Position numbers and translations under genes: made by a program. This document shows, in pieces, positions 1 through 64,000 of a stretch of 64,000 nt of DNA. The notes under the pieces were generated by a model. The model did not search any database. It saw only the letters and a program-made list of their open reading frames with translations, and had not been told where the DNA came from. Positions within the stretch are counted from its first letter, which is position 1; each line of letters opens with the position of its first letter. This DNA comes from a virus, in the IMG/VR virus record IMGVR_UViG_3300025012_000042, positions 48,821 to 112,820 of that record; one strand, 5' to 3'.

Positions 1-1
1 A

Positions 2-31
2 TATTATAAAAATGAATTTGAAGTTGTTTAA
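2..31 (+). CDS. 3' end of an upstream gene (partial)
   Basis: The first bases are open in one frame and end in TAA at 29-31, giving a C-terminus YYKNEFEVV. A second frame also stays open to a TAA at 36-38, so the choice is uncertain. The spacing to the next ribosome site is typical of an operon on the + strand. No function can be inferred from so few residues. Confidence 0.3.
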   Translation, partial: YYKNEFEVV

Positions 32-65
32 TCTTTAATTATTATCAATAAAGGAGGAAATACTC

Positions 66-257
66 ATAGATATTCTACTCTACAACTCCAAAGACGAAAT
101 AGTGACCGCATACACCTCTAACAATCCTAATTACCAAAACAATGATCAAATCACTATCAAAGGAAGCAATAAAAACTACAAAGTAGTTGATATCAATAAG
201 TATCATGTTATGGGAAGAGAACAGCATGTAGCATTGGAATTAAAAGTTATTAAATAA
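66..257 (+). CDS. Small hypothetical protein, probable AUA start
   Basis: This is a 63-residue protein with no recognised family. A perfect ribosome site AAAGGAGG (50-57) is followed after 8 bases by ATA (66-68). From there an uninterrupted frame runs to TAA at 255-257. The frame has no ATG, GTG or TTG near the ribosome site; the first such codon, a GTG around 102, has no ribosome site. The product would begin M-D-I-L-L-Y-N-S-K-D and looks like a small beta-rich soluble protein (ITIKGSNKNYKVVDI, HVALELKVIK). The same ribosome site/ATA geometry occurs at the gene starting at 1347. If AUA is rejected, the gene has no plausible start. It is first in a run of small early-type genes. Confidence 0.65.
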   Translation: MDILLYNSKDEIVTAYTSNNPNYQNNDQITIKGSNKNYKVVDINKYHVMGREQHVALELKVIK

Positions 258-307
258 ATCATAAGTAATAAATCATAAAATAATATAGAAGAAAGGGTGT
301 GAATATT

Positions 308-496
308 ATGGATAAAGACGAACGTGTTACCTGTACAGATTGTGTTAATTGGGATAAATTAAAAAAGAGGTTAGAAAACTACTTTAGTTGTAATACTGCA
401 CTATGTTTTCGATGTCCTTGTAATAATTGTAGTTGCTATGATCCCACCAGTACCAGAAGATTTGAACATAGGCCAATGTTTGTAAGAAAAGATTGA
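308..496 (+). CDS. Cysteine-rich small protein
   Basis: This is a 62-residue protein not recognised by family. It carries nine cysteines, including C-T-D-C and the dense stretch CFRCPCNNCSC, which suggests a zinc-binding or redox miniprotein. The ATG at 308 is preferred over the GTG at 299 because AAAGGG (292-297) sits about 10 bases before the ATG and only one base before the GTG. It lies between other small phage/plasmid early-type genes on the same strand. Confidence 0.6.
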   Translation: MDKDERVTCTDCVNWDKLKKRLENYFSCNTALCFRCPCNNCSCYDPTSTRRFEHRPMFVRKD

Positions 497-613
497 TGTT
501 GTTACATAAACATAAATTTTCAAAACGAAGTGAAATAAGCAATAGAAAAATACAGTTATTATTTCATTTTGTTAATATTTATGAAATAAATAAATAAAAG
601 GAGTGTAATTAAT

Positions 614-808
614 ATGAGAAATCATGTAAATATATTAAATAAAGAAATTTTAACAAATGAGGAATTATCTCAAAAACATTATGAAAGAATGATGGAATTC
701 TTGATTGCAGATTTTGAAGGTAAAGATTTTAACGAATGCGATGTAATTCTTAGACAGATTATTAAGGTTGCTTATGATCTATTAAATGAACCTGATGTTA
801 TGAAGTAG
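614..808 (+). CDS. Small hypothetical protein
   Basis: This is a 64-residue, probably all-helical acidic protein preceded by AAAAGGAGTG about 8 bases before the ATG. No cysteine or catalytic motif is seen. It resembles the small accessory proteins common in early regions of Gram-positive phages, but no family can be named. It is followed by about 115 bp without an obvious gene. Confidence 0.55.
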   Translation: MRNHVNILNKEILTNEELSQKHYERMMEFLIADFEGKDFNECDVILRQIIKVAYDLLNEPDVMK

Positions 809-924
809 AAATGATTTGTGAGCGACAGAATGGCATGTAGGTTGATTTAGAAATTTGTTATGGTGGAATTGTTTATGCATGTTTATGAAGGCTGAGACAA
901 GGCAAATTAGAGGAGGAATATATT

Positions 925-1260
925 ATGAAAGAATTTGATTTAGAATGGTTTAATTCAAAAACATTGAATAAACAAATATCTATTGAATCAGTACATACGG
1001 AAGATGGTCTACTTGGAATAAAACTTTTTGATCTAATTGTAAATGATTGTGCATTAGAATCAGCAAAATATTGGAATGGTTATTTACTTAAAATTAATGA
1101 TGGAAGTATAAATATTTATTTTAGTGAATGTGAGCAAAGTAAGGCTGAAGAATGTAGCCATGTATTACAAATGTTTAGAGAAGGAGAATTGGTGGCAGAT
1201 ATTTTATTACCAGATGGAGATTGTTGGGATGATAGGGAAGTAGGGTTTGTTCAGTATTGA
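925..1260 (+). CDS. Hypothetical protein, 111 aa
   Basis: The gene has a strong ribosome site (AGAGGAGG) before ATG 925. The product is acidic and mixed alpha/beta, ends with a D-G-D-C-W-D-D segment, and has no recognised family. It is co-directional with the neighbouring small genes, so probably part of the same early operon. Confidence 0.6.
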   Translation: MKEFDLEWFNSKTLNKQISIESVHTEDGLLGIKLFDLIVNDCALESAKYWNGYLLKINDGSINIYFSECEQSKAEECSHVLQMFREGELVADILLPDGDCWDDREVGFVQY

Positions 1261-1346
1261 TTATTAAATTGACTTTGTGTATAAAGTAATATATAATATT
1301 ATTAGTTGGAATACATATAAAATAAATTGTAGAGGAGGTGAAAATT

Positions 1347-1844
1347 ATAGCAAAGGGAAAATCATTGTTATCACAAACATCAAGTAAACCTAAGAAAGAA
1401 AATAAATATGGCGAAGTATCATCTATAGTAAAAGAATATGAATTTAATGTAGATGATAGAGTTGTATTTTTAGGATTGGTTAGTGACTATAGATGTTTAG
1501 AATGTACTGTTGTGAAAAGAACTATGAAAAAGAAGACAACAGATTATTATGTTGTAAAATTCGATGACGGAAAGATTATTGAATCTGTTGTTTATGGGTT
1601 TTTAAGAACTCCTGAACAATATGAATTGGAGTTAGAAGAGCAAAAAAATAAAAAAGAGGATGGTCATAGTGATTTACCTGAAATTGAGTTAGAAATGATT
1701 AAACAAGGGATAGAGAGTCATAAGAACTATCACTCTTGTCTATCGCCATTAAATTTCCACCATATGGATTGTGATTCCTGTACTTATAAGTCAAAATGTG
1801 TATATGAGAATAAATTTGACTATAAAAAAGCAAAGTATAATTAA
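1347..1844 (+). CDS. Hypothetical protein with C-terminal cysteine motif, probable AUA start
   Basis: The product is 165 residues if it starts at ATA 1347: the ribosome site AGAGGAGG (1331-1338) is followed by 8 bases and then ATA-GCA-AAG-GGA, giving a typical N-terminus M-A-K-G-K-S. A GTG at 1338 is in frame but overlaps the ribosome site itself. The middle has a Tudor/SH3-like feel (DDRVVFLGLV, YYVVKFDDGKII), and the C-terminus has H-M-D-C-D-S-C-T-Y-K-S-K-C, a possible zinc or iron-sulfur site. The family is not recognised. Confidence 0.6.
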   Translation: MAKGKSLLSQTSSKPKKENKYGEVSSIVKEYEFNVDDRVVFLGLVSDYRCLECTVVKRTMKKKTTDYYVVKFDDGKIIESVVYGFLRTPEQYELELEEQKNKKEDGHSDLPEIELEMIKQGIESHKNYHSCLSPLNFHHMDCDSCTYKSKCVYENKFDYKKAKYN

Positions 1845-1858
1845 GAGAGGAAGATTAT

Positions 1859-2602
1859 ATGCAAGTAACATTATTAAATCCAGATCAAATTAAAAACATC
1901 TTTAAATCATGGGGAGAATTCGCAGCTACTTGCTACGACACACCACAAGAATTTGCTGAAAAAGTAGGGAATTCATGCTATCAAGATGAACATTATAGTG
2001 GCAGTAGAACTGAATATATTAAGTTCAAAATTGAAGGTGTAGATAGAGGTGTGAGCGAGCAAGTTATGCGTCATGAAATTGGTGTCAGATATAATTTTAT
2101 TGACGATAATACATATGATGAAAATCCAATGAATATTGTAAAGAATCTTAAATCTTTTAGATATGTTGATATGGAGAATTTTGATTATACAATTCCTAAA
2201 ACAATTGAAAGTATTCCTGAAGCATTAAATAAATATAATAAATTAATGGAGTATATAAATACAGAAAGAATTCAAATTAAAGATATTCTAGTAAAAAATA
2301 ATATCAATGAAAAACAAGCAATAGAAGATGCAAATTATTCTCTACCAAGAGCTACAAATACTTCACTTGTTATTGCTTTTACATTGGAAGCATTTATTCA
2401 TTATCTACATAAAAGATTATGTACAAGAACACAATATTTTCATAGACAAATTGCAAAATTAATGAGAAATTCTGTATTAGAAATATTGCCTCAAGTAAAA
2501 GATAGATTAGTGGCACAATGTGAATACTTATTATGGTGTCCAGAGGGTAATAGGTGTTGTGGTAAATATCCTACTAAGGAAATGTTATTGAAAGGAGAAT
2601 AA
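1859..2602 (+). CDS. thyX: FAD-dependent thymidylate synthase-like protein (ThyX family)
   Basis: ThyX enzymes make dTMP from dUMP with methylenetetrahydrofolate and FAD. The 247-residue length fits the family. The ThyX signature region appears as VSEQVMRHEIGVRYNF near residues 65-80, with a downstream S-F-R-Y. The C-terminal half has the expected ARxxLP-like block (YSLPRATNT) and a helix with H-Y-L-H-K-R and R-T-Q-Y-F-H-R-Q-I. The classical R-H-R triad reads R-H-E here, so FAD or nucleotide contacts may differ, or the enzyme may be divergent. It sits with two other nucleotide-metabolism genes, as in phages that enlarge the dTTP pool or make modified pyrimidines. Confidence 0.75.
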   Translation: MQVTLLNPDQIKNIFKSWGEFAATCYDTPQEFAEKVGNSCYQDEHYSGSRTEYIKFKIEGVDRGVSEQVMRHEIGVRYNFIDDNTYDENPMNIVKNLKSFRYVDMENFDYTIPKTIESIPEALNKYNKLMEYINTERIQIKDILVKNNINEKQAIEDANYSLPRATNTSLVIAFTLEAFIHYLHKRLCTRTQYFHRQIAKLMRNSVLEILPQVKDRLVAQCEYLLWCPEGNRCCGKYPTKEMLLKGE

Positions 2603-2606
2603 ATAA

Positions 2607-3128
2607 GTGGATATAATAATTTTTGGTCAAATGGGTGCAGGTAAAAGCACTGTAGCAAATTACTTAAGAGATAAATATGGTTACTCTAAATTCTCTCTTG
2701 GTGCAAAAATTCACTCTGAATGTGAACTATATAATAAACACGATAGGCAACATATGCAAAAATATGGACAAATGATGCGAGAAATATTTGGAATTAATAT
2801 TTGGTGTGATTATGTTAAAAATCAAAGCACCAATACAGATAAAGTAGTTATTGATGACGCTAGACAACTTAATGAATATGATTATTTTGAAGGTTTTGGG
2901 TATCTAACAGTAGCAGTTATAGCAGACGACAACAAAAGAATAGAAAGACTTAATAAAAGAGTTAATTATGTAATTGATCCTAATACTTTTAATCACGAAA
3001 CAGAAGTTCAGGCTAGAGCATGTATTAATAAGTGCAAAATAACTATATATAATAATTCGGATGATTTAAAAGAATTAATAGAAGCAATTGAATTCAAATT
3101 AGGTGAATATTTAGGAGGTAAAATTTAA
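2607..3128 (+). CDS. Deoxynucleoside monophosphate kinase-like P-loop protein
   Basis: The 173-residue protein begins with a beta strand and a Walker A loop, GQMGAGKST at residues 7-15. A D-D-A-R segment follows near residue 80, and a basic helix around R-L-N-K-R near residue 110. This is the layout of the adenylate-kinase/dNMP-kinase fold that phosphorylates phage-made deoxynucleotides. The start is GTG with AAAGGAG upstream, directly after thyX, and the next gene starts immediately after its stop, so the three genes are almost certainly co-translated. Confidence 0.75.
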   Translation: MDIIIFGQMGAGKSTVANYLRDKYGYSKFSLGAKIHSECELYNKHDRQHMQKYGQMMREIFGINIWCDYVKNQSTNTDKVVIDDARQLNEYDYFEGFGYLTVAVIADDNKRIERLNKRVNYVIDPNTFNHETEVQARACINKCKITIYNNSDDLKELIEAIEFKLGEYLGGKI

Positions 3129-3551
3129 ATGTATACATATCTTGCTGGAGCATTAACCGTACATCATAGAAACAATGAATTCTATAAGGCTACAGATTGG
3201 AGGGATAAATTAGGTGCTTGGGCCTATGAAAATTCAGTAAAAGTATTTAATCCTTGTATTAATTTTCTAAGAGAAATTAATCATACATACGATCCTAAAA
3301 TTGTGGTTGACCAAAACAATTACTATATTAATAAATGTGACATCTGTATTGTGTGTCTAGATGCTATAGATTATAGCCCTGGTACTATCTTTGAACTAAC
3401 TAGATTTAGAGAACTAGGAAAGCCTGTCATTGCCTTTGGAGTTAAACATTGGAGCCCTCATATCAATAGTTGTATTTCAAATCAATGTGAGACACTTGAT
3501 GACGCTATTGAACTAATTGAAAATATGTTTGATCAGGGTAGTTGGGATTAA
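3129..3551 (+). CDS. Nucleoside 2-deoxyribosyltransferase-like protein
   Basis: The 140 residues show the family pattern: N-terminal Y-L-A-G-A, then W-R-D-K-L near residue 25, a central D-x-N-x-Y-Y-I-N-K-C-D-I block, and S-P-G-T-I-F-E-L near residue 83 with the glutamate expected to be the nucleophile. It closes with G-K-P-V-I-A-F-G. Such enzymes exchange or hydrolyse the base of deoxynucleosides or deoxynucleotides and often accompany phage base-modification or salvage pathways. It is tightly coupled to the kinase gene (stop at 3128, ATG at 3129). Confidence 0.75.
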   Translation: MYTYLAGALTVHHRNNEFYKATDWRDKLGAWAYENSVKVFNPCINFLREINHTYDPKIVVDQNNYYINKCDICIVCLDAIDYSPGTIFELTRFRELGKPVIAFGVKHWSPHINSCISNQCETLDDAIELIENMFDQGSWD

Positions 3552-3601
3552 TACAATACAATAATAAATAAAATACAAACACAAAGGAGATAAGATAAAC
3601 T

Positions 3602-4039
3602 ATGACATATTACTCAGATATAATTTGTAACCTGTGTCCAAGAATTGAGTCATGTGAATTTCCATGTAATAAATATACTGATTATATGCACAACCAATCA
3701 TTAAAAAATAATAATATTAGCGAGAGATATGAAGATATACATAGTGAATCAATTACAAAAATTTCATATGAATGTGATGACATTGAAAATTTTATGGAAT
3801 TTAGCGTTGGAGATCCAGAATATTTACAAATTTGCAATGGTTTAATTTCTCCAATTCAAGCAATAGATTTTAGTAAATTGCGTCAATATATGATTGAAAA
3901 GAATGAAGAATATTCTAAAGATTATGGGTTGTGTGAAACTTGTCATAGTGAATTACAAGAAATTAAGGAGTCAAGAGGGGAACACTTTGGTAGAGAAAGT
4001 TTTGAAAGAATAATGATTTGTACTCGTTGTGGAGAATAA
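3602..4039 (+). CDS. Hypothetical protein with N- and C-terminal cysteine clusters
   Basis: This 145-residue protein has C-N-L-C...C...C near the N-terminus and C-E-T-C...C-T-R-C at the C-terminus. The second set looks like a zinc ribbon. The middle is acidic. No family is recognised. It is preceded by AAAGGAG and follows the nucleotide cassette. Confidence 0.55.
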   Translation: MTYYSDIICNLCPRIESCEFPCNKYTDYMHNQSLKNNNISERYEDIHSESITKISYECDDIENFMEFSVGDPEYLQICNGLISPIQAIDFSKLRQYMIEKNEEYSKDYGLCETCHSELQEIKESRGEHFGRESFERIMICTRCGE

Positions 4040-4075
4040 TATATAAATTTTAAATTAAGAAAGAAGGAATTAACA

Positions 4076-4429
4076 ATGGCAAAGATTAAACAATTCTGTA
4101 ATAAAAACAAAAACAATAAGAATATTAAATATCAAGTGAGATTTGGAGTTAATCTATTTGAAGAAGGCAAATCGGGAGTATTTGGAAAACCTACATTTCT
4201 TAAAACAATTGAGGAAGCAAAGAAAGAAGTATTTGAGACATATAATACTGCAATTAAAGATATGTTTCCTGATGCAGAATGTGGTGAATTAATTATGGTT
4301 AGTGATTTAAAATGCGATTGTGGATGTAATTATGAATCTGCTAAGTATGAGGATGGGACTGAGTTGATTGGTAGGATGGAGATAGAATTTGAGGGAGGAG
4401 AAGGGTATGTTGAGATTGTGAAGGGATGA
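4076..4429 (+). CDS. Hypothetical protein, 117 aa
   Basis: A lysine-rich N-terminus (about residues 1-20) is followed by an alpha/beta body with a C-D-C-G-C-N motif near residue 83. The gene has a GAAGGA ribosome site and a clear terminator 35 bp downstream, so it is the last gene of the early-type operon. No family is recognised. Confidence 0.55.
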   Translation: MAKIKQFCNKNKNNKNIKYQVRFGVNLFEEGKSGVFGKPTFLKTIEEAKKEVFETYNTAIKDMFPDAECGELIMVSDLKCDCGCNYESAKYEDGTELIGRMEIEFEGGEGYVEIVKG

Positions 4430-4464
4430 TTAACAAATATAATAATATAATGTTTTAATAAGTT

Positions 4465-4490
4465 AAGGATGCTGAATGGCATCCTTCTTT
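4465..4490 (+). terminator. Rho-independent terminator of the early-type operon
   Basis: An 8-bp stem AAGGATGC / GCATCCTT with a 6-base loop is followed by CTTT. It lies 35 bp after the last gene and before the endonuclease promoter. Confidence 0.75.
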
Positions 4491-4520
4491 AAAATTTCTA
4501 AATTAATAAATAATATTTGT

Positions 4521-4549
4521 TTGACATATAATATAATTTATGATATAAT
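4521..4549 (+). promoter_or_regulatory. Consensus sigma-A promoter for the homing endonuclease
   Basis: TTGACA at 4521-4526 and TATAAT at 4544-4549 are separated by exactly 17 bp. Both hexamers are perfect matches. The promoter is placed 41 bp before the ATG of the downstream gene. Confidence 0.85.
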
Positions 4550-4590
4550 ATTAGTGGGTAGGTTTAATATTTATAGAAGGAGGGTTAGAT

Positions 4591-6126
4591 ATGTTAATTA
4601 GTAAAACAGTAATAATTAAATGGCATAATAAGACTAAAAAATGGTATGAGAATAAAGGTTACATATATACTCACAATGGTGACGAATTTGAAGTTAAAGT
4701 GGAAGATTTACAAGATGGATCTCACGCATTGGTAGATGTGCAATGTGACGAATGTGGAGAAATATTAAAGGGAAAGAAATGGCAAAGTTACAAAAGACAC
4801 GTGAAAGAAGATGGTAAATATTATTGTAGTCCATGTGCATCACGATTATATGGGGGAGAAATAACCAGGAAAATAAAACTGTCAAAAAGTAAATCATTTA
4901 AACAATGGTGCTACTTGAATCTTTCAAAAGAATTAGCAATATGGACGTTATCTAGATGGGATTATGAATTAAATATCGATAAAGATGGTAACGTAATATT
5001 GCCTGATGATGTAAGTTACGGTTCTGACAAAGGGTATTGGTTTAAATGTCTTGATCGTCCTGAACATGGATCAGAATTAAAGAGCATTCATAGTTTTACA
5101 AATGGTCGAGAAAAAAGTATTAATTGCATTAAATGCAATTCAATTTCAATTACACATCCATTGGCTGTTAAATATTTGGCGAATCCAGAAGACGCATTAA
5201 AATATTCTCATAGTTCAATGGTTGAAGTTATTACAAAATGCCCAGAATGTGGTCATGAAAAATCAATGGATATTAACCGTTTAATAAATAAGGGGTTTAG
5301 TTGTTCTGTTTGCTCATCTGGGTATTACCCAGAAAAATTTGTATTTAACATGTTAAAACAATTAAATACAAATTTTCAAACACAATTATCTAAAAAAACA
5401 TTTAAATGGTGCGATAAATATAAATATGACAACTACATAAATAAAATAAATTGTATTATAGAAACTCACGGGATTCAACACTATGAAGATTCTACTGGTA
5501 ATTGGATGAAATTGTGTGAAGTCCAAAAAAATGACAGGAATAAAGAGGAATTGGCTAAAAACAACGATATTGAAAATTACATTGTAATTGATTGTCGTAA
5601 GTCAGATATGGAATGGATTAAAAAAAGTATTATGAATTCTGAATTACCCAAGTTGTTAGATTTTAAAGATGATGATGTAAATTGGCTAGAATGTCATGAG
5701 TATGGTTGTAAAAGCTCTGTAAAATTAGTTTGTATTGAGTGGCATGGCGAAGTTAATAATATTTTAAATATAGAAAATAAATTAAAAATAAGTAGAAGTG
5801 CGGTAATAAATTACTTGAAACAAGGAACTAAACTAGGATGGTGTATACCTCCCTACAATCCCAAGCAAGAACAAGAAAAAAGAATTGAATTAATGAAAAA
5901 GAAAATTAGTAAAAAGGTAATATGCTTAACTACAAAGGAGATATTTAATAGTATATCGGAAGCGACAATAAAAAATAATTTACGCAATAGTAGTGGTATA
6001 TCTCAATGCTGTTTAAACAAAAGGAAATCATCTGGAAAACATTTAGAAACAAATGAACCGTTAAGATGGATGTATCATGATGAGTATTTAGAAACACAAA
6101 ATCAAGAACTTCTCCCATTACAATAA
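4591..6126 (+). CDS. Free-standing homing endonuclease, Vsr-like nuclease with zinc motifs
   Basis: The 511-residue protein has three Cys pairs in its N-terminal half (C-D-E-C near 50 with C-S-P-C near 74; C-I-K-C near 176; C-P-E-C near 217 with C-S-V-C near 237). A nuclease-like block follows at about 245-300: Y-P-E-K-F-V-F-N, then Y-D-N-Y-I, then I-I-E-T-H-G-I-Q-H-Y. This E...D...E-x-H arrangement is that of Vsr-like (EDxHD) homing endonucleases of phages. The C-terminal part (about 375-505) looks like NUMOD-type DNA-binding repeats. It has its own promoter and an AGAAGGAGGG ribosome site. Its 3' end overlaps the convergent replication gene by 25 bp. It is one of five related genes in the window. 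Confidence 0.8.
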   Translation: MLISKTVIIKWHNKTKKWYENKGYIYTHNGDEFEVKVEDLQDGSHALVDVQCDECGEILKGKKWQSYKRHVKEDGKYYCSPCASRLYGGEITRKIKLSKSKSFKQWCYLNLSKELAIWTLSRWDYELNIDKDGNVILPDDVSYGSDKGYWFKCLDRPEHGSELKSIHSFTNGREKSINCIKCNSISITHPLAVKYLANPEDALKYSHSSMVEVITKCPECGHEKSMDINRLINKGFSCSVCSSGYYPEKFVFNMLKQLNTNFQTQLSKKTFKWCDKYKYDNYINKINCIIETHGIQHYEDSTGNWMKLCEVQKNDRNKEELAKNNDIENYIVIDCRKSDMEWIKKSIMNSELPKLLDFKDDDVNWLECHEYGCKSSVKLVCIEWHGEVNNILNIENKLKISRSAVINYLKQGTKLGWCIPPYNPKQEQEKRIELMKKKISKKVICLTTKEIFNSISEATIKNNLRNSSGISQCCLNKRKSSGKHLETNEPLRWMYHDEYLETQNQELLPLQ

Positions 6127-6839
6127 TGATAATTAAAGTAAGCACTTTCTCCGGAAACAAAATCTCTAAGTATTTTCTTTACAAAACCAAAAGGATTCTT
6201 AATATGGAATTTTGCATTGAATAATGTATCTAAAGCACTTTTTAATTGATCTGCATTAGCATTGACCTCTCTTAATATTTTAGTTACAGTAATTGCAAAA
6301 TCTGAATCTGGGTCTATCCGAGAATCTCCAAGAGTTTTTATGATAGACCAATCATTTTCTTGATTCCAAAATTCTTCTTTTACAGGTTCATTTTCTGATT
6401 TAACCATACATACATCTTTAAATATTGTTGTATTAGGTGTAATGATAGGGACATCTAGGGAAACTTCTTGGACATCTTGTCTTTTTTTATCCACAGGTTT
6501 AGAGGGGATAGGAACACCTAATAATTTATACAAAACATCTAAATCAATTCTATAGGATTTTCCATGATACCAATCTTTAGATTCAAATTGTTTAGATATT
6601 AAAACTTTCTTATTCTCTAAATCTTTAATTGCTCTTTGAATTGTCTTAGTAGATTTGTTAAGTTCTAAGGCCCACTGATCTACTGTCTTATAAACCCATA
6701 AGAAACCATCTCTATACTTGGTTGCTCTATTCATCCAATACTTCAAACGCGACAATAATTCTGCTTGGGTCTGCCCAAAAACATTAACAACAGTAGGTTG
6801 AACAACAATTGGTAATTCATTTTCTAAAATAAGATCCAT
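6102..6839 (-). CDS. Replication initiator / replisome-organizer-like protein (DnaD-type)
   Basis: The ATG at 6839 is chosen because GAAAGAAGG lies 10 bases upstream; the longer start at 6863 has no ribosome site. The N-terminal half is a winged-helix module, L-L-S-R-L-K-Y-W-M then G-F-L-W-V-Y-K-T-V-D-Q-W and T-K-T-I-Q-R-A-I-K-D-L, as in replication proteins of Gram-positive phages and plasmids. The C-terminal part (N-P-F-G-F-V-K-K-I) resembles DnaD/DnaB-like replication helices. It lies next to a DnaA-box region and its leader is crossed by an antisense RNA, both fitting a plasmid rep gene. Which exact Rep family it belongs to is not clear. Confidence 0.7.
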   Translation of the reverse strand: MDLILENELPIVVQPTVVNVFGQTQAELLSRLKYWMNRATKYRDGFLWVYKTVDQWALELNKSTKTIQRAIKDLENKKVLISKQFESKDWYHGKSYRIDLDVLYKLLGVPIPSKPVDKKRQDVQEVSLDVPIITPNTTIFKDVCMVKSENEPVKEEFWNQENDWSIIKTLGDSRIDPDSDFAITVTKILREVNANADQLKSALDTLFNAKFHIKNPFGFVKKILRDFVSGESAYFNYHYCNGRSS

Positions 6840-6889
6840 CTGATTAAAACCTTCTTTCAGCATTTTTCGAATAGCAATGCTGAAGACTG

Positions 6890-6918
6890 TTTACAAATTT
6901 TTAAAATCATGCTAAAAT
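6890..6918 (+). promoter_or_regulatory. Promoter of the antisense (counter-transcribed) RNA
   Basis: TTTACA at 6890-6895 and TAAAAT at 6913-6918 are 17 bp apart, on the strand opposite to the replication gene. Transcription would begin near 6925. Confidence 0.75.
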
Positions 6919-6924
6919 GACTTA

Positions 6925-7001
6925 AAGAATTTAATACGAGTCTTCGTGGTCTCCTACTAGATGTTGTGTCGGCAAAACTTAGCATCTAATAGGAGATTTT
7001 T
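6925..7001 (+). ncRNA. Antisense RNA over the replication-gene leader (ctRNA, copy control)
   Basis: A promoter is followed about 25 bp later by a 14-bp inverted repeat (TCTCCTACTAGATG at 6950-6963, CATCTAATAGGAGA at 6983-6996, one mismatch). It has a 19-base loop and ends in TTTTTT, a complete terminator hairpin. The predicted RNA of about 77 nt is complementary to the untranslated leader of the minus-strand replication gene, beginning about 85 bases before its start. This is the standard arrangement of counter-transcribed RNAs that control plasmid copy number. The role is inferred from position and structure. Confidence 0.7.
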
Positions 7002-7039
7002 CATTACCTATTCAATTTGATTAATATTAACTCAATAAA

Positions 7040-7081
7040 AAAGTTAGTAGCACGTACATCTCTGCACCAACTACTAACTTT
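7040..7081 (-). terminator. Stem-loop with minus-strand T-run upstream of rep leader
   Basis: There is a perfect 11-bp repeat, AAAGTTAGTAG / CTACTAACTTT, with a 20-base loop. On the minus strand it is followed by six Ts in total. It could end minus-strand transcription coming from the origin region or act as an attenuator of rep. Confidence 0.6.
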
Positions 7082-7113
7082 GAAATCCTTAATCTAATTT
7101 ATTATCCAAAGAC

Positions 7114-7142
7114 TTGATTTTCTCACAGTCTTTGTTTATAAT
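7114..7142 (+). promoter_or_regulatory. Promoter of a second short RNA
   Basis: TTGATT at 7114-7119 and a perfect TATAAT at 7137-7142 are 17 bp apart. The promoter overlaps a small inverted repeat (CAAAGACT 7107-7114 / AGTCTTTG 7127-7134) that could be an operator. Confidence 0.7.
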
Positions 7143-7148
7143 AATCTC

Positions 7149-7225
7149 AAGAACTTAAAGCTTAATGTTGGTTCAGAACATTTTGCTAGAAAACACTTGA
7201 TCTTTGCAAGAGGTCAGGTGTTTTT
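7149..7225 (+). ncRNA. Second predicted short RNA, about 77 nt
   Basis: The RNA starts about 7 bp after the -10 element and ends at a 12-bp terminator stem (AAACACTTGATC 7191-7202 with GGTCAGGTGTTT 7212-7223, two G-U pairs) followed by Ts. It has no ORF with a ribosome site. It lies between the DnaA boxes and the first antisense RNA and has nearly the same length as the latter. Its role is unknown: a second copy-control RNA, a replication primer or a trans-acting RNA are all possible. Confidence 0.55.
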
Positions 7226-7270
7226 GAATTTATTGAGTTAATTTGATTTTTGATTTGTTAGAGTTATATA

Positions 7271-7403
7271 TTCGACAGGTTGATACAATTCTCCTTCTAA
7301 GAAGAAAAATTATCCACAGGTAATAGTATATATCATAATTTCCTTTGTGGATAGATAGTCTTCGACAAAATTTATCCACATGTTGATAAGTGTTCAGGTC
7401 GGA
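7271..7403. other. oriV: Probable plasmid replication origin (DnaA-box cluster)
   Basis: Two perfect DnaA boxes TTATCCACA lie at 7310-7318 and 7372-7380. Two near matches lie at 7346-7354 (CTATCCACA on the minus strand) and 7381-7389 (TTATCAACA on the minus strand). TTCGACA recurs at 7271 and 7361, with a relative near 7397, and could be iterons. The cluster sits in gene-free DNA near the replication gene, as expected for a DnaA-dependent origin. Confidence 0.7.
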
Positions 7404-7410
7404 CAATAAA

Positions 7411-7460
7411 ACAAAAAATAAGCCACACTCAGATACAATTAAGTATTCTGGTGTGGCTTA
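7411..7460 (-). terminator. Terminator of the minus-strand 8646-7464 operon
   Basis: The stem AAGCCACAC / GTGTGGCTT (7420-7428 and 7451-7459) is followed on the minus strand by ATTTTTTG. It begins a few bases after the stop codon of the last gene. Confidence 0.8.
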
Positions 7461-7463
7461 TAA

Positions 7464-7763
7464 CTATTTCCTATTAGATTCAATCATATCTGCTAAAAGT
7501 TGCACTCTTTTACTTGCTTCTTTCTTTCCTATACTCTGTTCCCATTCATCATAGGTAGTATTATCTAAATCTAATCCCATTATTTTTCTAAACATTTCAT
7601 GGAGACATTCTGTTAATAAACCACTAACATCTCGATCTGTTTTTTCGGCTACTTCAAACAATACCTTCATTTCTAAACTATCAGCAGATAACATAAATTC
7701 AGGAAAATCATTGTTTTCGCAATGTACAGGTATGAATTTATACGGTCTACTTTTTAAATCCAC
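7464..7763 (-). CDS. Hypothetical protein next to the partition region
   Basis: This 99-residue, largely helical acidic protein has no recognised family. It is the second gene of a two-gene minus-strand unit after the ribbon-helix-helix/coiled-coil protein and ends at a strong terminator. Its position between origin and partition genes suggests a plasmid maintenance or regulatory role, but nothing in the sequence shows this directly. Confidence 0.55.
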   Translation of the reverse strand: MDLKSRPYKFIPVHCENNDFPEFMLSADSLEMKVLFEVAEKTDRDVSGLLTECLHEMFRKIMGLDLDNTTYDEWEQSIGKKEASKRVQLLADMIESNRK

Positions 7764-7824
7764 TTACTTCAACTCCTTTATATAAAATATATTAGCATTG
7801 AATATCCTTAAAGTCCACATGCTT

Positions 7825-8646
7825 TCACCTAACATTCACTGGCAACCATATTTTCTCCTTAACCTCTATTCTTTCAATTTCTCTTTTCATCTCATTAATC
7901 CTATTATCGCATTCATCTTTCATTTCTTGTCTCATTACCCTTAATTCCAATACATGACTTTCTCTCAATTCACTAATTTCCTTAATTCTATCTTGTTTTA
8001 ACTCAACTAATTGTCCTTCTAAAAACACCGATCTATTCTCTGATTCTTTTAATTGAAGTTGCAAATATTTATTAGAGTCTTCCATCTCGCCGATAGAAAG
8101 TTCCAATTCATCTACCGACCCAATTCTTTTCTTCATCTCATCATTTTCTAATCTTAATGTTTCTATTAAATAATTTGAGTTATTATGTCCGGCCTCTAAT
8201 TCAATATTCCTTTTGGATAAAGTCTCCGACTTATCTTCTGCTTCTTTTTTAGCTTTATCAGAATCTTTTTTGCTATTTTCAGCAATATCAATTCTTTCTC
8301 TTAGAGAATCTAAAGTGGTTTTAAAATCATTTGTTAATGTTTGAACTGTCTCCATATGGAATCTTTTCTGATCAGCTTCACTCCTGGTAATCTCAGTAAA
8401 CATTTGAACTATGCGTTCTACATGCTCTTTCATTTTCAACATGTTTGGAGTTATAAGTTCGGATATTCCACCCGATTCTGATTCTAATTGATCTTTCTTT
8501 AATCTGATTACATCAAGCAATAAGTCTTTTGATGTTAAACCTGTGCGGGTTTGAAGTGAGGCCCATTCATTTTTACCATCTTCGTTGTCTAATCTGATTG
8601 AAAGGGAGGATGGAGATGGTTTTCTAGTATCTTCTGATTCATTCAT
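7825..8646 (-). CDS. Ribbon-helix-helix / coiled-coil plasmid protein (KfrA-like architecture)
   Basis: The 273-residue protein has an N-terminal segment S-L-S-I-R-L-D...T-G-L-T-S-K-D-L-L-L-D-V-I (about 14-50) that looks like a ribbon-helix-helix DNA-binding fold. Residues about 65-265 are a long charged coiled coil rich in E, K, R and L heptads. This combination of a small DNA-binding head and a long coiled coil is typical of plasmid regulators such as KfrA, though the head domain type differs. Its promoter is overlapped downstream by four GTATAC sites, suggesting it represses itself. The ribosome site is AAAGGAGG. Confidence 0.6.
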   Translation of the reverse strand: MNESEDTRKPSPSSLSIRLDNEDGKNEWASLQTRTGLTSKDLLLDVIRLKKDQLESESGGISELITPNMLKMKEHVERIVQMFTEITRSEADQKRFHMETVQTLTNDFKTTLDSLRERIDIAENSKKDSDKAKKEAEDKSETLSKRNIELEAGHNNSNYLIETLRLENDEMKKRIGSVDELELSIGEMEDSNKYLQLQLKESENRSVFLEGQLVELKQDRIKEISELRESHVLELRVMRQEMKDECDNRINEMKREIERIEVKEKIWLPVNVR

Positions 8647-8675
8647 GATTTGGTGCCTCCTTTGAGATTATGATA

Positions 8676-8741
8676 ATGTATACATTTTAGGTAGTTATAA
8701 TGGTACGTATACACATGTATACACGTAAACTTTTGTATACA
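8676..8741. promoter_or_regulatory. GTATAC operator cluster
   Basis: GTATAC occurs four times within 63 bp (8678, 8707, 8717, 8735), several times inside the larger palindrome TGTATACA. The middle pair forms a near-palindrome of 24 bp centred near 8715. The sites lie between the -10 box of the minus-strand promoter and the start of the 273-residue protein, so they are likely repressor operators and may also act as a partition site. Confidence 0.65.
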
Positions 8742-8744
8742 TTG

Positions 8745-8773
8745 ATTATAGCATAAAATGGTAAGGTGAGCAA
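8745..8773 (-). promoter_or_regulatory. Promoter of the RHH/coiled-coil gene
   Basis: On the minus strand, TTGCTC (8768-8773) and a perfect TATAAT (8745-8750) are separated by 17 bp. The start point would fall within the GTATAC cluster. Confidence 0.65.
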
Positions 8774-8789
8774 GATGTATAAAAATGTG

Positions 8790-8858
8790 TTGCAAAGTAT
8801 GGGGTATGACTATATAATATCCATAAAGGTAAATACCCCATACTTTATAGTGGGGTAT
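8790..8858 (+). promoter_or_regulatory. parM promoter with TATGGGGTAT repeats (parC/operator)
   Basis: TTGCAA (8790-8795) and TATAAT (8813-8818) are 17 bp apart. A perfect 14-bp inverted repeat overlaps and follows them: AAAGTATGGGGTAT (8794-8807) and ATACCCCATACTTT (8833-8846). A third GGGGTAT lies at 8852-8858. Repeats at the promoter of an actin-type partition operon are usually the ParR binding centromere and also shut down transcription. Confidence 0.7.
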
Positions 8859-8878
8859 AATATGAAGGAGGAATATTT

Positions 8879-9730
8879 ATGGCAATTCAGATCATTCCAA
8901 TCGACTGTGGACGCAACACTGTAAAGTTATTAAACAATCAATCATTTAGATCTGTGGTTGGAGATTGGCATCATAGGGAAATATCTGATAATGAAGAATA
9001 TGAAGTAATTATCAACGACAAAGAAAAACATTTTGTAGGACAATTGGCACTCGATGAGTCGTTTGCCCCAATCGAGATGAGTACAACATCAAAGATTCAT
9101 GAACAGACAAGAGTGCTTTTTTTAACTGGGGTCGGCCTATCCTTAGAGGAAGATGACAGTGATTTATATATTTGCACAGGTGTACCAGTTGATCAGTTCA
9201 ATGCCACAACAAAATCTGCATTGGAAAATTTATTATTTGGCAAATACGATATTCAAATTAATGGGGAACATAAAAAATTCTGTATAAACAATCTAAATAT
9301 TATACCTGAATCTGTTGCCAGCTTTCAATATGCATTATCGAAAGATGAAAATTTATCAATTGGTAAGAAAAGAATAATTGACTTAGGAAGTTTAACCGTG
9401 AATTATAGTTCTATGAACGGTAGTAAGTTTGTCACAAGAGATTCTGGAACACTGGCTTTCGGTTCCATTAAACTAAAAGGGAATCAAATTGATAATTCTC
9501 AATATGTTGGAAAGATTGTAGCTGAACTTAGTCAGAGATTCACAGACTACGAAATCTCTGATCGAGTTTTATTAACTGGTGGAGGAGCATTGCAATTTGG
9601 TGATTTATTTAAGAAATATTATCCTAATTGCTCAGTTTTAGATAATTGTGTCTATGCTAATGTAGAAGGTTATCACAGGATGGGCGTGAAAAAATGGGCA
9701 AAAGCACAGGCGAACTCACAGGTCGAGTAA
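8879..9730 (+). CDS. parM: ParM/AlfA-type plasmid segregation actin
   Basis: The 283-residue protein has the actin-family phosphate-1 loop near the N-terminus (I-D-C-G-R-N-T-V-K), a middle I-D-L-G-S-L-T-V phosphate-2 segment near residue 165, and a late L-L-T-G-G-G-A-L adenosine motif near residue 234. This is the ASKHA layout of bacterial actins that form filaments pushing sister plasmids apart. The size is at the small end, like AlfA/Alp7A-type proteins. It has a strong ribosome site, a repeat-flanked promoter, and a small DNA-binding partner gene overlapping its 3' end. Confidence 0.8.
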   Translation: MAIQIIPIDCGRNTVKLLNNQSFRSVVGDWHHREISDNEEYEVIINDKEKHFVGQLALDESFAPIEMSTTSKIHEQTRVLFLTGVGLSLEEDDSDLYICTGVPVDQFNATTKSALENLLFGKYDIQINGEHKKFCINNLNIIPESVASFQYALSKDENLSIGKKRIIDLGSLTVNYSSMNGSKFVTRDSGTLAFGSIKLKGNQIDNSQYVGKIVAELSQRFTDYEISDRVLLTGGGALQFGDLFKKYYPNCSVLDNCVYANVEGYHRMGVKKWAKAQANSQVE

Positions 9731-9945
9731 AAAGAAAAGGTGTTTATTTTAATTTAGACGATGAAGATGAATTATTACTTTATGAAAAGGCAAACGAGAT
9801 TAGAAATTTTAGTAAATGGGTTAAGAAGCAATTAGTTAATGATGGGGTCGTAGTTAAAGAGGGAATAAAAGAGACTGTAGTAGAGCATATTAAGGTTGAA
9901 AGAAGGAGAGTAGAAAAGGATGAACTTGACGATATGATGATTTAA
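9694..9945 (+). CDS. ParR/AlfB-like partition adaptor
   Basis: This 83-residue basic/acidic protein overlaps the actin gene by 37 bp in another frame. The segment V-Y-F-N-L-D-D-E-D-E-L-L-L-Y-E-K-A followed by F-S-K-W-V-K-K-Q-L fits a ribbon-helix-helix fold. Such adaptors bind the centromere repeats and couple them to ParM-type filaments. The call rests on size, order and this fold rather than on clear sequence identity. Confidence 0.65.
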   Translation: MGKSTGELTGRVKRKGVYFNLDDEDELLLYEKANEIRNFSKWVKKQLVNDGVVVKEGIKETVVEHIKVERRRVEKDELDDMMI

Positions 9946-9977
9946 AGACATAACTGTAATAGTTGTGTCTTCTTTTT
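9945..9977 (+). terminator. Terminator of the partition operon
   Basis: The stem AAGACATAAC / GTTGTGTCTT with one mismatch is followed by CTTTTTG, directly after the partition adaptor stop codon. Confidence 0.75.
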
Positions 9978-10051
9978 GTTTAGATAGTATGTAGGAATAT
10001 AAGGGGTAATGTTTGTGGTAATGGGATAGTATGTAGGAAAATTTATAGGAG

Positions 10052-10063
10052 AGTATGGGGTAT
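10052..10063. repeat. Further copy of the partition-operon repeat
   Basis: AGTATGGGGTAT matches the parM promoter repeat. It lies alone in the 256-bp gap between the partition operon and the next gene, so it may be an additional centromere or regulatory site. The rest of that gap shows no convincing gene. Confidence 0.5.
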
Positions 10064-10201
10064 GAAATTAGTCCTGAGAAATCAGGGCTTATTCTTTTCC
10101 CATTTATTACATTTACTAAAAGTGTAATATTGTACAATCCCTACTCAATAAAGATTAAACATATCATCATTAATCACAATCTATCAAAGGAGGATGCAAC
10201 A

Positions 10202-10462
10202 TTGATTACCGATAAACTCAATAAATCAGAGATTAAAGTTCTTCAAGTTCTTCAAGAATCAAATATCACTAATGATATGAATGCTATGAAAATATCAACA
10301 TTGTCAGAGAAAACTGGATTAAGTTATTTCATTGTAAGAAATATTATCAAGAGTTTTTATATTGCTGGTATCTGTACAAAAGGACGGAAAGAGGGGAATG
10401 GAGAGACATTTTATTTAAGTGAATTATATCAAGAAATTAAGGGAGGAATTATTAATGAGTAA
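10202..10462 (+). CDS. Small winged-helix DNA-binding protein
   Basis: The TTG at 10202 is chosen because AAAGGAGG (10186-10193) lies 8 bases upstream. The longer upstream extension lacks a ribosome site. The 86-residue product has S-E-I-K-V-L-Q-V-L followed by M-K-I-S-T-L-S-E-K-T-G-L-S-Y-F-I-V-R-N-I, a helix-turn-helix, then a beta wing (K-E-G-N-G-E-T-F-Y). It is probably a local transcriptional regulator of the conjugation-like operon. Confidence 0.65.
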   Translation: MITDKLNKSEIKVLQVLQESNITNDMNAMKISTLSEKTGLSYFIVRNIIKSFYIAGICTKGRKEGNGETFYLSELYQEIKGGIINE

Positions 10463-10757
10463 ATTATACACAATCCTAAAACCAAGTAATTCTATCTATA
10501 AGAAAACACAAAAGCGACTTCAAACTGTAACTTTTAATTGTGAAATATGTGCAATTAAATATCCTACGTTTACCGAAAAATCTATTATCACAAAAGATAT
10601 TGATTCTGAACTTATTCATGTTTTAAATTATTGTCCTAAATGTTTACAGAGATTCCCCATTCAATTTAATTTAAATGATAATAGTGTTTCTATAGCATGG
10701 CCTAGTTGGGATGGTAAGGATGAAGATGGAATTTATCCGAGGAGAATGGAGGGTTAG
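10455..10757 (+). CDS. Zinc-ribbon hypothetical protein
   Basis: The ATG at 10455 follows GGGAGG and overlaps the previous stop by 8 bp, indicating translational coupling. The 100-residue product has C-E-I-C (about residue 29) and C-P-K-C (about residue 61), a likely zinc site. No function is known. Confidence 0.6.
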   Translation: MSKLYTILKPSNSIYKKTQKRLQTVTFNCEICAIKYPTFTEKSIITKDIDSELIHVLNYCPKCLQRFPIQFNLNDNSVSIAWPSWDGKDEDGIYPRRMEG

Positions 10758-10782
10758 AGGTTAGATTAAGGGAGGAATCATA

Positions 10783-11070
10783 ATGCAAGCATATTTTACT
10801 AAATTTGATAATGATTCTAATTGGGTTAAGGGTGAAGTCGGTAGATTTAGATTTGATGCTAAACTATACAACACTCCATCTAGATTAGGTATTGATGGTG
10901 GAAGGGTTAGTGCGTTAGCAATATTTGAAGGAGAACAGTTTAATCATAATAATTGCGAAGTTCATTATAATCGTGGATGGGACATTGAACCAAATGAGGA
11001 TATGATGGATTATTTTGATGCTGTAATGGATTTATTGGAGAATAGTGAGGAAAGGGATTTGGATGAGTAA
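10783..11070 (+). CDS. Hypothetical protein, 95 aa
   Basis: The gene is preceded by GGGAGG. The product is a beta-rich acidic protein with Y-N-T-P-S-R-L-G-I-D-G-G-R-V-S, resembling small conserved plasmid/phage proteins of unknown function. Its end overlaps the next start (ATGAGTAA), so the two are coupled. Confidence 0.6.
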   Translation: MQAYFTKFDNDSNWVKGEVGRFRFDAKLYNTPSRLGIDGGRVSALAIFEGEQFNHNNCEVHYNRGWDIEPNEDMMDYFDAVMDLLENSEERDLDE

Positions 11071-11305
11071 TGATATTTACCTTAAAGTATTGGACTTAGC
11101 AGGTTACGAATTAGAATATGGTATTTCATTAGAGACTCAAGTTAGGAATTTGTTTATTGATATGGTAGATGGTGGAATGTATTCAGATGTAAGGAATAAA
11201 GAGGAAGTAGATGATTTTATTGAGGAAATTGGAATTGATGGAGTGGTTAAGATGTTGGTTAGAAGTATGGAGGGTTATAGGGAGTTTAAGGTTAAGTATG
11301 GTTAA
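11063..11305 (+). CDS. Hypothetical acidic protein, 80 aa
   Basis: The ATG at 11063 lies inside the end of the preceding gene and is served by GAGGAAAGGG. The product is helical, acidic and without a recognised motif. It is co-transcribed with the conjugation-like genes by position. Confidence 0.55.
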   Translation: MSNDIYLKVLDLAGYELEYGISLETQVRNLFIDMVDGGMYSDVRNKEEVDDFIEEIGIDGVVKMLVRSMEGYREFKVKYG

Positions 11306-11319
11306 GGAGTTAAATTAGT

Positions 11320-11910
11320 ATGAAAAAAACAAAAGGAAAACTAATTCCCAAACTAAGCAAAAAACTATTATTTTCGCTTTTATTATTAACTTTATTGTCA
11401 ATACCTCATCCTGCCTCAGCTAAAGGAGAATTGACCACAGAAGAAGCAAAAAGCATTTTAAACATTATTATTAATAAAACTTATATATTGCTTACTTCTT
11501 CCTCTAATTATATCTATCCAGTAGATGGAATAATCTCAAGTCCTTATGGCACAAGAGAGTCTTCATTAGATGGATTTCATTATGGAATTGATATTGCGGT
11601 AGTAGAAAATACCCCTGTTCATGCTTCAAATTTTGGCATAGTAATTAAAGCAGAATTTAATGAAATGATTGGAAATGTTGTGTATATCAATCATTCTGAT
11701 GGAAAACAGACTGTGTACGCTCACAACAATAAATTATTAGTCAATGTTGGAGATAAAGTAAATCAAAATGATGTAATTGCTTTTTCTGGAAATACAGGAT
11801 TACTGTCCAGAGGACCACATGTACATTTTGAAATTCGTACTAATAATGGAACTAATTCATTAAATCCAATGAATTATTTACCTGCAAAACAAAATAAACC
11901 CCTCAAATGA
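11320..11910 (+). CDS. Secreted M23-family peptidoglycan hydrolase
   Basis: The 196-residue protein has a basic N-terminus and a hydrophobic stretch (about 16-31), ending with A-S-A, a Sec signal peptide or anchor. The LytM/M23 domain occupies about 75-190 with H-Y-G-I-D-I near residue 87 and G-P-H-V-H-F-E near residue 167, which together form the zinc site. The fold-typical G-N-T-G segment comes before the second motif. Enzymes of this kind in conjugation operons open the cell wall for the transfer channel, which fits its position immediately before a VirB2-like gene. Cleavage specificity is not known. Confidence 0.85.
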   Translation: MKKTKGKLIPKLSKKLLFSLLLLTLLSIPHPASAKGELTTEEAKSILNIIINKTYILLTSSSNYIYPVDGIISSPYGTRESSLDGFHYGIDIAVVENTPVHASNFGIVIKAEFNEMIGNVVYINHSDGKQTVYAHNNKLLVNVGDKVNQNDVIAFSGNTGLLSRGPHVHFEIRTNNGTNSLNPMNYLPAKQNKPLK

Positions 11911-11914
11911 GGGG
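11887..11914 (-). terminator. Terminator of the 33-residue minus-strand gene
   Basis: A 6-bp stem CCCCTC / GAGGGG (11899-11914) is followed on the minus strand by TTTATTTTGTTTT. It overlaps the stop codon of the M23 gene. Confidence 0.6.
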
Positions 11915-11936
11915 ATGAAATGGAGCATATGATTAA

Positions 11937-12038
11937 TTATTGAACTAATTTTCCTAATTGCTGTACTATATCAACTAATTCGTATGCTCCATATCCCATT
12001 AATCCTACTCCAATTACTGTTCCAAATATTAAAAACAT
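11937..12038 (-). CDS. 33-residue membrane miniprotein
   Basis: On the minus strand, AAAGGAGTG precedes ATG by 7 bases. The product starts M-F-L-I-F-G-T-V-I-G-V-G-L-M-G-Y, one probable transmembrane helix, then a short polar tail. It is antisense to the conjugation-like operon and has its own terminator-like hairpin. It could be a small toxin or a membrane regulator; nothing shows which. Confidence 0.5.
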   Translation of the reverse strand: MFLIFGTVIGVGLMGYGAYELVDIVQQLGKLVQ

Positions 12039-12283
12039 AAATTTTCACTCCTTTAAATCATATTTTAATGACTATATTGTTACCAAACTATATGTCGAAT
12101 ATACATGAATTAATGTAAATTTTAAGACAAGAACCCTATATTAACCCCCTATGTTAAGTATAGTACACTCTAAATCCTACAGCCCTTTAATACCAATGGT
12201 CTTAGAATTGAAAATGTGGGGTCTTCTTATATAAGGAGGCAAGATTTGCCGACTGTTTTAAATTTCAAAGGAGGTTGTTTACA
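12039..12283. promoter_or_regulatory. Gene-free leader with a possible promoter of the transfer genes
   Basis: This stretch carries TTGAAA at 12208-12213 and TATAAG at 12230-12235 with a 16-bp spacer, a plausible + strand promoter for the pilin and following genes. No other gene or strong hairpin was seen. Confidence 0.4.
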
Positions 12284-12535
12284 TTGAATGAATTTTTAAG
12301 TTGGTCAACAAAGATTTGTTTGGCTATGACTGCTCTTGGTGGAGGATTGGCTATGCTCATGATAGTATGGTCTGGGATTATGGATATAATTGGAAATGGG
12401 CAATGGAAGGCACAAGCCAAGGAATTAAAGGAATCGGTAATTAGAGGATGTATTACTATAATCGTTGGGCCTTGGGTTATAAAAATTCTTTGGACTATAC
12501 TCAAAGGAATTTTTCCAACACTTCCTACATTTTAA
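12284..12535 (+). CDS. VirB2/TrbC-like pilin subunit
   Basis: The TTG at 12284 is the start, 9 bases after AAAGGAGG (12267-12274). An in-frame TTG at 12275 directly abuts the ribosome site and is unlikely. The 83-residue product has two hydrophobic helices (about 10-33 and 53-75) separated by a polar loop, the layout of TrbC/VirB2 pilins and of the short VirB2-like proteins of Gram-positive type IV systems. It is followed by a VirB6-like gene. Confidence 0.65.
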   Translation: MNEFLSWSTKICLAMTALGGGLAMLMIVWSGIMDIIGNGQWKAQAKELKESVIRGCITIIVGPWVIKILWTILKGIFPTLPTF

Positions 12536-12564
12536 TTATTGCAATTCTAAAGGGGATGATCATA

Positions 12565-13599
12565 ATGCTTACAGTTGGAGAAGTTGGAGACGCAATTATT
12601 GATTTATTTATTAAACCACCATCTCCTGAAACTGTTGATAAAGTAAATGGGGCATTATTTGATGTCCCTACTCCAGAAACGATAGAGAGTGTCAATAATG
12701 TTTTATTTAATGCGCCTACACCACATGATATTTCTACGGTTAATGGGAGATTAGAACATTTTATTACTGATTCATTAGTACAAAACTTTGCACAATTATT
12801 TCTTCATACACCTAATGTACTATTAGAAAATCCAACAATATTAGTTTTACACTCATTCTTTTTAAAAATAATTATTGCTTTTTCATTCGCAGGAATAGTA
12901 TATTTTGGAATTATGCAAGTCATGAACAAAAGTAGTAAATATCAGACAAATGAATATATTGTAAAAATAGCTCAATCGATGGTAATTATAAATATAGTAA
13001 TTATAGCACTACCAACACTAATAGAAACAACAAACAAATTAACTATAGCAATTCTTTCAATAGGTGGAACAGAAGCAGAGATGATAAAGGCTCTAACTCC
13101 TCAGTACGGTTTAGGCTTAATCATATTCACACTAATATTTGCTTTAATACTAATCAATCTAATATGGTATTACTTTATGAGAATGATTTCTATTATGTTT
13201 TTAGTTGCTACAGCACCCATATTCTTTTTTCTATGGTTATTTCCTAAACATCAAAATATGAGACAAATATGGATTGATGAGCTATTGGATAACTTACAAG
13301 CACCTATTATTCATGCGATTATTATGGTCATTTGGTTAGGTTTTGAGTCATCTATTTCAAAATCAAATCACGGAGGACTTTATCACATTATGCTTTGTAT
13401 AGCAGCAGGTTCATTTATGATTCAAGCACCTAGTTATGTGCAACAATGGATTAGTTATGGACACCAAGCACCTACTCCTATTCAAATGTTCAAAGAAATT
13501 AAGTATGGATTAAGTCCTAGAAAACTTATCGGTTATGGAGGATTTGGAAGAATGGGAGGAAACATGTTTAGAGGAAGAGGAACTACAAGAAGGAGGTAA
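12565..13599 (+). CDS. VirB6/TrbL-like polytopic membrane protein of a type IV secretion system
   Basis: The ATG at 12565 is 9 bases after AAAGGGG; an ATG at 12556 is also possible, and longer extensions would run inside the pilin gene. The 344-residue product has at least five hydrophobic segments between about residues 85 and 300. Its N-terminus holds three degenerate repeats of the type P-T-P-E-T-I-x-x-V-N-x-x-L-F (about 19-65). The position between pilin and VirB3/PrgI-like genes, and the glycine/arginine-rich tail, fit VirB6-type inner-membrane channel proteins of Gram-positive conjugation systems. Confidence 0.65.
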   Translation: MLTVGEVGDAIIDLFIKPPSPETVDKVNGALFDVPTPETIESVNNVLFNAPTPHDISTVNGRLEHFITDSLVQNFAQLFLHTPNVLLENPTILVLHSFFLKIIIAFSFAGIVYFGIMQVMNKSSKYQTNEYIVKIAQSMVIINIVIIALPTLIETTNKLTIAILSIGGTEAEMIKALTPQYGLGLIIFTLIFALILINLIWYYFMRMISIMFLVATAPIFFFLWLFPKHQNMRQIWIDELLDNLQAPIIHAIIMVIWLGFESSISKSNHGGLYHIMLCIAAGSFMIQAPSYVQQWISYGHQAPTPIQMFKEIKYGLSPRKLIGYGGFGRMGGNMFRGRGTTRRR

Positions 13600-13603
13600 T
13601 TTA

Positions 13604-13951
13604 ATGTTTAATAATGAGATGTTTGAAACTAATCAAATCATTGAAATGAAGGATGAAATATTCTATGGACTTACAGGCAAACAAACAATTTATTTAATAT
13701 CTGGGATAGTTTTAAGTTTATCTATATTTAATACTGCATTACCTATTATTGCAAAACTATTCATTCTACCAAATATCGGTATTCCTACTGCAATTCTAGT
13801 TAAAACTGATATTGATCAAGGAATAGTTTCTTTCTTCAAATTTAAGTGGAGAGGGGTGACAAAACAAAATGTTACAATACAATCTTTACCCAAAAGCAAA
13901 TTATCTTTTAGCAACAAAAGAAGAACAAACACTACTCCGATCCAAGTTTAA
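13604..13951 (+). CDS. PrgI/VirB3-like membrane protein
   Basis: The ATG at 13604 follows AAGGAGGT. The 115-residue product has an N-terminal polar part, then two hydrophobic segments (about 25-66) with I-V-L-S-L-S-I-F and L-P-N-I-G-I-P-T. This matches the small PrgI-family proteins that always precede VirB4 in Gram-positive conjugative elements. Its 3' end overlaps the VirB4-like gene by 83 bp in a different frame. Confidence 0.65.
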   Translation: MFNNEMFETNQIIEMKDEIFYGLTGKQTIYLISGIVLSLSIFNTALPIIAKLFILPNIGIPTAILVKTDIDQGIVSFFKFKWRGVTKQNVTIQSLPKSKLSFSNKRRTNTTPIQV

Positions 13952-15374
13952 ATATCTATTAAATTCTCTAAATGAACCGTCTAGAATCATTTGTAGAACT
14001 GACTCAAATAAATTGAATAAAGACACACAAATCAATGAATCAATTTATCATTTAATAACTAATGCTGATATTTATGAGAATTTAAGTAATTCTGGAATAG
14101 ATTATACTCAAAATAAATGTCCTACATCAAATATTCAAGTAAAAGAACATCGAAAATATATTGCTATTACTGAAAACAATGAAAAATATTTTGCTAAATC
14201 AATCAAGGTTATCCAATTTCCACAAATGCTTTCTACTGGATTCATAAACAACTTAATGATTTCTGACACTGAAATTGCCCTTACAATCTTTCCATTGCCA
14301 CAAGAAGAGGCTGTGAAGACAGTAAAAAAGAGAATTGATACTAATGAAGCAAATGTAAATTGGAAGGTCGTAAAGAACCCTAATCAAGAGTTTTATGTAG
14401 AAGATGAAATTGTACTAAAACTTCAAAAGACTATGGTTGATCTTATGGGTAATGAAGAAAAACTTTGTATGGTTGGATTATATATCTTAATTAAAGGACA
14501 AACACTTGAACAATTGGAAACAAAAGCAAAACAAATATCAATGCTTTTGGATGGAATGCAAATTAGGTTTAAATTCGCTAATTATGAACATTTTAATTGT
14601 TTTAAGAATTTTAGAGCATATAAAGAAATTGATTATGTAAATGAGTTAAAAGTATTTTTGACAAGTGTAATTAGTAATTTTTATCCATTTGTTAGATATG
14701 TATCAGGGGATGGAGTTATTATCGGATATGATTATCAAAATTATCAATTGATTAAAATTAATTTTTCAGAACTCTTCAATCTGTCATGGTTTATTTTCGG
14801 AATTTCAGGAAGTGGAAAGTCATTTGCTGTAAAGAGCATTGTAAAGAAAATATCTAGTCATAAGAAGATTTATATTCTTGATATTACTGGTGAATATGCC
14901 AAACTAAAATCAAAGAATATTATCATAATATCTAAAGATTTTGAGAAATTTCTATTATACACTGATTTTAAAGATTGCATGATTATAATTGATGAAGCAT
15001 GGGATATTTTAAAAACTGATAAAGTTATTAAAAGAGTAGTAGCAATAGCGAAAGGATATAGAAAGAGGGGAGTAGGTGTTTTAGTCTGCACTCAAAACAT
15101 TGCTGATACAAGTAAAGAGGATATTGAATTAATTATTAAAAACTGTGCTAATACTTTAATTCTTCATTTGACTTCACTAGAACTTCAACATATTAGCGAA
15201 TACATGAATATACCTCATCATATTATTGATTATCTTTCTAGGATTGAAAAAGGACAAGGGTGGATGACCATAGGAACAAAGCAATATGCTTTTAGACCAA
15301 TATTTAGTGATGAAGATTACTTGTTATTCAATACTAATTATGAGGAAATGAAAGGGGTTGGTTATAATGGGTGA
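13869..15374 (+). CDS. VirB4-like conjugation ATPase
   Basis: The 501-residue protein has a Walker A motif G-I-S-G-S-G-K-S near residue 315 and a Walker B motif M-I-I-I-D-E-A-W near residue 370. A Q-N family sensor follows (V-C-T-Q-N-I) near residue 408. VirB4 ATPases power pilus assembly and substrate transfer. It is shorter than most VirB4 proteins (commonly 600-800 residues). The ribosome site GGAGAGGGGTG precedes ATG 13869. It is flanked by PrgI-like and VirD4-like genes. Confidence 0.8.
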   Translation: MLQYNLYPKANYLLATKEEQTLLRSKFKYLLNSLNEPSRIICRTDSNKLNKDTQINESIYHLITNADIYENLSNSGIDYTQNKCPTSNIQVKEHRKYIAITENNEKYFAKSIKVIQFPQMLSTGFINNLMISDTEIALTIFPLPQEEAVKTVKKRIDTNEANVNWKVVKNPNQEFYVEDEIVLKLQKTMVDLMGNEEKLCMVGLYILIKGQTLEQLETKAKQISMLLDGMQIRFKFANYEHFNCFKNFRAYKEIDYVNELKVFLTSVISNFYPFVRYVSGDGVIIGYDYQNYQLIKINFSELFNLSWFIFGISGSGKSFAVKSIVKKISSHKKIYILDITGEYAKLKSKNIIIISKDFEKFLLYTDFKDCMIIIDEAWDILKTDKVIKRVVAIAKGYRKRGVGVLVCTQNIADTSKEDIELIIKNCANTLILHLTSLELQHISEYMNIPHHIIDYLSRIEKGQGWMTIGTKQYAFRPIFSDEDYLLFNTNYEEMKGVGYNG

Positions 15375-17064
15375 GAAACTTAGCAAGATTAAAGATTTGG
15401 CAATTAAATCAGGTAAATATTCTGCTTTATATAGTGGAAAATTTATTTTAGGTGGATTAGGTTATGCTGTTCAAATTGCTTCAAACGGAATATTAGGAAT
15501 GAGTATTCCAGATTATAAATTGCCTAATTTGAAGTTTGGTGATGATAAAACTTCATTAGGAGATAGAGTAGTTTTAACTCCTAGCAAATTTCTCCTTAAA
15601 GGAAATGGTATAGTGGTTGGTAAGGATTTTAATACAAAGAATGTAATTAGTTATCCAATAGATCATTTTGACGATCTTTGTAAACATTCTATTTATGTTG
15701 GTGCTCCTGGAAGTGGCAAATCAAATTTAGCAGAAAATGTAGCCATTCAAATATCTAAAATTAATAATTTACAAAACTTTAATACAGCAGGATTTTGTGT
15801 TATAGATGTTGCAGATGGGGCCTTGATTGATAATGTTTTATTGTCTATTCCAGAAAATAGATTAGATGATGTAGTTTTATTAGACTTCTCTAATAAAGAC
15901 TTTCTACCAGGAATTAATCTCTTAGAATTTGATGAAAAAGTAGAGAAACAATTTCCACACTTTATTCATGCTGAAATAATCTCATTCTTTAAAAAGCGAT
16001 TTGGTGAACAAATTGGTTTTGCAAGTGAGGATCTTTTATCAAACTCACTCAATGCTATTCTGAAGCAAACAGATTATCCAAAAACACTTTTAGGAATTAT
16101 TAAAATGTTAACTGAGGTAGATTATAGAGAACAAATATTAAAATCATTAAGAAAAAACAAAAGAAATGCTTCTGTTGTTAGATATTGGGATAGATTTGAA
16201 GCACAATCACCATCTGTAAAAAGAGATATCGTCAAACCTCTGTTAAACAAGGTTGGCAATCTTACTAATAACGATTATTTAAAATCTATTATATGTCAAA
16301 ACAAATCTACCATTGACTTTAGAACAATAATGGATGAAGGCAAAATTCTATTGATTAAAGCTCCTAAAGTTGCAGTTGGTAAAGTTAATATAGAAATATT
16401 AATACCACTAATCCTTTCAAAATTTTGGATATCTGCATTATCAAGATTTGATATTACTGACAAAAACCAAAGAAGACCTTTTATGCTTTTTCTTGACGAG
16501 CCACAAATGTATTTGTCAAATGAAGCAGGAATTGAAGAAATGCTAACAGAATCAAGAAAATACCGACTATGCTCACATTTTTTCTTTCAGTCTCCAGAAC
16601 AAACTCAACTTCAATCTGTCATTAGAATGATGTTAGAAGTGCATCCTCAGATTATATCATTTGCTATAGGTAGGGGTGGCGCACAGACGTTGTTTAAAGA
16701 ATTTGAAACAGGTGATGAAGAAAAAGATATGTCCATAAGATATACAATTCTTAATCTACCTAAATATCATGCTTTGTGTAGATTCTTATATAAGAATGAA
16801 AAGAGTGTATCTATTATTAAATGTGATCCTCCCACTAAACCTTTGCGAAAAAAAGTACCCGATATTATTACTGAAAATAGTCAAATGTATTTACGTTCTG
16901 TTGATGAAATTATGGAAGAAATTCTTGAATCAGATTATATCCCAGAACCAGATTTTAGTTTAATAGAGGTGAACAATAATGAACAGCAAAGATTTAATGT
17001 TGAAGAAGTTGACTTTAGGAACAAAGTTTCAAGATTTAACAAACCGAGATTTAGAGATAATTAG
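15367..17064 (+). CDS. VirD4/TraG-like type IV coupling ATPase
   Basis: The ATG at 15367 lies 9 bases after AAAGGGG; the in-frame TTG at 15358 abuts the ribosome site. The 565-residue protein has Walker A G-A-P-G-S-G-K-S near residue 115 and Walker B M-L-F-L-D-E-P-Q near residue 376, then T-E-S-R-K-Y-R and a late Q-S-P-E-Q. Unlike many coupling proteins it lacks two clear N-terminal transmembrane helices; only a weak hydrophobic stretch near 20-45 is seen. It would bring DNA to the VirB4 machine. Confidence 0.8.
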   Translation: MGEKLSKIKDLAIKSGKYSALYSGKFILGGLGYAVQIASNGILGMSIPDYKLPNLKFGDDKTSLGDRVVLTPSKFLLKGNGIVVGKDFNTKNVISYPIDHFDDLCKHSIYVGAPGSGKSNLAENVAIQISKINNLQNFNTAGFCVIDVADGALIDNVLLSIPENRLDDVVLLDFSNKDFLPGINLLEFDEKVEKQFPHFIHAEIISFFKKRFGEQIGFASEDLLSNSLNAILKQTDYPKTLLGIIKMLTEVDYREQILKSLRKNKRNASVVRYWDRFEAQSPSVKRDIVKPLLNKVGNLTNNDYLKSIICQNKSTIDFRTIMDEGKILLIKAPKVAVGKVNIEILIPLILSKFWISALSRFDITDKNQRRPFMLFLDEPQMYLSNEAGIEEMLTESRKYRLCSHFFFQSPEQTQLQSVIRMMLEVHPQIISFAIGRGGAQTLFKEFETGDEEKDMSIRYTILNLPKYHALCRFLYKNEKSVSIIKCDPPTKPLRKKVPDIITENSQMYLRSVDEIMEEILESDYIPEPDFSLIEVNNNEQQRFNVEEVDFRNKVSRFNKPRFRDN

Positions 17065-17743
17065 AGTTGTTAGAGATTTACAAATTGTTTCAAGGAGCCA
17101 ACTTCAAATTATGTTCTTTCCTACAAAGCAAAGTTTAACTATCTGTAATAGAAGATTAGCCAAAATAGAGAAATTAGGATTTATTAATAGAACTCCTATT
17201 ACTTTGAACGGTGAATCTTTAATTACTGCTGGAAAATTACTTTGTCTAGCAGGAGGTACTTATATGTCTAAATTGCCATCTGATTACACTCATCAGTTAT
17301 TGATGAATGAAATTTATGCTTTGTTATTTAGAGAGCAGAATTTGAATCGAATTATCATTAAACAATACAAACCTGAATTTGTTTATAAATTTAGGGACAA
17401 GGATGAAGGTAAGCAATATATTTTAAGGTCTGATATTTTAACTGTATTAGAGAAAAATGGAATGGATACAACTCTATTATTTGAGATAGATGCAGGAACA
17501 GAAACAAAGAAACAATTAAGAGAAAAGATTAATATTTATGAAAAAGTATCTATGAAAGTAAAGGGATTTCCTCAACTGTTTTGGTTGGCAAATGACAAGG
17601 GATTCAGAAAATTAATTAGTTTGGACAAGACTGTTAATATAGCAAAAGTAGAAGAATTGAGAGAAAATTTTTATTTATGGACAAGGTATCCTGATATGAA
17701 AAGGACAAGATTAATTCCTGATATTGTTGTTTGGAAAATTTAG
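16979..17743 (+). CDS. Replic_Relax-like protein (plasmid replication/relaxation family)
   Basis: The 254-residue protein overlaps the coupling gene by 86 bp in another frame and uses AGAGGTG. The N-terminal winged helix (L-T-N-R-D-L-E-I-I-R...S-R-S-Q-L-Q-I-M-F-F near 20-45) is followed by a recognition helix (C-N-R-R-L-A-K-I-E-K-L-G-F). The C-terminal half has a nuclease-like core with R-S-D-I-L near residue 155 and E-I-D-A-G-T-E-T near residue 172. Members of this family sit beside coupling ATPases on Gram-positive mobile elements and may nick or recognise the transfer origin; the activity here is inferred. Confidence 0.65.
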   Translation: MNSKDLMLKKLTLGTKFQDLTNRDLEIIRVVRDLQIVSRSQLQIMFFPTKQSLTICNRRLAKIEKLGFINRTPITLNGESLITAGKLLCLAGGTYMSKLPSDYTHQLLMNEIYALLFREQNLNRIIIKQYKPEFVYKFRDKDEGKQYILRSDILTVLEKNGMDTTLLFEIDAGTETKKQLREKINIYEKVSMKVKGFPQLFWLANDKGFRKLISLDKTVNIAKVEELRENFYLWTRYPDMKRTRLIPDIVVWKI

Positions 17744-17768
17744 ATGAATGAAATGGTGGTGTGATTAG

Positions 17769-17933
17769 ATGGGATTATTAGGTAATCTGATTAGTAGTTT
17801 TAGCAAACCAGAAATTGATGTTGATGAATTAGTAGATTTTATAGCTGAAGGGACACATATTGACAGAGGAATTATTGAAATTATTTTAGAGGCAGAAGAT
17901 ATTTATTTGAGAGAAAAAGGGATTATATATTAG
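17769..17933 (+). CDS. Small hypothetical protein, 54 aa
   Basis: The ATG at 17769 is 5 bases after GGTGGTG. The product starts M-G-L-L-G-N-L-I-S-S-F and is acidic and helical (D-V-D-E-L-V-D-F-I). It ends the conjugation-like operon just before a terminator. No family is recognised. Confidence 0.55.
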   Translation: MGLLGNLISSFSKPEIDVDELVDFIAEGTHIDRGIIEIILEAEDIYLREKGIIY

Positions 17934-17941
17934 AGGAGTGG

Positions 17942-17970
17942 GAGTGATAGGATGTCACTCTTTTCTTTTT
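17942..17970 (+). terminator. Terminator of the conjugation-like operon
   Basis: The stem GAGTGA / TCACTC with a 7-base loop is followed by TTTTCTTTTT. Confidence 0.8.
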
Positions 17971-18013
17971 AGGATTATTTTCAATAAATTTTATAAAAAC
18001 TAGCATTAAATAT

Positions 18014-18042
18014 TTGCAATCTCATAAAATATCATATATTAT
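18014..18042 (+). promoter_or_regulatory. Promoter of the DGQHR-domain gene
   Basis: TTGCAA (18014-18019) and TATTAT (18037-18042) are 17 bp apart and lie 22 bp before the first ATG. Confidence 0.65.
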
Positions 18043-18063
18043 GTGTGAAAGGGTTGATTTTAG

Positions 18064-19764
18064 ATGATTTTTAAATTTGATAAAGTTGGAAATATGGAAG
18101 ATGTTGGAGATGTTGAAGATACTAAATTGGAAGGAGATATTGAAATGGGTAGGAAAAGTAATAAGGATAAGGATAGGTTTTCTCGAATGGATGTTGGTGT
18201 TGTTAATTCGGTGAAAGAAGAGGTTTTAGGGATGGTAAATGAAACTAAAAGTCAGGTGGCAGTTGGATTTAATGAAATTCTAGATGATGAGGATATGGTT
18301 CAACAACATGAGATGGAATTGGTTAAAGAAATGGAATCTGAGAGTGATAAAATTTGGGATAGAGGGAGCAGAGATGGGGTTGTTGGGGATAGTGTAGGTG
18401 ATGATGGTGATGGTGAGAGTGATAAATCTGTAATGTCTGATGAAGAATTGAAGGAGAAAATGAGGGAAAGAAATATGGGTAATGCTAGTAGTTCTGGTGG
18501 GATGCCTGCGTTTGGTAGTTTGAGTGAGAGGGTTAAGATGGAGGATGAAAACAATATCAATGATTTTAGTGATGAAGATGAAACCAATGAACAAAAAAAT
18601 GAAGCTCAAAGAAAAAAGGATGAATTGGCTAAAAAAAGAGAAGCAAATAAATTGAAGAAAGAATTTAAAGATAGAGAAAAACAATTAGCAATGAAAAAAG
18701 AAAGTAACGATAAATCATGGTCGTTTGATAATATATCGGTTGTTATGAGAGATGGTATTCCTTATAAGTTTAATTTATCATTATCTGCTTTACAATTGGC
18801 AGAAATGTATGGAGTGACAGGACAAATTTATTATCAAAAAAGCATTCAAAGGGGTAGTAAAGTTAGTAAAACCAAAGGGGAAATTCCTCTTATTAATGTG
18901 AAGCACAGTAAGGATATTTTGAATTCTCTTTTAGAAAGTGAAAATGTTGATGGAGGAACCATATATTTAAATTATGCAAAAGAATACTCAACTCCATTAC
19001 AGTTTAATTCATCTGATAACACTTTATCTGGTCAATTTCCCTTATCCATAAATGACGGAGGTCACAGACTGGAATCCTGTTTGCTCTGGTATAATAAATT
19101 TCGAAAGGATATGGACTCAATTAAAGATCCTAATGATTTTTATTTTTCGGTAAGTATCTTAAATTTAGATCATGAACAGTCAGAAAATATATTTGTCGAA
19201 TTAAATTCTCTCGGACTTCCTGTTTCTAAAACTGCTGTAGCTTATCATGATGTGCGAAACATAAATAACGTTATTGCCAAAAAAGTTATGAATAATTCAT
19301 TTCTTCGTGGACGTATTGAATTATTTTCAAATAGTTTGAAAAAAACAAGCAATTGCGTAATGACATTTAATACCTTATTAAAAGGTTGTTCTATGATGTC
19401 TCCTGAAACACCTAGTCAAGTAGAAGAAGCAGGGAATTTCTTGTGTTCTTATTTTAATGAGATTATAGAATTATTTCCTAAAATATATGGCAATGTCTCA
19501 TCAGAAACAAGACAAATTGAAAAGGCCAATACGTTTATTGGCGAAGTAATGTTCATCCACGCATTGTTCGGTCTTGCAGTTGAATTACAATTTGTTGCTG
19601 ATTGGAAAGATAAACTTAAAAAATTGACACAACCAAGTAGTTTTTTGAGTCGAGATAATGACTTATGGATAAGAAATATTACTCGTAATGAAGGTAAATT
19701 AATCAATACTAGTAAAACTCAAGATTTTGTGAAGGATCAGTTATTGGCGAAGGTTATGGGTTAG
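18064..19764 (+). CDS. DGQHR-domain (DndB/DbpA-like) protein with acidic N-terminal region
   Basis: The product is 566 residues from ATG 18064 (AAAGGG upstream). A second start at ATG 18145 has a better ribosome site, GGAAGGAG, and would remove 27 residues. Residues about 30-215 are charged, low-complexity and probably disordered or coiled. The folded part (about 220-560) contains I-N-D-G-G-H-R-L-E-S-C near residue 326, a variant of the DGQHR signature, followed by V-S-I-L-N-L-D and F-V-E-L-N-S-L-G-L-P-V-S-K-T. DGQHR proteins include DndB, which regulates DNA phosphorothioation, and lone plasmid/phage relatives of unknown role. No dnd genes are nearby. Confidence 0.65.
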   Translation: MIFKFDKVGNMEDVGDVEDTKLEGDIEMGRKSNKDKDRFSRMDVGVVNSVKEEVLGMVNETKSQVAVGFNEILDDEDMVQQHEMELVKEMESESDKIWDRGSRDGVVGDSVGDDGDGESDKSVMSDEELKEKMRERNMGNASSSGGMPAFGSLSERVKMEDENNINDFSDEDETNEQKNEAQRKKDELAKKREANKLKKEFKDREKQLAMKKESNDKSWSFDNISVVMRDGIPYKFNLSLSALQLAEMYGVTGQIYYQKSIQRGSKVSKTKGEIPLINVKHSKDILNSLLESENVDGGTIYLNYAKEYSTPLQFNSSDNTLSGQFPLSINDGGHRLESCLLWYNKFRKDMDSIKDPNDFYFSVSILNLDHEQSENIFVELNSLGLPVSKTAVAYHDVRNINNVIAKKVMNNSFLRGRIELFSNSLKKTSNCVMTFNTLLKGCSMMSPETPSQVEEAGNFLCSYFNEIIELFPKIYGNVSSETRQIEKANTFIGEVMFIHALFGLAVELQFVADWKDKLKKLTQPSSFLSRDNDLWIRNITRNEGKLINTSKTQDFVKDQLLAKVMG

Positions 19765-19783
19765 TTTTAAAAAATTGTAAAAA

Positions 19784-19818
19784 ATAGAGGTATCTACAAT
19801 TAAAGTAGATACCTCTAT
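19784..19818 (-). terminator. Convergent terminator
   Basis: A perfect 14-bp repeat, ATAGAGGTATCTAC / GTAGATACCTCTAT, with a 7-base loop is followed on the minus strand by TTTTTTAC. It ends the minus-strand endonuclease unit and probably the + strand gene too. Confidence 0.85.
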
Positions 19819-19826
19819 GCTATTTA

Positions 19827-21151
19827 TTAAATATCCAAATGTCTAACCAATCTTAACTCTCCATAATCGTATTCTTTAGTCCACTTACTTGTAGTAACAT
19901 TATTATTATCAATGTCAAATACAACCCTGTGAAAATTATCTTTTCCAAATAAATCTTTAGCATATTCTAACATTCCTAATAATATTTCATCCGAAGGTAA
20001 AAAATCCTTGAGTGATATAATTCTTATTTCTTTCCACCCACTTTTTATTAATCCATAAGAACGTCTTTTTTCCTTTTCTTCAAAATCATGTTCACTAATT
20101 TGACCATGTATAACTCCTAGTCTATGACCACTACCATCCCATTCTATATAAATATCTTCCTCTAATAATCCCACATCAACAAAACATTTTCCGTTCGCAT
20201 AGTAATTTAATTTCCCATTATATAATTTATTTATGTATCTTTGCTGTTTGGAACTTCTTATATTGCCACCTTTATACATGGATGCCATTTGTTTTTGTTT
20301 TATTTCTTCATTTTGCATTACATTTTCAAATCCGTATTTATCTAAATTTGTTTGCTTGATAACTTTTCTAAATTCTGGTGACATAAATATATTTTCTACA
20401 CCATATCTTTCTAAATTTGTATTTTTAGCTTTGTCTTGAAAAATAGGAACTTGCATATAACTTTTTACACCATATTTATCAAATATATTTTGCGTAAGTT
20501 GCTCTTGAAATTCTTCTGACTCAAATAAATATTCAAATCCATATCTATCAAATTAGTTAATTTAATTTTATCTTTAATCTCTTCTGATTGTATATGCCAC
20601 TCTACTCCGTATTTATCCATATTTGTAGTTTTAGCTCTGTTCATCATTTCTTCTGACTGCATTAAATACGGAACTCCATATCTTTCAATATTTGTAATTT
20701 TAGTTTTCTCTTGTATAGATTTTAATTTCATGGGATGATCTACTCCGTATTTATCAATAAAAGTTTCTTTTCTTTTTATCGAAGTCTCTTGTAATTCGGT
20801 TGTATTTTTTACACCATAAGTTAATAAATTACTTTCATTTCTTTTTTCTATTGAACATGCAACACAACAATCATCTTTTATTATACCGTTTTCTTTCTTT
20901 CTATTATAGTCACTATATGTTGGAGTTAATAAAGTTTCTCTATTCTCTTTTAAACAATAATCACATAAAACTTCAATTCTTACTATACTTCTAGGTGTTA
21001 AATCTTCTACTTTTACCACTATCTTAGTACCACGTTTAACTACTGATTTACCTTTTTTAGTTATATATCTTGGAATATAATATTCCAAATCTTCATAATG
21101 TTTTATATTATTTCCCGTCAACCCTACCTCAACCTCTTTTGTTATTAACAT
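19827..21151 (-). pseudogene. Frameshifted Vsr-like homing endonuclease
   Basis: Two overlapping minus-strand frames (start about 21151, switch near 20550, stop 19827) form one protein of about 440 residues. The N-terminus has E-V-E-V-G-L-T-G and C-D-Y-C with C-C-V-A-C, as in the intact gene at 38439-39371. The middle has about seven 23-residue repeats with N-x-x-K/R-Y-G-V. The C-terminus is the nuclease, D-I-Y-I-E-W-D-G-S-G-H and G-W-K-E-I-R-I-I-S-L-K-D. The repeat N-L-D-R-Y-G-F is split exactly at the frame change, next to AATTTGATAG, and needs one added base. It is a true mutation or a sequencing error. Confidence 0.75.
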
Positions 21152-21295
21152 AAATACACCTATCCTTTCTTTTTGCCACAAGAAACAAATGGGAATAGAC
21201 CTTATATCGGCAAAATATAAAGTCTATTAATTACACTTATTAATTTTCGAACATCAATAAGAAACCATGAAACTATTTAACTAACCCCAAACAAA

Positions 21296-21321
21296 ACAAA
21301 AAAGAGCCTCAAACAGCTCTT
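21296..21321 (-). terminator. Minus-strand terminator in gene-free DNA
   Basis: The stem AAGAGC / GCTCTT with an 8-base loop is followed on the minus strand by TTTTTGTTTTG. The surrounding 21182-21597 holds no convincing gene; only a 26-codon frame without a ribosome site was seen near 21520-21590. Confidence 0.65.
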
Positions 21322-21597
21322 CAAAACTAAAAATACTAAATTCTAACTAATTTACACTCCAAAACCCAACTCCCAACAATTCCCACCTCTACAACCCTTG
21401 CTACAAACCACTTTTAAATCCACTATTTCAAACAAAATAAAAACATACTTTTATTGGATAATATTATTTTATTTATATATTTATTTCAATTCATTTATTA
21501 CTCTCATCCTCATCCCCTCAAATCATAAAAATCATCATCACTTATATCTTCTTGCATTTGATGAATTATTCTTTTAACTTCTTTTGACAAAATAAAA

Positions 21598-21619
21598 GAG
21601 AGTCAAACTAACGACTCTC
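21598..21619 (-). terminator. Terminator of the 73-residue gene
   Basis: The stem GAGAGTC / GACTCTC is followed on the minus strand by TTTTATTTTG, 20 bp after the stop codon. Confidence 0.75.
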
Positions 21620-21638
21620 AAAATAAAAATTATTAAAT

Positions 21639-21860
21639 TTATTTGCCTTCCCAAGAACTAACGTCATAGCAATCTTTAAAAACTCTTCCTTTATTGGTAT
21701 TATTATATGAATCATCCATTACAATACCATCTTTAACTTCAATATAATAATCTCCATATCCATTAATAAATTGTTCTCTATTAAAATCACCGATAAAGTA
21801 ATACCATTTTTCTTCCTCTTCAATCCATACCATAATATAAACGATGCTTTCTTGTGACAT
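21639..21860 (-). CDS. Hypothetical protein, 73 aa
   Basis: This aromatic-rich protein (W-I-E-E-E-E-K-W-Y-Y-F-I-G-D-F) has a well-formed transcription unit of its own, with a promoter at 21900-21928, a ribosome site (TAGGAGG) and a terminator. The family is not recognised. The independent unit suggests expression in the quiescent state. Confidence 0.6.
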   Translation of the reverse strand: MSQESIVYIMVWIEEEEKWYYFIGDFNREQFINGYGDYYIEVKDGIVMDDSYNNTNKGRVFKDCYDVSSWEGK

Positions 21861-21899
21861 AAATAAAACCTCCTATATATCTTTTATTTATTTGTAATT

Positions 21900-21928
21900 A
21901 TAATATCACAATATGTATAGATTTACAA
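21900..21928 (-). promoter_or_regulatory. Promoter of the 73-residue gene
   Basis: TTGTAA (21923-21928) and TATTAT (21900-21905) on the minus strand have a 17-bp spacer. Confidence 0.6.
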
Positions 21929-21962
21929 GTTATTATAAAAATTTTATTTATTGCTTTATGAT

Positions 21963-22577
21963 CTAGGCAACTAAAGTATGTAATTTAGGATAAGAACATA
22001 TATTATATTTCAACTTCTGCAATAATTCATTTTTTCTCCTTTTACCATTACAATTAAAATATATGTATCTATGCTTCCTTGGCCTATCCACTAGCATTGT
22101 ATCTTCTTTATCTTCATGAGCGTGTCTATTATGTTTTATAGTAGATCCATCAATTTTAACTCTGTTTGTTCTCTTTGCAGTTAGTCCAGTGTATATCCAA
22201 TTAGTAGCCTGATATACATAACCTACATGACCTTGTTCTGGCTCAGAGTAAGATACTATTATTTCTCTATCTAATAGTTTAATAGTATTACCTATTAAGA
22301 AACTTTCACCATTCTTTGGAACTTTATCATCAACCCATAACCGAGTTAATTCATATACATTTAATTCTTCTTCTCTTCCACATATTCCTCTACAAACATT
22401 TGGACTAGCAGGTATTCCATATATAATTACACCCACTAAATTATCTGTAAGTATTTCAAATAAACCAAATGCAAATACACAAGATGCTTTTCTATGTAGA
22501 TAATGTTTCTCAATAATTATATCTATAGCTAATTTATATGGAATTTGTTTTATGTAATAATTATCTTTTATGCTCAT
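21963..22577 (-). CDS. Mom-like DNA adenine modification protein (acetyltransferase-like fold)
   Basis: The 204-residue protein shows I-I-E-K-H-Y-L-H-R-K near residue 21, then F-A-F-G-L-F, L-V-G-V-I-I-Y-G-I-P-A-S, V-Y-E-L-T-R-L-W-V-D-D near residue 73, and G-H-V-G-Y-V-Y-Q-A-T-N-W near residue 116. This series is what I recall of the Mom family, named for the phage Mu protein that adds a methylcarbamoyl group to adenine and protects DNA from restriction. A GNAT-like fold is expected. It has its own promoter overlapped by an inverted repeat. Function is inferred from resemblance only. Confidence 0.7.
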   Translation of the reverse strand: MSIKDNYYIKQIPYKLAIDIIIEKHYLHRKASCVFAFGLFEILTDNLVGVIIYGIPASPNVCRGICGREEELNVYELTRLWVDDKVPKNGESFLIGNTIKLLDREIIVSYSEPEQGHVGYVYQATNWIYTGLTAKRTNRVKIDGSTIKHNRHAHEDKEDTMLVDRPRKHRYIYFNCNGKRRKNELLQKLKYNICSYPKLHTLVA

Positions 22578-22645
22578 TTAATCCTCCTTTTATTTATGAA
22601 AATAGATTGTTTTCCCACAATTTTTAATCAAACATAATATTATCA

Positions 22646-22689
22646 CCTCACTTTGCAATAATTATACATCGTGAGGCAATAAATGTAAA
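22646..22689 (-). promoter_or_regulatory. Promoter and operator of the Mom-like gene
   Basis: On the minus strand TTTACA (22684-22689) and TATAAT (22661-22666) have a 17-bp spacer. CCTCAC (22646-22651) and GTGAGG (22671-22676) form an inverted repeat that brackets the -10 element, a good repressor site. Confidence 0.7.
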
Positions 22690-22709
22690 GGAATATTTTA
22701 TTTATTAGT

Positions 22710-23693
22710 TTATAACTCATCTTCGTAATCATAGTCTTCTTCGCTATCATGTTGCTCAATAATATTAAGTTCCAATAATGCTTTATTATATTTGTCTATA
22801 CTAATATTAGTAATTCCTAAGTCTTCATTGATTTGCTTGAGAGAAAATGGAATTTTCAGGGACTTTACACATTTTAAATATGAATAATATAAAAACAATT
22901 TATGATTATTAATTTTATCAACTGTTGTTTGATTTAATATTTTATTTTTCTCTGAATCGTAAAGGATAAAATAATTATTGTTTAAGTTAATTTCTAATGA
23001 ACATTCAAGTCTATCATTTATTCTTGCTTTATTAAAATCTTTATCTGACTTAATAATTTTGCTTGCTTGAATATTGCACAATATATCTTTAAATCTATCA
23101 ATAGATTCATCTTTTCTTGAATTACACATAAATCCACAGTCTGAAATCATATCCTTTAGACGAAATTTTATTATATTTCTCCTATTTTGATTCATATATA
23201 AAAAATCTAAAATATATAGAGTTTTATAGTCATTATTATTATTTTTCAATATACTTGATTTACCATTAACATAAAAAAGTTCATTTGGGATTTTAGATAG
23301 ATAATCCTGTTTTGATTTCAATGAATCAATTCTAAATATATTATTACGAGCACCTTTCTTTAATTTGTACCCTCCTCCACCGCCAGAAGATATATTGTAA
23401 TAATGACTATCCTCTACGGCATTGTGGTTTTTAATTGAATCAATTTCTAATTTATTGAGTTCTTCTTTGGAATATGCAATAGCAATTATTTCTCTATTAA
23501 AATTTTCTTTATTATGTTTAAATACTGCTATTTTTAAAAGAGATCCACTTCCTAAATATGTTCTCCAATCATTGGTTAACTTCTTTTGACCAATATACTT
23601 TCTATTATTAATTTGATTTGTTGTTATGTAAATGAATCCATATGGTTTTATGACTTCTAACTCTTCAATACTATATATCTTTTCCTCTAACAT
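22710..23693 (-). CDS. GIY-YIG endonuclease fused to a winged-helix replication-like domain
   Basis: Residues about 17-105 form a GIY-YIG nuclease: Y-G-F-I-Y-I-T-T, Y-I-G-Q-K-K near residue 34, then R-T-Y-L-G-S-G and E near residue 85 in the E-I-D-S-I-K helix. A glycine run (S-S-G-G-G-G-G) ends the domain. Residues about 145-320 do not look like a usual NUMOD tail. Segments such as Y-K-T-L-Y-I-L-D-F-L-Y and F-R-L-K-D-M-I-S-D-C-G-F resemble winged-helix plasmid replication proteins. It lies directly after the primase gene. Confidence 0.7.
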   Translation of the reverse strand: MLEEKIYSIEELEVIKPYGFIYITTNQINNRKYIGQKKLTNDWRTYLGSGSLLKIAVFKHNKENFNREIIAIAYSKEELNKLEIDSIKNHNAVEDSHYYNISSGGGGGYKLKKGARNNIFRIDSLKSKQDYLSKIPNELFYVNGKSSILKNNNNDYKTLYILDFLYMNQNRRNIIKFRLKDMISDCGFMCNSRKDESIDRFKDILCNIQASKIIKSDKDFNKARINDRLECSLEINLNNNYFILYDSEKNKILNQTTVDKINNHKLFLYYSYLKCVKSLKIPFSLKQINEDLGITNISIDKYNKALLELNIIEQHDSEEDYDYEDEL

Positions 23694-23900
23694 AATTTAA
23701 TACATCTCCCTTATATCGTTATTTACATATTTCTTCCAAAATTTGGGCGTGTCAAAACTTTACATAATATATTATTTTACTCTTACGTTGCGTAACCTCG
23801 TTCCCTACGTAACCCCGAAGGTGTCTCTTAATCCATTACCACTATTACTATTGGTTAAAGTATTATAAGAGGGATAAAGATTAAGAGATAATATAAAATA
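23694..23900 (-). other. Intergenic region with repeats and possible RNA structure
   Basis: The 207 bp between primase and GIY-YIG genes are locally richer in G+C. On the minus strand they contain two GGTTACG units 20 bp apart, each next to complementary CGTA sequence, and an ACCTTCGGGGT hairpin. No ORF is supported. Confidence 0.35.
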
Positions 23901-25487
23901 TTAAACAGTAACAATATTATTATTTTTATAATCCATTAAATCCTCATAGAATCTTCTTCCGCATAGAGATTTTATTTCTTTATTCTCAAAATTATTTATA
24001 ATACAATTATTAAATGATTCTATGTAATTATCTCCCTCATTAAATTCAAAACATTTTTCTTCTTCAACATCCTTATCCTCTATAATATTCAAAGTTATTT
24101 TATATTTATTTGGCTCTTTCATGTATTTATGTTCTATTGGAGTATTTCTAGAAACAATTTCTATAAAACTATTTTCTGATAGTTGATTAACTATTTTTAT
24201 TAATGTCACTCTTGATAAATTTGTGGCTTGTTCCATTAAACTATACGGAAAATAAAATATGCCAGATTTCTTAGCATATCTCTTGCTATGTATAAGCATT
24301 GAGTATAATACCAGTTTATTATTTTTACCACTTGCTTTAAGGATTTCTTTAATTTCTTCATATGTAATCTTTACTGTTTTTACTCCACCAACAAGATTAA
24401 ACTCATGAGTATAAACATATTCAACAATATTATCTATATCTTTTAAAACATTATTCCATTTTGTTGTGTAGCAATTTTTATCCTGCTGATTCATCCATTC
24501 TGTAATCCACTCTTTACAATCCTCCCTAGATACCTCTAAATGCTTATAATATTTCGTGATGTTTATTAACGACTTCCATCTCATTCCTGTCTGAGTTAAC
24601 CCTTTTTCTATTAAGTCTTCTATTGCTTCTATAGTTATTTTTTCATCAACATTCTGATCATATTGGGGCAATGGATTGTGAGCATTTTTTGTTTCTTTAT
24701 AGTCTTCTATATTCTTTGTACTAACATCTTCTTCCTCAATATCAAATATTTTATCAAGAATAAGTCTAAATAATATATTATCCATCTTCTTAATTTTAGT
24801 TATATGTAATGGATCTTTGATTCTTCTTAACCCCTTACTATAATCACAGAAATAGCAATAATTGTTTTTATCAATTTTATTATTGAAATTAATACCTAAA
24901 GGAAGTTTTACGCCTTGCTTATTAGTTGGTCTAAATTCTACTTTACCAAAATTCTCTCCATCAATGATTAAATCTTCTTTTTCTTTTAAACTCTCTTTAT
25001 CTAATACATATTTATGAAATTTCTTTAGCAGATTTACTTCAATTGGTGAATCGAAAAACAACTCTATATGATAACCCTTACCTCCTGAGAAGCTAATATT
25101 AATAAAATCATAATCTATGCCAACATCTTGTAAAACATGAACTATTTTATCGACAACCCATTTTGCCTTTTCTATGTTTTTCCTTTTCTCTTCTTTATCA
25201 GTTTTATCTTTTTGTCCTATATCAATATCAAAAGTTATAAACTTGCTATCTTCAACACCTTTCATATCCCTAGCAAAAACACCTATAGTTTTAATTCCAT
25301 CAATGTGATTTTTAACTATAGAATCTGTCAACATTGGCCCATTTGTTTTTTCTGGATAATCCTTATAATAATGAATTGAAACATAATTATCCTTTTTCTC
25401 ACTCCATATAAGATATTTAAATCTTTGTAATATGTATAAATCATTAATTGCTTTGACAATTTCCTCTTTCTCTGGATTTATTAGCAT
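23901..25487 (-). CDS. Archaeo-eukaryotic-type primase with C-terminal winged helix
   Basis: The 528-residue protein shows the AEP catalytic layout: F-I-T-F-D-I-D-I-G near residue 90 (metal-binding D-x-D), S-G-G-K-G-Y-H-I-E near residue 133, and V-K-L-P-L-G-I near residue 198. A cysteine/histidine segment Y-C-Y-F-C-D-Y follows near residue 210. It resembles the primases of Gram-positive phages and TOTE-type elements. Residues about 285-345 could be a PriCT-like helical domain, and about 370-490 a winged helix (L-M-E-Q-A-T-N-L-S-R-V-T-L). It probably primes or initiates replication of the element and heads an operon with the GIY-YIG gene. Confidence 0.75.
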   Translation of the reverse strand: MLINPEKEEIVKAINDLYILQRFKYLIWSEKKDNYVSIHYYKDYPEKTNGPMLTDSIVKNHIDGIKTIGVFARDMKGVEDSKFITFDIDIGQKDKTDKEEKRKNIEKAKWVVDKIVHVLQDVGIDYDFINISFSGGKGYHIELFFDSPIEVNLLKKFHKYVLDKESLKEKEDLIIDGENFGKVEFRPTNKQGVKLPLGINFNNKIDKNNYCYFCDYSKGLRRIKDPLHITKIKKMDNILFRLILDKIFDIEEEDVSTKNIEDYKETKNAHNPLPQYDQNVDEKITIEAIEDLIEKGLTQTGMRWKSLINITKYYKHLEVSREDCKEWITEWMNQQDKNCYTTKWNNVLKDIDNIVEYVYTHEFNLVGGVKTVKITYEEIKEILKASGKNNKLVLYSMLIHSKRYAKKSGIFYFPYSLMEQATNLSRVTLIKIVNQLSENSFIEIVSRNTPIEHKYMKEPNKYKITLNIIEDKDVEEEKCFEFNEGDNYIESFNNCIINNFENKEIKSLCGRRFYEDLMDYKNNNIVTV

Positions 25488-25527
25488 TATAAATCAATCT
25501 CCTTTATATCGGTAATATTAAATTAAA

Positions 25528-25716
25528 TTATTTATCCTTTTTGCACCATTCTCTAAAAGCTTTTTGAAGTTCATCTGTATTAAGGAATTGAACATATAAG
25601 TCACCTTTTGAACCAAAATCAATTTTTAGTGGCACAATTCCTTTACTGAAATAAAATTCATATTGAAACTTATTATAAATGAAAGCGTACTTTTTCTCTG
25701 CAATGGCATTTGTCAT
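25528..25716 (-). CDS. Hypothetical protein, 62 aa
   Basis: This is a small protein with F-Y-F-S-K-G-I-V-P-L-K-I-D-F. The same K-F-Q-Y-E-F-Y-F-S-K-G layout recurs in the 61-residue protein at 27702-27887 (V-Q-V-Q-F-Y-I-S-K-G), so the two are likely paralogues. It is the first gene after a consensus promoter and precedes the primase. Confidence 0.6.
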   Translation of the reverse strand: MTNAIAEKKYAFIYNKFQYEFYFSKGIVPLKIDFGSKGDLYVQFLNTDELQKAFREWCKKDK

Positions 25717-25782
25717 TATAGATCAATCCCCTTTTCTATTTGTATGTAGATAATTTTATTTATTAGTTTCCTCCTTGTGATA

Positions 25783-25811
25783 ATTATACTACACTTATGA
25801 ATACTTGTCAA
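25783..25811 (-). promoter_or_regulatory. Consensus promoter of the primase operon
   Basis: On the minus strand a perfect TTGACA (25806-25811) and perfect TATAAT (25783-25788) are separated by 17 bp. Confidence 0.85.
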
Positions 25812-25879
25812 ATAAATTTATTTATTAATTTACTAATAGGATAGGCTCTCTATCTGTACATAATTAAATTGGACAAGTT

Positions 25880-26140
25880 TTACCAACCCAAATCATCATC
25901 AATTACATCTGTTTTCTTACCCTTCACAAATTTAGGTTTCCAATAATCATCCTCTTGACATTCCTCTTCATCATCCCAACCTTCACCAAGATTATAAAAA
26001 TTATCTAAACACAAATGTCTAAATTTCTCATATAATTCATTTGCTATGACCTTTTCATGTTCAGTTTCATATTGTGAATCATGTAATACTTTAATCAATA
26101 AATCTAATTTTTCCTCATTTAGTCGCAAAAATCTATGCAT
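25880..26140 (-). CDS. Hypothetical acidic protein, 86 aa
   Basis: The N-terminal half is helical (E-E-K-L-D-L-L-I-K-V-L-H-D-S). The C-terminal half is strongly acidic (E-G-W-D-D-E-E-E-C-Q-E-D-D). A DNA-mimic or single-strand-binding partner role is possible but not shown. It is part of the minus-strand replication region. Confidence 0.55.
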   Translation of the reverse strand: MHRFLRLNEEKLDLLIKVLHDSQYETEHEKVIANELYEKFRHLCLDNFYNLGEGWDDEEECQEDDYWKPKFVKGKKTDVIDDDLGW

Positions 26141-26234
26141 TGTTTAATCTCCTTTATTTTTTTAATTATTTAAGGAGTCATCCGTGATGGACAACTCCTT
26201 AAATTAAGTAATATTCATTCACCAACCATTCACA

Positions 26235-26441
26235 TTAATCAAAACTAAATTCAGCATCATCTTCAAATATTTTATTATATAATTCAGTTAAACCAATTGT
26301 ATAAGTGTCTACAATTTCATCATTATCATTTATAATGTGAACATTGAAGGTGTGAGTTGAGTTATCAATTTCCATATTAACAAAGTAATCCTCATTTATT
26401 TTTAGTAGTAATTTTATTTCTTCAATTCTTGATTTCTTCAT
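26235..26441 (-). CDS. Hypothetical protein, 68 aa
   Basis: This small acidic protein has an AAGGAGG ribosome site. A helical N-terminus is followed by beta-rich sequence (H-T-F-N-V-H-I-I-N-D-N-D). No family is recognised. Confidence 0.55.
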   Translation of the reverse strand: MKKSRIEEIKLLLKINEDYFVNMEIDNSTHTFNVHIINDNDEIVDTYTIGLTELYNKIFEDDAEFSFD

Positions 26442-26471
26442 GTTATATTCCTCCTTAAAATTATGTATTAT

Positions 26472-27635
26472 TTAATCTACGTTCTTTATACAAATATAAA
26501 TACGTCCTTCACCATATGATTTTACTGTCTTATTTCTTTCAAGTATCACTTTATCAACAATTTTATCGTCCTCTAAATAATCTCTCGTTATTACTTGATC
26601 TAAAATACTCTTCGTAAAATTCTGTAGGTCAAATCTATCTAAACAATCATATTTAAGAAATACCACAATTGGAACATTCCAATCAATGTTTAAATCTTCT
26701 TTATTTAATAATTGATGTGAAGGGAAATTTCTAATCCAATTATTATATGTATTAGTTTTAACCATAATATTCTTGCCAGTATAATCACTTACAACTGTCT
26801 CATACATATAATTCTCAGAAAGAGGATGGGTGTCTAAAACCATATATTCTGATAAAGAAGGATTTAATATTGCAATTGCATTCTCTAATTTAGATAATTC
26901 CTCATTCTTCTCATTAATTAATTTTCCTTGATTGTTTATTATTCTGGTTTTGTAGGCCATTCTGCCTCCACTAATCTTTAATCTTAATGACTCCTTATCT
27001 TCTTTTATAATCTTAATCAAATCATCACATATTGTTATAAGGGCTAGGTACTTGCTATCACCACTATATATTTCTATCCTATCTTTTAATCCTTGTTCAA
27101 TGTTTTTCATTACTTTTACCCTAAAATCTGTATCCCTAGATTTATATTTATAGAACTCTTTTACATCTTGATATGTATTATGTATTAGTTCAATATTCTC
27201 TGTTTTAAAAGTATTCTTTAACTTGGGTAGTGAATACTTAGTTAGTTTATTAATTTGCTCTTCTGAAGCATTATCAATGATATATCCACCATTTCTATTT
27301 ATTGAAGGTAAAACTTCTGATGTTACCCATTTTCTAAATGCTTTACATTTGTCTGTTCTAGCCTCAAGCATAAAATCATACAGCATTTCTTCGTTTAAAT
27401 AAGTTAGTCCGTTATGGACTAATGGCACTATACCTGCGTTTTCAATGTTTTTATCAACTCTATCTTTTCTACATTGAATATAAACTTTACCTTTTACTGT
27501 ATTGGTTTTTGTGTGACCTAAAGCTATACCTGTGGAGTACAATTCGAACAAAACATTCCCATTTTCATCTGTAATAATTCCTACATTTGTTCCCTCAAAG
27601 TTATTTACCAAAGCTAATACATTATTATTTTCCAT
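26472..27635 (-). CDS. Bro-N domain fused to a RusA-like Holliday-junction resolvase domain
   Basis: Residues about 10-125 are a Bro-N (antirepressor-type DNA-binding) domain: E-G-T-N-V-G-I-I-T-D-E-N-G, G-L-T-Y-L-N-E near residue 75 and F-R-K-W-V-T-S-E-V-L-P-S-I near residue 100. The central part (about 125-270) is helical. The C-terminal 100 residues carry D-R-F-D-L-Q-N-F-T-K-S-I-L-D near residue 337, close to the RusA D-x-x-N-x-x-K-x-x-x-D acidic pattern. A fusion linking phage-type DNA binding to a junction resolvase would suit replication or recombination of the element. Confidence 0.65.
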   Translation of the reverse strand: MENNNVLALVNNFEGTNVGIITDENGNVLFELYSTGIALGHTKTNTVKGKVYIQCRKDRVDKNIENAGIVPLVHNGLTYLNEEMLYDFMLEARTDKCKAFRKWVTSEVLPSINRNGGYIIDNASEEQINKLTKYSLPKLKNTFKTENIELIHNTYQDVKEFYKYKSRDTDFRVKVMKNIEQGLKDRIEIYSGDSKYLALITICDDLIKIIKEDKESLRLKISGGRMAYKTRIINNQGKLINEKNEELSKLENAIAILNPSLSEYMVLDTHPLSENYMYETVVSDYTGKNIMVKTNTYNNWIRNFPSHQLLNKEDLNIDWNVPIVVFLKYDCLDRFDLQNFTKSILDQVITRDYLEDDKIVDKVILERNKTVKSYGEGRIYICIKNVD

Positions 27636-27701
27636 TATATTTTTCCTTCTTTCTTTAATTTTATTTCCTTATTTCATTAAATACCTAATATCAAACCATT
27701 T

Positions 27702-27887
27702 TTATCTTTGATAATTTTTCCACAGTTCGTAAACGTCTGCTGTCTCTTTCCTATCAAATTTATGCCACATCTTTTTTGTTGCGTAATGAACTCCTACATC
27801 CTTAACCATTTTTCCTTTAGAAATATAGAATTGTACTTGGACAAGATCATATAAGTAAACATATTTATCCTTTGGATCAATTTCCAT
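27702..27887 (-). CDS. Hypothetical protein, 61 aa
   Basis: The ATG at 27887 is chosen because GGGAGGTG lies about 6 bases upstream. The product resembles the protein at 25528-25716 (F-Y-I-S-K-G-K-M-V-K-D-V), so they look like a duplicated small family. Function is unknown. Confidence 0.55.
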   Translation of the reverse strand: MEIDPKDKYVYLYDLVQVQFYISKGKMVKDVGVHYATKKMWHKFDRKETADVYELWKNYQR

Positions 27888-27931
27888 CCTCTCACCTCCC
27901 TTCAATAAAATTAATTTTGGACATAATAATA

Positions 27932-27962
27932 GAGAGGAAATTTATTCTCATAAATTCCTCTC
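27932..27962 (-). terminator. Stem-loop, weak terminator after the lysis genes
   Basis: A 13-bp stem with one bulged A (GAGAGGAA...TTCCTCTC) is followed on the minus strand by TATTATTATG. It separates the phage lysis genes from the replication region. Confidence 0.5.
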
Positions 27963-28124
27963 AAAACAATCTCAACCATACCTTTAAAATTAGCATTTTA
28001 AATTAATTACACCCAATGTGACCTTAGTGAACTAACTCTTAAAAAATGTAAATTCCAACCTCTAAAAAACCCAATCATATCAACACTTTCAGGCCGCACA
28101 ATAATCTAATATCCACAGAAAGGA

Positions 28125-28193
28125 CTCTCTAAGCTGTTCAAATTGATGCTATGTAAGTATATATGGTAGAGACTTTTCTAAACGCTTAGAGAG
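28125..28193. repeat. 10-bp inverted repeat with a 49-base interval
   Basis: CTCTCTAAGC (28125-28134) and GCTTAGAGAG (28184-28193) are perfect complements. The interval is not a simple terminator loop. The site lies just past the phage lysis genes, where attachment sites or structured RNAs may occur, but no integrase is near. Confidence 0.45.
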
Positions 28194-28228
28194 CGATTAT
28201 ATTTGTGATATTATTAATTATAATTTAA

Positions 28229-28414
28229 TTAAAATTTATCTCCATCACTAGGATTATTAAGAATCCCAAATCCAGTTAAAGCTACAAGAATTAAATTAAC
28301 CAATTCATCAGCTTGAGGAATTTCATATCCAATATAAGTCTTACTAACAAACGTTACAAGTGAAGCAACTGAGAGCCACAATCCCCATGATTTGAATCTG
28401 TTTTGATTTTGCAT
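28229..28414 (-). CDS. Phage holin-like protein
   Basis: The 61-residue protein has two hydrophobic segments (about 11-25 and 37-52) joined by a short polar turn, and a charged C-terminus. Its size, topology and position after amidase and XhlA-like genes are those of small phage holins, which permeabilise the membrane so the amidase reaches the wall. Confidence 0.7.
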   Translation of the reverse strand: MQNQNRFKSWGLWLSVASLVTFVSKTYIGYEIPQADELVNLILVALTGFGILNNPSDGDKF

Positions 28415-28436
28415 TATTATTTCCTTCTTTCTTTTA

Positions 28437-28913
28437 TTATTTTATTGAAATGCCATACTTCACAGCCACAACTGAAGTTATTAGTAAACTTACAATCCCT
28501 ATAATTTTCAATGCCATGCTCAAATTATTATGTAATTTTATCTTTTTTATTTCAGTATTGCTAATTATTTCTTGTTTTTTTATTTCAGTATTACCTGTTG
28601 AATTACCTATAGCTATTTGACTTATTGTATTAATTAAGAGATTAGAAGTTTGTAGATTTTGCAATGTTGTATTTTCTACTCTAGCAAGAGTATTGTCCAG
28701 AGAATTAAATCTGGTCTCGTAGGAGATGTCCTTTAACTCAAGTTCATGGAGTTTTTCACTATGATTAATAATTTTATCAGAAAGTCCATGAATTTTTTCT
28801 TCGTGTTGAGTTGTTTTTGTTTGTAAATCTATAATTTTTCCTGAATGACTCTCAAGGACTTCTTTTATTTCATTTTCATCCACTTCCAACACCTCCATAA
28901 TTATATTTTCCAT
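28437..28913 (-). CDS. XhlA-like lysis-associated membrane protein
   Basis: The ATG at 28913 is preferred because AAAGGGG lies 10 bases upstream. The 158-residue protein has a coiled-coil body (H-S-E-K-L-H-E-L-E-L repeats, about 15-80) and a single C-terminal transmembrane helix (I-I-G-I-V-S-L-L-I-T-S-V-V-A). This is the design of XhlA/haemolysin-type proteins in Bacillus lysis cassettes, though the protein is longer than XhlA (about 90 residues). It sits between amidase and holin. Confidence 0.6.
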   Translation of the reverse strand: MENIIMEVLEVDENEIKEVLESHSGKIIDLQTKTTQHEEKIHGLSDKIINHSEKLHELELKDISYETRFNSLDNTLARVENTTLQNLQTSNLLINTISQIAIGNSTGNTEIKKQEIISNTEIKKIKLHNNLSMALKIIGIVSLLITSVVAVKYGISIK

Positions 28914-28980
28914 TTGACATTTGCCCCTTTCTGATGTATTATTAATCAAGGTTGCATCTCTAGTACAGATGTACTCCTAG

Positions 28981-29017
28981 ACAAGCTACAGAAATTGGGC
29001 AATTTTTCTGTACTTGT
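28981..29017. promoter_or_regulatory. Stem-loop between amidase and XhlA-like gene
   Basis: ACAAG-C-TACAGAAA and TTTCTGTACTTGT form a 13-bp stem with one bulged C and a 10-base loop. It has no T-run on either strand, so it is more likely an RNA-processing or stability element than a terminator. Confidence 0.45.
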
Positions 29018-29077
29018 CGCTACATATGACAACTGAAAATAAATAATATTTATAAAGAATTAATAAATTAGATCAGA

Positions 29078-29105
29078 AGAGATGTAAAAATAAATTTACA
29101 CCTCT
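29078..29105 (-). terminator. Weak terminator after the amidase gene
   Basis: AGAGATGTAAA / TTTACACCTCT form a stem with one mismatch just past the amidase stop. The following minus-strand run (TCTGATC) is poor in T, so termination would be partial. Confidence 0.45.
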
Positions 29106-29118
29106 AATTTGAGTTTGT

Positions 29119-29964
29119 TTATTTTCCTTGCAAATACTGATGAACTTTGTTTGCCGTATCGTATTTATCATTTCCACTCAGAAGCAACTCGTTTTTATGT
29201 CCAGTTTTTGAACCACCTACTACAATCAGTTTCTTACTATTCATAGCACCTTTGGGAACACTTTTATCAGCAGGTCTAATAAAAATAGCACAATTGCCAT
29301 TCTTTTCTGCTACATCAGTTCCACTCCAATAATCCTCTTTTGAATATAAAAGTACACAAACATCTAACATGTCATTCACTCCTTGATTATTATTTGTTGA
29401 TTGAATAGTCTTTTCTGTCACATATTCCAAACCAAGATATTGTTGTATGCCTTTTACAATAGAAATTGCACATTTTCTCTGAAATTCAGGACTTGCCAAC
29501 AATTTTTCTTCTGTAGGATTACTTATGAATGGTAATTCTACTAAACAACTAGGACATTTGGTGTATTTATTTACATATAAATCAGTAACCTTAATCCCTC
29601 TATTTGTTAGTCCTGTATCTGAAATTAAATTTGATTGAATTGCTTTTGCTAATTTTTCTGCATCTGCCCCCAAAGCAGACACATGGGTTTCGATTCCATG
29701 AGCAGTTTTATCAGAATGGCTATTATTGTGTATAGATACAAACCATTCTGAATTAAAATTATCTGATGAATCAACAACTGCCCATAAATCGCCATTCTGA
29801 ATAGCATTAATATTATGACCTAATCTTTGTAATTCTGAGACAACAATTGTTCCTACTGCTTTTACAACATCTGATTCTTTAAGTCCTGATGCTCCTATTG
29901 CCCCTGGATCAAATGTACCATTAGATTTTTTACCATGACCAAAATTTATAGTTCCTCTTGACAT
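29119..29964 (-). CDS. Phage endolysin, N-acetylmuramoyl-L-alanine amidase (Amidase_3)
   Basis: The 281-residue protein begins with N-F-G-H-G-K-K...D-P-G-A-I-G-A near residue 10 (first zinc histidine). It continues with W-F-V-S-I-H-N-N-S near residue 74 (second histidine) and V-E-L-P-F-I-S-N near residue 142 (catalytic glutamate), the zinc amidase_3 pattern. The C-terminal 80 residues (V-C-V-L-L-Y-S-K-E-D-Y-W-S...) resemble a wall-binding domain of the type in Bacillus and Clostridium lysins. It cuts the amide link between muramic acid and the stem peptide at host lysis. Holin and XhlA-like genes follow. Confidence 0.85.
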   Translation of the reverse strand: MSRGTINFGHGKKSNGTFDPGAIGASGLKESDVVKAVGTIVVSELQRLGHNINAIQNGDLWAVVDSSDNFNSEWFVSIHNNSHSDKTAHGIETHVSALGADAEKLAKAIQSNLISDTGLTNRGIKVTDLYVNKYTKCPSCLVELPFISNPTEEKLLASPEFQRKCAISIVKGIQQYLGLEYVTEKTIQSTNNNQGVNDMLDVCVLLYSKEDYWSGTDVAEKNGNCAIFIRPADKSVPKGAMNSKKLIVVGGSKTGHKNELLLSGNDKYDTANKVHQYLQGK

Positions 29965-30041
29965 TGTTTCATTTCACCTTTCTTTACAATATGAAATAAA
30001 GTCACATTTAAGCGACAATTATTTTATATTTAATTAATTAT

Positions 30042-30518
30042 TTAATAACTTCCAACAAATTTTAGCCTCTCTGAGTTAATTACCTCTTTTGGCGAAGGAT
30101 ATCTTTTCTTTACTAATCTCATTCCATTTGCTTCAGAATATGAATCATTAACCAACTCACTGCAAACATCACTATTTCTATCCCTGATTCTAAATCTAAA
30201 TTTAAATATTTGTCTCAAAAACATAAAAATTAATAAACCATAATCGTACTTATCTCCAACTTTTGATATAGCATAATCACAGATTTGTTGACGTTGAATA
30301 TCTGTTAAATCACAGGTATAGATATCTAAATAATTTTTATATTTGTCTATATTACAATATTGAATACCATTCCAGTCTGCTTCTACAAACACTGAATTAC
30401 CAATATAAAGACATAAATGAGAATAATTAGAATTTGTTAATTTCTTAACTATTTTTGATATTGGATTTTTACCTTTATATGCTAATATATCTCCTTTTTT
30501 TATATCATTAATGTCCAT
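30042..30518 (-). CDS. NlpC/P60-type papain-fold protein (YiiX-like)
   Basis: The 158-residue protein opens with K-K-G-D-I-L-A-Y-K-G and has S-H-L-C-L-Y-I-G near residue 33 (histidine). Later come G-D-K-Y-D-Y-G-L-L near residue 91 and V-C-S-E-L-V near residue 118 (cysteine). The order His-then-Cys is the permuted papain-like arrangement of the YiiX group, which cleaves or binds lipids, amides or peptidoglycan links. Its place just before the amidase suggests a role at lysis or host entry. Confidence 0.65.
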   Translation of the reverse strand: MDINDIKKGDILAYKGKNPISKIVKKLTNSNYSHLCLYIGNSVFVEADWNGIQYCNIDKYKNYLDIYTCDLTDIQRQQICDYAISKVGDKYDYGLLIFMFLRQIFKFRFRIRDRNSDVCSELVNDSYSEANGMRLVKKRYPSPKEVINSERLKFVGSY

Positions 30519-30520
30519 AA

Positions 30521-30856
30521 TTATAACCCATTCATTTTTGCTAAATATAATTGTCTCAAGTCATTGTTTAACTTCTTCAATTCAATAATTCCTCCGACTT
30601 TCCAATATTCATAAGGAGACTCTATTAAATTCAAGTCAATACTAGACTGTTCTAAAATCGTACTCAATATATTTAATTTAGTTTGTAATTGAGGTGTAAT
30701 AGATTCTGGGGGAAGAATTGCTACAACATCTTTTAGAATTAATGAAATGATATCTGTATAATACTCTAAAAAACTTATATTTTTACTTAATGCGCCTGAT
30801 CTTTTAATTAAATCATTCTCTACTATTGACCATAAATCAGTATTATTTTCACTCAT
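30521..30856 (-). CDS. Hypothetical phage protein, 111 aa
   Basis: The ATG at 30856 overlaps the stop of the preceding gene (TGATG) and has AGGAGGG 8 bases upstream. The product is all-helical and acidic with no recognised domain. It probably belongs to the tail-fibre/baseplate end of the operon. Confidence 0.55.
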   Translation of the reverse strand: MSENNTDLWSIVENDLIKRSGALSKNISFLEYYTDIISLILKDVVAILPPESITPQLQTKLNILSTILEQSSIDLNLIESPYEYWKVGGIIELKKLNNDLRQLYLAKMNGL

Positions 30857-31713
30857 CAGCACAACCCTCCTAAACAATAGAGTTCTAAGTTTTTATTAGT
30901 AGGATTTGATACACTGATTGTTATTTTGTCTGTTTGGGTTGGAAGTTTGACTCTATTATTTTCGACTAAAGTATCATTAACTTTAAAAACTAAACCATCA
31001 TGTGATTCTGTATATAATTCTATGATAGTTGTAAATTTAGGAAGTTGGATTATTGGAGTAGCGACACTTCCGTTAGGCATAATTGAAATGAATCCATCAC
31101 CAATGCTACAATTAGATAGAATTAAATCGTTGCCCAAAAAATCTTCATCCATATATACGATGCTTGTTAATGAATTATTATTTATTGATTGTTTCTTTGC
31201 TTCTAGGATTTCATAATAATCAAAATTCATATATCCATTTTCTAATGTATAAGTTTTACCAACCATCTGATCAATCATCACAGGTTCTAATTTTACAATA
31301 GTCTTAGGAACATTAGCTACATTTGTTATTTCTTGATATACAGGAATTTGAACTTCTTCTTGAACAATGCTCCCATCCTCTTGAATCACATCTTGTAATT
31401 CTGTAATATATTCATCTGACGCTATGCGATATGTTACAGTTTGTTCATCCCATTCTATTACTTTTTCTGATTCAATGGTTTCATCAAATACTTCAACTTT
31501 ATTGCCGAATTCATCAGTAGTGATTTGGATATTATCTTTGTATAAATACTGGTTATTTTCATTGACTTTCTGGATTTTTTCATTTGTTGGTTCTGATATT
31601 GTTTTGTTGAGATTGATGGAGAATGGAAGAAGGACTGAATATTCGAAATTTAATTTTTCTCTGTCGATTCCTGTAATTTTGTTGGATGAGCGATTTAATA
31701 ATATTGTTTTCAT
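30856..31713 (-). CDS. Phage tail-associated protein of unknown family
   Basis: The 285-residue protein is mostly beta sheet. It contains a glutamate- and threonine-rich middle (T-I-E-S-E-K-V-I-E-W-D-E-Q-T-V-T-Y-R) and a C-terminal beta domain (F-T-T-I-I-E-L-Y-T-E-S-H-D-G-L). This style is seen in minor baseplate or fibre accessory proteins. It lies between the BppU-type protein (with an endonuclease inserted) and the lysis genes. Confidence 0.5.
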   Translation of the reverse strand: MKTILLNRSSNKITGIDREKLNFEYSVLLPFSINLNKTISEPTNEKIQKVNENNQYLYKDNIQITTDEFGNKVEVFDETIESEKVIEWDEQTVTYRIASDEYITELQDVIQEDGSIVQEEVQIPVYQEITNVANVPKTIVKLEPVMIDQMVGKTYTLENGYMNFDYYEILEAKKQSINNNSLTSIVYMDEDFLGNDLILSNCSIGDGFISIMPNGSVATPIIQLPKFTTIIELYTESHDGLVFKVNDTLVENNRVKLPTQTDKITISVSNPTNKNLELYCLGGLC

Positions 31714-31751
31714 TAAGATTTGTTGCCTCCTTTATATTTAGTTTAGTTTTG

Positions 31752-32771
31752 TTATTTACTTGTTAATGTGGGCAATAAAATAGAACTATCGGTTTGGATT
31801 GATAGTTCTAAATTATGTAGTATTTCTTGAATTTTAGTATCGACTAATTTTTTAAATTCTTTTACCTTATTTGTTTTATACGGTATTCTAGTTATTTTTA
31901 TACCATTATCCTCACAATACTTATTTTTAATATTATCCTTTCTAATTCTATCTAAATACCCTTCTTTTCCACCAAAATAATCAATAATTTTCCCGTGTTG
32001 CTCTCCATCTATTTCTACAACTTCATTTAATTCAGGTATGTAAAAATCGAATTTTAACAATGCTTTATCTTTACATTCCTTAAACTTCTTTTCGGATTTA
32101 TACAATATACCATTTAAAATCAACGCATTTTCAAATATTTTGTTTCCATTTGATTTAGAAAAATAAGGGTGTCCACTTCCTCCATTAATAAAACAATCAG
32201 CAGTTTGAGTAAATGTTGAGTTTATATTAACTGGCAAGTTACCTTTATAAATCCATTGATAATCTGATTTAAGTTTATCGTATTCTGTGCTTATTATCTC
32301 ATAATCTGGTCTGAATAATTTGCAAAATAACCGTATGTTATCCAATGCAAATTTATTATATTGAAAAGGAGAAGGACAAGAATTTTTTCTTTTAATATTT
32401 GAGATAGATACTTGAACCTTAAATCCATATTTATCATGACACCATATAGATTTGTCAACATTTTTCCAATCATCTATATTTATCATTTTATATCCTCGTT
32501 CATCCAAAAAAGAATACGCTAATTCATTTGTCCAATTAGTTAGTCCATTTTTATCGCAATAACATTGTTTACATAGAAATCCTTTTTTAAAACTATTCCA
32601 TAACACCCAAGATTCCTTATGATTGTTGTTTGGACATTTTATTAGTGCCCATAATTCTTTTTGATATGATTTTTGTATCCATTTAATATCTAATACTTTA
32701 TATTCCATGCATTCAGACTTACTTTCGCAAAATGTATTCATTGAATCTACATTCCATTTCTTTTTACCCAT
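31752..32771 (-). CDS. Free-standing homing endonuclease, Vsr-like
   Basis: The ATG at 32771 is 9 bases after AAAGGA. The 339-residue product has C-x-x-C motifs in its N-terminal third (C-K-Q-C-Y-C near residue 67) and a C-terminal nuclease: F-D-F-Y-I-P-E-L-N-E-V-V-E-I-D-G-E-Q-H-G near residue 240, followed by K-Y-C-E-D-N-G-I-K-I-T-R-I-P-Y. This is the Vsr/EDxHD active-site layout with catalytic D, E and H. It is inserted between two tail genes and flanked by stem-loops. Confidence 0.8.
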   Translation of the reverse strand: MGKKKWNVDSMNTFCESKSECMEYKVLDIKWIQKSYQKELWALIKCPNNNHKESWVLWNSFKKGFLCKQCYCDKNGLTNWTNELAYSFLDERGYKMINIDDWKNVDKSIWCHDKYGFKVQVSISNIKRKNSCPSPFQYNKFALDNIRLFCKLFRPDYEIISTEYDKLKSDYQWIYKGNLPVNINSTFTQTADCFINGGSGHPYFSKSNGNKIFENALILNGILYKSEKKFKECKDKALLKFDFYIPELNEVVEIDGEQHGKIIDYFGGKEGYLDRIRKDNIKNKYCEDNGIKITRIPYKTNKVKEFKKLVDTKIQEILHNLELSIQTDSSILLPTLTSK

Positions 32772-32810
32772 TATTCTCATTCCTTTCTGACAAAAGTTTT
32801 AGGAAATGGG

Positions 32811-32841
32811 AAAAGAGCCAATGTGTCAGCACAGCTCTTTT
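32811..32841 (-). terminator. Stem-loop upstream of the endonuclease gene
   Basis: AAAAGAGC / GCTCTTTT with a 15-base loop is followed on the minus strand by CCCA. It lies between the BppU-type stop and the endonuclease start, and may reduce read-through into the lysis genes. Confidence 0.5.
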
Positions 32842-32847
32842 AATTAC

Positions 32848-32875
32848 CTTTGTAATGCTTCGAATCACTACAAAG
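32848..32875. other. Stem-loop just past the BppU stop codon
   Basis: CTTTGTAATG / CACTACAAAG form a 10-bp stem with one G-T pair and an 8-base loop. There is no T-run. It may stabilise the 3' end of the long tail mRNA. Confidence 0.4.
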
Positions 32876-32897
32876 AACCATATTTAATTATAGATTA

Positions 32898-35800
32898 TTA
32901 AGTAGTAATTAATTTATTAGTTGCTTTATCTACAAAACCTTGTATTGTCAATCCATTTGTTTTAAATGTGGTTGGCGTAATAACTCCTGAACGAACTAAG
33001 CCATTATCCATCTTAATCAAAGGATTTCCAGTTAAACTGACTAAAAATATTTGCCCTGTATTATCGGTATTTAACACACCGTTTGTTACAAGTTTACTAA
33101 AGACAAGTAAATAAAGTTGAGAATTATACATGACAAGCCATCTACCAATTCCTACCATTGGTTTTGATATAGCAGTTAATCCATACTGTTTGGTGTAATT
33201 ATTTGTAAATCCACCAGTGTTCAAATTAACCAATGCACCTGTATTTAGGTTGATACTCTCTTCGGCGAATCCTAATTGAGATATTCCGAATTCACCATAA
33301 AGAGAAGTAGAATCTTGACCAATTTTATATGTCAAACCAGACCAAGGATGATTACCAAATTTCCCACCTACAGACGAAGAAATATCACAAATTACCCAAT
33401 TTGAAAGTTCCCTAACAATTGTTACGTCTGTACTTGAAGTAATAGGTGAAGGACTAGGCACATACTCACTATATGTTGTTAGGTTATACTCGTTACTCCA
33501 ATTAAATAAAGTCTGCATTTCCTTTGTTTGTTTATTGATAACCATTACATTCGCAAGTCCAGAATCTCTTCTCAAACTTTTAGGAATCAAAATATCATAT
33601 CCACTAGGATACATACCTGAAGCCAAACTTAAATCCAAACTACAATAATCAACAAAAATTGTACTTGCAGTTTCATCACTTGCAGCAGAGTGTATTAAGA
33701 AATGAACCCAACCAGAACTATCTATCATATTTGCAATAGAAACAGATGCACTGCCACCACTAATTTTTGTTACAGCACTAGTTGTATTTACAGAACCAAT
33801 AGTAGTAAATGTTAGGGCAACACTATTCCATACTGCAAATGTAGCACTATTTCCTCCACTTGCTAATGAACCATATGTCCATACATTTCCAACAATAGTT
33901 CCTAGATTGGATTTCAAATATGCAACTTTGTCTATGGCACTTATAGAACCATATTTTTGCTCGAACTCAGATATGGCATTGTAAGAAATAATATATCCTG
34001 CACCTTTACCACTTGTTGAAGTCGCATATGAAGATAATGTGGCATCAAGTTTGGATAACCCACTATAATTATAAGCACCACTTGTTGATTCAATTTCTGT
34101 TCCAGTTCCAGGAACAAATTCTGTATTACGACTTGCAATTGTGCCTTCTTTATACCTGATTATATTTGGATTGGAAGCAACATCGCCTTTTAATTTTGAA
34201 GCGAAGTCATCAGAAAGGACAATACTTGATGAAGTACCTATAGAATTTTCCGAGCAAATCACGATTTTATCGGAGAATTTGATGTCTAATGATGCGTAAT
34301 CTACGTTGATGACGGATGGGGTTATTCCGTCCGATGCGTCTGCGTAGGCAATAGCGTAAATCGTACCAGTGGGCGAAATGTAACTAGGAGAAATAGTAAG
34401 AGTTGTAAGAGTTGGCGTACTTTGAGTATTGGTCACTGCTGTAGCAAAAGCAGCACTCGTATAATAACTAACACTTGCTTTATTACCTGTTGGACTTGAA
34501 CCATGACAGTAAACTTTACAAGTCATGGTACTAATATTATTTTTCATCCACGTTGCTTTTTCAGCAGTGGTTTTAGCAGGAATTTTACATCCTAATTTCC
34601 GTTCAACAATTTTAATCACATCTAGTATAAGAGGAACTTGTGCTCTCTTTCCGTTTTCAGAAGTTGTGACAGTATAACTTATTCCATCCTGTGTTTTGAT
34701 TTTATCAATATCCGTCTGCGAAGATACTTCAATTATAGTCGTATTTGCAGGAACACTCAAAGGACTTGAACTATCGAACCATGCCGCAAAGATAACGTTA
34801 CATTGGCCTTGAGTTGGTTCGTTTCCTGCACCGAATGTAGCGGTTAGATTTATAACAATAATATTGTCAACATAATAAGTTGACCAAGCAGAAGCTCTAG
34901 AATCTCCAATCTCCAATAAGGTACTCGTGGTCGTAGCTGTGATAATTGATGATACTTTTTGCAGGGTAGGGGAATAGGCATAGGCATCTGTTCCTTGTCC
35001 AAACTTTAAATATATTTTTGAAGATACATCAGTCTCAATATCCGCTGAGACATAATATTTATTACCTGTAATAGTTGTTTTTAGTTGTGATATAGAGGCG
35101 AACTGTGCTGTTGCTAATTTGCTCGCTCTACCATCCACTATAGCTGTAATATTACTCCATCCAGTAGTCCCATTAGTGAAATCGCCATTCGTTACAATAT
35201 TTGTTGCCGTTCCATCAGGATATGGAAACTCTAATATATTACTTTCACAGTCATATAGCTTATTCGGATTCTCCCAAGTCCTACCGCTAACCTTACTAGC
35301 AAAATCACTCGTAATTGTCTGATTTGCATAAGGTAATCTAAACCCTGCTTCACCCATCAGAGTAGTTGTGGTAGGTACACTCAATGCAGGTTGACCTGCT
35401 GACATAATCATTGAGTAATCAATCTGTAAATCTTGATTTGTTAAACTAGCATTAGTTCCTAGTTTAAACGTAGCAACATTTCCAAACATTCCAGTCCAAG
35501 GAGTAACTGCATCGCCTACCACTTCTGTTTTAGTTGTTCCATTCATGTAATAAACTTTTGGAACTGAACTAGTAGCAGTTGCCTCCATAGCAACAACTTG
35601 ATATTTACTTAAAGCTATTCCAATTGTTTCAGTGAAAGTTAATTTCTTATTTGTAGCATCTACTCCACCAGTATTAATTATTTTAGTAGCTAAGACTGTT
35701 CCTAAAACTCTATCAACAAGTTTTACAGTATCTCCATCTGAATATAAAGTTGTATCAACAATATCAAAATATGCTGATGTGTCTGTGGATAAAGCGTCTT

Positions 35801-38426
35801 TTACTAATGTAGATTTAGCAGTATCAGTATCAAAAACACCAGAAATTAATTCCCCTGCCATACCAGTAATTGTGACAGTATCTCCTGCACTCCATGTCGA
35901 AGGAGTACCAATTACTACGCGATTCACACCACGACTATTGCCAGTATTTGTCGCTTTAACAATAGAATTGACGGTTTGTGTCATTTGTGCTTCCGATGAA
36001 ATGCGTCTTTGGTCGGTGTATGCTGGCATGATGATTGCATCACCTGAGATGAAGTCGGGAGGGATATTAGGGAAAATGGAGCCACGGTCAATGTTGGAGA
36101 TTGAGATGTCTGATAAAATTGAATTATTATATTCAGCAACACTATCCCTAGGTCTATTTATACTCACAACGGCATTGGAGATATCTACTACAGCAGTTAA
36201 TGTTGAAGTTGAAGTATAAAATTTACTATTTTTATAGACGTCTGCAGATGTTCCAGTTCTAACAAAACGTAAATGTAGGGGAAATTCACTATTTGAAACG
36301 GAAATAGAAAGACCTGTTGTGCTACTGGGACCACAAAGTTTTAACGAACCTGCTGTAGTTCTTGTTTCAAGGGTACATATCCCATCTACGTTTAATATAT
36401 CATTGAAAGTATCCCATCGTAGCCCTGCATAATCTTTAATCCATAGATCAATAGTGTAAGTTTTATTTGCAGATATCTGCAGTGTAGTGTTATATCTTAG
36501 TCTTCCATTATAACCTGAACCTGTAACCGTTGGAGCAAATACTCCCGCCGTTGTTTCAGCAGGACTCCCACCAACCTCCGCAACAGTCGTCCCATCCAAA
36601 CTAGCATAAAACACAGTGTTAGCATCAACCTCTGTCTTAGGTATACCATGATGCACAGTCAGCATTTTCTTCAGCGAAAGTTCTCCACGCTTGAACTGAT
36701 CATCTGCTTTTTTGAGGAGGTAGTCATAATTATATTGGGATTTTGTTTCGTGGCGAAGGTCTGTGATGTCGCGTGAGTCGATTACGTTGGAGTAGAGGGA
36801 TTGTGGATGGTCTGAGAGTAAGCATAACGAGTAAGAAGCAAATACATTCCAAACATTAGGTGCGGTAATAGCCTCTATTGTCATTAAGTTAGCACTATCA
36901 ATACTTATAATTTTTGCGATATATATTATACTTGCATCATTGTTTCTATATACAATATCACCCACTTTAAACAATGAAGTGTTTGATATTTGAACTTGAT
37001 TGCGAACCCCGATAGCGGTAAACGCAAAAGATGAAGCAGTTACAGATGATTGAACATAACCCCTCGCCCCATTCGGATTACTCGGACTGAAACCCGATGA
37101 ATTCCGTCTTTGATTGGCGCAGATTCCAACTCCGTACACGTACCCGTCGAATGTCAAAAGTGCATTCTTAGCAGTTGTTGAACCGTCCCCAGATTTAAAA
37201 ATTCCTTTGTCCACTGAATCTAAAGCAAAAGTATAAGTTGTATTAGCTGAATTTCCTCCCCATGCTTTTACATTTACAGTGTCATTTACACCTTCAGGAT
37301 AAGTTGTGATATTTACACCTGATTGTGTTCTGAATCTATAGCTTAAGGTATAACCATTTCCATTTTGAGGAAACCAAAATTCAAGGAATACTAAGTCTGT
37401 TCTCTTGCTTGTGGTTGGAGGTGCATCAAATGTCACGACAGTTTGTGGTACTGAAACTTCATATCCATTAATCGAATAAGTATCAGCAGGGACAGTAATT
37501 GAATTTAAATTAGTTGTTGAACCAGTGACAAATGGAAGAGGTCTTAAGCAACCTGAATGTCTTTGATTACGAATTATATCTGCTTTTGCTTTGTCGATAT
37601 CATTAAGGGACGCAGTATTAGGAACACCACTAAGATTAAATTGATACCATAAAACCCAAGCAGTTCCATTCCATCTCCAATGACCATTTTTTGTAGTATC
37701 TGAATCAGAAGTTACATGCCAACTATCACCTAATACATTACCAGATGAAGGAAGCAAAGCATAGGTTGTTTTAATTCCTTTGGGATTGGTATATGTATTA
37801 TTATTTATTGTTGTAACCGTATTATTAGCTAAAGTCGTTGCATTTTGTGCATTTATAATAGCCGTTGTGGTGTTATTTGTTGCAGTTATTGCACCTTGCC
37901 TAGCAACCTCAGTTTCAGCAATTTTATTTGTTGCTTCTGCTATTTTGTTGTTTACATCTGAATTCCATTGAGTTGAATCATCATTATATTGAGCTTGTAT
38001 GTCTAATAATTTAGCATCAATTACTGTGATTTGATTAGAACTTAAAATTCCTTCACCATTATCAATTGAAGCTGTAACAGTAAAATTAAATTGTGCTGTG
38101 CTTAATTTCTTACCTGACACATCTGAAAAACTAATTTCTGCCTTTACTATTCCCACTGCTGCCAAAGTTTGAGATTTTAATATACATTCTATTTTACCAT
38201 TTGTGGCATCAAGCGTGGAAACTCCTGAAGAAACATCTTGTAAAACTAACGTTTGGTCAGATTTTAAAAATGCAAATGTGACAACTTGATCAGTCAGATT
38301 TACTGGTACTCCTTGATTACAAATCATAAATTCTAATACTGATGTATCTATATCATTCTGAACAAATTTTATATTTGTAAATGAACTTTGCTTAAAATCT
38401 AATATCAGGGAATATCTATTTTCCAT
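32898..38426 (-). CDS. BppU-type baseplate upper protein fused to a long receptor-binding fibre
   Basis: The 1842-residue protein starts with a BppU N-terminal domain (about 1-120: L-D-F-K-Q-S-S-F-T-N-I-K-F, then V-T-F-A-F-L-K) that docks to the baseplate. A short coiled coil follows (A-T-N-K-I-A-E-T-E-V-A-R). Then comes a W-R-W-N-G-T-A-W module near residue 250 that is also found in the giant tail protein at 41779. Further on are a LamG/concanavalin-like domain (about 600-760), a carbohydrate-binding-like domain (about 1060-1210, N-G-D-F-T-N-G-T-T-G-W) and several beta-rich repeats. It likely recognises the host surface. It directly follows an endonuclease gene. Confidence 0.75.
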   Translation of the reverse strand: MENRYSLILDFKQSSFTNIKFVQNDIDTSVLEFMICNQGVPVNLTDQVVTFAFLKSDQTLVLQDVSSGVSTLDATNGKIECILKSQTLAAVGIVKAEISFSDVSGKKLSTAQFNFTVTASIDNGEGILSSNQITVIDAKLLDIQAQYNDDSTQWNSDVNNKIAEATNKIAETEVARQGAITATNNTTTAIINAQNATTLANNTVTTINNNTYTNPKGIKTTYALLPSSGNVLGDSWHVTSDSDTTKNGHWRWNGTAWVLWYQFNLSGVPNTASLNDIDKAKADIIRNQRHSGCLRPLPFVTGSTTNLNSITVPADTYSINGYEVSVPQTVVTFDAPPTTSKRTDLVFLEFWFPQNGNGYTLSYRFRTQSGVNITTYPEGVNDTVNVKAWGGNSANTTYTFALDSVDKGIFKSGDGSTTAKNALLTFDGYVYGVGICANQRRNSSGFSPSNPNGARGYVQSSVTASSFAFTAIGVRNQVQISNTSLFKVGDIVYRNNDASIIYIAKIISIDSANLMTIEAITAPNVWNVFASYSLCLLSDHPQSLYSNVIDSRDITDLRHETKSQYNYDYLLKKADDQFKRGELSLKKMLTVHHGIPKTEVDANTVFYASLDGTTVAEVGGSPAETTAGVFAPTVTGSGYNGRLRYNTTLQISANKTYTIDLWIKDYAGLRWDTFNDILNVDGICTLETRTTAGSLKLCGPSSTTGLSISVSNSEFPLHLRFVRTGTSADVYKNSKFYTSTSTLTAVVDISNAVVSINRPRDSVAEYNNSILSDISISNIDRGSIFPNIPPDFISGDAIIMPAYTDQRRISSEAQMTQTVNSIVKATNTGNSRGVNRVVIGTPSTWSAGDTVTITGMAGELISGVFDTDTAKSTLVKDALSTDTSAYFDIVDTTLYSDGDTVKLVDRVLGTVLATKIINTGGVDATNKKLTFTETIGIALSKYQVVAMEATATSSVPKVYYMNGTTKTEVVGDAVTPWTGMFGNVATFKLGTNASLTNQDLQIDYSMIMSAGQPALSVPTTTTLMGEAGFRLPYANQTITSDFASKVSGRTWENPNKLYDCESNILEFPYPDGTATNIVTNGDFTNGTTGWSNITAIVDGRASKLATAQFASISQLKTTITGNKYYVSADIETDVSSKIYLKFGQGTDAYAYSPTLQKVSSIITATTTSTLLEIGDSRASAWSTYYVDNIIVINLTATFGAGNEPTQGQCNVIFAAWFDSSSPLSVPANTTIIEVSSQTDIDKIKTQDGISYTVTTSENGKRAQVPLILDVIKIVERKLGCKIPAKTTAEKATWMKNNISTMTCKVYCHGSSPTGNKASVSYYTSAAFATAVTNTQSTPTLTTLTISPSYISPTGTIYAIAYADASDGITPSVINVDYASLDIKFSDKIVICSENSIGTSSSIVLSDDFASKLKGDVASNPNIIRYKEGTIASRNTEFVPGTGTEIESTSGAYNYSGLSKLDATLSSYATSTSGKGAGYIISYNAISEFEQKYGSISAIDKVAYLKSNLGTIVGNVWTYGSLASGGNSATFAVWNSVALTFTTIGSVNTTSAVTKISGGSASVSIANMIDSSGWVHFLIHSAASDETASTIFVDYCSLDLSLASGMYPSGYDILIPKSLRRDSGLANVMVINKQTKEMQTLFNWSNEYNLTTYSEYVPSPSPITSSTDVTIVRELSNWVICDISSSVGGKFGNHPWSGLTYKIGQDSTSLYGEFGISQLGFAEESINLNTGALVNLNTGGFTNNYTKQYGLTAISKPMVGIGRWLVMYNSQLYLLVFSKLVTNGVLNTDNTGQIFLVSLTGNPLIKMDNGLVRSGVITPTTFKTNGLTIQGFVDKATNKLITT

Positions 38427-38438
38427 AATAATCCTCCT

Positions 38439-39371
38439 TTAAACAGAAGAAGAACTATTTTCTAGTTCTTCTTCGAATTTTATATAAGTAACTCTTTTTA
38501 ATTTTCCATAATCAAATTCATTGTGGAATTGCGATGTTATTATTAATCCATTATCAATATCAAATTTTATCCAAGAATGTCCAGTATTTAGATATTTTAT
38601 TGCGTATTTATAAATGTCAATAATTATTTCTTTGCTAGGAAGATTATCTTTTAAAGATATTATTCTTATTTCTTTCCAACCTTTATTATTTAATGCATAT
38701 GATCTTTTTATTTCTTTATTTTTAAATTCTTGCTCTGTTTGATATCCTCTTTGTACTAATAAATTATGACCTCCACCGTCATATTCTATGTAAATTTTAT
38801 CTTCTAAAAAAGCAATATCTAAAAAGAAATAAGACTGAAGATAATTTAATTCACCTCCAAGAACATTTGAAATATACTGTTGGCCACGACTTAAAGGAGC
38901 CGTACCATTTCGATATAAAGACATCAATCTCTTTTTATTAATTTCCTCAGTGTGTAAAAAATAACCTATCCCATTATATTTTTCTTCAAAAGTTTTACTT
39001 ATTTTATCACTTACTGATTTCAATTTAGTAGGAATATTCACTCCATAACGAAGCATATTACTTTCCTCCCTTTTTAAAACAATACAATCAACACAACAAT
39101 CTTTATGTATTATTCCATTTTTATTTTTATTGGAATAACTATCAAATGTTTGAGTATATTCTTTTCCACAATAATCACATATAAAATTAACTTGTATGTT
39201 ACTATACTCAGATAAGTCTAATACATCAACCATTATTTTTGCATCTTTTGGTATATGAAATCTATTTCGTTTATCTAATCTTCTAGGTATTTCATACCCT
39301 TTTTCTTCATAATATCTAATTGTTCTCCCTCTTAACCCTACCTCTACTTCTTGTGGTAATACTAACGCCAA
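38439..39371 (-). CDS. Free-standing homing endonuclease, Vsr-like
   Basis: TTG 39371 is the start, 6 bases after AAGGAGGG. The 310-residue product has the shared N-terminal module E-V-E-V-G-L-R-G...C-D-Y-C-G-K with C-C-V-D-C, followed by one or two N-M-L-R-Y-G-V repeats (far fewer than the pseudogene). The nuclease reads K-I-Y-I-E-Y-D-G-G-G-H-N near residue 195 and G-W-K-E-I-R-I-I-S-L-K-D near residue 230. It sits between the secreted-protein pair and the BppU-type gene, which starts 13 bp after its stop. Confidence 0.8.
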   Translation of the reverse strand: MALVLPQEVEVGLRGRTIRYYEEKGYEIPRRLDKRNRFHIPKDAKIMVDVLDLSEYSNIQVNFICDYCGKEYTQTFDSYSNKNKNGIIHKDCCVDCIVLKREESNMLRYGVNIPTKLKSVSDKISKTFEEKYNGIGYFLHTEEINKKRLMSLYRNGTAPLSRGQQYISNVLGGELNYLQSYFFLDIAFLEDKIYIEYDGGGHNLLVQRGYQTEQEFKNKEIKRSYALNNKGWKEIRIISLKDNLPSKEIIIDIYKYAIKYLNTGHSWIKFDIDNGLIITSQFHNEFDYGKLKRVTYIKFEEELENSSSSV

Positions 39372-39560
39372 ACTAAATCCCTCCTTAAGATTACCTCCCA
39401 TATAAATACAAACAATAAGAAAGCAAGCAGAAACACACTATGGGAGGAAAGTTAAATGTGTTTTCAGATATCATCTGCCTACTTACTAAAATAGACATAC
39501 AAAAGAAGAGGTTAAAATCACCTTTCCCTCTCACCTTTTATTCTTCTTTTAACACAAAAT

Positions 39561-39592
39561 AAAAAGACTCCAATTAATTTGAAGTCTTTTTT
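39561..39592 (-). terminator. Terminator of the secreted-protein cassette
   Basis: AAAAAGACT / AGTCTTTTTT form a 9-bp stem followed on the minus strand by TTTATTTTG, 13 bp past the stop of the dockerin-like gene. Confidence 0.75.
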
Positions 39593-39604
39593 CTAATCCT
39601 TATA

Positions 39605-40318
39605 TTAATCCCTTAATCCAACCAATCTTTGCATTAGCACAATCACATCTTTGATATTCAATTTATTGTCAGGAAAAATAGATGCCATATTCACCAAATT
39701 AATTTCATTCTCTTTTTTCAATCCAACTAAATACTGTAATCCTGCTACCGCATCTGAAATACCAACAACTGAATCATCTTTAATAATTTTTCCTCTTTGA
39801 AATTTTAAATTATCTTGTTCGGGCAATATAATTGAATTTGAATTTTTGTCTTTCAGATTAATGAATTTTACAGTAACATTAACTTGTGCATTTGATGAAT
39901 TACTAATTGACATTGGAATAAATACTAATTTTTGAACTGATAATGTTTCTGTATTTGAACCAGAAATTATTACTTTTCCAGAAACACTATCAATAGTTTG
40001 ACTGAATTGTTCAAAATTTGATTCATTTAAAACATCCAAAACCTCAATCTCAGTAGAACAAAAATCTAATTCAATATCATAATTAGAAAGTGAATTTTCT
40101 GGATCAATATTATCTAATCCAATATATAATCCTACGCCATTTTCATTACTCCCTTGTTCTATTGAAATTGATGGTTTAGATTGAACTTCTACATTAATGA
40201 TTTCAAATTGACTTTCAGTATCAGCTAATGCGTTATTAGTTATTAATAGCAGTATCATCATAGAAACTAATACAAACAATGATAATCTTCTCAACATCAT
40301 CACACTAATTATCAACAT
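39605..40318 (-). CDS. Secreted cohesin-like/dockerin-like protein
   Basis: The 237-residue protein has a signal peptide (hydrophobic core about 12-28, ending A-L-A). The middle (about 40-165) is a beta sandwich with cohesin-like phrases (V-G-L-Y-I-G-L-D-N-I-D-P, S-G-S-N-T-E-T-L). The C-terminal 60 residues have two dockerin-type halves: V-V-G-I-S-D-A-V-A-G-L-Q-Y-L-V-G-L near residue 178 and K-L-N-I-K-D-V-I-V-L-M-Q-R-L-V-G-L near residue 217. Several calcium ligands of the first half are missing. The start could also be an ATG near 40300. It shares a promoter and terminator with the upstream secreted protein. Confidence 0.65.
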   Translation of the reverse strand: MLIISVMMLRRLSLFVLVSMMILLLITNNALADTESQFEIINVEVQSKPSISIEQGSNENGVGLYIGLDNIDPENSLSNYDIELDFCSTEIEVLDVLNESNFEQFSQTIDSVSGKVIISGSNTETLSVQKLVFIPMSISNSSNAQVNVTVKFINLKDKNSNSIILPEQDNLKFQRGKIIKDDSVVGISDAVAGLQYLVGLKKENEINLVNMASIFPDNKLNIKDVIVLMQRLVGLRD

Positions 40319-41117
40319 ATTTCAAATTTATCCATTTTGGATTAGTGAGAATATTTCCTTCCAAATCCTTCAAAGTATCCTTAATAATAATATGATATTT
40401 TTTAGATGTTAAATAAGAAGAATTGTTTTCTACTGTGAAAGATTTTTTATCATCAGATACAGTTATATTATAATCTGTAAGTTGTTTAAGATCATATGGA
40501 ACATTATTATTGCCAAAACCAAAATTTAACTGAGACTCGTACAATAAAATCGATTGTGTTGTAATTGTTGTTGGATCAACTTCTTCAGATAAAGAAATTT
40601 TTACAAAATCATCGCTTCTTTCAATAATTAATTCTTGGTCACTAAAATAACTATAATTAGATGGGAAAACATGGAATGTGAAATCTGTAAATGTTCTCTC
40701 TGTTGAAATTCCTGCAATGTCAGTGGCAATTATTTTATTCAAAGTCCAAGTACCAATATCACTGTCATTAAATAGTCTGGTGAACTTCCATCGAGAAAGA
40801 AGAAATTCGCTTGATGGATTGATTATTTCGTTTCCATTTGGTGTACTGAATTCAAGTGAAACACTTTCCACAGGTGACATACTATTATAGTCAACCCACA
40901 CTTGCATTTCAAACGATTCTCCAGATTTTGCAAAAGAATCTATTCCCCTTCCTAGAAATGAACCACTTCCACTTGTAATCGTTGGAGCGTTTCTATCACT
41001 ATTCGGTATCACAAGAACTTCTATTATAGAAAAATTTAAAGTTTCCTCTCCATGTACCAATGGAGCACTTGAAAATAAAAATAGGAACATTGTTAGCAAA
41101 GTCATTACTTTTCTCAT
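40305..41117 (-). CDS. Secreted beta-sandwich protein with Ig-like (SbsA-type) C-terminus
   Basis: The 270-residue protein has a signal peptide (residues about 1-23, core M-F-L-F-L-F-S-S-A-P, cleavage near H-G). The middle (about 45-150) is a beta sandwich (F-E-M-Q-V-W-V-D-Y and V-S-L-E-F-S-T-P-N-G). Residues about 165-270 match the bacterial Ig-like pattern (V-K-I-S-L-S-E-E-V-D-P-T-T-I...D-L-E-G-N-I-L-T-N-P). Such proteins are found at the cell surface. The strong ribosome site is GAGGAGG. It overlaps the dockerin-like gene by 14 bp. Confidence 0.6.
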   Translation of the reverse strand: MRKVMTLLTMFLFLFSSAPLVHGEETLNFSIIEVLVIPNSDRNAPTITSGSGSFLGRGIDSFAKSGESFEMQVWVDYNSMSPVESVSLEFSTPNGNEIINPSSEFLLSRWKFTRLFNDSDIGTWTLNKIIATDIAGISTERTFTDFTFHVFPSNYSYFSDQELIIERSDDFVKISLSEEVDPTTITTQSILLYESQLNFGFGNNNVPYDLKQLTDYNITVSDDKKSFTVENNSSYLTSKKYHIIIKDTLKDLEGNILTNPKWINLKYVDN

Positions 41118-41159
41118 TGTATTTTCCTCCTCTTACTATTTTTGTCTTATCTAATAATT

Positions 41160-41188
41160 AGTATATAGCAATAAAGGAGGATTTACAA
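41160..41188 (-). promoter_or_regulatory. Promoter of the secreted-protein cassette
   Basis: On the minus strand TTGTAA (41183-41188) and TATACT (41160-41165) are 17 bp apart and lie 43 bp before the ATG of the first secreted protein. Confidence 0.6.
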
Positions 41189-41244
41189 TGAAAAATAATG
41201 ATTTATTTAGTAATGTTATGTTGAAAGTTACTTTATTTTTCTAA
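41188..41244 (+). CDS. Possible 18-residue peptide, opposite strand to the tail operon
   Basis: AAAGGAGG is followed after 7 bases by ATG 41188, encoding M-K-N-N-D-L-F-S-N-V-M-L-K-V-T-L-F-F. The ribosome site is excellent but a + strand promoter (TTGTCT...TATAGC) is only weak. Its end is antisense to the small gene at 41233-41367. Confidence 0.3.
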   Translation: MKNNDLFSNVMLKVTLFF

Positions 41245-41367
41245 AATTAACAAAACAACCTCTCTCAAATTATCCAACTTAGGGATATCTTCTTTTGAAT
41301 ATTTATTATTTTTATTTTTAATTAAATTAATCCAAATTTTTACTAAACCACTTTCACTGTTAAACAT
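41233..41367 (-). CDS. Small phage tail-region protein (XkdX-like position)
   Basis: The ATG overlaps the stop of the preceding gene (TAATG) and GGAGG lies 7-8 bases upstream. The 44-residue product contains V-K-I-W-I-N-L-I-K and I-P-K-L-D-N-L-R-E-V-V, a pattern I recall from small proteins found after minor tail genes in Bacillus-type phages. Function is unknown. Confidence 0.6.
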   Translation of the reverse strand: MFNSESGLVKIWINLIKNKNNKYSKEDIPKLDNLREVVLLILEK

Positions 41368-41774
41368 TATAAAATTCCTCCAGTTATATTAGAAAATGAT
41401 ATACTTAATTCAGCAATGGCATTCTGTGTTTCAATATTTTGTTGCTCTTGCCGTGCTGAAATAATTGACATTTCAGCAATTGCTGAATACAAGGATGCGT
41501 TTTCTTGTTCGAGTTTTTCAATTTTCTTTTGTAAAGACGTTTTAATTTTCTTGCTTTTTAATTCCTCGTCTGTCATTTTTATAATTGTGTTATTAATTAT
41601 TTTATAATGATTAATATTCCCATTTGGAACATCTTCATCATTAATATAAATTCCTGACAGTCTTTCAAGGGCAGAAGAATTATTTTGATAAATGTTTTCA
41701 ATTTTTTGGTCTCCCGAAAACTTGGCTTGAATTTGTCTCGTTGATTTTTCATAAATTATTAGCACTAATTTCAC
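41367..41774 (-). CDS. Tail-region protein with C-terminal coiled coil
   Basis: The 135-residue protein has a beta-rich N-terminus (about 1-65) and a leucine/glutamate coiled coil (about 75-110: L-Q-K-K-I-E-K-L-E-Q-E-N). The layout resembles XkdW-type proteins located after the long tail fibre gene. It starts 5 bp after the giant tail gene. Confidence 0.55.
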   Translation of the reverse strand: MKLVLIIYEKSTRQIQAKFSGDQKIENIYQNNSSALERLSGIYINDEDVPNGNINHYKIINNTIIKMTDEELKSKKIKTSLQKKIEKLEQENASLYSAIAEMSIISARQEQQNIETQNAIAELSISFSNITGGIL

Positions 41775-41778
41775 CTCT

Positions 41779-44700
41779 CTATAAAACAGTTATAAGCAAA
41801 AATTCTATACCTTGATAGTAATACCCTTCAAACGATTCATATGCTGTACAATAACCTCTCACTTGGACTTTAGCCAAACTTACATCAGTAGATACTATTG
41901 TTAAAGTTGTGTAAGAATAAGCAGCATCTACCCCCAAAGGGAGTTGCATAGCAGTAGTAGATAAAAAGCATTTAAAGGCTTTATTTCTAAACCTAACTGG
42001 TAGGTCGATATATAATCCATTTTCCCAAACTAATTTTGCTGCAGCTTCTTCAGCGTCCGTCCAATCTAGATCAACCCATGCAACACCTAACCCTATAGTT
42101 GAGCCGGATATTATATGGGTTTCATATTGATAAGGAATTGTTTCACCATCCACTAATCTCTCTAACCCATTTGCAGTTAATTGTGTATGACCACCTCCTG
42201 CTGAATCAGAATGACTTGCTCTTATACCATACAGCCCAGTTGCAAATTCGCCCATATTAACAACTTCTGTAGAAGTTCCATTCTTAACCTGAATACCATT
42301 TTGAGTAATATATGTGCTATTATAACTAGTATCAGGTTGAAGAGAATTACCTGCTTGATCTTTCACGGTTGAGGCAGATACTCCATCAATAGTGCCAGTT
42401 ACATCTCCACCAAAAGCAACAGTAGATGAAGGTTGGTAAGGATTTTCTCCTTCATAAACAGATTTAATAATAGAAGAAGATAAAAATCCAGATACATTAA
42501 TATCTTGATCGACTATTCTATATGCTTTAATACCAAAAGTATAATATTTATTTGATGGAATTCCATGTAAAATAAATGCTCTTTTTTCAGGTGTTACATA
42601 AAATACTTGTTCGCTTGCAACAGTTGTTCCAAATGTATAAGAAAAGTTTACATCTGATTGATAAACATAAACAATAAACCCATCAATATCGTAGGCATCA
42701 CCTGTACCAGTAAAATCCCATTCAAAACTAATATTTGCCGAACCATCTGTATTAATAGTATGATCTATTGATGTTCCATCGTTTGCAATTATAGGGTTAG
42801 CAGGTGTTGTTGACTTTCTATCATTTCTACCATCAAAATTTATAGTTGCAGTTTGAACAGTTTCGGCAGTTTGTGTACCAACATTATCAGTATTTATTGC
42901 ATTTCCACCTTGAGAATCAGATGTGGCAAAATTAAATTCTACATTTCCTGATGGAAGAGTATTGTTTAAGCCACTAAATTTATTCCATGCTTGATTTGCT
43001 ACTGTATCGTCAGTATATCTTACTTTTAAAACCCAATTACTTTCTAAATATGAAGTATTGTTAGAATTTGATGTTAAAATCTCACCTTGTGAGTATAATG
43101 AATGGACAATATCACTTTCTAATATCCATAAATCATCTTTCTGATAACTTGTAGGTTTTAAAGTGTATATAGTCTTTTTACCATCAATAGTGTCAAAAAT
43201 GTCTTTAGGTATTTCTTGTTGTGACCACTTATAATCAAAATTACTTCCATTCACAGTTTTAGTATAAATATAAGTCTTTTTAATAGTTGGAGTAGAATCA
43301 TACCATAAGTCAGTTACAAATTTATTATAATCACTGTTATCGGGGACATTGACATATTCAGGATGTGGCATTATGGTTTGATAAAATGTATCTGCTTTCC
43401 CATCAATCAGACCTTCAAGAGTAGTTTTATCAGTAGGATAAATTACATTAACAAATTCGTTCGTACTAATCTCTTCGTTAGTTGCTATTCTTATCGATAC
43501 CCTATCAAAGATAATGTCTTTTGTTGCTGTTGTATCAATAGAGTAACTATTTGCCATTACATATCCAGTCATTCCAGTCCATCCACTTAAATTATCATGT
43601 GGTCTAGTGACTAAAGTTCTAACAGTATACCATTTCCCTAAAGTTGGACTTAAAACATAGTCTGATAATTTAATAGTTGCATGATACGGCGTTGACATAC
43701 CTATCCAGTTAATTAAAATTCCTGCACCTGTCAAAGCACCACTAACCAACATAAAATCAATTTCAATAACTAAATATTTGTGATTGGCTATATTAGAAAC
43801 ATAGGCTGAAGAATCCATAGCCATTCCAGCTTGCGCAGTACCTATATTCCAACGACAGGCATAACTTCCATTAATTTTAAGAGTTGTTTCTCTTGTTGGG
43901 CCAGAATAAGAACTCCATGCACTAAATCCAACAGGATAATTACTAGATGCAAGCCAATTAGAAAAATTAGGATTAGTGCTTAGTAATCCAACTGTATCAT
44001 TAAGTATAGATGACGTTGCTGAACTTGAATTTAAACTAAAAGATGTTGAAACATTATTCCATTTGTCTCTAACTTTTAATTTATAAGTATAAGTTGTAGG
44101 AATGTCTACAGGAGGATCATAATCAATAAAATAACCTTGCGAAGCACCACTTCCTGCTACAGATGCTATTTTTGTTGCTGAACCATCACTCCAAGTTGAA
44201 CCCGAACATCTCCATATTTCATAGATTAAACCTTGTTCTGATATTTCAGTCCATGTAACCTTTATGGCTCCAAATTGACTAGTGGTAGTCGGGTTAGGAG
44301 GAGTAGGGGCTGTATTATCTACAGCAATACTATTTTGAGCAGAAGTTAAACTACTTTCCATTCCACTATAATCTATAGCCGAAACTTTATAATAATATAT
44401 TTGGGCAGGTTTTAAATATGGATCAGTATATTGACGCGAGGTTGTTTCAGCAATTACATAATAATTTATATTATTCAAACTACGATAAATTCTATATTTT
44501 TCTACATCTGTAGATGTACTCGCTGTCCAAGAAATTGTTATTCTTCCATCATAATCTGGAGTCAATGTTAAATTTGTTGGAGTATTAGGGACAAAAGCAT
44601 CAGCAGGTTTATAAATATTAGTATTAGGAGCAGAAGATATGGTATATAAACTTGACAAACCAATAATATCTACTGCTTTTACTCTATATCTATAATTAGC

Positions 44701-47700
44701 TAAAGTTGTGGTAGATGCAGAAATATTATATTCTGTGTAATTGTTTGTATTTATATTAAATATTGTTGGATAAGTAGAACCACTATCTGTAGATTTTTCT
44801 AGTATATAGCCTACCACATCATTACTAGAACTTTTATCCCAAGTAATATCTATACGCCCTAACCTTGCAATAGCAGAAATACTTATTGGAGCAGAAGGAA
44901 TATTAGTATTGTTGGCAGTACATGATTTCCATTCTAATTCTGGTAACTCGGATTCATTTCCGACTTTATTATAAGCAGAAACATAATACCAATAAGATAC
45001 TTGATGCTGTACAGTTTTGTCTATAAATGATAATATATCTTGAGTTGCGGTTCCTACAATAAACTTATCTGTACCTGTTGCAGAAGTTGCTCTCCAAATG
45101 TAATAACCTGCAATTCCTGAACCATTATCAGTAAAGCCACTCCAACTTATAGTTATTGTCCCATCTGCATTTGCTACTGGAATTCCTACTGTACCAACCG
45201 TAGGGATTGTAGTATTCATTACATTTAATAAGTTTTTCTTTGCTGTATAATAATTTGAAAAATTAGTTCTAAAAGTTTCTCCATTAATATCGGAAGTAGC
45301 AGTTAAACTAAACAATAAAGCAGTAGTATTAGGAGAAATTATAGATGTATTGAGATAAGCATCTAAATCATTATATTTTTCATCATATATCGTATAAACG
45401 TCTTCCATAAGAATTCCATAAGTATTAGCTTGATTATCTAATATTGATTTTTCTGCTACAATTGCATCCCACTGTAATTTAACTGATTGTTTTTCTGAAG
45501 CTGATAATTTAGAATCACTAGAAATATCTTCTAGTGATTGACCAACACTTGTATTTGTCCAATCGGTCAGTAAATAAGTCTCTCCACTTATTTTTGAGGT
45601 AGTACATTTTTTTAAAACACCACCCGTATCCCATAAATCCCCTTCATCATAAGGTGGGGTAGGATAATCAGGATCTTGTTGATAAAATACCCTACGTTTG
45701 TGATCTGTCGCTATATCATATGCTTCATTTGCTTTTTGCAATGCTTCTGTAATTGCACTATCAGTAATTAAACTCCAAGAATATAAATTTACATTATAAA
45801 TAAACCTATATCCATATCCTGTTAAATTATTATAGAATACATCACCTAAATGATTATCTCTTTGAGCAGTTGTATTCCAATCGCTTGAAGGAACATTATA
45901 TATAATTACTTGATTAGCAGTTAATTCTACACCGATTGCTTCTGTTAGTGTAATAGTTTTGTTTACACTATCTACACCATCAGTAGCAATTATTTTTGTT
46001 ACTATTAATATATCTGTAGTTTCGGTTTTACCATAAAAACTAATAGACATTCCATCTGATAAACCAAGTACATTATCTAGATGAATTATTGTGTCTGAAG
46101 TTAATGTGGTTGTTGTAACTGTTGCATAAATTGGAGTATAGTCATAAAACCAAGTTGAAACGCTGCCATCTATTAAACCAAGAAGATAATCGTAATCTGT
46201 ATTACGTGTAGCAATTGTAGAAAAGGTATTGTCTGCGTATATTTTTGCTGAGTCAATGGCATTTTGTTCTGCTGAATTCCAGTTGGAAGTTGAAGTTTGG
46301 TTAATTTGGGATTCTGGAAGACCTTCAACAATTTCCAACGAACCTCCTTTAATTCTAATTCCTCTTTTTTCAGTTTCTCCATCCATATATTTTCCAATTT
46401 CAACGACTGGATTTTCAGTACCATCATATACATCAATACCATCGAAAAGCCCCGAATTGGCGATCACAGTTTTACCCCACAAAACACTAGCATTAACACC
46501 GTCTGGAGTAATTCCAGTGCTGGCAGTTTGCCAACCATCTTTAGTTAGGGCAATAATGTTATTTATAATTCTTAATTGTTCTGGAGAAACTATACCATTA
46601 TCGTCTATTTCTTTTAACCAGATTCCTCTTTTATCAATTATTTGAGATTGATTTTTTGAAGCTAGTATCTTTTTTAATGTGGCATCAATATTTTCATTTC
46701 TAAGTTCAGTTATTACACTTGGGTTTACTTTATTATCCCAATCTACTTTATTCATACTTAAAGTCGTTGAAGAAGTTATGGCATTACTAATTAAATCTTT
46801 GAAATAAATATTAGGATCATCAATAGAATCTTTATTACTAAAAGATAGCACTAGAGAATTATCTTTTGGTTTATACGTATACCCTATTAATCTGACCCAA
46901 ATATCAATTTCAAATTTAGAAAATTCTACGTTTACGATATCTCCTAATACAAGCTTACTCCAATCATGTTGACATTCTACAATCTGTAAAAAATCAATTA
47001 TTTCAATGTCAAATATTAATGGAGGGGTACATAATTTCAATAATTTTTTCTTACCTTCTTCTAATAATTCACTCGAATCTGTATAATTAGAATCATGCCA
47101 TGTAGTCTCCTTAATAAAATTATCAAATTCTTCAACTAAAGCTTCTGTATTAATATAATTAGAAATATCAATACTATTTCTATAATTTATAATTTCATTA
47201 TTTTTATTGTTTATCTCACTTTGTTTTGAATCAACTAATTGCTGTTTTGACGAAACTAGAATTTCAGCATTATCCAAATCAATATTTAGTTGTGTTAAAC
47301 TTTGGTTCGTGGATATTGCCATATCTACAGCATCCTGTGCAATTTCTAAAACACCTTCTGCATCAATTAAATCATTATCGAGTGCTGTATATTCGATTTG
47401 AATGATATTTAATTGTGATAATAAAATACTATAATTTATATTTATTTGTTCCCAAATTGTTCCATCCCAACGCCAATATCCATTATTATCAGGATTAACA
47501 TCAGAAGTTATTTGATATGTATCTCCAATAGTTAAACCAGAAGATGGCAGGGATGCATAATTTAATATAGCACTTTTCCAAGTAGTGAGTATTTCTAAAC
47601 TACTCAAATATTCTTCATATGCATTTAAACTATTAATCAGGTCTTGCGACATATAATCTGTATCTTTATAAAAGGTATAGTTTTCAATATACGGAGCACC

Positions 47701-48438
47701 AGTTGGATTAATATCGCTAATACTAATATCATTTCCAAAGCAATATAATCTTGTTCTAATCTCATCGTTTTTTATTTGCTTATTGATGCTTTTTATATAG
47801 TTTTCTTCAGATATATATAAACCTTTATTTCCTTGAAGTTGATCTAATGTTTTTACTGATATAGTTTTAGTTTTTGTATCAAAAAGGAAAATACATCCAA
47901 AAGCAGGTTGAACATCATTGATTAAAAAATCAAATAAAGTTTTTTCACTTATATCAAATGAACGATATATTGTGTGCGAATTTACAAAATCTAAAAATGA
48001 TTGTGCGTCTAGTTTCCAACTAGTTAATGTCTTTATATAATTCATTACACCTAATTGGTAACCCTCTTCGTCTAAATCATTAGACAGTGTGTATAACTTA
48101 CGAGAAACAAAATTATAACTTCTAATGATTTTTTTATTTAGCATATATTCTAAAGAGTAACAATGGATATTTTTAATTTCTATTCCGTCACCAATTTCTT
48201 CAGGACTATCAATGATGAAATATTTCTCATCATTTAGTAGTACTAAATAGTCTCCTTTAATTAAATCATAATAATTTTCACCATAATTTATATTAAAGCT
48301 TAATTCGTCAGTTGTTGGAAATCTAGCATCATAAGTTATATCTTCATAATTTATAACCCCTATTTGAGTTTTATCAGGTTTGCATAATATTAATTCATAT
48401 TCTATGGGTTCTAAACTTCGGTCAATATCTCCAAGCAT
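41779..48438 (-). CDS. Giant phage tail protein: tail-tip (Tal-like) domain with fibronectin-type repeats
   Basis: The 2219-residue protein begins with a tail-tip/endopeptidase-tail-like domain (about 1-180 and 440-560; Y-E-L-I-L-C-K-P-D-K-T and P-T-T-D-E-L-S-F-N-I-N-Y). A W-R-W-D-G-T-I-W module sits near residue 315. Four or five fibronectin type III-like repeats lie at about 1085-1460 (each with I-T-I-S-W or I-D-I-T-W and a later Y-Y-K-V or Y-R-V-K). A carbohydrate-binding-like domain follows (about 1480-1650) and another beta domain (about 1870-1970). It follows Dit, as tail-tip proteins do. It probably forms the tail spike core and binds surface polymers. No clear peptidase site was found. 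Confidence 0.75.
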   Translation of the reverse strand: MLGDIDRSLEPIEYELILCKPDKTQIGVINYEDITYDARFPTTDELSFNINYGENYYDLIKGDYLVLLNDEKYFIIDSPEEIGDGIEIKNIHCYSLEYMLNKKIIRSYNFVSRKLYTLSNDLDEEGYQLGVMNYIKTLTSWKLDAQSFLDFVNSHTIYRSFDISEKTLFDFLINDVQPAFGCIFLFDTKTKTISVKTLDQLQGNKGLYISEENYIKSINKQIKNDEIRTRLYCFGNDISISDINPTGAPYIENYTFYKDTDYMSQDLINSLNAYEEYLSSLEILTTWKSAILNYASLPSSGLTIGDTYQITSDVNPDNNGYWRWDGTIWEQININYSILLSQLNIIQIEYTALDNDLIDAEGVLEIAQDAVDMAISTNQSLTQLNIDLDNAEILVSSKQQLVDSKQSEINNKNNEIINYRNSIDISNYINTEALVEEFDNFIKETTWHDSNYTDSSELLEEGKKKLLKLCTPPLIFDIEIIDFLQIVECQHDWSKLVLGDIVNVEFSKFEIDIWVRLIGYTYKPKDNSLVLSFSNKDSIDDPNIYFKDLISNAITSSTTLSMNKVDWDNKVNPSVITELRNENIDATLKKILASKNQSQIIDKRGIWLKEIDDNGIVSPEQLRIINNIIALTKDGWQTASTGITPDGVNASVLWGKTVIANSGLFDGIDVYDGTENPVVEIGKYMDGETEKRGIRIKGGSLEIVEGLPESQINQTSTSNWNSAEQNAIDSAKIYADNTFSTIATRNTDYDYLLGLIDGSVSTWFYDYTPIYATVTTTTLTSDTIIHLDNVLGLSDGMSISFYGKTETTDILIVTKIIATDGVDSVNKTITLTEAIGVELTANQVIIYNVPSSDWNTTAQRDNHLGDVFYNNLTGYGYRFIYNVNLYSWSLITDSAITEALQKANEAYDIATDHKRRVFYQQDPDYPTPPYDEGDLWDTGGVLKKCTTSKISGETYLLTDWTNTSVGQSLEDISSDSKLSASEKQSVKLQWDAIVAEKSILDNQANTYGILMEDVYTIYDEKYNDLDAYLNTSIISPNTTALLFSLTATSDINGETFRTNFSNYYTAKKNLLNVMNTTIPTVGTVGIPVANADGTITISWSGFTDNGSGIAGYYIWRATSATGTDKFIVGTATQDILSFIDKTVQHQVSYWYYVSAYNKVGNESELPELEWKSCTANNTNIPSAPISISAIARLGRIDITWDKSSSNDVVGYILEKSTDSGSTYPTIFNINTNNYTEYNISASTTTLANYRYRVKAVDIIGLSSLYTISSAPNTNIYKPADAFVPNTPTNLTLTPDYDGRITISWTASTSTDVEKYRIYRSLNNINYYVIAETTSRQYTDPYLKPAQIYYYKVSAIDYSGMESSLTSAQNSIAVDNTAPTPPNPTTTSQFGAIKVTWTEISEQGLIYEIWRCSGSTWSDGSATKIASVAGSGASQGYFIDYDPPVDIPTTYTYKLKVRDKWNNVSTSFSLNSSSATSSILNDTVGLLSTNPNFSNWLASSNYPVGFSAWSSYSGPTRETTLKINGSYACRWNIGTAQAGMAMDSSAYVSNIANHKYLVIEIDFMLVSGALTGAGILINWIGMSTPYHATIKLSDYVLSPTLGKWYTVRTLVTRPHDNLSGWTGMTGYVMANSYSIDTTATKDIIFDRVSIRIATNEEISTNEFVNVIYPTDKTTLEGLIDGKADTFYQTIMPHPEYVNVPDNSDYNKFVTDLWYDSTPTIKKTYIYTKTVNGSNFDYKWSQQEIPKDIFDTIDGKKTIYTLKPTSYQKDDLWILESDIVHSLYSQGEILTSNSNNTSYLESNWVLKVRYTDDTVANQAWNKFSGLNNTLPSGNVEFNFATSDSQGGNAINTDNVGTQTAETVQTATINFDGRNDRKSTTPANPIIANDGTSIDHTINTDGSANISFEWDFTGTGDAYDIDGFIVYVYQSDVNFSYTFGTTVASEQVFYVTPEKRAFILHGIPSNKYYTFGIKAYRIVDQDINVSGFLSSSIIKSVYEGENPYQPSSTVAFGGDVTGTIDGVSASTVKDQAGNSLQPDTSYNSTYITQNGIQVKNGTSTEVVNMGEFATGLYGIRASHSDSAGGGHTQLTANGLERLVDGETIPYQYETHIISGSTIGLGVAWVDLDWTDAEEAAAKLVWENGLYIDLPVRFRNKAFKCFLSTTAMQLPLGVDAAYSYTTLTIVSTDVSLAKVQVRGYCTAYESFEGYYYQGIEFLLITVL

Positions 48439-48455
48439 TAATTAATCTCCCCTTT

Positions 48456-49229
48456 TTATGCCCACAATGGGAATTTATATCTAAAAGATAATAAACATTT
48501 TCCAGTAACTTCAATTCTATTTGCTCCATAAACAAATCTAAACCACTTTTTATTAAAATTGCCTATTCTATATAATCCTATGTCGCTTATTATTTGTTTT
48601 CGTTCATTATTTGTATAAATTTTTTCTCCTACTATCAAGTCAGTAAATTCAAATATTTCTCCTCCATTGCTCAGATTTGTTAAGGTCAATCCTGTATCTG
48701 TTCCACTTAATGTAAACTCAATTTCAGGATAAAGGTATTTAACTGCATTAGAATAATTATATATTGTTATAGTGGTTGGAAGAGTTGATGCACTTAAATC
48801 GAAATTGTTTTGATATACTGAAGAATAGCCCCATGGAGCGTCACAACGAAATTTTATACTTATATATCCTTTGAATGAACCAAAAGTTATAAGATCAATT
48901 TTATCAGTAGAAATTACATTATATATAAGGTCTGGATTATCTTCTGATATGAATTGCTTATATTCTTCATGAATTAACCACTTGCTTAGTTGCATTTTCT
49001 TTTCTGGCGTGAACTCTTCATCTAATAGAGAGCAGATTATTTCAAATTCTAATGGTTCTTTTTCAACTCTATATAATGCAGGTATGTGATTTTTGTATTT
49101 TTTCTCTTCAATAATATTTTGTGCAGGAGCGAATGGGGAGGAATTTTCACTTGATCCTCCTATACGAACTATGTATAATCCCATGTCCTGACTAGATATA
49201 TTGTCAAATATGAATGACATATTTATCAA
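48456..49229 (-). CDS. Distal tail protein (Dit)
   Basis: TTG 49229 is used: GGAGGTG lies 7 bases before it, while the ATG nine bases later is too distant. The 257 residues begin F-I-F-D-N-I-S-S-Q-D-M-G-L-Y-I-V and continue with the Dit pattern (E-K-E-P-L-E-F-E-I-I-C-S, C-D-A-P-W-G-Y). Dit forms the hub linking tail tube, tape-measure end and baseplate. Its place between tape measure and tail tip supports the call. Confidence 0.8.
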   Translation of the reverse strand: MINMSFIFDNISSQDMGLYIVRIGGSSENSSPFAPAQNIIEEKKYKNHIPALYRVEKEPLEFEIICSLLDEEFTPEKKMQLSKWLIHEEYKQFISEDNPDLIYNVISTDKIDLITFGSFKGYISIKFRCDAPWGYSSVYQNNFDLSASTLPTTITIYNYSNAVKYLYPEIEFTLSGTDTGLTLTNLSNGGEIFEFTDLIVGEKIYTNNERKQIISDIGLYRIGNFNKKWFRFVYGANRIEVTGKCLLSFRYKFPLWA

Positions 49230-49286
49230 TTATTTTCACCTCCGATATAAAGAGGTATATTACACACATACACCTCTTTATATTTT

Positions 49287-52200
49287 TTACTTTCTAAAAA
49301 CTCCGCTACGATTAAACGTTTTATTTAACTCATTTATAGTATATTTGGCTATTTTTTCTAAACTAGGGAGTGATTTTGCATCTACATTCCCTTCAACATG
49401 AATCAGGTTATCAAATTTAAACTCCATTGTTTGTTGTTGAGATTGTTTTAATATATTACTATAATCTGGGAGTTTAATATTACTCATCAAATTGGTAGAT
49501 AAACTAGGTAAATTGTGAACAATATCCCATAATTTTTTCCCATCTGTCGCATTGAAAATTGTTTCTACACTTGAATTAGTTCCATGTAGCATTGTCATTC
49601 CTGGGACATTATTAACTCCACCTGTTTTAAATCCTTCTGTTTTCTTTTTAAACTTTTCTAGTGTTTCGTATCTGTCATCACCCCAAATTCGCTCACCTTG
49701 ACCTATATTTGGTATTACTGCTGACCCACCCAATACTATGTCACCTGATTTTGCTGATGATGCATCCCCATTATTTACAGTAATAAAATTAAACTTATCA
49801 GCATTATTTACGCTCTTCGCTAAACCAATATCAATTGAATTGCCATATACATTTATTTTAGACGACTTAGCACTAGATTCAGATTTACTATCCTTAATAT
49901 CATCAACTGATTTACTCGCAGATTTAACTTCATCAATTAAATCTAATAAATCATTCCAACTCTCCCCCAACGATCTTGCTGTAGACTTATTCATATCCTT
50001 AAAATCACTCAAGAACGAACTCATTTGAGATTTAATTGCATTAGTATTTCCACTAATAATAGCTAATCTCATTGATGCATATTTTCTCTCATCATTAATA
50101 AGTTCATTGTACATATATTCTGTATCAGTTTTCTGCTTATCTAAATTTTCCTTAATGGATTTATATTTAGATTCTTCAGAGTCTTTCTTGGCATCAATAT
50201 CAGTTTTATAATCATCTAATTGCTCTGATAAAGCATCTTTACGTAAATCTCTAGAATGATCTTTTTGCATCTTTTCAATTTCAGTTATTTTATCAGCGAG
50301 TTGAGTTTCTAGTTCTTCTCGTTTAAATTTTGCTTCAATTGAATCATCTAAAGATAAGATGTTGATATCATTTTGAATCTTTTGTGCATCTTTTTGAGCA
50401 TTTGTTAGATTTAAATTATAATCCTCTGCATTTGCTTCATCATTAATTAACTTCATTTTTTCATCATAAGCATCTTGATATTTTTGCATTTCTTTGTCTA
50501 GATTGTCAAGTTTTTTCTCATGTCTTTTGTCTTCATAATCCATTTCATCTTCAATTTTAGAAATAGCAATATCTTTCTGCTTCTCATATACTCTTTTGAA
50601 AGTATTTATTATTGAGTCAGCAATTGAATTATAAATGGACAAAGTTTCACTTTTTGTTGATGATAATGAAGAATATAAAGATGTTAAAGTAGATTGTAAT
50701 TCTTCTTGTGCAGATGCAGTTAGATTAGTTGTGGCGATTAGGATTTGAAGATGATCAATTTCAGATTGAATTGCTTCTGATTTTTGCTTGAGGAGTTCAA
50801 TTTGCTGTTTTTGATTATCAGAGTATTGGGATGAGGATTGAGAGTATTGATCTTGTTCAGATTTAAGGAGAGATAGGGAATCTGAGATGGATTCGATTGA
50901 TTTATTGTAGGTGGTTAGGTCTGATTTTACGATATCGTAGTTTATGTCTAGGATAGTGGATTGGAGTTGTTTTTGGGAATCTGTTGCTTCCTCTGTAGCA
51001 TTTTTATTTTCTACCCATGCTTTACGAAGTTTTTGGATTTTAGTAAATAATGCTTCCATACTTGTTCTGGTTGCATTTGAACTTTCGTTCCATTCGGATT
51101 GGAAAGTTAATGATTCTTCATTATCCTCAGTAAACCATCTCCAATAACCTTGTGGAGTTTCAGCATTTATTTTTGCTTTTGCATCTTGAAGTTGAGTTAA
51201 TTGTAACTCTTGTGAGGCAATTAATTCGTTTGTTTTAGAAAGTGTTAATATATATTCTTCTTGCGATTTTGCTTGTTCAACTTCTTTTTGAATAGAGTCT
51301 GATTTAGTTTTAGTTAGAAGATTTTGAGCATTGATTTCTTTTATTATTGCATCTGTTGTGTCTTTAAATGTTTGAGGATCTTCTATTTTCTTATCGCCAA
51401 TTTCTGCAACTGCTGTCTCATTGCTTTTGCGAGCGTTATAGTCTCCCAACACACTTTTTACATAATTTTGTGTCTCGGCATATGGAGGTATCCCACCATA
51501 TTTTGTAACTGCCCCTGGCCCTGCATTATAAGCTGCTAAAGCAAGTGATATATCTCCACCAAATTTATCTAGTTGTTGTTTAAGATATTTTGCTCCCCCT
51601 TCTATATTTTGTGCAGGGTCATAGGAATTAGATACTCCAAGTGATTTAGCGGTAGCTGGCATGAGTTGAGTTAATCCTACTGCACCAGATGGCGAAACAA
51701 TCTTTGCTCTAAATCCAGATTCTTGTTTTATAAGAGCGTCTAGAAGTGTAGCTGAAATACCATTTTGCTTGGCAGACTCACGAATTAATTCTGCATATGG
51801 TCCAGTTACTACTTCTGGAATGTCAACTTTTTTTGTTGCAACAACTGGCATCTCTAATGCTTTTGTATATAAATCTGCTTTTTTATTAGCCTCATCTATT
51901 TTAGATTGGGCATCAGCTAAATTATACAAGGCACCATATGTGTTATCTTTTTCAAAACCATTGTAAACTTCTCCATACGATTTACCTGTTTTATTCATTT
52001 CTTGAAGAATTAATTGGTGTAAAACACTAGTTATATTTTCGTGAGTGTTTGATAAACCAGCCATCGCATTTTTTTCAAGACCAAGTTGTTTAATTCTTTT
52101 CTCTGATTCTTTTAAAACATCCTCAGATTTTTTCTTTTCATCTGCAATAGTTTGTAATCTTGTCTTAATAGATTGTTTGCGTAAATCCTCTAAAGCATCT

Positions 52201-55200
52201 ATCTCAATTGTAAAACCATTATTGACTTTATGAATATATGGTAATAAATCTTTATGTTTTTCTGCTAATTCAACAAGTTCTTCTGCTGTTAATTCTTCTC
52301 CATTCTTCATTTTTTGCAATAAATCTGTATAATTCTTTTGAGTAGACATTCCATCTTTAAAAGCTTTGTCCATGTTTGATATTGAATTTGTTAGGTTATT
52401 AATTTTTTCTGATGCATCATTTGCATCCGGTATTTTGAAAAATTCACCAATAGCATCTTTTAAGTCTTCATATGTTCCTTTGTCTTTTGCATTTAATTCA
52501 GTTTGATTGTGAATGTCTTCCAACTCTTTAATTAATCCTTGGTTAGTTGGATCTTTAGCAAGTTTTGCTTTTAATTCTTCAACTTTTTCAGAACTATCAC
52601 CAATTGCATCAGCAAAATCAATTATATTTTTAGCAGGAATGTATATACCTAATTTTTTATTAACTTCTTTAAGTTCTGCATTGAGTTTATTGTATTCGGC
52701 AGAAATATCTTCTACTATTGTTTTTGCAAAACTGTCTTTATTAGAAACTTTACCTATTGCTAAACTTAACTTTTCTAATATTGCGACTCTTTCTTCTAAA
52801 GTTCCATTAAGTTCAAGAATATCTTTACTGCCTTTTTGTCCATCAAAATCTCCAGCTATAGAATTTAATATGTTGTCAATTTCTACTTTTTTACCTACTG
52901 AATGCCCAACATATAATTTTGAAGTTGAGACATTTTTAGATTTTGCTAAAGCTTCTTCTCCTGAATTACCCATTGAAGCCAATTGTTCTCGGGCTTTTGC
53001 TACAGCTAGTTTATCAATTATACCAATTTGTTTTTCATATTTACCACTTACTAAATCTAAATCTTTTGCTTCAGTACCATAAGTCTTAATAAGTTCATCT
53101 TGAATACTTTTCAAACGAGCTTTTGATTCACTTGTTAAATCTCCAGACTTAATAATTTTTTCGTATTCAGATTTTAAACTAACTAATGACTCTCGCTCTT
53201 GATTAAGTTTTTGAGTTAACTCTTCTGCTTCTCTCGCATTTTCTTTTTGTTTTTGCTTCCAAATATCAAATACTACTATTGCTGTTGTTATCGCACCTAT
53301 GATAAAACCAATTGGATTTGATTTTATTGCTACATTTAAACCATGCATTGCTAAAGTTAATCCTCTTGTTGCGATGGCAGATCCTAACATTTGCTCTGTA
53401 TAACCTGCCATCGCACCTTTAGAAATAATCATTAATCGAATATTATCAGTTAAAGCCAAACCAAAAGTCCTAGATGAAGTTGCCCAAGCAATAAGAGCTG
53501 AAGTAATTTGTGTTCCTTTAAGTAAGGCCAATACTGCTGTAACTGACATTATTATAGTTGTTAAATTTCCAAATGCGTCTATTAAGTAACTTAAACCATC
53601 AAGTGTTCCTTTAATTAAACTTGAATCTAATGTTGACTGCCAAAACCCCTCGACTGAATTTTTCAATTTGTCGAATTTTGCCGATGTTGATTCTTGATAT
53701 ACATTGAATTTTGATTCTGCCGTCCCAGACGCATTTAAGGCATTTTCATAATTCTTTAATGAGTCACTATAATTATTTAATAGTGTTATACCTCTGTTTC
53801 TTTGAAATGTTCCAAACATAGTTGTAGCGATATATGCTTTTTCATTCTTTTCTAAACTGCCAAATTTTGCACCGACCATATCCATTACTGTTGCAAAATC
53901 CAATAATTGCCCTTGAGAATCTGTTGCTTTAATACCAATGTCGTCCAAGGCTTTTACTACATCATTTAATTGTGTCTCATCGTCTGAATTAAATCCTGTC
54001 TTTTTTATGGATTCATAACGGCTGATCACAGAATTTAAGCTTCGTCCAATAGTTGAGGACGACTCACGTGTGATGCTGGAAATTGTTGCCAGCCATGAAG
54101 CGCTTTTTTCGAGCGAAATGTTACTATTCTCACTTGCTGATGCAACTCTTTGGAGGGCTTCTCCGATCTCATTTGCTCCTGAAGCAGTTGTGTCTCCTAA
54201 TAATGCAAATATATCTATAATTTTTTGCACATCTTCGCCAGTTGCGTTAGCTGTCGCAGTAATAATTGTATTACTTTCTTTTAAGGAAAGAGAACTAATT
54301 TTTGCATATTGAATTATAGACTTCATTCGTTTTTCAACGTCAGATTCAGATAAACCTTGTCTAAAAAGATCGGCAGATGTCCCTGCTATTTCTTTAGTAG
54401 TCACAGACATCTCTTTACCAAGTTTATTATATGATTGTGCTAAACTTTCAACTTCTGCTTGTGTTTTATTAGTTACTATACGAATTTGATTAAGAGAATT
54501 ATCAAGCTCGTATATATAAGAAATTCCCAATTTTAACTGATTGAGGCTGCCATAGACCAAATTCGTACTTATTCCCCAAATTGCGATCTTTTTTGCGGCC
54601 AAAGTGAGCATTTGACTAAAAGCATATCCATCTCTACTTGAGTTTCTAAACTGGCCAGATACTTGAGCAACTCTAGTTCTAAGAGTGTCTAATTGTAATC
54701 CGTATTGTCTAGCAGAAATTTCACCTCTTCTAAATGCATTTTCCATTTCTTTTAATTTTGCAACTTCAGCACTAACCCTTGAATCAGCAAAAACCTTATC
54801 TTTATTTATTTTTAACCTATCAAGAGAGTTATTTATACGCTTAATTTGATCTTCTACATTTTGAGGAAATATATTTTTATTGTTCCCGTTACTCCCACCA
54901 GTACCACTACTTCCTAAATTTCCATTGACATTTACATTCAAATTTAACTTGAATTTCTTAGATAAAATTTCTAAATCTTTTCTGAATTTTTCAATTGATG
55001 CGGTGGATTTATCTAATTGAAACCCTAAATTTACTTTAAATTTCTTAACTTGCTTGTCTACGATATCTTGTGTTAAACTAGTTGCATCAAATTTTCCTTT
55101 CAGAATAATCTTGACATTCTTTAATTTTTTATCTATTTTATCCTGAGTTAAATCTGTTGTATCTAATTGTCCTTTCAAGTTAATTTTAAGATTCTTTAAC

Positions 55201-55277
55201 TGTTCATTAATTTTATCTTGTGTTAAATCAGTAATATCTAATTTACCTTTAATTAATATCGACAATTTATTGTCCAA
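49287..55277 (-). CDS. Tail tape measure protein with lytic transglycosylase domain
   Basis: TTG 55277 is the start, 8 bases after AAGGAGG. The 1996-residue protein opens with three tandem repeats of about 32 residues (D-L-T-Q-D-K-I, S-L-T-Q-D-I-V). TP901-type core helices follow (G-T-S-A-D-L-F-R-Q-G-L near 300) and hydrophobic segments at about 565-690. An SLT domain lies at about 1163-1283: I-K-Q-E-S-G-F with the catalytic glutamate, then G-L-T-Q-L-M-P-A-T-A and A-L-A-A-Y-N-A-G-P-G. Long coiled coils fill 1400-1800. Tail length is set by the protein; the SLT domain opens the wall during DNA entry. Confidence 0.9.
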   Translation of the reverse strand: MDNKLSILIKGKLDITDLTQDKINEQLKNLKINLKGQLDTTDLTQDKIDKKLKNVKIILKGKFDATSLTQDIVDKQVKKFKVNLGFQLDKSTASIEKFRKDLEILSKKFKLNLNVNVNGNLGSSGTGGSNGNNKNIFPQNVEDQIKRINNSLDRLKINKDKVFADSRVSAEVAKLKEMENAFRRGEISARQYGLQLDTLRTRVAQVSGQFRNSSRDGYAFSQMLTLAAKKIAIWGISTNLVYGSLNQLKLGISYIYELDNSLNQIRIVTNKTQAEVESLAQSYNKLGKEMSVTTKEIAGTSADLFRQGLSESDVEKRMKSIIQYAKISSLSLKESNTIITATANATGEDVQKIIDIFALLGDTTASGANEIGEALQRVASASENSNISLEKSASWLATISSITRESSSTIGRSLNSVISRYESIKKTGFNSDDETQLNDVVKALDDIGIKATDSQGQLLDFATVMDMVGAKFGSLEKNEKAYIATTMFGTFQRNRGITLLNNYSDSLKNYENALNASGTAESKFNVYQESTSAKFDKLKNSVEGFWQSTLDSSLIKGTLDGLSYLIDAFGNLTTIIMSVTAVLALLKGTQITSALIAWATSSRTFGLALTDNIRLMIISKGAMAGYTEQMLGSAIATRGLTLAMHGLNVAIKSNPIGFIIGAITTAIVVFDIWKQKQKENAREAEELTQKLNQERESLVSLKSEYEKIIKSGDLTSESKARLKSIQDELIKTYGTEAKDLDLVSGKYEKQIGIIDKLAVAKAREQLASMGNSGEEALAKSKNVSTSKLYVGHSVGKKVEIDNILNSIAGDFDGQKGSKDILELNGTLEERVAILEKLSLAIGKVSNKDSFAKTIVEDISAEYNKLNAELKEVNKKLGIYIPAKNIIDFADAIGDSSEKVEELKAKLAKDPTNQGLIKELEDIHNQTELNAKDKGTYEDLKDAIGEFFKIPDANDASEKINNLTNSISNMDKAFKDGMSTQKNYTDLLQKMKNGEELTAEELVELAEKHKDLLPYIHKVNNGFTIEIDALEDLRKQSIKTRLQTIADEKKKSEDVLKESEKRIKQLGLEKNAMAGLSNTHENITSVLHQLILQEMNKTGKSYGEVYNGFEKDNTYGALYNLADAQSKIDEANKKADLYTKALEMPVVATKKVDIPEVVTGPYAELIRESAKQNGISATLLDALIKQESGFRAKIVSPSGAVGLTQLMPATAKSLGVSNSYDPAQNIEGGAKYLKQQLDKFGGDISLALAAYNAGPGAVTKYGGIPPYAETQNYVKSVLGDYNARKSNETAVAEIGDKKIEDPQTFKDTTDAIIKEINAQNLLTKTKSDSIQKEVEQAKSQEEYILTLSKTNELIASQELQLTQLQDAKAKINAETPQGYWRWFTEDNEESLTFQSEWNESSNATRTSMEALFTKIQKLRKAWVENKNATEEATDSQKQLQSTILDINYDIVKSDLTTYNKSIESISDSLSLLKSEQDQYSQSSSQYSDNQKQQIELLKQKSEAIQSEIDHLQILIATTNLTASAQEELQSTLTSLYSSLSSTKSETLSIYNSIADSIINTFKRVYEKQKDIAISKIEDEMDYEDKRHEKKLDNLDKEMQKYQDAYDEKMKLINDEANAEDYNLNLTNAQKDAQKIQNDINILSLDDSIEAKFKREELETQLADKITEIEKMQKDHSRDLRKDALSEQLDDYKTDIDAKKDSEESKYKSIKENLDKQKTDTEYMYNELINDERKYASMRLAIISGNTNAIKSQMSSFLSDFKDMNKSTARSLGESWNDLLDLIDEVKSASKSVDDIKDSKSESSAKSSKINVYGNSIDIGLAKSVNNADKFNFITVNNGDASSAKSGDIVLGGSAVIPNIGQGERIWGDDRYETLEKFKKKTEGFKTGGVNNVPGMTMLHGTNSSVETIFNATDGKKLWDIVHNLPSLSTNLMSNIKLPDYSNILKQSQQQTMEFKFDNLIHVEGNVDAKSLPSLEKIAKYTINELNKTFNRSGVFRK

Positions 55278-55316
55278 AGATTTGACCTCCTTTTAATTTA
55301 TTTTTAAATATAATAA

Positions 55317-55334
55317 AAGAGGGGCAACCCTCTT
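55317..55334 (-). terminator. Stem-loop before the tape measure gene
   Basis: AAGAGGG / CCCTCTT with a 4-base loop is followed on the minus strand by TTATTA. It may end stray transcripts; the late operon must read through it. Confidence 0.5.
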
Positions 55335-55365
55335 GAAAATTCTTTATAATTTATTATTAAAATTA

Positions 55366-55394
55366 TTGATATTCTAACATTTTTGGCATATAAT
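55366..55394 (+). promoter_or_regulatory. Promoter of the + strand membrane-protein gene inside the tail operon
   Basis: TTGATA (55366-55371) and a perfect TATAAT (55389-55394) have a 17-bp spacer and lie 24 bp before the start codon. Confidence 0.8.
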
Positions 55395-55417
55395 GAAAAT
55401 AAAAGGGGTGACACAAA

Positions 55418-55978
55418 TTGGGAATGGCAATTTTTATAGCAATTTTATTATCAGCAATTATTTATATTTATTGTAGTCATAATATTGCAAAACAAAGGAA
55501 AGCATTTGAAGTTAAAGAAAGACAATCTGGAAATATATTAACCACATTTCTCCTTCATCTAAATGGACACCCGTACTTACAACCTAATGATGTAGTAACT
55601 CTTCAATTACGCAAAAACAAAACAATATATATTGAGAATAAAAATATTAATACAAAAACTCATAAGAAATCCAATTTTATAGGGAGTGAAATTCTAATAT
55701 CACAATTAACTAAGTATGAATCTAAAACTGAAACGGAAATTAGAAGAGATGTTACTCTAACGAGATTAATTGCACTTGGTATTTTTGCATTTGGAATTAA
55801 AAAGAAGACAGAAACAAATACTCAATATTTAATCTTAACATATATAGACAATGGTGTAGAAGTAACTTGTGTATTTAAACAAATGCAAGACCATCAAGAA
55901 TTAGGAAGTATTATTAGCAATATAAATCGCATGAGAATTGAATCGAATAATATTAAAAGTGTGTTAACTAACAATTAA
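55418..55978 (+). CDS. Membrane-anchored protein, probable lysogeny-expressed accessory gene (moron)
   Basis: TTG 55418 is used because AAAAGGGGTG lies 7 bases upstream; an ATG at 55424 is possible. The 186-residue protein has an N-terminal transmembrane helix (M-A-I-F-I-A-I-L-L-S-A-I-I-Y-I-Y) and a short hydrophobic stretch near residue 130 (L-I-A-L-G-I-F-A-F-G-I). The rest is a cytoplasmic-type alpha/beta domain. It is the only long + strand gene in the tail operon and has its own promoter and terminator, the classical design of a moron. Superinfection exclusion is a reasonable guess but not shown. Confidence 0.65.
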   Translation: MGMAIFIAILLSAIIYIYCSHNIAKQRKAFEVKERQSGNILTTFLLHLNGHPYLQPNDVVTLQLRKNKTIYIENKNINTKTHKKSNFIGSEILISQLTKYESKTETEIRRDVTLTRLIALGIFAFGIKKKTETNTQYLILTYIDNGVEVTCVFKQMQDHQELGSIISNINRMRIESNNIKSVLTNN

Positions 55979-55987
55979 CACACTTTT
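55955..55987. terminator. Bidirectional terminator of the accessory gene
   Basis: AAAAGTGTGTTAA / TTAACACACTTTT is a perfect 13-bp repeat with a 7-base loop and contains the stop codon. Confidence 0.85.
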
Positions 55988-55997
55988 CTATTGACCA

Positions 55998-56414
55998 TTA
56001 TTCTGTTTTGAATCCTCGTTTGTTTAAAGCATTTTTAATAAATAATCTTGCTTTACTTTTTGATAAATCTTCATATGTCTTTGCGAAGAATGGTCTTGGG
56101 CCAATTCTATCATCTAAATCAATACCCCATTGATATCCTTTAGAATACTCAATTATATATGGTATATTTTCACCTTCATCTCCTCGTCTAGTATTTGTTA
56201 ATTCAATAGTATCATTGCTAATATTTGTAGTCTTGCAACTATCAATTAATTTCCAACTGCGTTCATAATGTGTTGGTATGTACTCATTATAGACATCATC
56301 TTGTATATGTTCTCTCATCAAATGCCTACTTTCTAATGCAACGTCTGTTTGCAAACTGTCTGATATTTGTTTCAGTAAGTATTTTTCTAATTCAGAAACA
56401 GTTTTAAATTCCAC
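55998..56414 (-). CDS. Tail completion-like protein (HK97 gp10 type)
   Basis: The 138-residue protein has H-Y-E-R-S-W-K-L-I-D-S near residue 49 and a C-terminal I-G-P-R-P-F-F-A-K-T-Y-E-D-L, the R-P-F-F segment frequent in gp10-type tail or neck proteins. In most phages this gene lies before the tube gene; here it lies between a chaperone-like gene and the tape measure, with an accessory gene inserted after it. Confidence 0.55.
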   Translation of the reverse strand: MEFKTVSELEKYLLKQISDSLQTDVALESRHLMREHIQDDVYNEYIPTHYERSWKLIDSCKTTNISNDTIELTNTRRGDEGENIPYIIEYSKGYQWGIDLDDRIGPRPFFAKTYEDLSKSKARLFIKNALNKRGFKTE

Positions 56415-56437
56415 TATACCGCCCCTTTTTTAATTTA

Positions 56438-56983
56438 TTATAATTTATCTACACCTTTATCCCATGCCGTGACATCTTTTACAAATTTAAGTTTATCTGG
56501 ATCAAGTTTATCAAATTGTTTAGAAATATCTTTAATAAACTTTGTCATTCCTTTATCGTCTGGTATTTTTGCAAGCAACTTATTTAAACCTTGTGACACA
56601 ACATTTTGAAAAGAATTATCTACTTTATATATTTCTTCAATTTGCTCATTTACACTATCTGTGATAAAAGACATTTCACTTTGATCTATATTATTCATAA
56701 TATACGCGACTGTTCCAGATTCTTTAAGTGAATCATATAATTCTAAATTATCTTCTTCAGACATATCAATATTACTTACTTGATTACAAATAGAAAACTC
56801 AATAGCCATTCTTTTCATTACATGGTCAATATGCTTAAATCCATCTTCTTCGATTGTAACACAAGCGAGTAGAATATTTTCAATTATGTTTTGTTTTACA
56901 AGAAATGGTATATATTTTTTGATAGTAATATTTGAATAATCCTCTTTAATCTCTGATACTTTAATTAAGTTTTTCTCTGTCAT
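56438..56983 (-). CDS. Probable tail assembly protein
   Basis: The 181-residue acidic, mostly helical protein contains I-K-K-Y-I-P-F-L-V-K-Q and a middle Y-D-S-L-K-E-S-G-T-V-A-Y-I-M. Its position upstream of the tape measure suggests a tail assembly chaperone, but no slippery frameshift site or second frame was confirmed. Confidence 0.5.
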   Translation of the reverse strand: MTEKNLIKVSEIKEDYSNITIKKYIPFLVKQNIIENILLACVTIEEDGFKHIDHVMKRMAIEFSICNQVSNIDMSEEDNLELYDSLKESGTVAYIMNNIDQSEMSFITDSVNEQIEEIYKVDNSFQNVVSQGLNKLLAKIPDDKGMTKFIKDISKQFDKLDPDKLKFVKDVTAWDKGVDKL

Positions 56984-57018
56984 TTATTTTTCCTTCTTTC
57001 GTAATTTTATTTATTGCC

Positions 57019-58635
57019 TTAATTATTTACCTTTAACTCAATTCCGTGTTCTTTAAATTTATTTATTAAACCCTTCAATCCATGTTTCATATCCTCTGGA
57101 TAAAGTTCTAACAAAGTTAAATTATTGTCCTTACATATCTTTTGTTTTTCTTCTGTTCTTTTTTGGTAAAATTCCTTTCTTTGTAATCCAAAATACTCAA
57201 CAATTATATCGTTCGCTAAAAACCAATCGCATCGTTTATATCCACAACGAATATCATCTGTAAAAACTGAGTAATAAACTTCTTTTTCATATCCAAGACT
57301 ATTATCTATAAATAAATTGGTAATAATTAATTCTGGATGAGATAAACATAAATCATTATTTTTTGATCTATATGTATTATTAGAGAATATATTTCCACTG
57401 TAATTAGGTTCTAACCCTGCCACTTGACAAGCATTAACATAACCATTAAAACAACGTCCATATGTATTATGATGTGCCATTTCTTTATTCTCACTTATTT
57501 CTTGTGCAAGAGGAGTTCTTCCTAGAAACAATGCAAAATCCTTTAAATCCCTTATTAGTTTTTCTTTATCATATGTAATATATAAATGCTCGTCTAAATC
57601 TTTTTTTAATCCAAGTTTTACTCCTTGGGCCATAACCGCATTTGGCGTTCTATTAAAAATGTTTGCCAACTCTTTATTTGTCTTGATTGGGTATTCTTTG
57701 ATAAATATTTCTATATCTTCATCCGACCATCTTATTCTTGACTCCAATCCTAATTTATATCCTTTTGTAACTATTGATGACTCTGTACGATGTGGCAACA
57801 ACATTACTAGTTGTTTTGTAGATTTTTCTCCATAATATTCTTTCAAAATATCAATATCTTCTTCTGACCATTCTGAATTTAGCAATCTTTTTATATTCAA
57901 ATCTGATGCCTTATGTATAATTCCATCTTTATCAAATGGTTTTAATACTTCTAACAATTCCTCCCATTCTGTTGTAGGGTAATATGTTTTAAGATTTTGT
58001 ATTTGTTCTTCAGACCATATATCATTTCTATTTAATTCAATGTTGTATTTTTTAAGAACATAATATATTGAAGCTCCATCACTATATCCATATTTCTTAG
58101 CTATTTCTTGACAATTGATTCCATTCAAATAATCTTGGATAATTAATTGATATTCTTCACTACTTCTTTTTTTTATGTATAATCCTAAGTTGTTTGCTTT
58201 TTTCATTATTATTTCTTTATTACGTTTAATCATTAACTTATTGTTAATATCTTCAATAGAACTATTAGTATAATAATCAATTAAAACTTGCTCATCACAT
58301 TTGTACCACCCACTGTCACCTAATACATCAATTTCTTTTAAAAAACTATTCCAACTTCCCCATTTACGTTCATAATTAACTCCTGATGGATAACCAATTG
58401 TTGGTTTTAATTCTTTTTTTAAAGGATATCTCTCATTTTCATTAAAGAAACGCCAAAATTCAGATATTAAAAATTCTTTAGAAAAATTCGTTATCCTTAC
58501 TAAATGCTCATGATTTCTCTTATCTTTTATTTGTGTTGTTGTTTTACTAAGTTTTTCTGCTAATTCTTCATCTGTCATGACCATATAATTGTCTTTTAAA
58601 AAATCTCTTTCTTCTTTTGACCATATAATTCTCAT
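57019..58635 (-). CDS. Homing endonuclease with repeated Myb/SANT-like domains and Vsr-like nuclease
   Basis: The 538-residue protein has several helix-turn-helix units starting with W-S-K-E-E-R, W-S-E-E-Q-I, W-S-E-E-D-I and W-S-D-E-D-I (about 5-55, 205-240, 255-300, 305-345). These give repeated SANT-like DNA-binding modules. The C-terminal nuclease has C-D-W-F-L-A-N-D-I-I-V-E-Y-F-G near residue 475 and R-T-E-E-K-Q-K-I-C-K-D-N-N-L-T-L-L-E-L. The R-T-x-x-K-x-x-x-C-x-x-x-x-L ending is shared with Vsr-like enzymes. It lies in the tail operon between two structural genes. Confidence 0.7.
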   Translation of the reverse strand: MRIIWSKEERDFLKDNYMVMTDEELAEKLSKTTTQIKDKRNHEHLVRITNFSKEFLISEFWRFFNENERYPLKKELKPTIGYPSGVNYERKWGSWNSFLKEIDVLGDSGWYKCDEQVLIDYYTNSSIEDINNKLMIKRNKEIIMKKANNLGLYIKKRSSEEYQLIIQDYLNGINCQEIAKKYGYSDGASIYYVLKKYNIELNRNDIWSEEQIQNLKTYYPTTEWEELLEVLKPFDKDGIIHKASDLNIKRLLNSEWSEEDIDILKEYYGEKSTKQLVMLLPHRTESSIVTKGYKLGLESRIRWSDEDIEIFIKEYPIKTNKELANIFNRTPNAVMAQGVKLGLKKDLDEHLYITYDKEKLIRDLKDFALFLGRTPLAQEISENKEMAHHNTYGRCFNGYVNACQVAGLEPNYSGNIFSNNTYRSKNNDLCLSHPELIITNLFIDNSLGYEKEVYYSVFTDDIRCGYKRCDWFLANDIIVEYFGLQRKEFYQKRTEEKQKICKDNNLTLLELYPEDMKHGLKGLINKFKEHGIELKVNN

Positions 58636-58719
58636 CTAATTCAACACTCCTTCAAATTTTATATTCTTATCCCTACCAACCACACTCCAAACCAATAAAT
58701 TATAAAAAGGCAACAAAAA

Positions 58720-58743
58720 AGAAGGGAGGAGTGTATCCCTTCT
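58720..58743 (-). terminator. Terminator upstream of the SANT-type endonuclease gene
   Basis: AGAAGGG / CCCTTCT with a 10-base loop is followed on the minus strand by TTTTTTG. Together with the next terminator it isolates the endonuclease gene from the upstream genes. Confidence 0.75.
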
Positions 58744-58843
58744 ACTACATTGCAATTGTAGATGTTGCTTATTTAATAGCAAACTAAAGCGTCCAATAAT
58801 TTGCTAAAACTATCAAATTTAAAATTAACCCCACACACAACAA

Positions 58844-58871
58844 AAAGAACCCATATTTTTATGGATTCTTT
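58844..58871 (-). terminator. Terminator after the split chaperone-like gene
   Basis: AAAGAACCCAT / ATGGATTCTTT (one mismatch, 6-base loop) is followed on the minus strand by TTGTTG, 12 bp past the stop of the split gene. Confidence 0.65.
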
Positions 58872-59067
58872 AAAGAAAGGAACTATGTTCTGGTATATTG
58901 CTCTTTATAAGTAGAAGGAAATAATTGCAATAATTCAGCATATGTTGCATGAATAGATTCAAACAAATTGTAATTATACATAATTGCTTTATCGATATCT
59001 AACATGTTGATAATTTGACCAACAAACCATTCTTCATAAAGTTCTGCTTTTGAAATTGTCTGAACCT

Positions 59068-59090
59068 CTGCACGAGCTGAAGCTCGGCAG
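59068..59090. repeat. Right-end hairpin of the element
   Basis: CTGC-A-CGAGC-TGAA-GCTCG-GCAG forms a 9-bp stem with one unpaired base. It is 200 bp past the tnpB stop, where the guide-RNA scaffold of tnpB elements normally ends. Confidence 0.7.
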
Positions 59091-59265
59091 GTTCTTATCT
59101 ATTTAAACTTATCATATACTCTCATTTGTAGGCATTGTATTCATCTACATTTTACACATATATGAACTAATTTAATCCGATAAGAATTTTACTAACAAAG
59201 ATTCCATTGAATCCATTAGCGTTAGCATCAAGCCCGATTCTCGACTTGTTTGGTCAAACCTTTAA

Positions 59266-60735
59266 TTAAATTCCCATACTTGATATTTTCTTGTCATCAC
59301 TTGCTAATAATCTACTAATTTCTTTATCATGTAATATTTTAAAGTTATCAAATTTACTAAAACACAAATCTCTATTAAGTGTATTTAGATTCTTATTAAC
59401 ATTCATAATTAAAAATGAACTATATAAATCCCTTTGTATCTTAAACTCACCAAAATCATTCCATCTCTCTGATAAATCCTTCTTAACATAAGTATTATCA
59501 ATATGATTATATTGACTTGCTTTAATACTATAAGTATCAATCTTATACAATTGTGTTCCATTCCATTTCAATTTATTATCTAAAATTGTTAGAAACATTG
59601 AAGGTGCTTTATTTGCTAAAGATTTTCCAAATCGTTTCTTCTTATTAAATTTACCATCTTTGTTTTTGGTAGTTTTCTTAGCTCTCTTTTGCAATCCTTT
59701 ATAACTCATAGTTTCAACATAGAATTTATCTCCTAAATTCAATATCTCATTTGCTAAAATGTTATGAGATTCTTTTCTCAATGCCGATTGTTTCCTGAAT
59801 AATTCTTTCCTAACATTCTTGATTTTAACGTAATGTTTGCTATAAATCCATTTATCTTTATTTCCTTTGACTATAGTACCATTTTTATTGAATTTATTTG
59901 GATTAGTTGCTCTTCTTGATCTATCCATTTTTCGTTGAAGAAGTTTTACTTCTCTATTAATCTTATTAATTTCAGGTGCTAATTCTAATAACTTTACTTG
60001 ATATTGACTACTAAAAGCAATAGTTTGAGTACCAATGTCAATTCCGACAGGTGATTCAATGCCTATTTTACCTTTAATTTCACCTTGTTTAGTTACTTTA
60101 GTAGGAGGAATGCCTTCCATAATTAACTGTATATAATAATGGCATTTCTCCTTAATCATTTCTCTTTTGATACGACAATACTTTACTTTATCTTGAATTG
60201 TCATATGTGCATAAACATCATTATCCTTAATAATTACAGGAATTTTAAGTCCATTCCAGATTAATTGATTGGATTTAATATCATATTTAATACCACTCTT
60301 ATTCCATTTTCCTTCAATGCTTTTTAATTTGTCATATTTAATGAAATTAACTTTCTTAGCAGCATGAAACATTAATTTTTCAAAAGCTGAATATGCTCTT
60401 GAGGCTAATTTTTGACAAGTTAAACTATCAATATTGTCTTTAAAATGTTTATACGTTGGTTTAACAAATTCATGAAGTGAATATTCATTAATATTATAAA
60501 GTTTATTCAAATCATTAAATTGTTTGTTTCTATCTTTGCCTTTAGGAAGTTTACTAATTTTTTGGTATGCCTTAGATTCTCTCATGTGGTTATATCGTTT
60601 CAATATTTCACCTAAACAAGCATTATATATTTGTCTACATATATTAAATCGTTTATCCAAAATATCTTCTTGATATATTTCAGTACTTAAAGGAAGAGTT
60701 AAAACATAATTTGATTTTGAATTATCTTTTGGCAA
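59266..60735 (-). CDS. tnpB: TnpB-like RNA-guided nuclease without the zinc ribbon
   Basis: TTG 60735 follows GAGGTG by 8 bases. The 489-residue protein has the three RuvC motifs: G-I-D-I-G-T near residue 234 (first Asp), F-Y-V-E-T-M-S-Y-K-G-L near residue 336 (Glu), and I-Q-R-D-L-Y-S-S-F-L-I near residue 433 (last Asp). The two C-x-x-C pairs normally found between the last two motifs are absent; the segment reads S-I-K-A-S-Q-Y-N-H-I instead. The N-terminal half is a basic helical RNA-binding region. Related zinc-less proteins exist in clostridia and bacilli. All three acidic residues remain, so nuclease activity is plausible. Confidence 0.8.
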   Translation of the reverse strand: MPKDNSKSNYVLTLPLSTEIYQEDILDKRFNICRQIYNACLGEILKRYNHMRESKAYQKISKLPKGKDRNKQFNDLNKLYNINEYSLHEFVKPTYKHFKDNIDSLTCQKLASRAYSAFEKLMFHAAKKVNFIKYDKLKSIEGKWNKSGIKYDIKSNQLIWNGLKIPVIIKDNDVYAHMTIQDKVKYCRIKREMIKEKCHYYIQLIMEGIPPTKVTKQGEIKGKIGIESPVGIDIGTQTIAFSSQYQVKLLELAPEINKINREVKLLQRKMDRSRRATNPNKFNKNGTIVKGNKDKWIYSKHYVKIKNVRKELFRKQSALRKESHNILANEILNLGDKFYVETMSYKGLQKRAKKTTKNKDGKFNKKKRFGKSLANKAPSMFLTILDNKLKWNGTQLYKIDTYSIKASQYNHIDNTYVKKDLSERWNDFGEFKIQRDLYSSFLIMNVNKNLNTLNRDLCFSKFDNFKILHDKEISRLLASDDKKISSMGI

Positions 60736-60782
60736 TGAATATTCACCTCATTTCTTTTATTTATTACTTATGTAACATATTA

Positions 60783-60811
60783 ATTATACAATTTATGAGA
60801 ATATATTGCAA
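60783..60811 (-). promoter_or_regulatory. tnpB promoter
   Basis: On the minus strand TTGCAA (60806-60811) and a perfect TATAAT (60783-60788) are 17 bp apart, inside the element. Confidence 0.8.
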
Positions 60812-60854
60812 GTATATTTATTTAATTATTATACTTAATATAAACACCATTCAT

Positions 60855-60877
60855 CCTCACACGCTGAAGCGTGGAGG
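60855..60877. repeat. Left-end hairpin of the element
   Basis: CCTC-A-CACGC-TGAA-GCGTG-GAGG has the same layout as the right-end hairpin, including the unpaired base at the same position. Confidence 0.75.
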
Positions 60878-60959
60878 CTTTCTGGCTGAATTCCTGAATT
60901 CTGTAAATGATTTCTAATTGCATACTTTGGATTTTTCGGTTTTAAAGGACATGACAATA

Positions 60960-61232
60960 TTATTCACCCTTTCTCAATCTTCGTTTTCTCCATCCTTCGA
61001 ATATTTCTTTCTCATCTTCCGTTTCTACGTATATACTATCATAATAATCATAAGTTTCTTGTCGTTTCTTTCTGTCAAAAATAATTTCTGAAAAAGACGT
61101 TGGTTTTACTGCTATCACACTCATTCTTTTCACTCCTTTCCATAACTTTGGTTTGATTCTAGAATCAATAATCTTTACTAATGATTTATGGGAATTACGC
61201 CTAACCCTTCTTGCTCGTGGTTTCACTCTCAT
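60960..61232 (-). CDS. Basic small protein, possible two starts
   Basis: ATG 61232 follows GAGGTG and gives a 90-residue protein starting M-R-V-K-P-R-A-R-R-V-R-R. An internal ATG at 61124 has a stronger site (AAAGGAGTG) and gives 54 residues, M-S-V-I-A-V-K-P-T-S. The N-terminal third is highly basic and could bind nucleic acid. Its stop is followed at once by the start region of the split gene, so the two were translationally coupled. The family is not recognised. Confidence 0.55.
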   Translation of the reverse strand: MRVKPRARRVRRNSHKSLVKIIDSRIKPKLWKGVKRMSVIAVKPTSFSEIIFDRKKRQETYDYYDSIYVETEDEKEIFEGWRKRRLRKGE

Positions 61233-61348
61233 GATAATCACCTCTTCCATACACATTTTACCATAAAATGTAATGAAATGAAATAATGATATTTAAAAAG
61301 AGGGAGAATAAGCTCCCCATAATATTCAAACTAACTTAACCAAAATAA

Positions 61349-61525
61349 TCATAACCTCATCAAAACAAACATCAAACATTTTCTAATAAATCCCTTAACC
61401 AAACCGTCCTTAACTAAAACTTCCTCACCATAATCCTGTTCTACATCCTCTTTGTTAGCATAATACTCTTCATAATTCCATTCATCGTAATGATCTCTAC
61501 AAGGGAATTCAATAATCTTACCCAT
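61349..61525 (-). CDS. Small hypothetical protein, 58 aa
   Basis: The ATG at 61525 lies just after the stop of the preceding gene (TAATTATG), suggesting coupled translation. The product begins M-G-K-I-I-E-F-P-C-R-D and is acidic with a hydrophobic C-terminus (K-C-L-M-F-V-L-M-R-L). No function is known. Confidence 0.5.
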   Translation of the reverse strand: MGKIIEFPCRDHYDEWNYEEYYANKEDVEQDYGEEVLVKDGLVKGFIRKCLMFVLMRL

Positions 61526-61527
61526 AA

Positions 61528-61977
61528 TTAAACCAACTTCTCTATGTATTCATCACCTTTATCCTTATCCATCCTTTTATACTTTTTCCTTATATCTCTC
61601 ACCAGTTTCCTGTGTAAACCCACACAACCCTTCTTTATGTCATTTATCACAATCGAGCTATCACAACTCCCACAAGCCGAATCCCTACCTCTCACAAACG
61701 ATTCTACAATGTCTTCACGACTTTCAAATTCTTCAATTACCCAATCTAAATCAAATCCTGCCAACAAATTTAATTCTCTTAATTTATTAATCTCATTCTG
61801 CAATTCTAAATTAATCATATCGCAATTATCGCATTCGCACTCGAACCAACTAAAAGGATAAAGAGTTGAGTAATAACTAAACTTATAATCTCCTCTACCA
61901 GTTTCTGAGTTGGAGAAAATATTAATTTTACCACCATAATTTCCATCAGTATCCTTAATTACATATGCTTTAATCAT
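61528..61977 (-). CDS. Cysteine-rich hypothetical protein, first gene after the 62-kb promoter
   Basis: The 149-residue protein has two cysteine groups: C-E-C-D-N-C near residue 50 and C-G-S-C near residue 103, a likely zinc site. A charged C-terminus (H-R-K-L-V-R-D-I-R-K-K-Y-K-R) suggests nucleic-acid binding. It is the first gene read from the strong minus-strand promoter at 62039-62067, so it may be an early regulator. Confidence 0.55.
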   Translation of the reverse strand: MIKAYVIKDTDGNYGGKINIFSNSETGRGDYKFSYYSTLYPFSWFECECDNCDMINLELQNEINKLRELNLLAGFDLDWVIEEFESREDIVESFVRGRDSACGSCDSSIVINDIKKGCVGLHRKLVRDIRKKYKRMDKDKGDEYIEKLV

Positions 61978-62038
61978 GTTTATGTATCTCCTCTACTCTA
62001 ATATTTTAAGGCCGATTGACTATCAACCTCTTGATATT

Positions 62039-62067
62039 ATTATAGAGGAGAACTAGGATAATGTCAA
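62039..62067 (-). promoter_or_regulatory. Consensus minus-strand promoter of the tail-side operon
   Basis: A perfect TTGACA (62062-62067) and a perfect TATAAT (62039-62044) with a 17-bp spacer. The -35 element overlaps the edge of the first palindromic operator. Confidence 0.85.
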
Positions 62068-62128
62068 TATCTAAATAGATAAAACTATTTAGATATTGAA
62101 TATTTGATATTATCTATTTAGATAATAT
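62065..62128. promoter_or_regulatory. Tandem palindromic operators (TATCTAAATAG type)
   Basis: CAATATCTAAATAG (62065-62078) and CTATTTAGATATTG (62085-62098) form a perfect 14-bp inverted repeat. A second palindrome, ATATTATCTA-TT-TAGATAATAT, lies at 62107-62128. All share TATCTA/TAGATA half-sites. Their overlap with the -35 box points to a repressor or activator controlling that promoter. Confidence 0.7.
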
Positions 62129-62130
62129 GA

Positions 62131-62397
62131 TTACACAAAATCAATCTCTATTCGCTCACCATTATTATCATAGTAAAATAAATCTCCAAGTCTTGATTCG
62201 AATATCTGACACAACCCTACTGCGTATATCAATCTCCAATCAGCCCGATTGTTTAAAAGCTGTACAAGTGCTTTGTATTCAATAAGTATTCCAATTTCAT
62301 TATATTTATCAACCAACCACTGAATCTTTCTACTATCCAATTTAATATTGATTTGATATCTATCACATAATACTCTTAATCCTTTGTCCATATCCAA
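62131..62397 (-). CDS. Probable XRE-type transcriptional regulator
   Basis: The 88-residue protein contains Y-K-A-L-V-Q-L-L-N-N-R-A-D-W-R-L-I-Y-A-V-G-L near residue 42 and C-Q-I-F-E-S-R-L-G-D-L-F-Y-Y near residue 64. This is the helix-turn-helix end typical of Cro/CI-type regulators. It lacks a dimerisation or cleavage domain. It lies directly next to the palindromic operators and has its own promoter with a CATATGTT inverted repeat, so self-regulation and control of the tail-side promoter are likely. Confidence 0.6.
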   Translation of the reverse strand: MDMDKGLRVLCDRYQINIKLDSRKIQWLVDKYNEIGILIEYKALVQLLNNRADWRLIYAVGLCQIFESRLGDLFYYDNNGERIEIDFV

Positions 62398-62417
62398 TCA
62401 CTCCTATCTATTATCTT

Positions 62418-62463
62418 ATTATACCAGAATTTCATATGTTGTAATCAAAAATCAAAACATATG
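62418..62463 (-). promoter_or_regulatory. Promoter and operator of the XRE-type gene
   Basis: An extended -10 element (TGGTATAAT, TATAAT at 62418-62423) is overlapped upstream by the inverted repeat CATATGTT (62433-62440) / AACATATG (62456-62463). A third copy, AACATATGTT, lies at 62711-62720 before the divergent gene. Confidence 0.65.
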
Positions 62464-62752
62464 TATTAGGAGTGAAACAAAATAATAACTTAAACCTAAA
62501 AATCAGTAACTTTTACCTTCCTATCAGCATAATATCATGAAAATATATTCATGTCAAATATATTTATATCTTACTTTACAAACCTCTAAACTTACAAACC
62601 TCAATCACAAACAAGAAAAAAGGGGGCCCCCAAATAGAGGTCTTTCTATCGAATTATATTAAATCATATCCAATGTTTACAAATACTGTCGAATCTGTCT
62701 TTTACCTCCCAACATATGTTAAAATGAACATAAATAAGGAGGTGAAAGAAGA
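62464..62752. other. Divergent control region without a gene
   Basis: The region holds the palindrome GGGGGCCCCC (62622-62631) followed on the minus strand by TTTTTTC, and the palindrome AACATATGTT (62711-62720) close to the start of the + strand gene. A clear -35 element for that gene was not found. Confidence 0.4.
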
Positions 62753-63028
62753 ATGTATAAAAATATCAAGACGCTAAACTTTAATAAAGAGACTAAATCA
62801 ATGTCTTCTAGCAATATCGTGGGTGGCACAATTGGTAAAGTTGAGTTTAAGGACGGAACTATTATTGAAACCACGAATCTCTCAGACATGATGTATATGA
62901 AATTCAACTGTCCTATTGAGATCCAAGAAAATGGTAATGTAATTTTCCCTAAAACAGATACTTCAAAGTCTATTCCATCTAATACTAAACTTAAAATATC
63001 AGCTAACGGATTAGAAATTATCGCTTAA
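62753..63028 (+). CDS. Hypothetical protein, 91 aa
   Basis: A strong AAGGAGGTG precedes the ATG. The product is beta-rich (V-G-G-T-I-G-K-V-E-F-K-D-G-T-I-I-E) with a proline/lysine C-terminus. It is divergent from the XRE-type gene, with a shared operator motif near its start, so it may be co-regulated. No family is recognised. Confidence 0.55.
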   Translation: MYKNIKTLNFNKETKSMSSSNIVGGTIGKVEFKDGTIIETTNLSDMMYMKFNCPIEIQENGNVIFPKTDTSKSIPSNTKLKISANGLEIIA

Positions 63029-63113
63029 TCTCAGCTTTTATTCCTTTTGAAGTGATAGCAATACTAATATTTTTCTCATCAATGTACATTCCATCTTTGC
63101 TAAGTGTGACCAT
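63018..63113 (-). CDS. 31-residue small protein, convergent overlap
   Basis: GGAGG lies 8 bases before ATG 63113. The product is M-V-T-L-S-K-D-G-M-Y-I-D-E-K-N-I-S-I-A-I and a basic tail. Its 3' end overlaps the convergent 91-residue gene by 11 bp. The short beta-rich sequence resembles the neighbour in style only. Confidence 0.45.
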   Translation of the reverse strand: MVTLSKDGMYIDEKNISIAITSKGIKAEIKR

Positions 63114-63131
63114 TGTGTATTCCTCCTTTCC

Positions 63132-63160
63132 AAGCTGTTCAAAATTGAACAGCTTCTTTT
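63132..63160 (+). terminator. Terminator on the + strand
   Basis: AAGCTGTTCAA / TTGAACAGCTT is a perfect 11-bp repeat with a two-base gap, followed by CTTTTTT. It would end transcripts of the 91-residue gene after crossing the small antisense gene. Confidence 0.75.
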
Positions 63161-63195
63161 TTATTTAATTTAATAACCAAACACCCAACCCAAAA

Positions 63196-63333
63196 TCATC
63201 TCCTCAACTTCCTCAACAATTCACTTGCTCTCTTATTCCTTGCAATTGCCTTATCACTTGGTCTTCTTAACAACTCTTCTCTAATTTTATCTGCATATTC
63301 GCCTTCTGCTTCAGTTGCTTTTTCAAGTTTCAT
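63196..63333 (-). CDS. 45-residue basic helical protein
   Basis: GAAGGTGG is followed after 8 bases by ATG 63333. The product begins M-K-L-E-K-A-T-E-A-E and ends in an arginine/lysine-rich helix (R-N-K-R-A-S-E-L-L-R-K-L-R-R). It resembles small basic phage proteins. Function is unknown. Confidence 0.5.
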   Translation of the reverse strand: MKLEKATEAEGEYADKIREELLRRPSDKAIARNKRASELLRKLRR

Positions 63334-63370
63334 TATGATTTCCACCTTCTTAAATATATTTATTTTATAC

Positions 63371-63400
63371 TTTACAAACCCACATCCATCATGGTATACT
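63371..63400 (+). promoter_or_regulatory. Promoter of the antirepressor-like gene
   Basis: TTTACA (63371-63376) and an extended -10 TGGTATACT (TATACT 63395-63400) have an 18-bp spacer. A leader of about 150 bases follows, with an 11-codon GTG frame but no other feature. Confidence 0.55.
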
Positions 63401-63555
63401 ATTTAAAGATAGAAAGGAGTGGATATTATCATTCGTGATGGGCCGGAGTAAAAGATACATAAGGTAGACTAACAAATCCAAGCATCAATAGTAATTCATA
63501 AAAACAATACAAATACAAAAATAAATTAAATTATAAGAAAGAAGGAATTAAAAAC

Positions 63556-64000
63556 ATGACAACAATGACAACTGAATTAATAATTAAAGAAGTAGATTTT
63601 AATGGGGCTAATATATTAGTAGTACAAAATATTGATGGTAAAATGTATGCAGGTGTTAAATGGGTTTGCGATGGTCTTGGATTAGATGTTAAAGGCCAAA
63701 GAGAAAAAATTCAGAAACACGAAGTATTTTCAAAGGGGGTGGCAACCTTGCCCCTACCTTCAAATGGAGGAATTCAAGATGCTATAATGATAGAATTAGA
63801 TTTTCTTCCTCTTTGGTTAGCTGGCATTAATCCAAAACTAGTAGGAGAATCTGTAAAGGAAAAATTAATAATTTATCAACTCAAAGCAAAAGATGTTTTA
63901 GCAAAGGCATTTCTTCCAGACATTGAATTATTCATACAAAATTATCTCGATATGGACGAAGATGAAAGAGGAATTGCATATTTTAAAGAAAAGAAACAAA
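63556..64000 (+). CDS. Phage antirepressor-like protein (P22 AR N-terminal type), cut by the window end
   Basis: The visible 148 residues show the antirepressor N-domain: V-V-Q-N-I-D-G-K-M-Y-A-G-V-K-W-V-C-D-G-L-G, then Q-R-E-K-I-Q-K-H near residue 54, and L-D-F-L-P-L-W-L-A-G-I near residue 81. Such proteins disable or replace phage repressors during induction. It has an AAGAAGGA site and its own promoter. The C-terminal part lies outside the window. Confidence 0.75.
   Translation, partial: MTTMTTELIIKEVDFNGANILVVQNIDGKMYAGVKWVCDGLGLDVKGQREKIQKHEVFSKGVATLPLPSNGGIQDAIMIELDFLPLWLAGINPKLVGESVKEKLIIYQLKAKDVLAKAFLPDIELFIQNYLDMDEDERGIAYFKEKKQ

What the first reader, a model, noticed from the sequence alone, without database searches (positions are those of the whole stretch)
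58883..60957. tnpB element whose removal restores an 82-codon gene in frame
Seen directly: the two halves of a short gene flank 59060-60885. Joining them at the TTCAG shared by both boundaries gives one continuous frame with correct start and stop. This fixes the element's ends to the base. It also predicts that the tail-region gene is inactive in this copy unless the element is removed or the half products suffice.
Basis: seen in the sequence. Interest (0 to 1): 0.7.

Follow-up and report, generated by a model that had tools for sequence, protein, structure and literature searches.

The report
TnpB transposon in broken phage mazF
A small mobile element carrying a TnpB RNA-guided nuclease gene sits inside a phage gene, but the gene is not an intact 82-codon gene waiting to be restored: it is a MazF-type bacterial toxin gene that has also lost half of its length at the element's edge, so removing the element would leave it broken.

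Summary
The coordinates and frame arithmetic are right: an IS200/IS605-type tnpB element (59060-60885, minus strand) with hairpin ends sits 3' of TTCAG, and its flanks sum to 83 in-frame codons including the stop. The flanks belong to one gene, but not to an 82-codon tail gene. A related phage contig (L003) has a 91%-identical TnpB element at the same TTCAG and keeps 257 bp between the right end and the window's right-hand piece. Those bases encode the core of a PemK/MazF toxin. Two uninterrupted homologues are 160-162 residues long, each preceded by a short gene (putative antitoxin) that is intact in the window. In the window, 257 bp flush with the right end are gone and an extra 8-bp GAATTCAG lies at the left end: net loss exactly 83 codons. 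Removing the element would not restore a working gene. No group I intron and no TnpA were found. One oddity: the toxin-antitoxin flanks are 98.5% identical between the two phages but the elements only 90%, suggesting repeated insertion or element recombination at this site. Otherwise it is an ordinary IS605-family insertion in a disabled phage-borne toxin gene.

The parts
59060..60885 (-). IS200/IS605-type element with tnpB and no tnpA, 1826 bp
   Evidence: ends by comparison with L003 and relatives; hairpin ends
59266..60735 (-). tnpB, 489 codons; RuvC residues D233, E341, D436 invariant in 10 family members; the C-terminal zinc-ribbon cysteines are absent from the whole subfamily
   Evidence: guided_TnpB NF040570 E=2e-26, just below its cut-off; PHROG 506 transposase; alignment A3; fold match to 8h1j TnpB, E 5e-13
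60855..60877 (-). left-end hairpin with one unpaired T
   Evidence: DNA folding, z = -2.7
59060..59096 (-). right end: hairpin with one unpaired T, ending in TTCAG; expected scaffold end of the omega RNA
   Evidence: z = -4.4; 7 of 12 consensus pairs show two-sided changes among 10 right ends
59044..59059 (-). expected 16-nt guide, i.e. the host sequence 3' of the right end; its only exact match in the window is this site
   Evidence: position by analogy with ISDra2 (PMC8612924)
60886..60901 (-). target TTCAG inside a doubled GAATTCAG; L003 has one copy
60886..60957 (-). N-terminal piece of the mazF-like gene (TTG start; first 64 nt identical to L003)
   Evidence: intact homologues begin MPCP at the same place, directly after the upstream gene
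58883..59059 (-). C-terminal third of the mazF-like gene plus stop; 257 bp that precede it in L003 are missing
   Evidence: 99.4% identical to L003; 47% and 58% identical to the C-termini of the intact homologues L018 and L020
60960..61256 (-). intact short gene upstream, putative antitoxin, 98 codons
   Evidence: homologous to the gene directly upstream of mazF in L018 (E 2e-13) and L020 (E 2e-17); no named family

Best explanation
An IS200/IS605-family element that keeps tnpB but has no tnpA inserted 3' of TTCAG near the start of a phage-borne mazF-like toxin gene, the second gene of a putative toxin-antitoxin pair. The lineage of this window also lost 257 bp of the toxin's core flush with the element's right end and has an extra 8-bp GAATTCAG at the left end. 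The toxin is therefore inactivated twice, by the insertion and by the deletion, while the upstream antitoxin-like gene stays intact. The element would move by single-strand excision and insertion with TnpA supplied in trans, and TnpB with the right-end RNA would cut empty copies of the site so that the element is copied back (inferred from ISDra2, not shown here). Precise excision would leave a gene lacking about 83 central codons.
For: L003 carries the same left flank, an element of 90% identity at the same TTCAG, and 257 more bases before the right piece. These bases with the right piece match PemK_toxin (E 1.9e-6, above the gathering score), and the full-length homologue matches at 4.3e-9; a profile finds solved MazF proteins at E 1.5e-10. 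L018 and L020 show the uninterrupted gene, 162 and 160 residues, each just downstream of a homologue of the window's 98-codon gene. In L003 the pieces are 64 nt and 434 nt, in sum a multiple of three and the length of a 165-residue gene. The core is absent from the rest of the record. Element family: catalytic residues; TnpB fold; relatives with a Y1 tnpA next to tnpB; ends.
Against: The left piece is only about 24 codons and resembles the homologues' N-termini just in length, the MxCP start and its position after the upstream gene; L003 is the main support. The window and L003 are metagenomic contigs, so an assembly error at the right end cannot be excluded. Toxin, antitoxin and TnpB activity are all inferred. 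The element is more diverged than its flanks, so this was not one simple insertion inherited by both phages.
Confidence: 0.88

Rival explanations
1. One reading: the flanks are halves of a native 82-codon tail-region gene that becomes whole when the element leaves.
For: Frame, start and stop are as stated.
Against: No uninterrupted 82-codon homologue in 50,697 phage records or in IMG/VR. All relatives are 160-165 codons with a MazF core between the pieces.
Confidence: 0.04
2. The element behaves as an IStron: a group I intron splices it out of the RNA and restores the host message.
For: It lies in the gene's orientation, and IStrons of this transposon family are known (PMC4227781).
Against: No Rfam match to any intron on this stretch even at E up to 5. 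Only 150 nt precede tnpB and about 206 nt follow it. Splicing would in any case give the core-less frame.
Confidence: 0.02
3. Two separate insertions, or an exchange of element copies, occurred at the same TTCAG in the two phage lineages. The window's element entered an allele already scarred (257 bp replaced by GAATTCAG), possibly by TnpB cleavage of an earlier empty site and faulty end joining.
For: Toxin-antitoxin flanks 530/538 identical, elements 1636/1817 (Fisher p 4e-13); synonymous codon changes 2 of 156 against 97 of 488 (p 8e-11). Both junctions differ from L003 exactly at the element's edges. Window and L003 elements show segments where one or other is closer to L005.
Against: The two elements are each other's nearest known relatives and sit on the same nucleotide out of many TTCAG sites, which favours common descent plus recombination inside the element.
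Confidence: 0.4

Closest known systems
IS200/IS605 elements with tnpB, e.g. ISDra2 (Karvelis 2021, PMC8612924) and IS605-type elements of Geobacillus virus E3 and Clostridioides phage phiCDIF1296T
   Same: TnpB with RuvC triad, hairpin ends, insertion 3' of a short T-rich motif without target duplication; relatives in those phages are 59% identical with a Y1 tnpA annotated beside tnpB
   Different: no tnpA here; target TTCAG or TTAG instead of TTGAT; the TnpB subfamily lacks the zinc-ribbon cysteines
MazF/PemK toxins of type II toxin-antitoxin pairs
   Same: PF02452 match of the homologues and of the L003 piece; small gene directly upstream
   Different: the window copy lacks most of the domain; an N-terminal extension starting MxCP; the upstream gene matches no known antitoxin family
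IStrons (group I intron + IS605; PMC4227781)
   Same: IS605-type element lying inside a gene
   Different: no ribozyme found

Membership tests
IS200/IS605 family (tnpB-bearing) | TnpB with RuvC D-E-D residues | tested here: met
   invariant D233, E341, D436; fold match to TnpB structures; NF040570 E=2e-26 but 93 bits against a cut-off of 100
IS200/IS605 family (tnpB-bearing) | subterminal hairpins at both ends | tested here: met
IS200/IS605 family (tnpB-bearing) | insertion 3' of a short target motif without target-site duplication | tested here: met
   TTCAG left of the element in window and L003, element-owned TTCAG at the right end of relatives
IS200/IS605 family (tnpB-bearing) | Y1 transposase TnpA | tested here: not met
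   absent from the element and from the whole record; present beside tnpB in relatives L010, L013 and in phage E3. tnpB-only members are an accepted subgroup of the family (own knowledge)
IS200/IS605 family (tnpB-bearing) | right-end RNA guides TnpB cleavage | not testable with these tools
   needs RNA sequencing or a cleavage assay
MazF/PemK toxin | PemK domain in the intact homologue | tested here: met
   L018 4.3e-9, L003 piece 1.9e-6; MazF structures 1.5e-10
MazF/PemK toxin | complete domain in the window copy | tested here: not met
   about 83 central codons missing; no PF02452 match in the record
Type II toxin-antitoxin pair | adjacent antitoxin gene | tested here: inconclusive
   conserved short gene upstream in window, L003, L018 and L020, but no known antitoxin family
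IStron | group I intron | tested here: not met

The most novel reading that the evidence does not exclude
The site records a failed round of TnpB upkeep: an earlier element left, TnpB cut the empty site, end joining removed 257 bp of the toxin gene and copied in GAATTCAG, and a second element of a diverged lineage entered the new TTCAG. This would be a natural scar of TnpB cleavage followed by re-invasion of the same nucleotide.
Probability: 0.12. Interest if true: 0.5.

Novelty: new member of a known kind. Interest (0 to 1): 0.27.

Why it matters
It shows how an in-frame join across a transposon can mislead: homologues reveal half the gene is missing. The locus is a clear case of an IS605-type element in a phage toxin gene whose upstream partner stays intact. 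The contrast between nearly identical flanks and diverged elements makes it a possible place to study how tnpB elements turn over at one site.

Tried and rejected
Looked for the 82-residue protein in Pfam, PHROGs and phage records: none; these calls used the joined 82 residues as given in the finding, before the toxin homology was known. Group I intron or IStron: no match. TnpA elsewhere in the phage genome: none, and none in the L003 contig. Nuclease-dead TnpB (TldR-like): rejected, because the RuvC triad is invariant. A relocated MazF core elsewhere in the record: none. More intact homologues in plasmids: none; phage records gave only weak hits.

Full report
Setting. The window lies in a 112,820-bp IMG/VR virus record (G000). 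The element at 59060-60885 (minus strand) lies next to the tail module (tape measure 55277-49287).

The element is 1826 bp, the left piece 72 nt, the right piece 177 nt with the stop, and the pieces are in phase: 83 codons including the stop. The element's TnpB is 489 residues. It matches guided_TnpB at E 2e-26, slightly below the curated cut-off. Its three RuvC residues are invariant in ten relatives, and its predicted structure (mean pLDDT 80) matches TnpB-omegaRNA complexes and Cas12f (best 8h1j, E 5e-13; TM-scores are low, about 0.3, so this is a domain-wise match). The ends form hairpins with one unpaired T, and the right-end hairpin shows compensatory changes among relatives. The right end finishes in TTCAG or a near variant in nearly all relatives, so that TTCAG belongs to the element; the left TTCAG is the target, and other members sit after TTAG. 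Relatives L010 and L013, and Geobacillus virus E3, have a Y1 tnpA just upstream of tnpB. The window's element has none, nor does the record.

What gene it is. The 82-residue join finds no family and no phage record. In IMG/VR it finds one other contig, L003, which matches only residues 23-82. L003 has the same left flank and a 91%-identical TnpB after the same TTCAG, but 257 nt separate its right end from the window's right piece. Those nucleotides and the right piece are one open frame that matches PemK_toxin above the gathering score. Searching with it brought L018, an uninterrupted 162-residue gene (PemK_toxin E 4.3e-9). A bacterial-genome scan brought L020, an uninterrupted 160-residue gene in a Bacillota MAG. 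A profile of the three finds solved MazF proteins at E 1.5e-10. The window's right piece aligns with the last 57 residues of both intact homologues. Both homologues start MPCP immediately after a short gene homologous to the window's intact 98-codon gene, matching the window's left piece, which starts (M)SCP three bases after that gene. In L003 the lengths of the two pieces, 64 and 434 nt, add up to a whole number of codons and to the size of the homologues. I did not write out the joined L003 gene; piecewise comparison was enough.

What happened in the window. Relative to L003 the window has +8 bp (a second GAATTCAG) at the left edge and -257 bp at the right edge, both exactly at the element's boundaries; the net is -249 bp, 83 codons, in frame. 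The missing part covers most of the PemK domain, and no PemK match exists elsewhere in the record. So the gene is a double null, and the in-frame 82-codon reading is a by-product (a one-in-three chance), not evidence for a native gene.

Mechanism. By analogy with ISDra2 (PMC8612924), TnpA in trans would excise and insert the element 3' of TTCAG, and TnpB with a right-end RNA carrying about 16 nt of flank would cut empty sites so that the element is copied back. None of these steps is shown here. There is no group I intron, so RNA splicing is unlikely.

An unresolved point. Between window and L003 the toxin-antitoxin flanks are 98.5% identical (530/538) but the elements 90% (1636/1817), p 4e-13; synonymous changes are 2 of 156 against 97 of 488 codons. 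Outer neighbours are about 80% identical and the rest of the phages is largely unrelated. The element's history therefore differs from that of its flanks. Two insertions at one nucleotide, or recombination between element copies, would explain it; some segments of each element are closer to L005, which favours recombination. The edge changes in the window could be a repair scar, but nothing here dates them relative to the insertion.

Verdict. Observation confirmed; interpretation partly supported. An ordinary IS605-family insertion in a phage-borne mazF-like gene that is also deleted, with an interesting element/flank divergence contrast.

Noticed in passing
window 59266-60735 and relatives L004-L015: This TnpB subfamily lacks the C-terminal CxxC...CxxC zinc ribbon in all ten aligned members yet keeps all three RuvC residues; Pfam barely recognises it.
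   Followed up: partly
G000:C1:42884-44480 (locus L002), outside the window: A second, diverged copy of the tnpB element (68% DNA identity) in the same phage record, with a decayed-looking right end.
   Followed up: no
57019-58635: 538-codon gene with homing-endonuclease-associated HNH repeats and helix-turn-helix domains between the broken mazF and the tail genes; L003 has a different, GIY-YIG-like gene and a 537-codon gene near there.
   Followed up: no
58883-61977 against L003 4800-8290: Two otherwise largely unrelated phage contigs share this roughly 3-kb stretch, with the toxin-antitoxin genes far more alike (98%) than the adjoining genes (about 80%), pointing to recent exchange of the cassette.
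   Followed up: partly
60960-61256: Short conserved gene upstream of mazF-like genes with no family assignment (C-terminal motif YYD...E.EK.IFE..R.RR); candidate new antitoxin family.
   Followed up: partly
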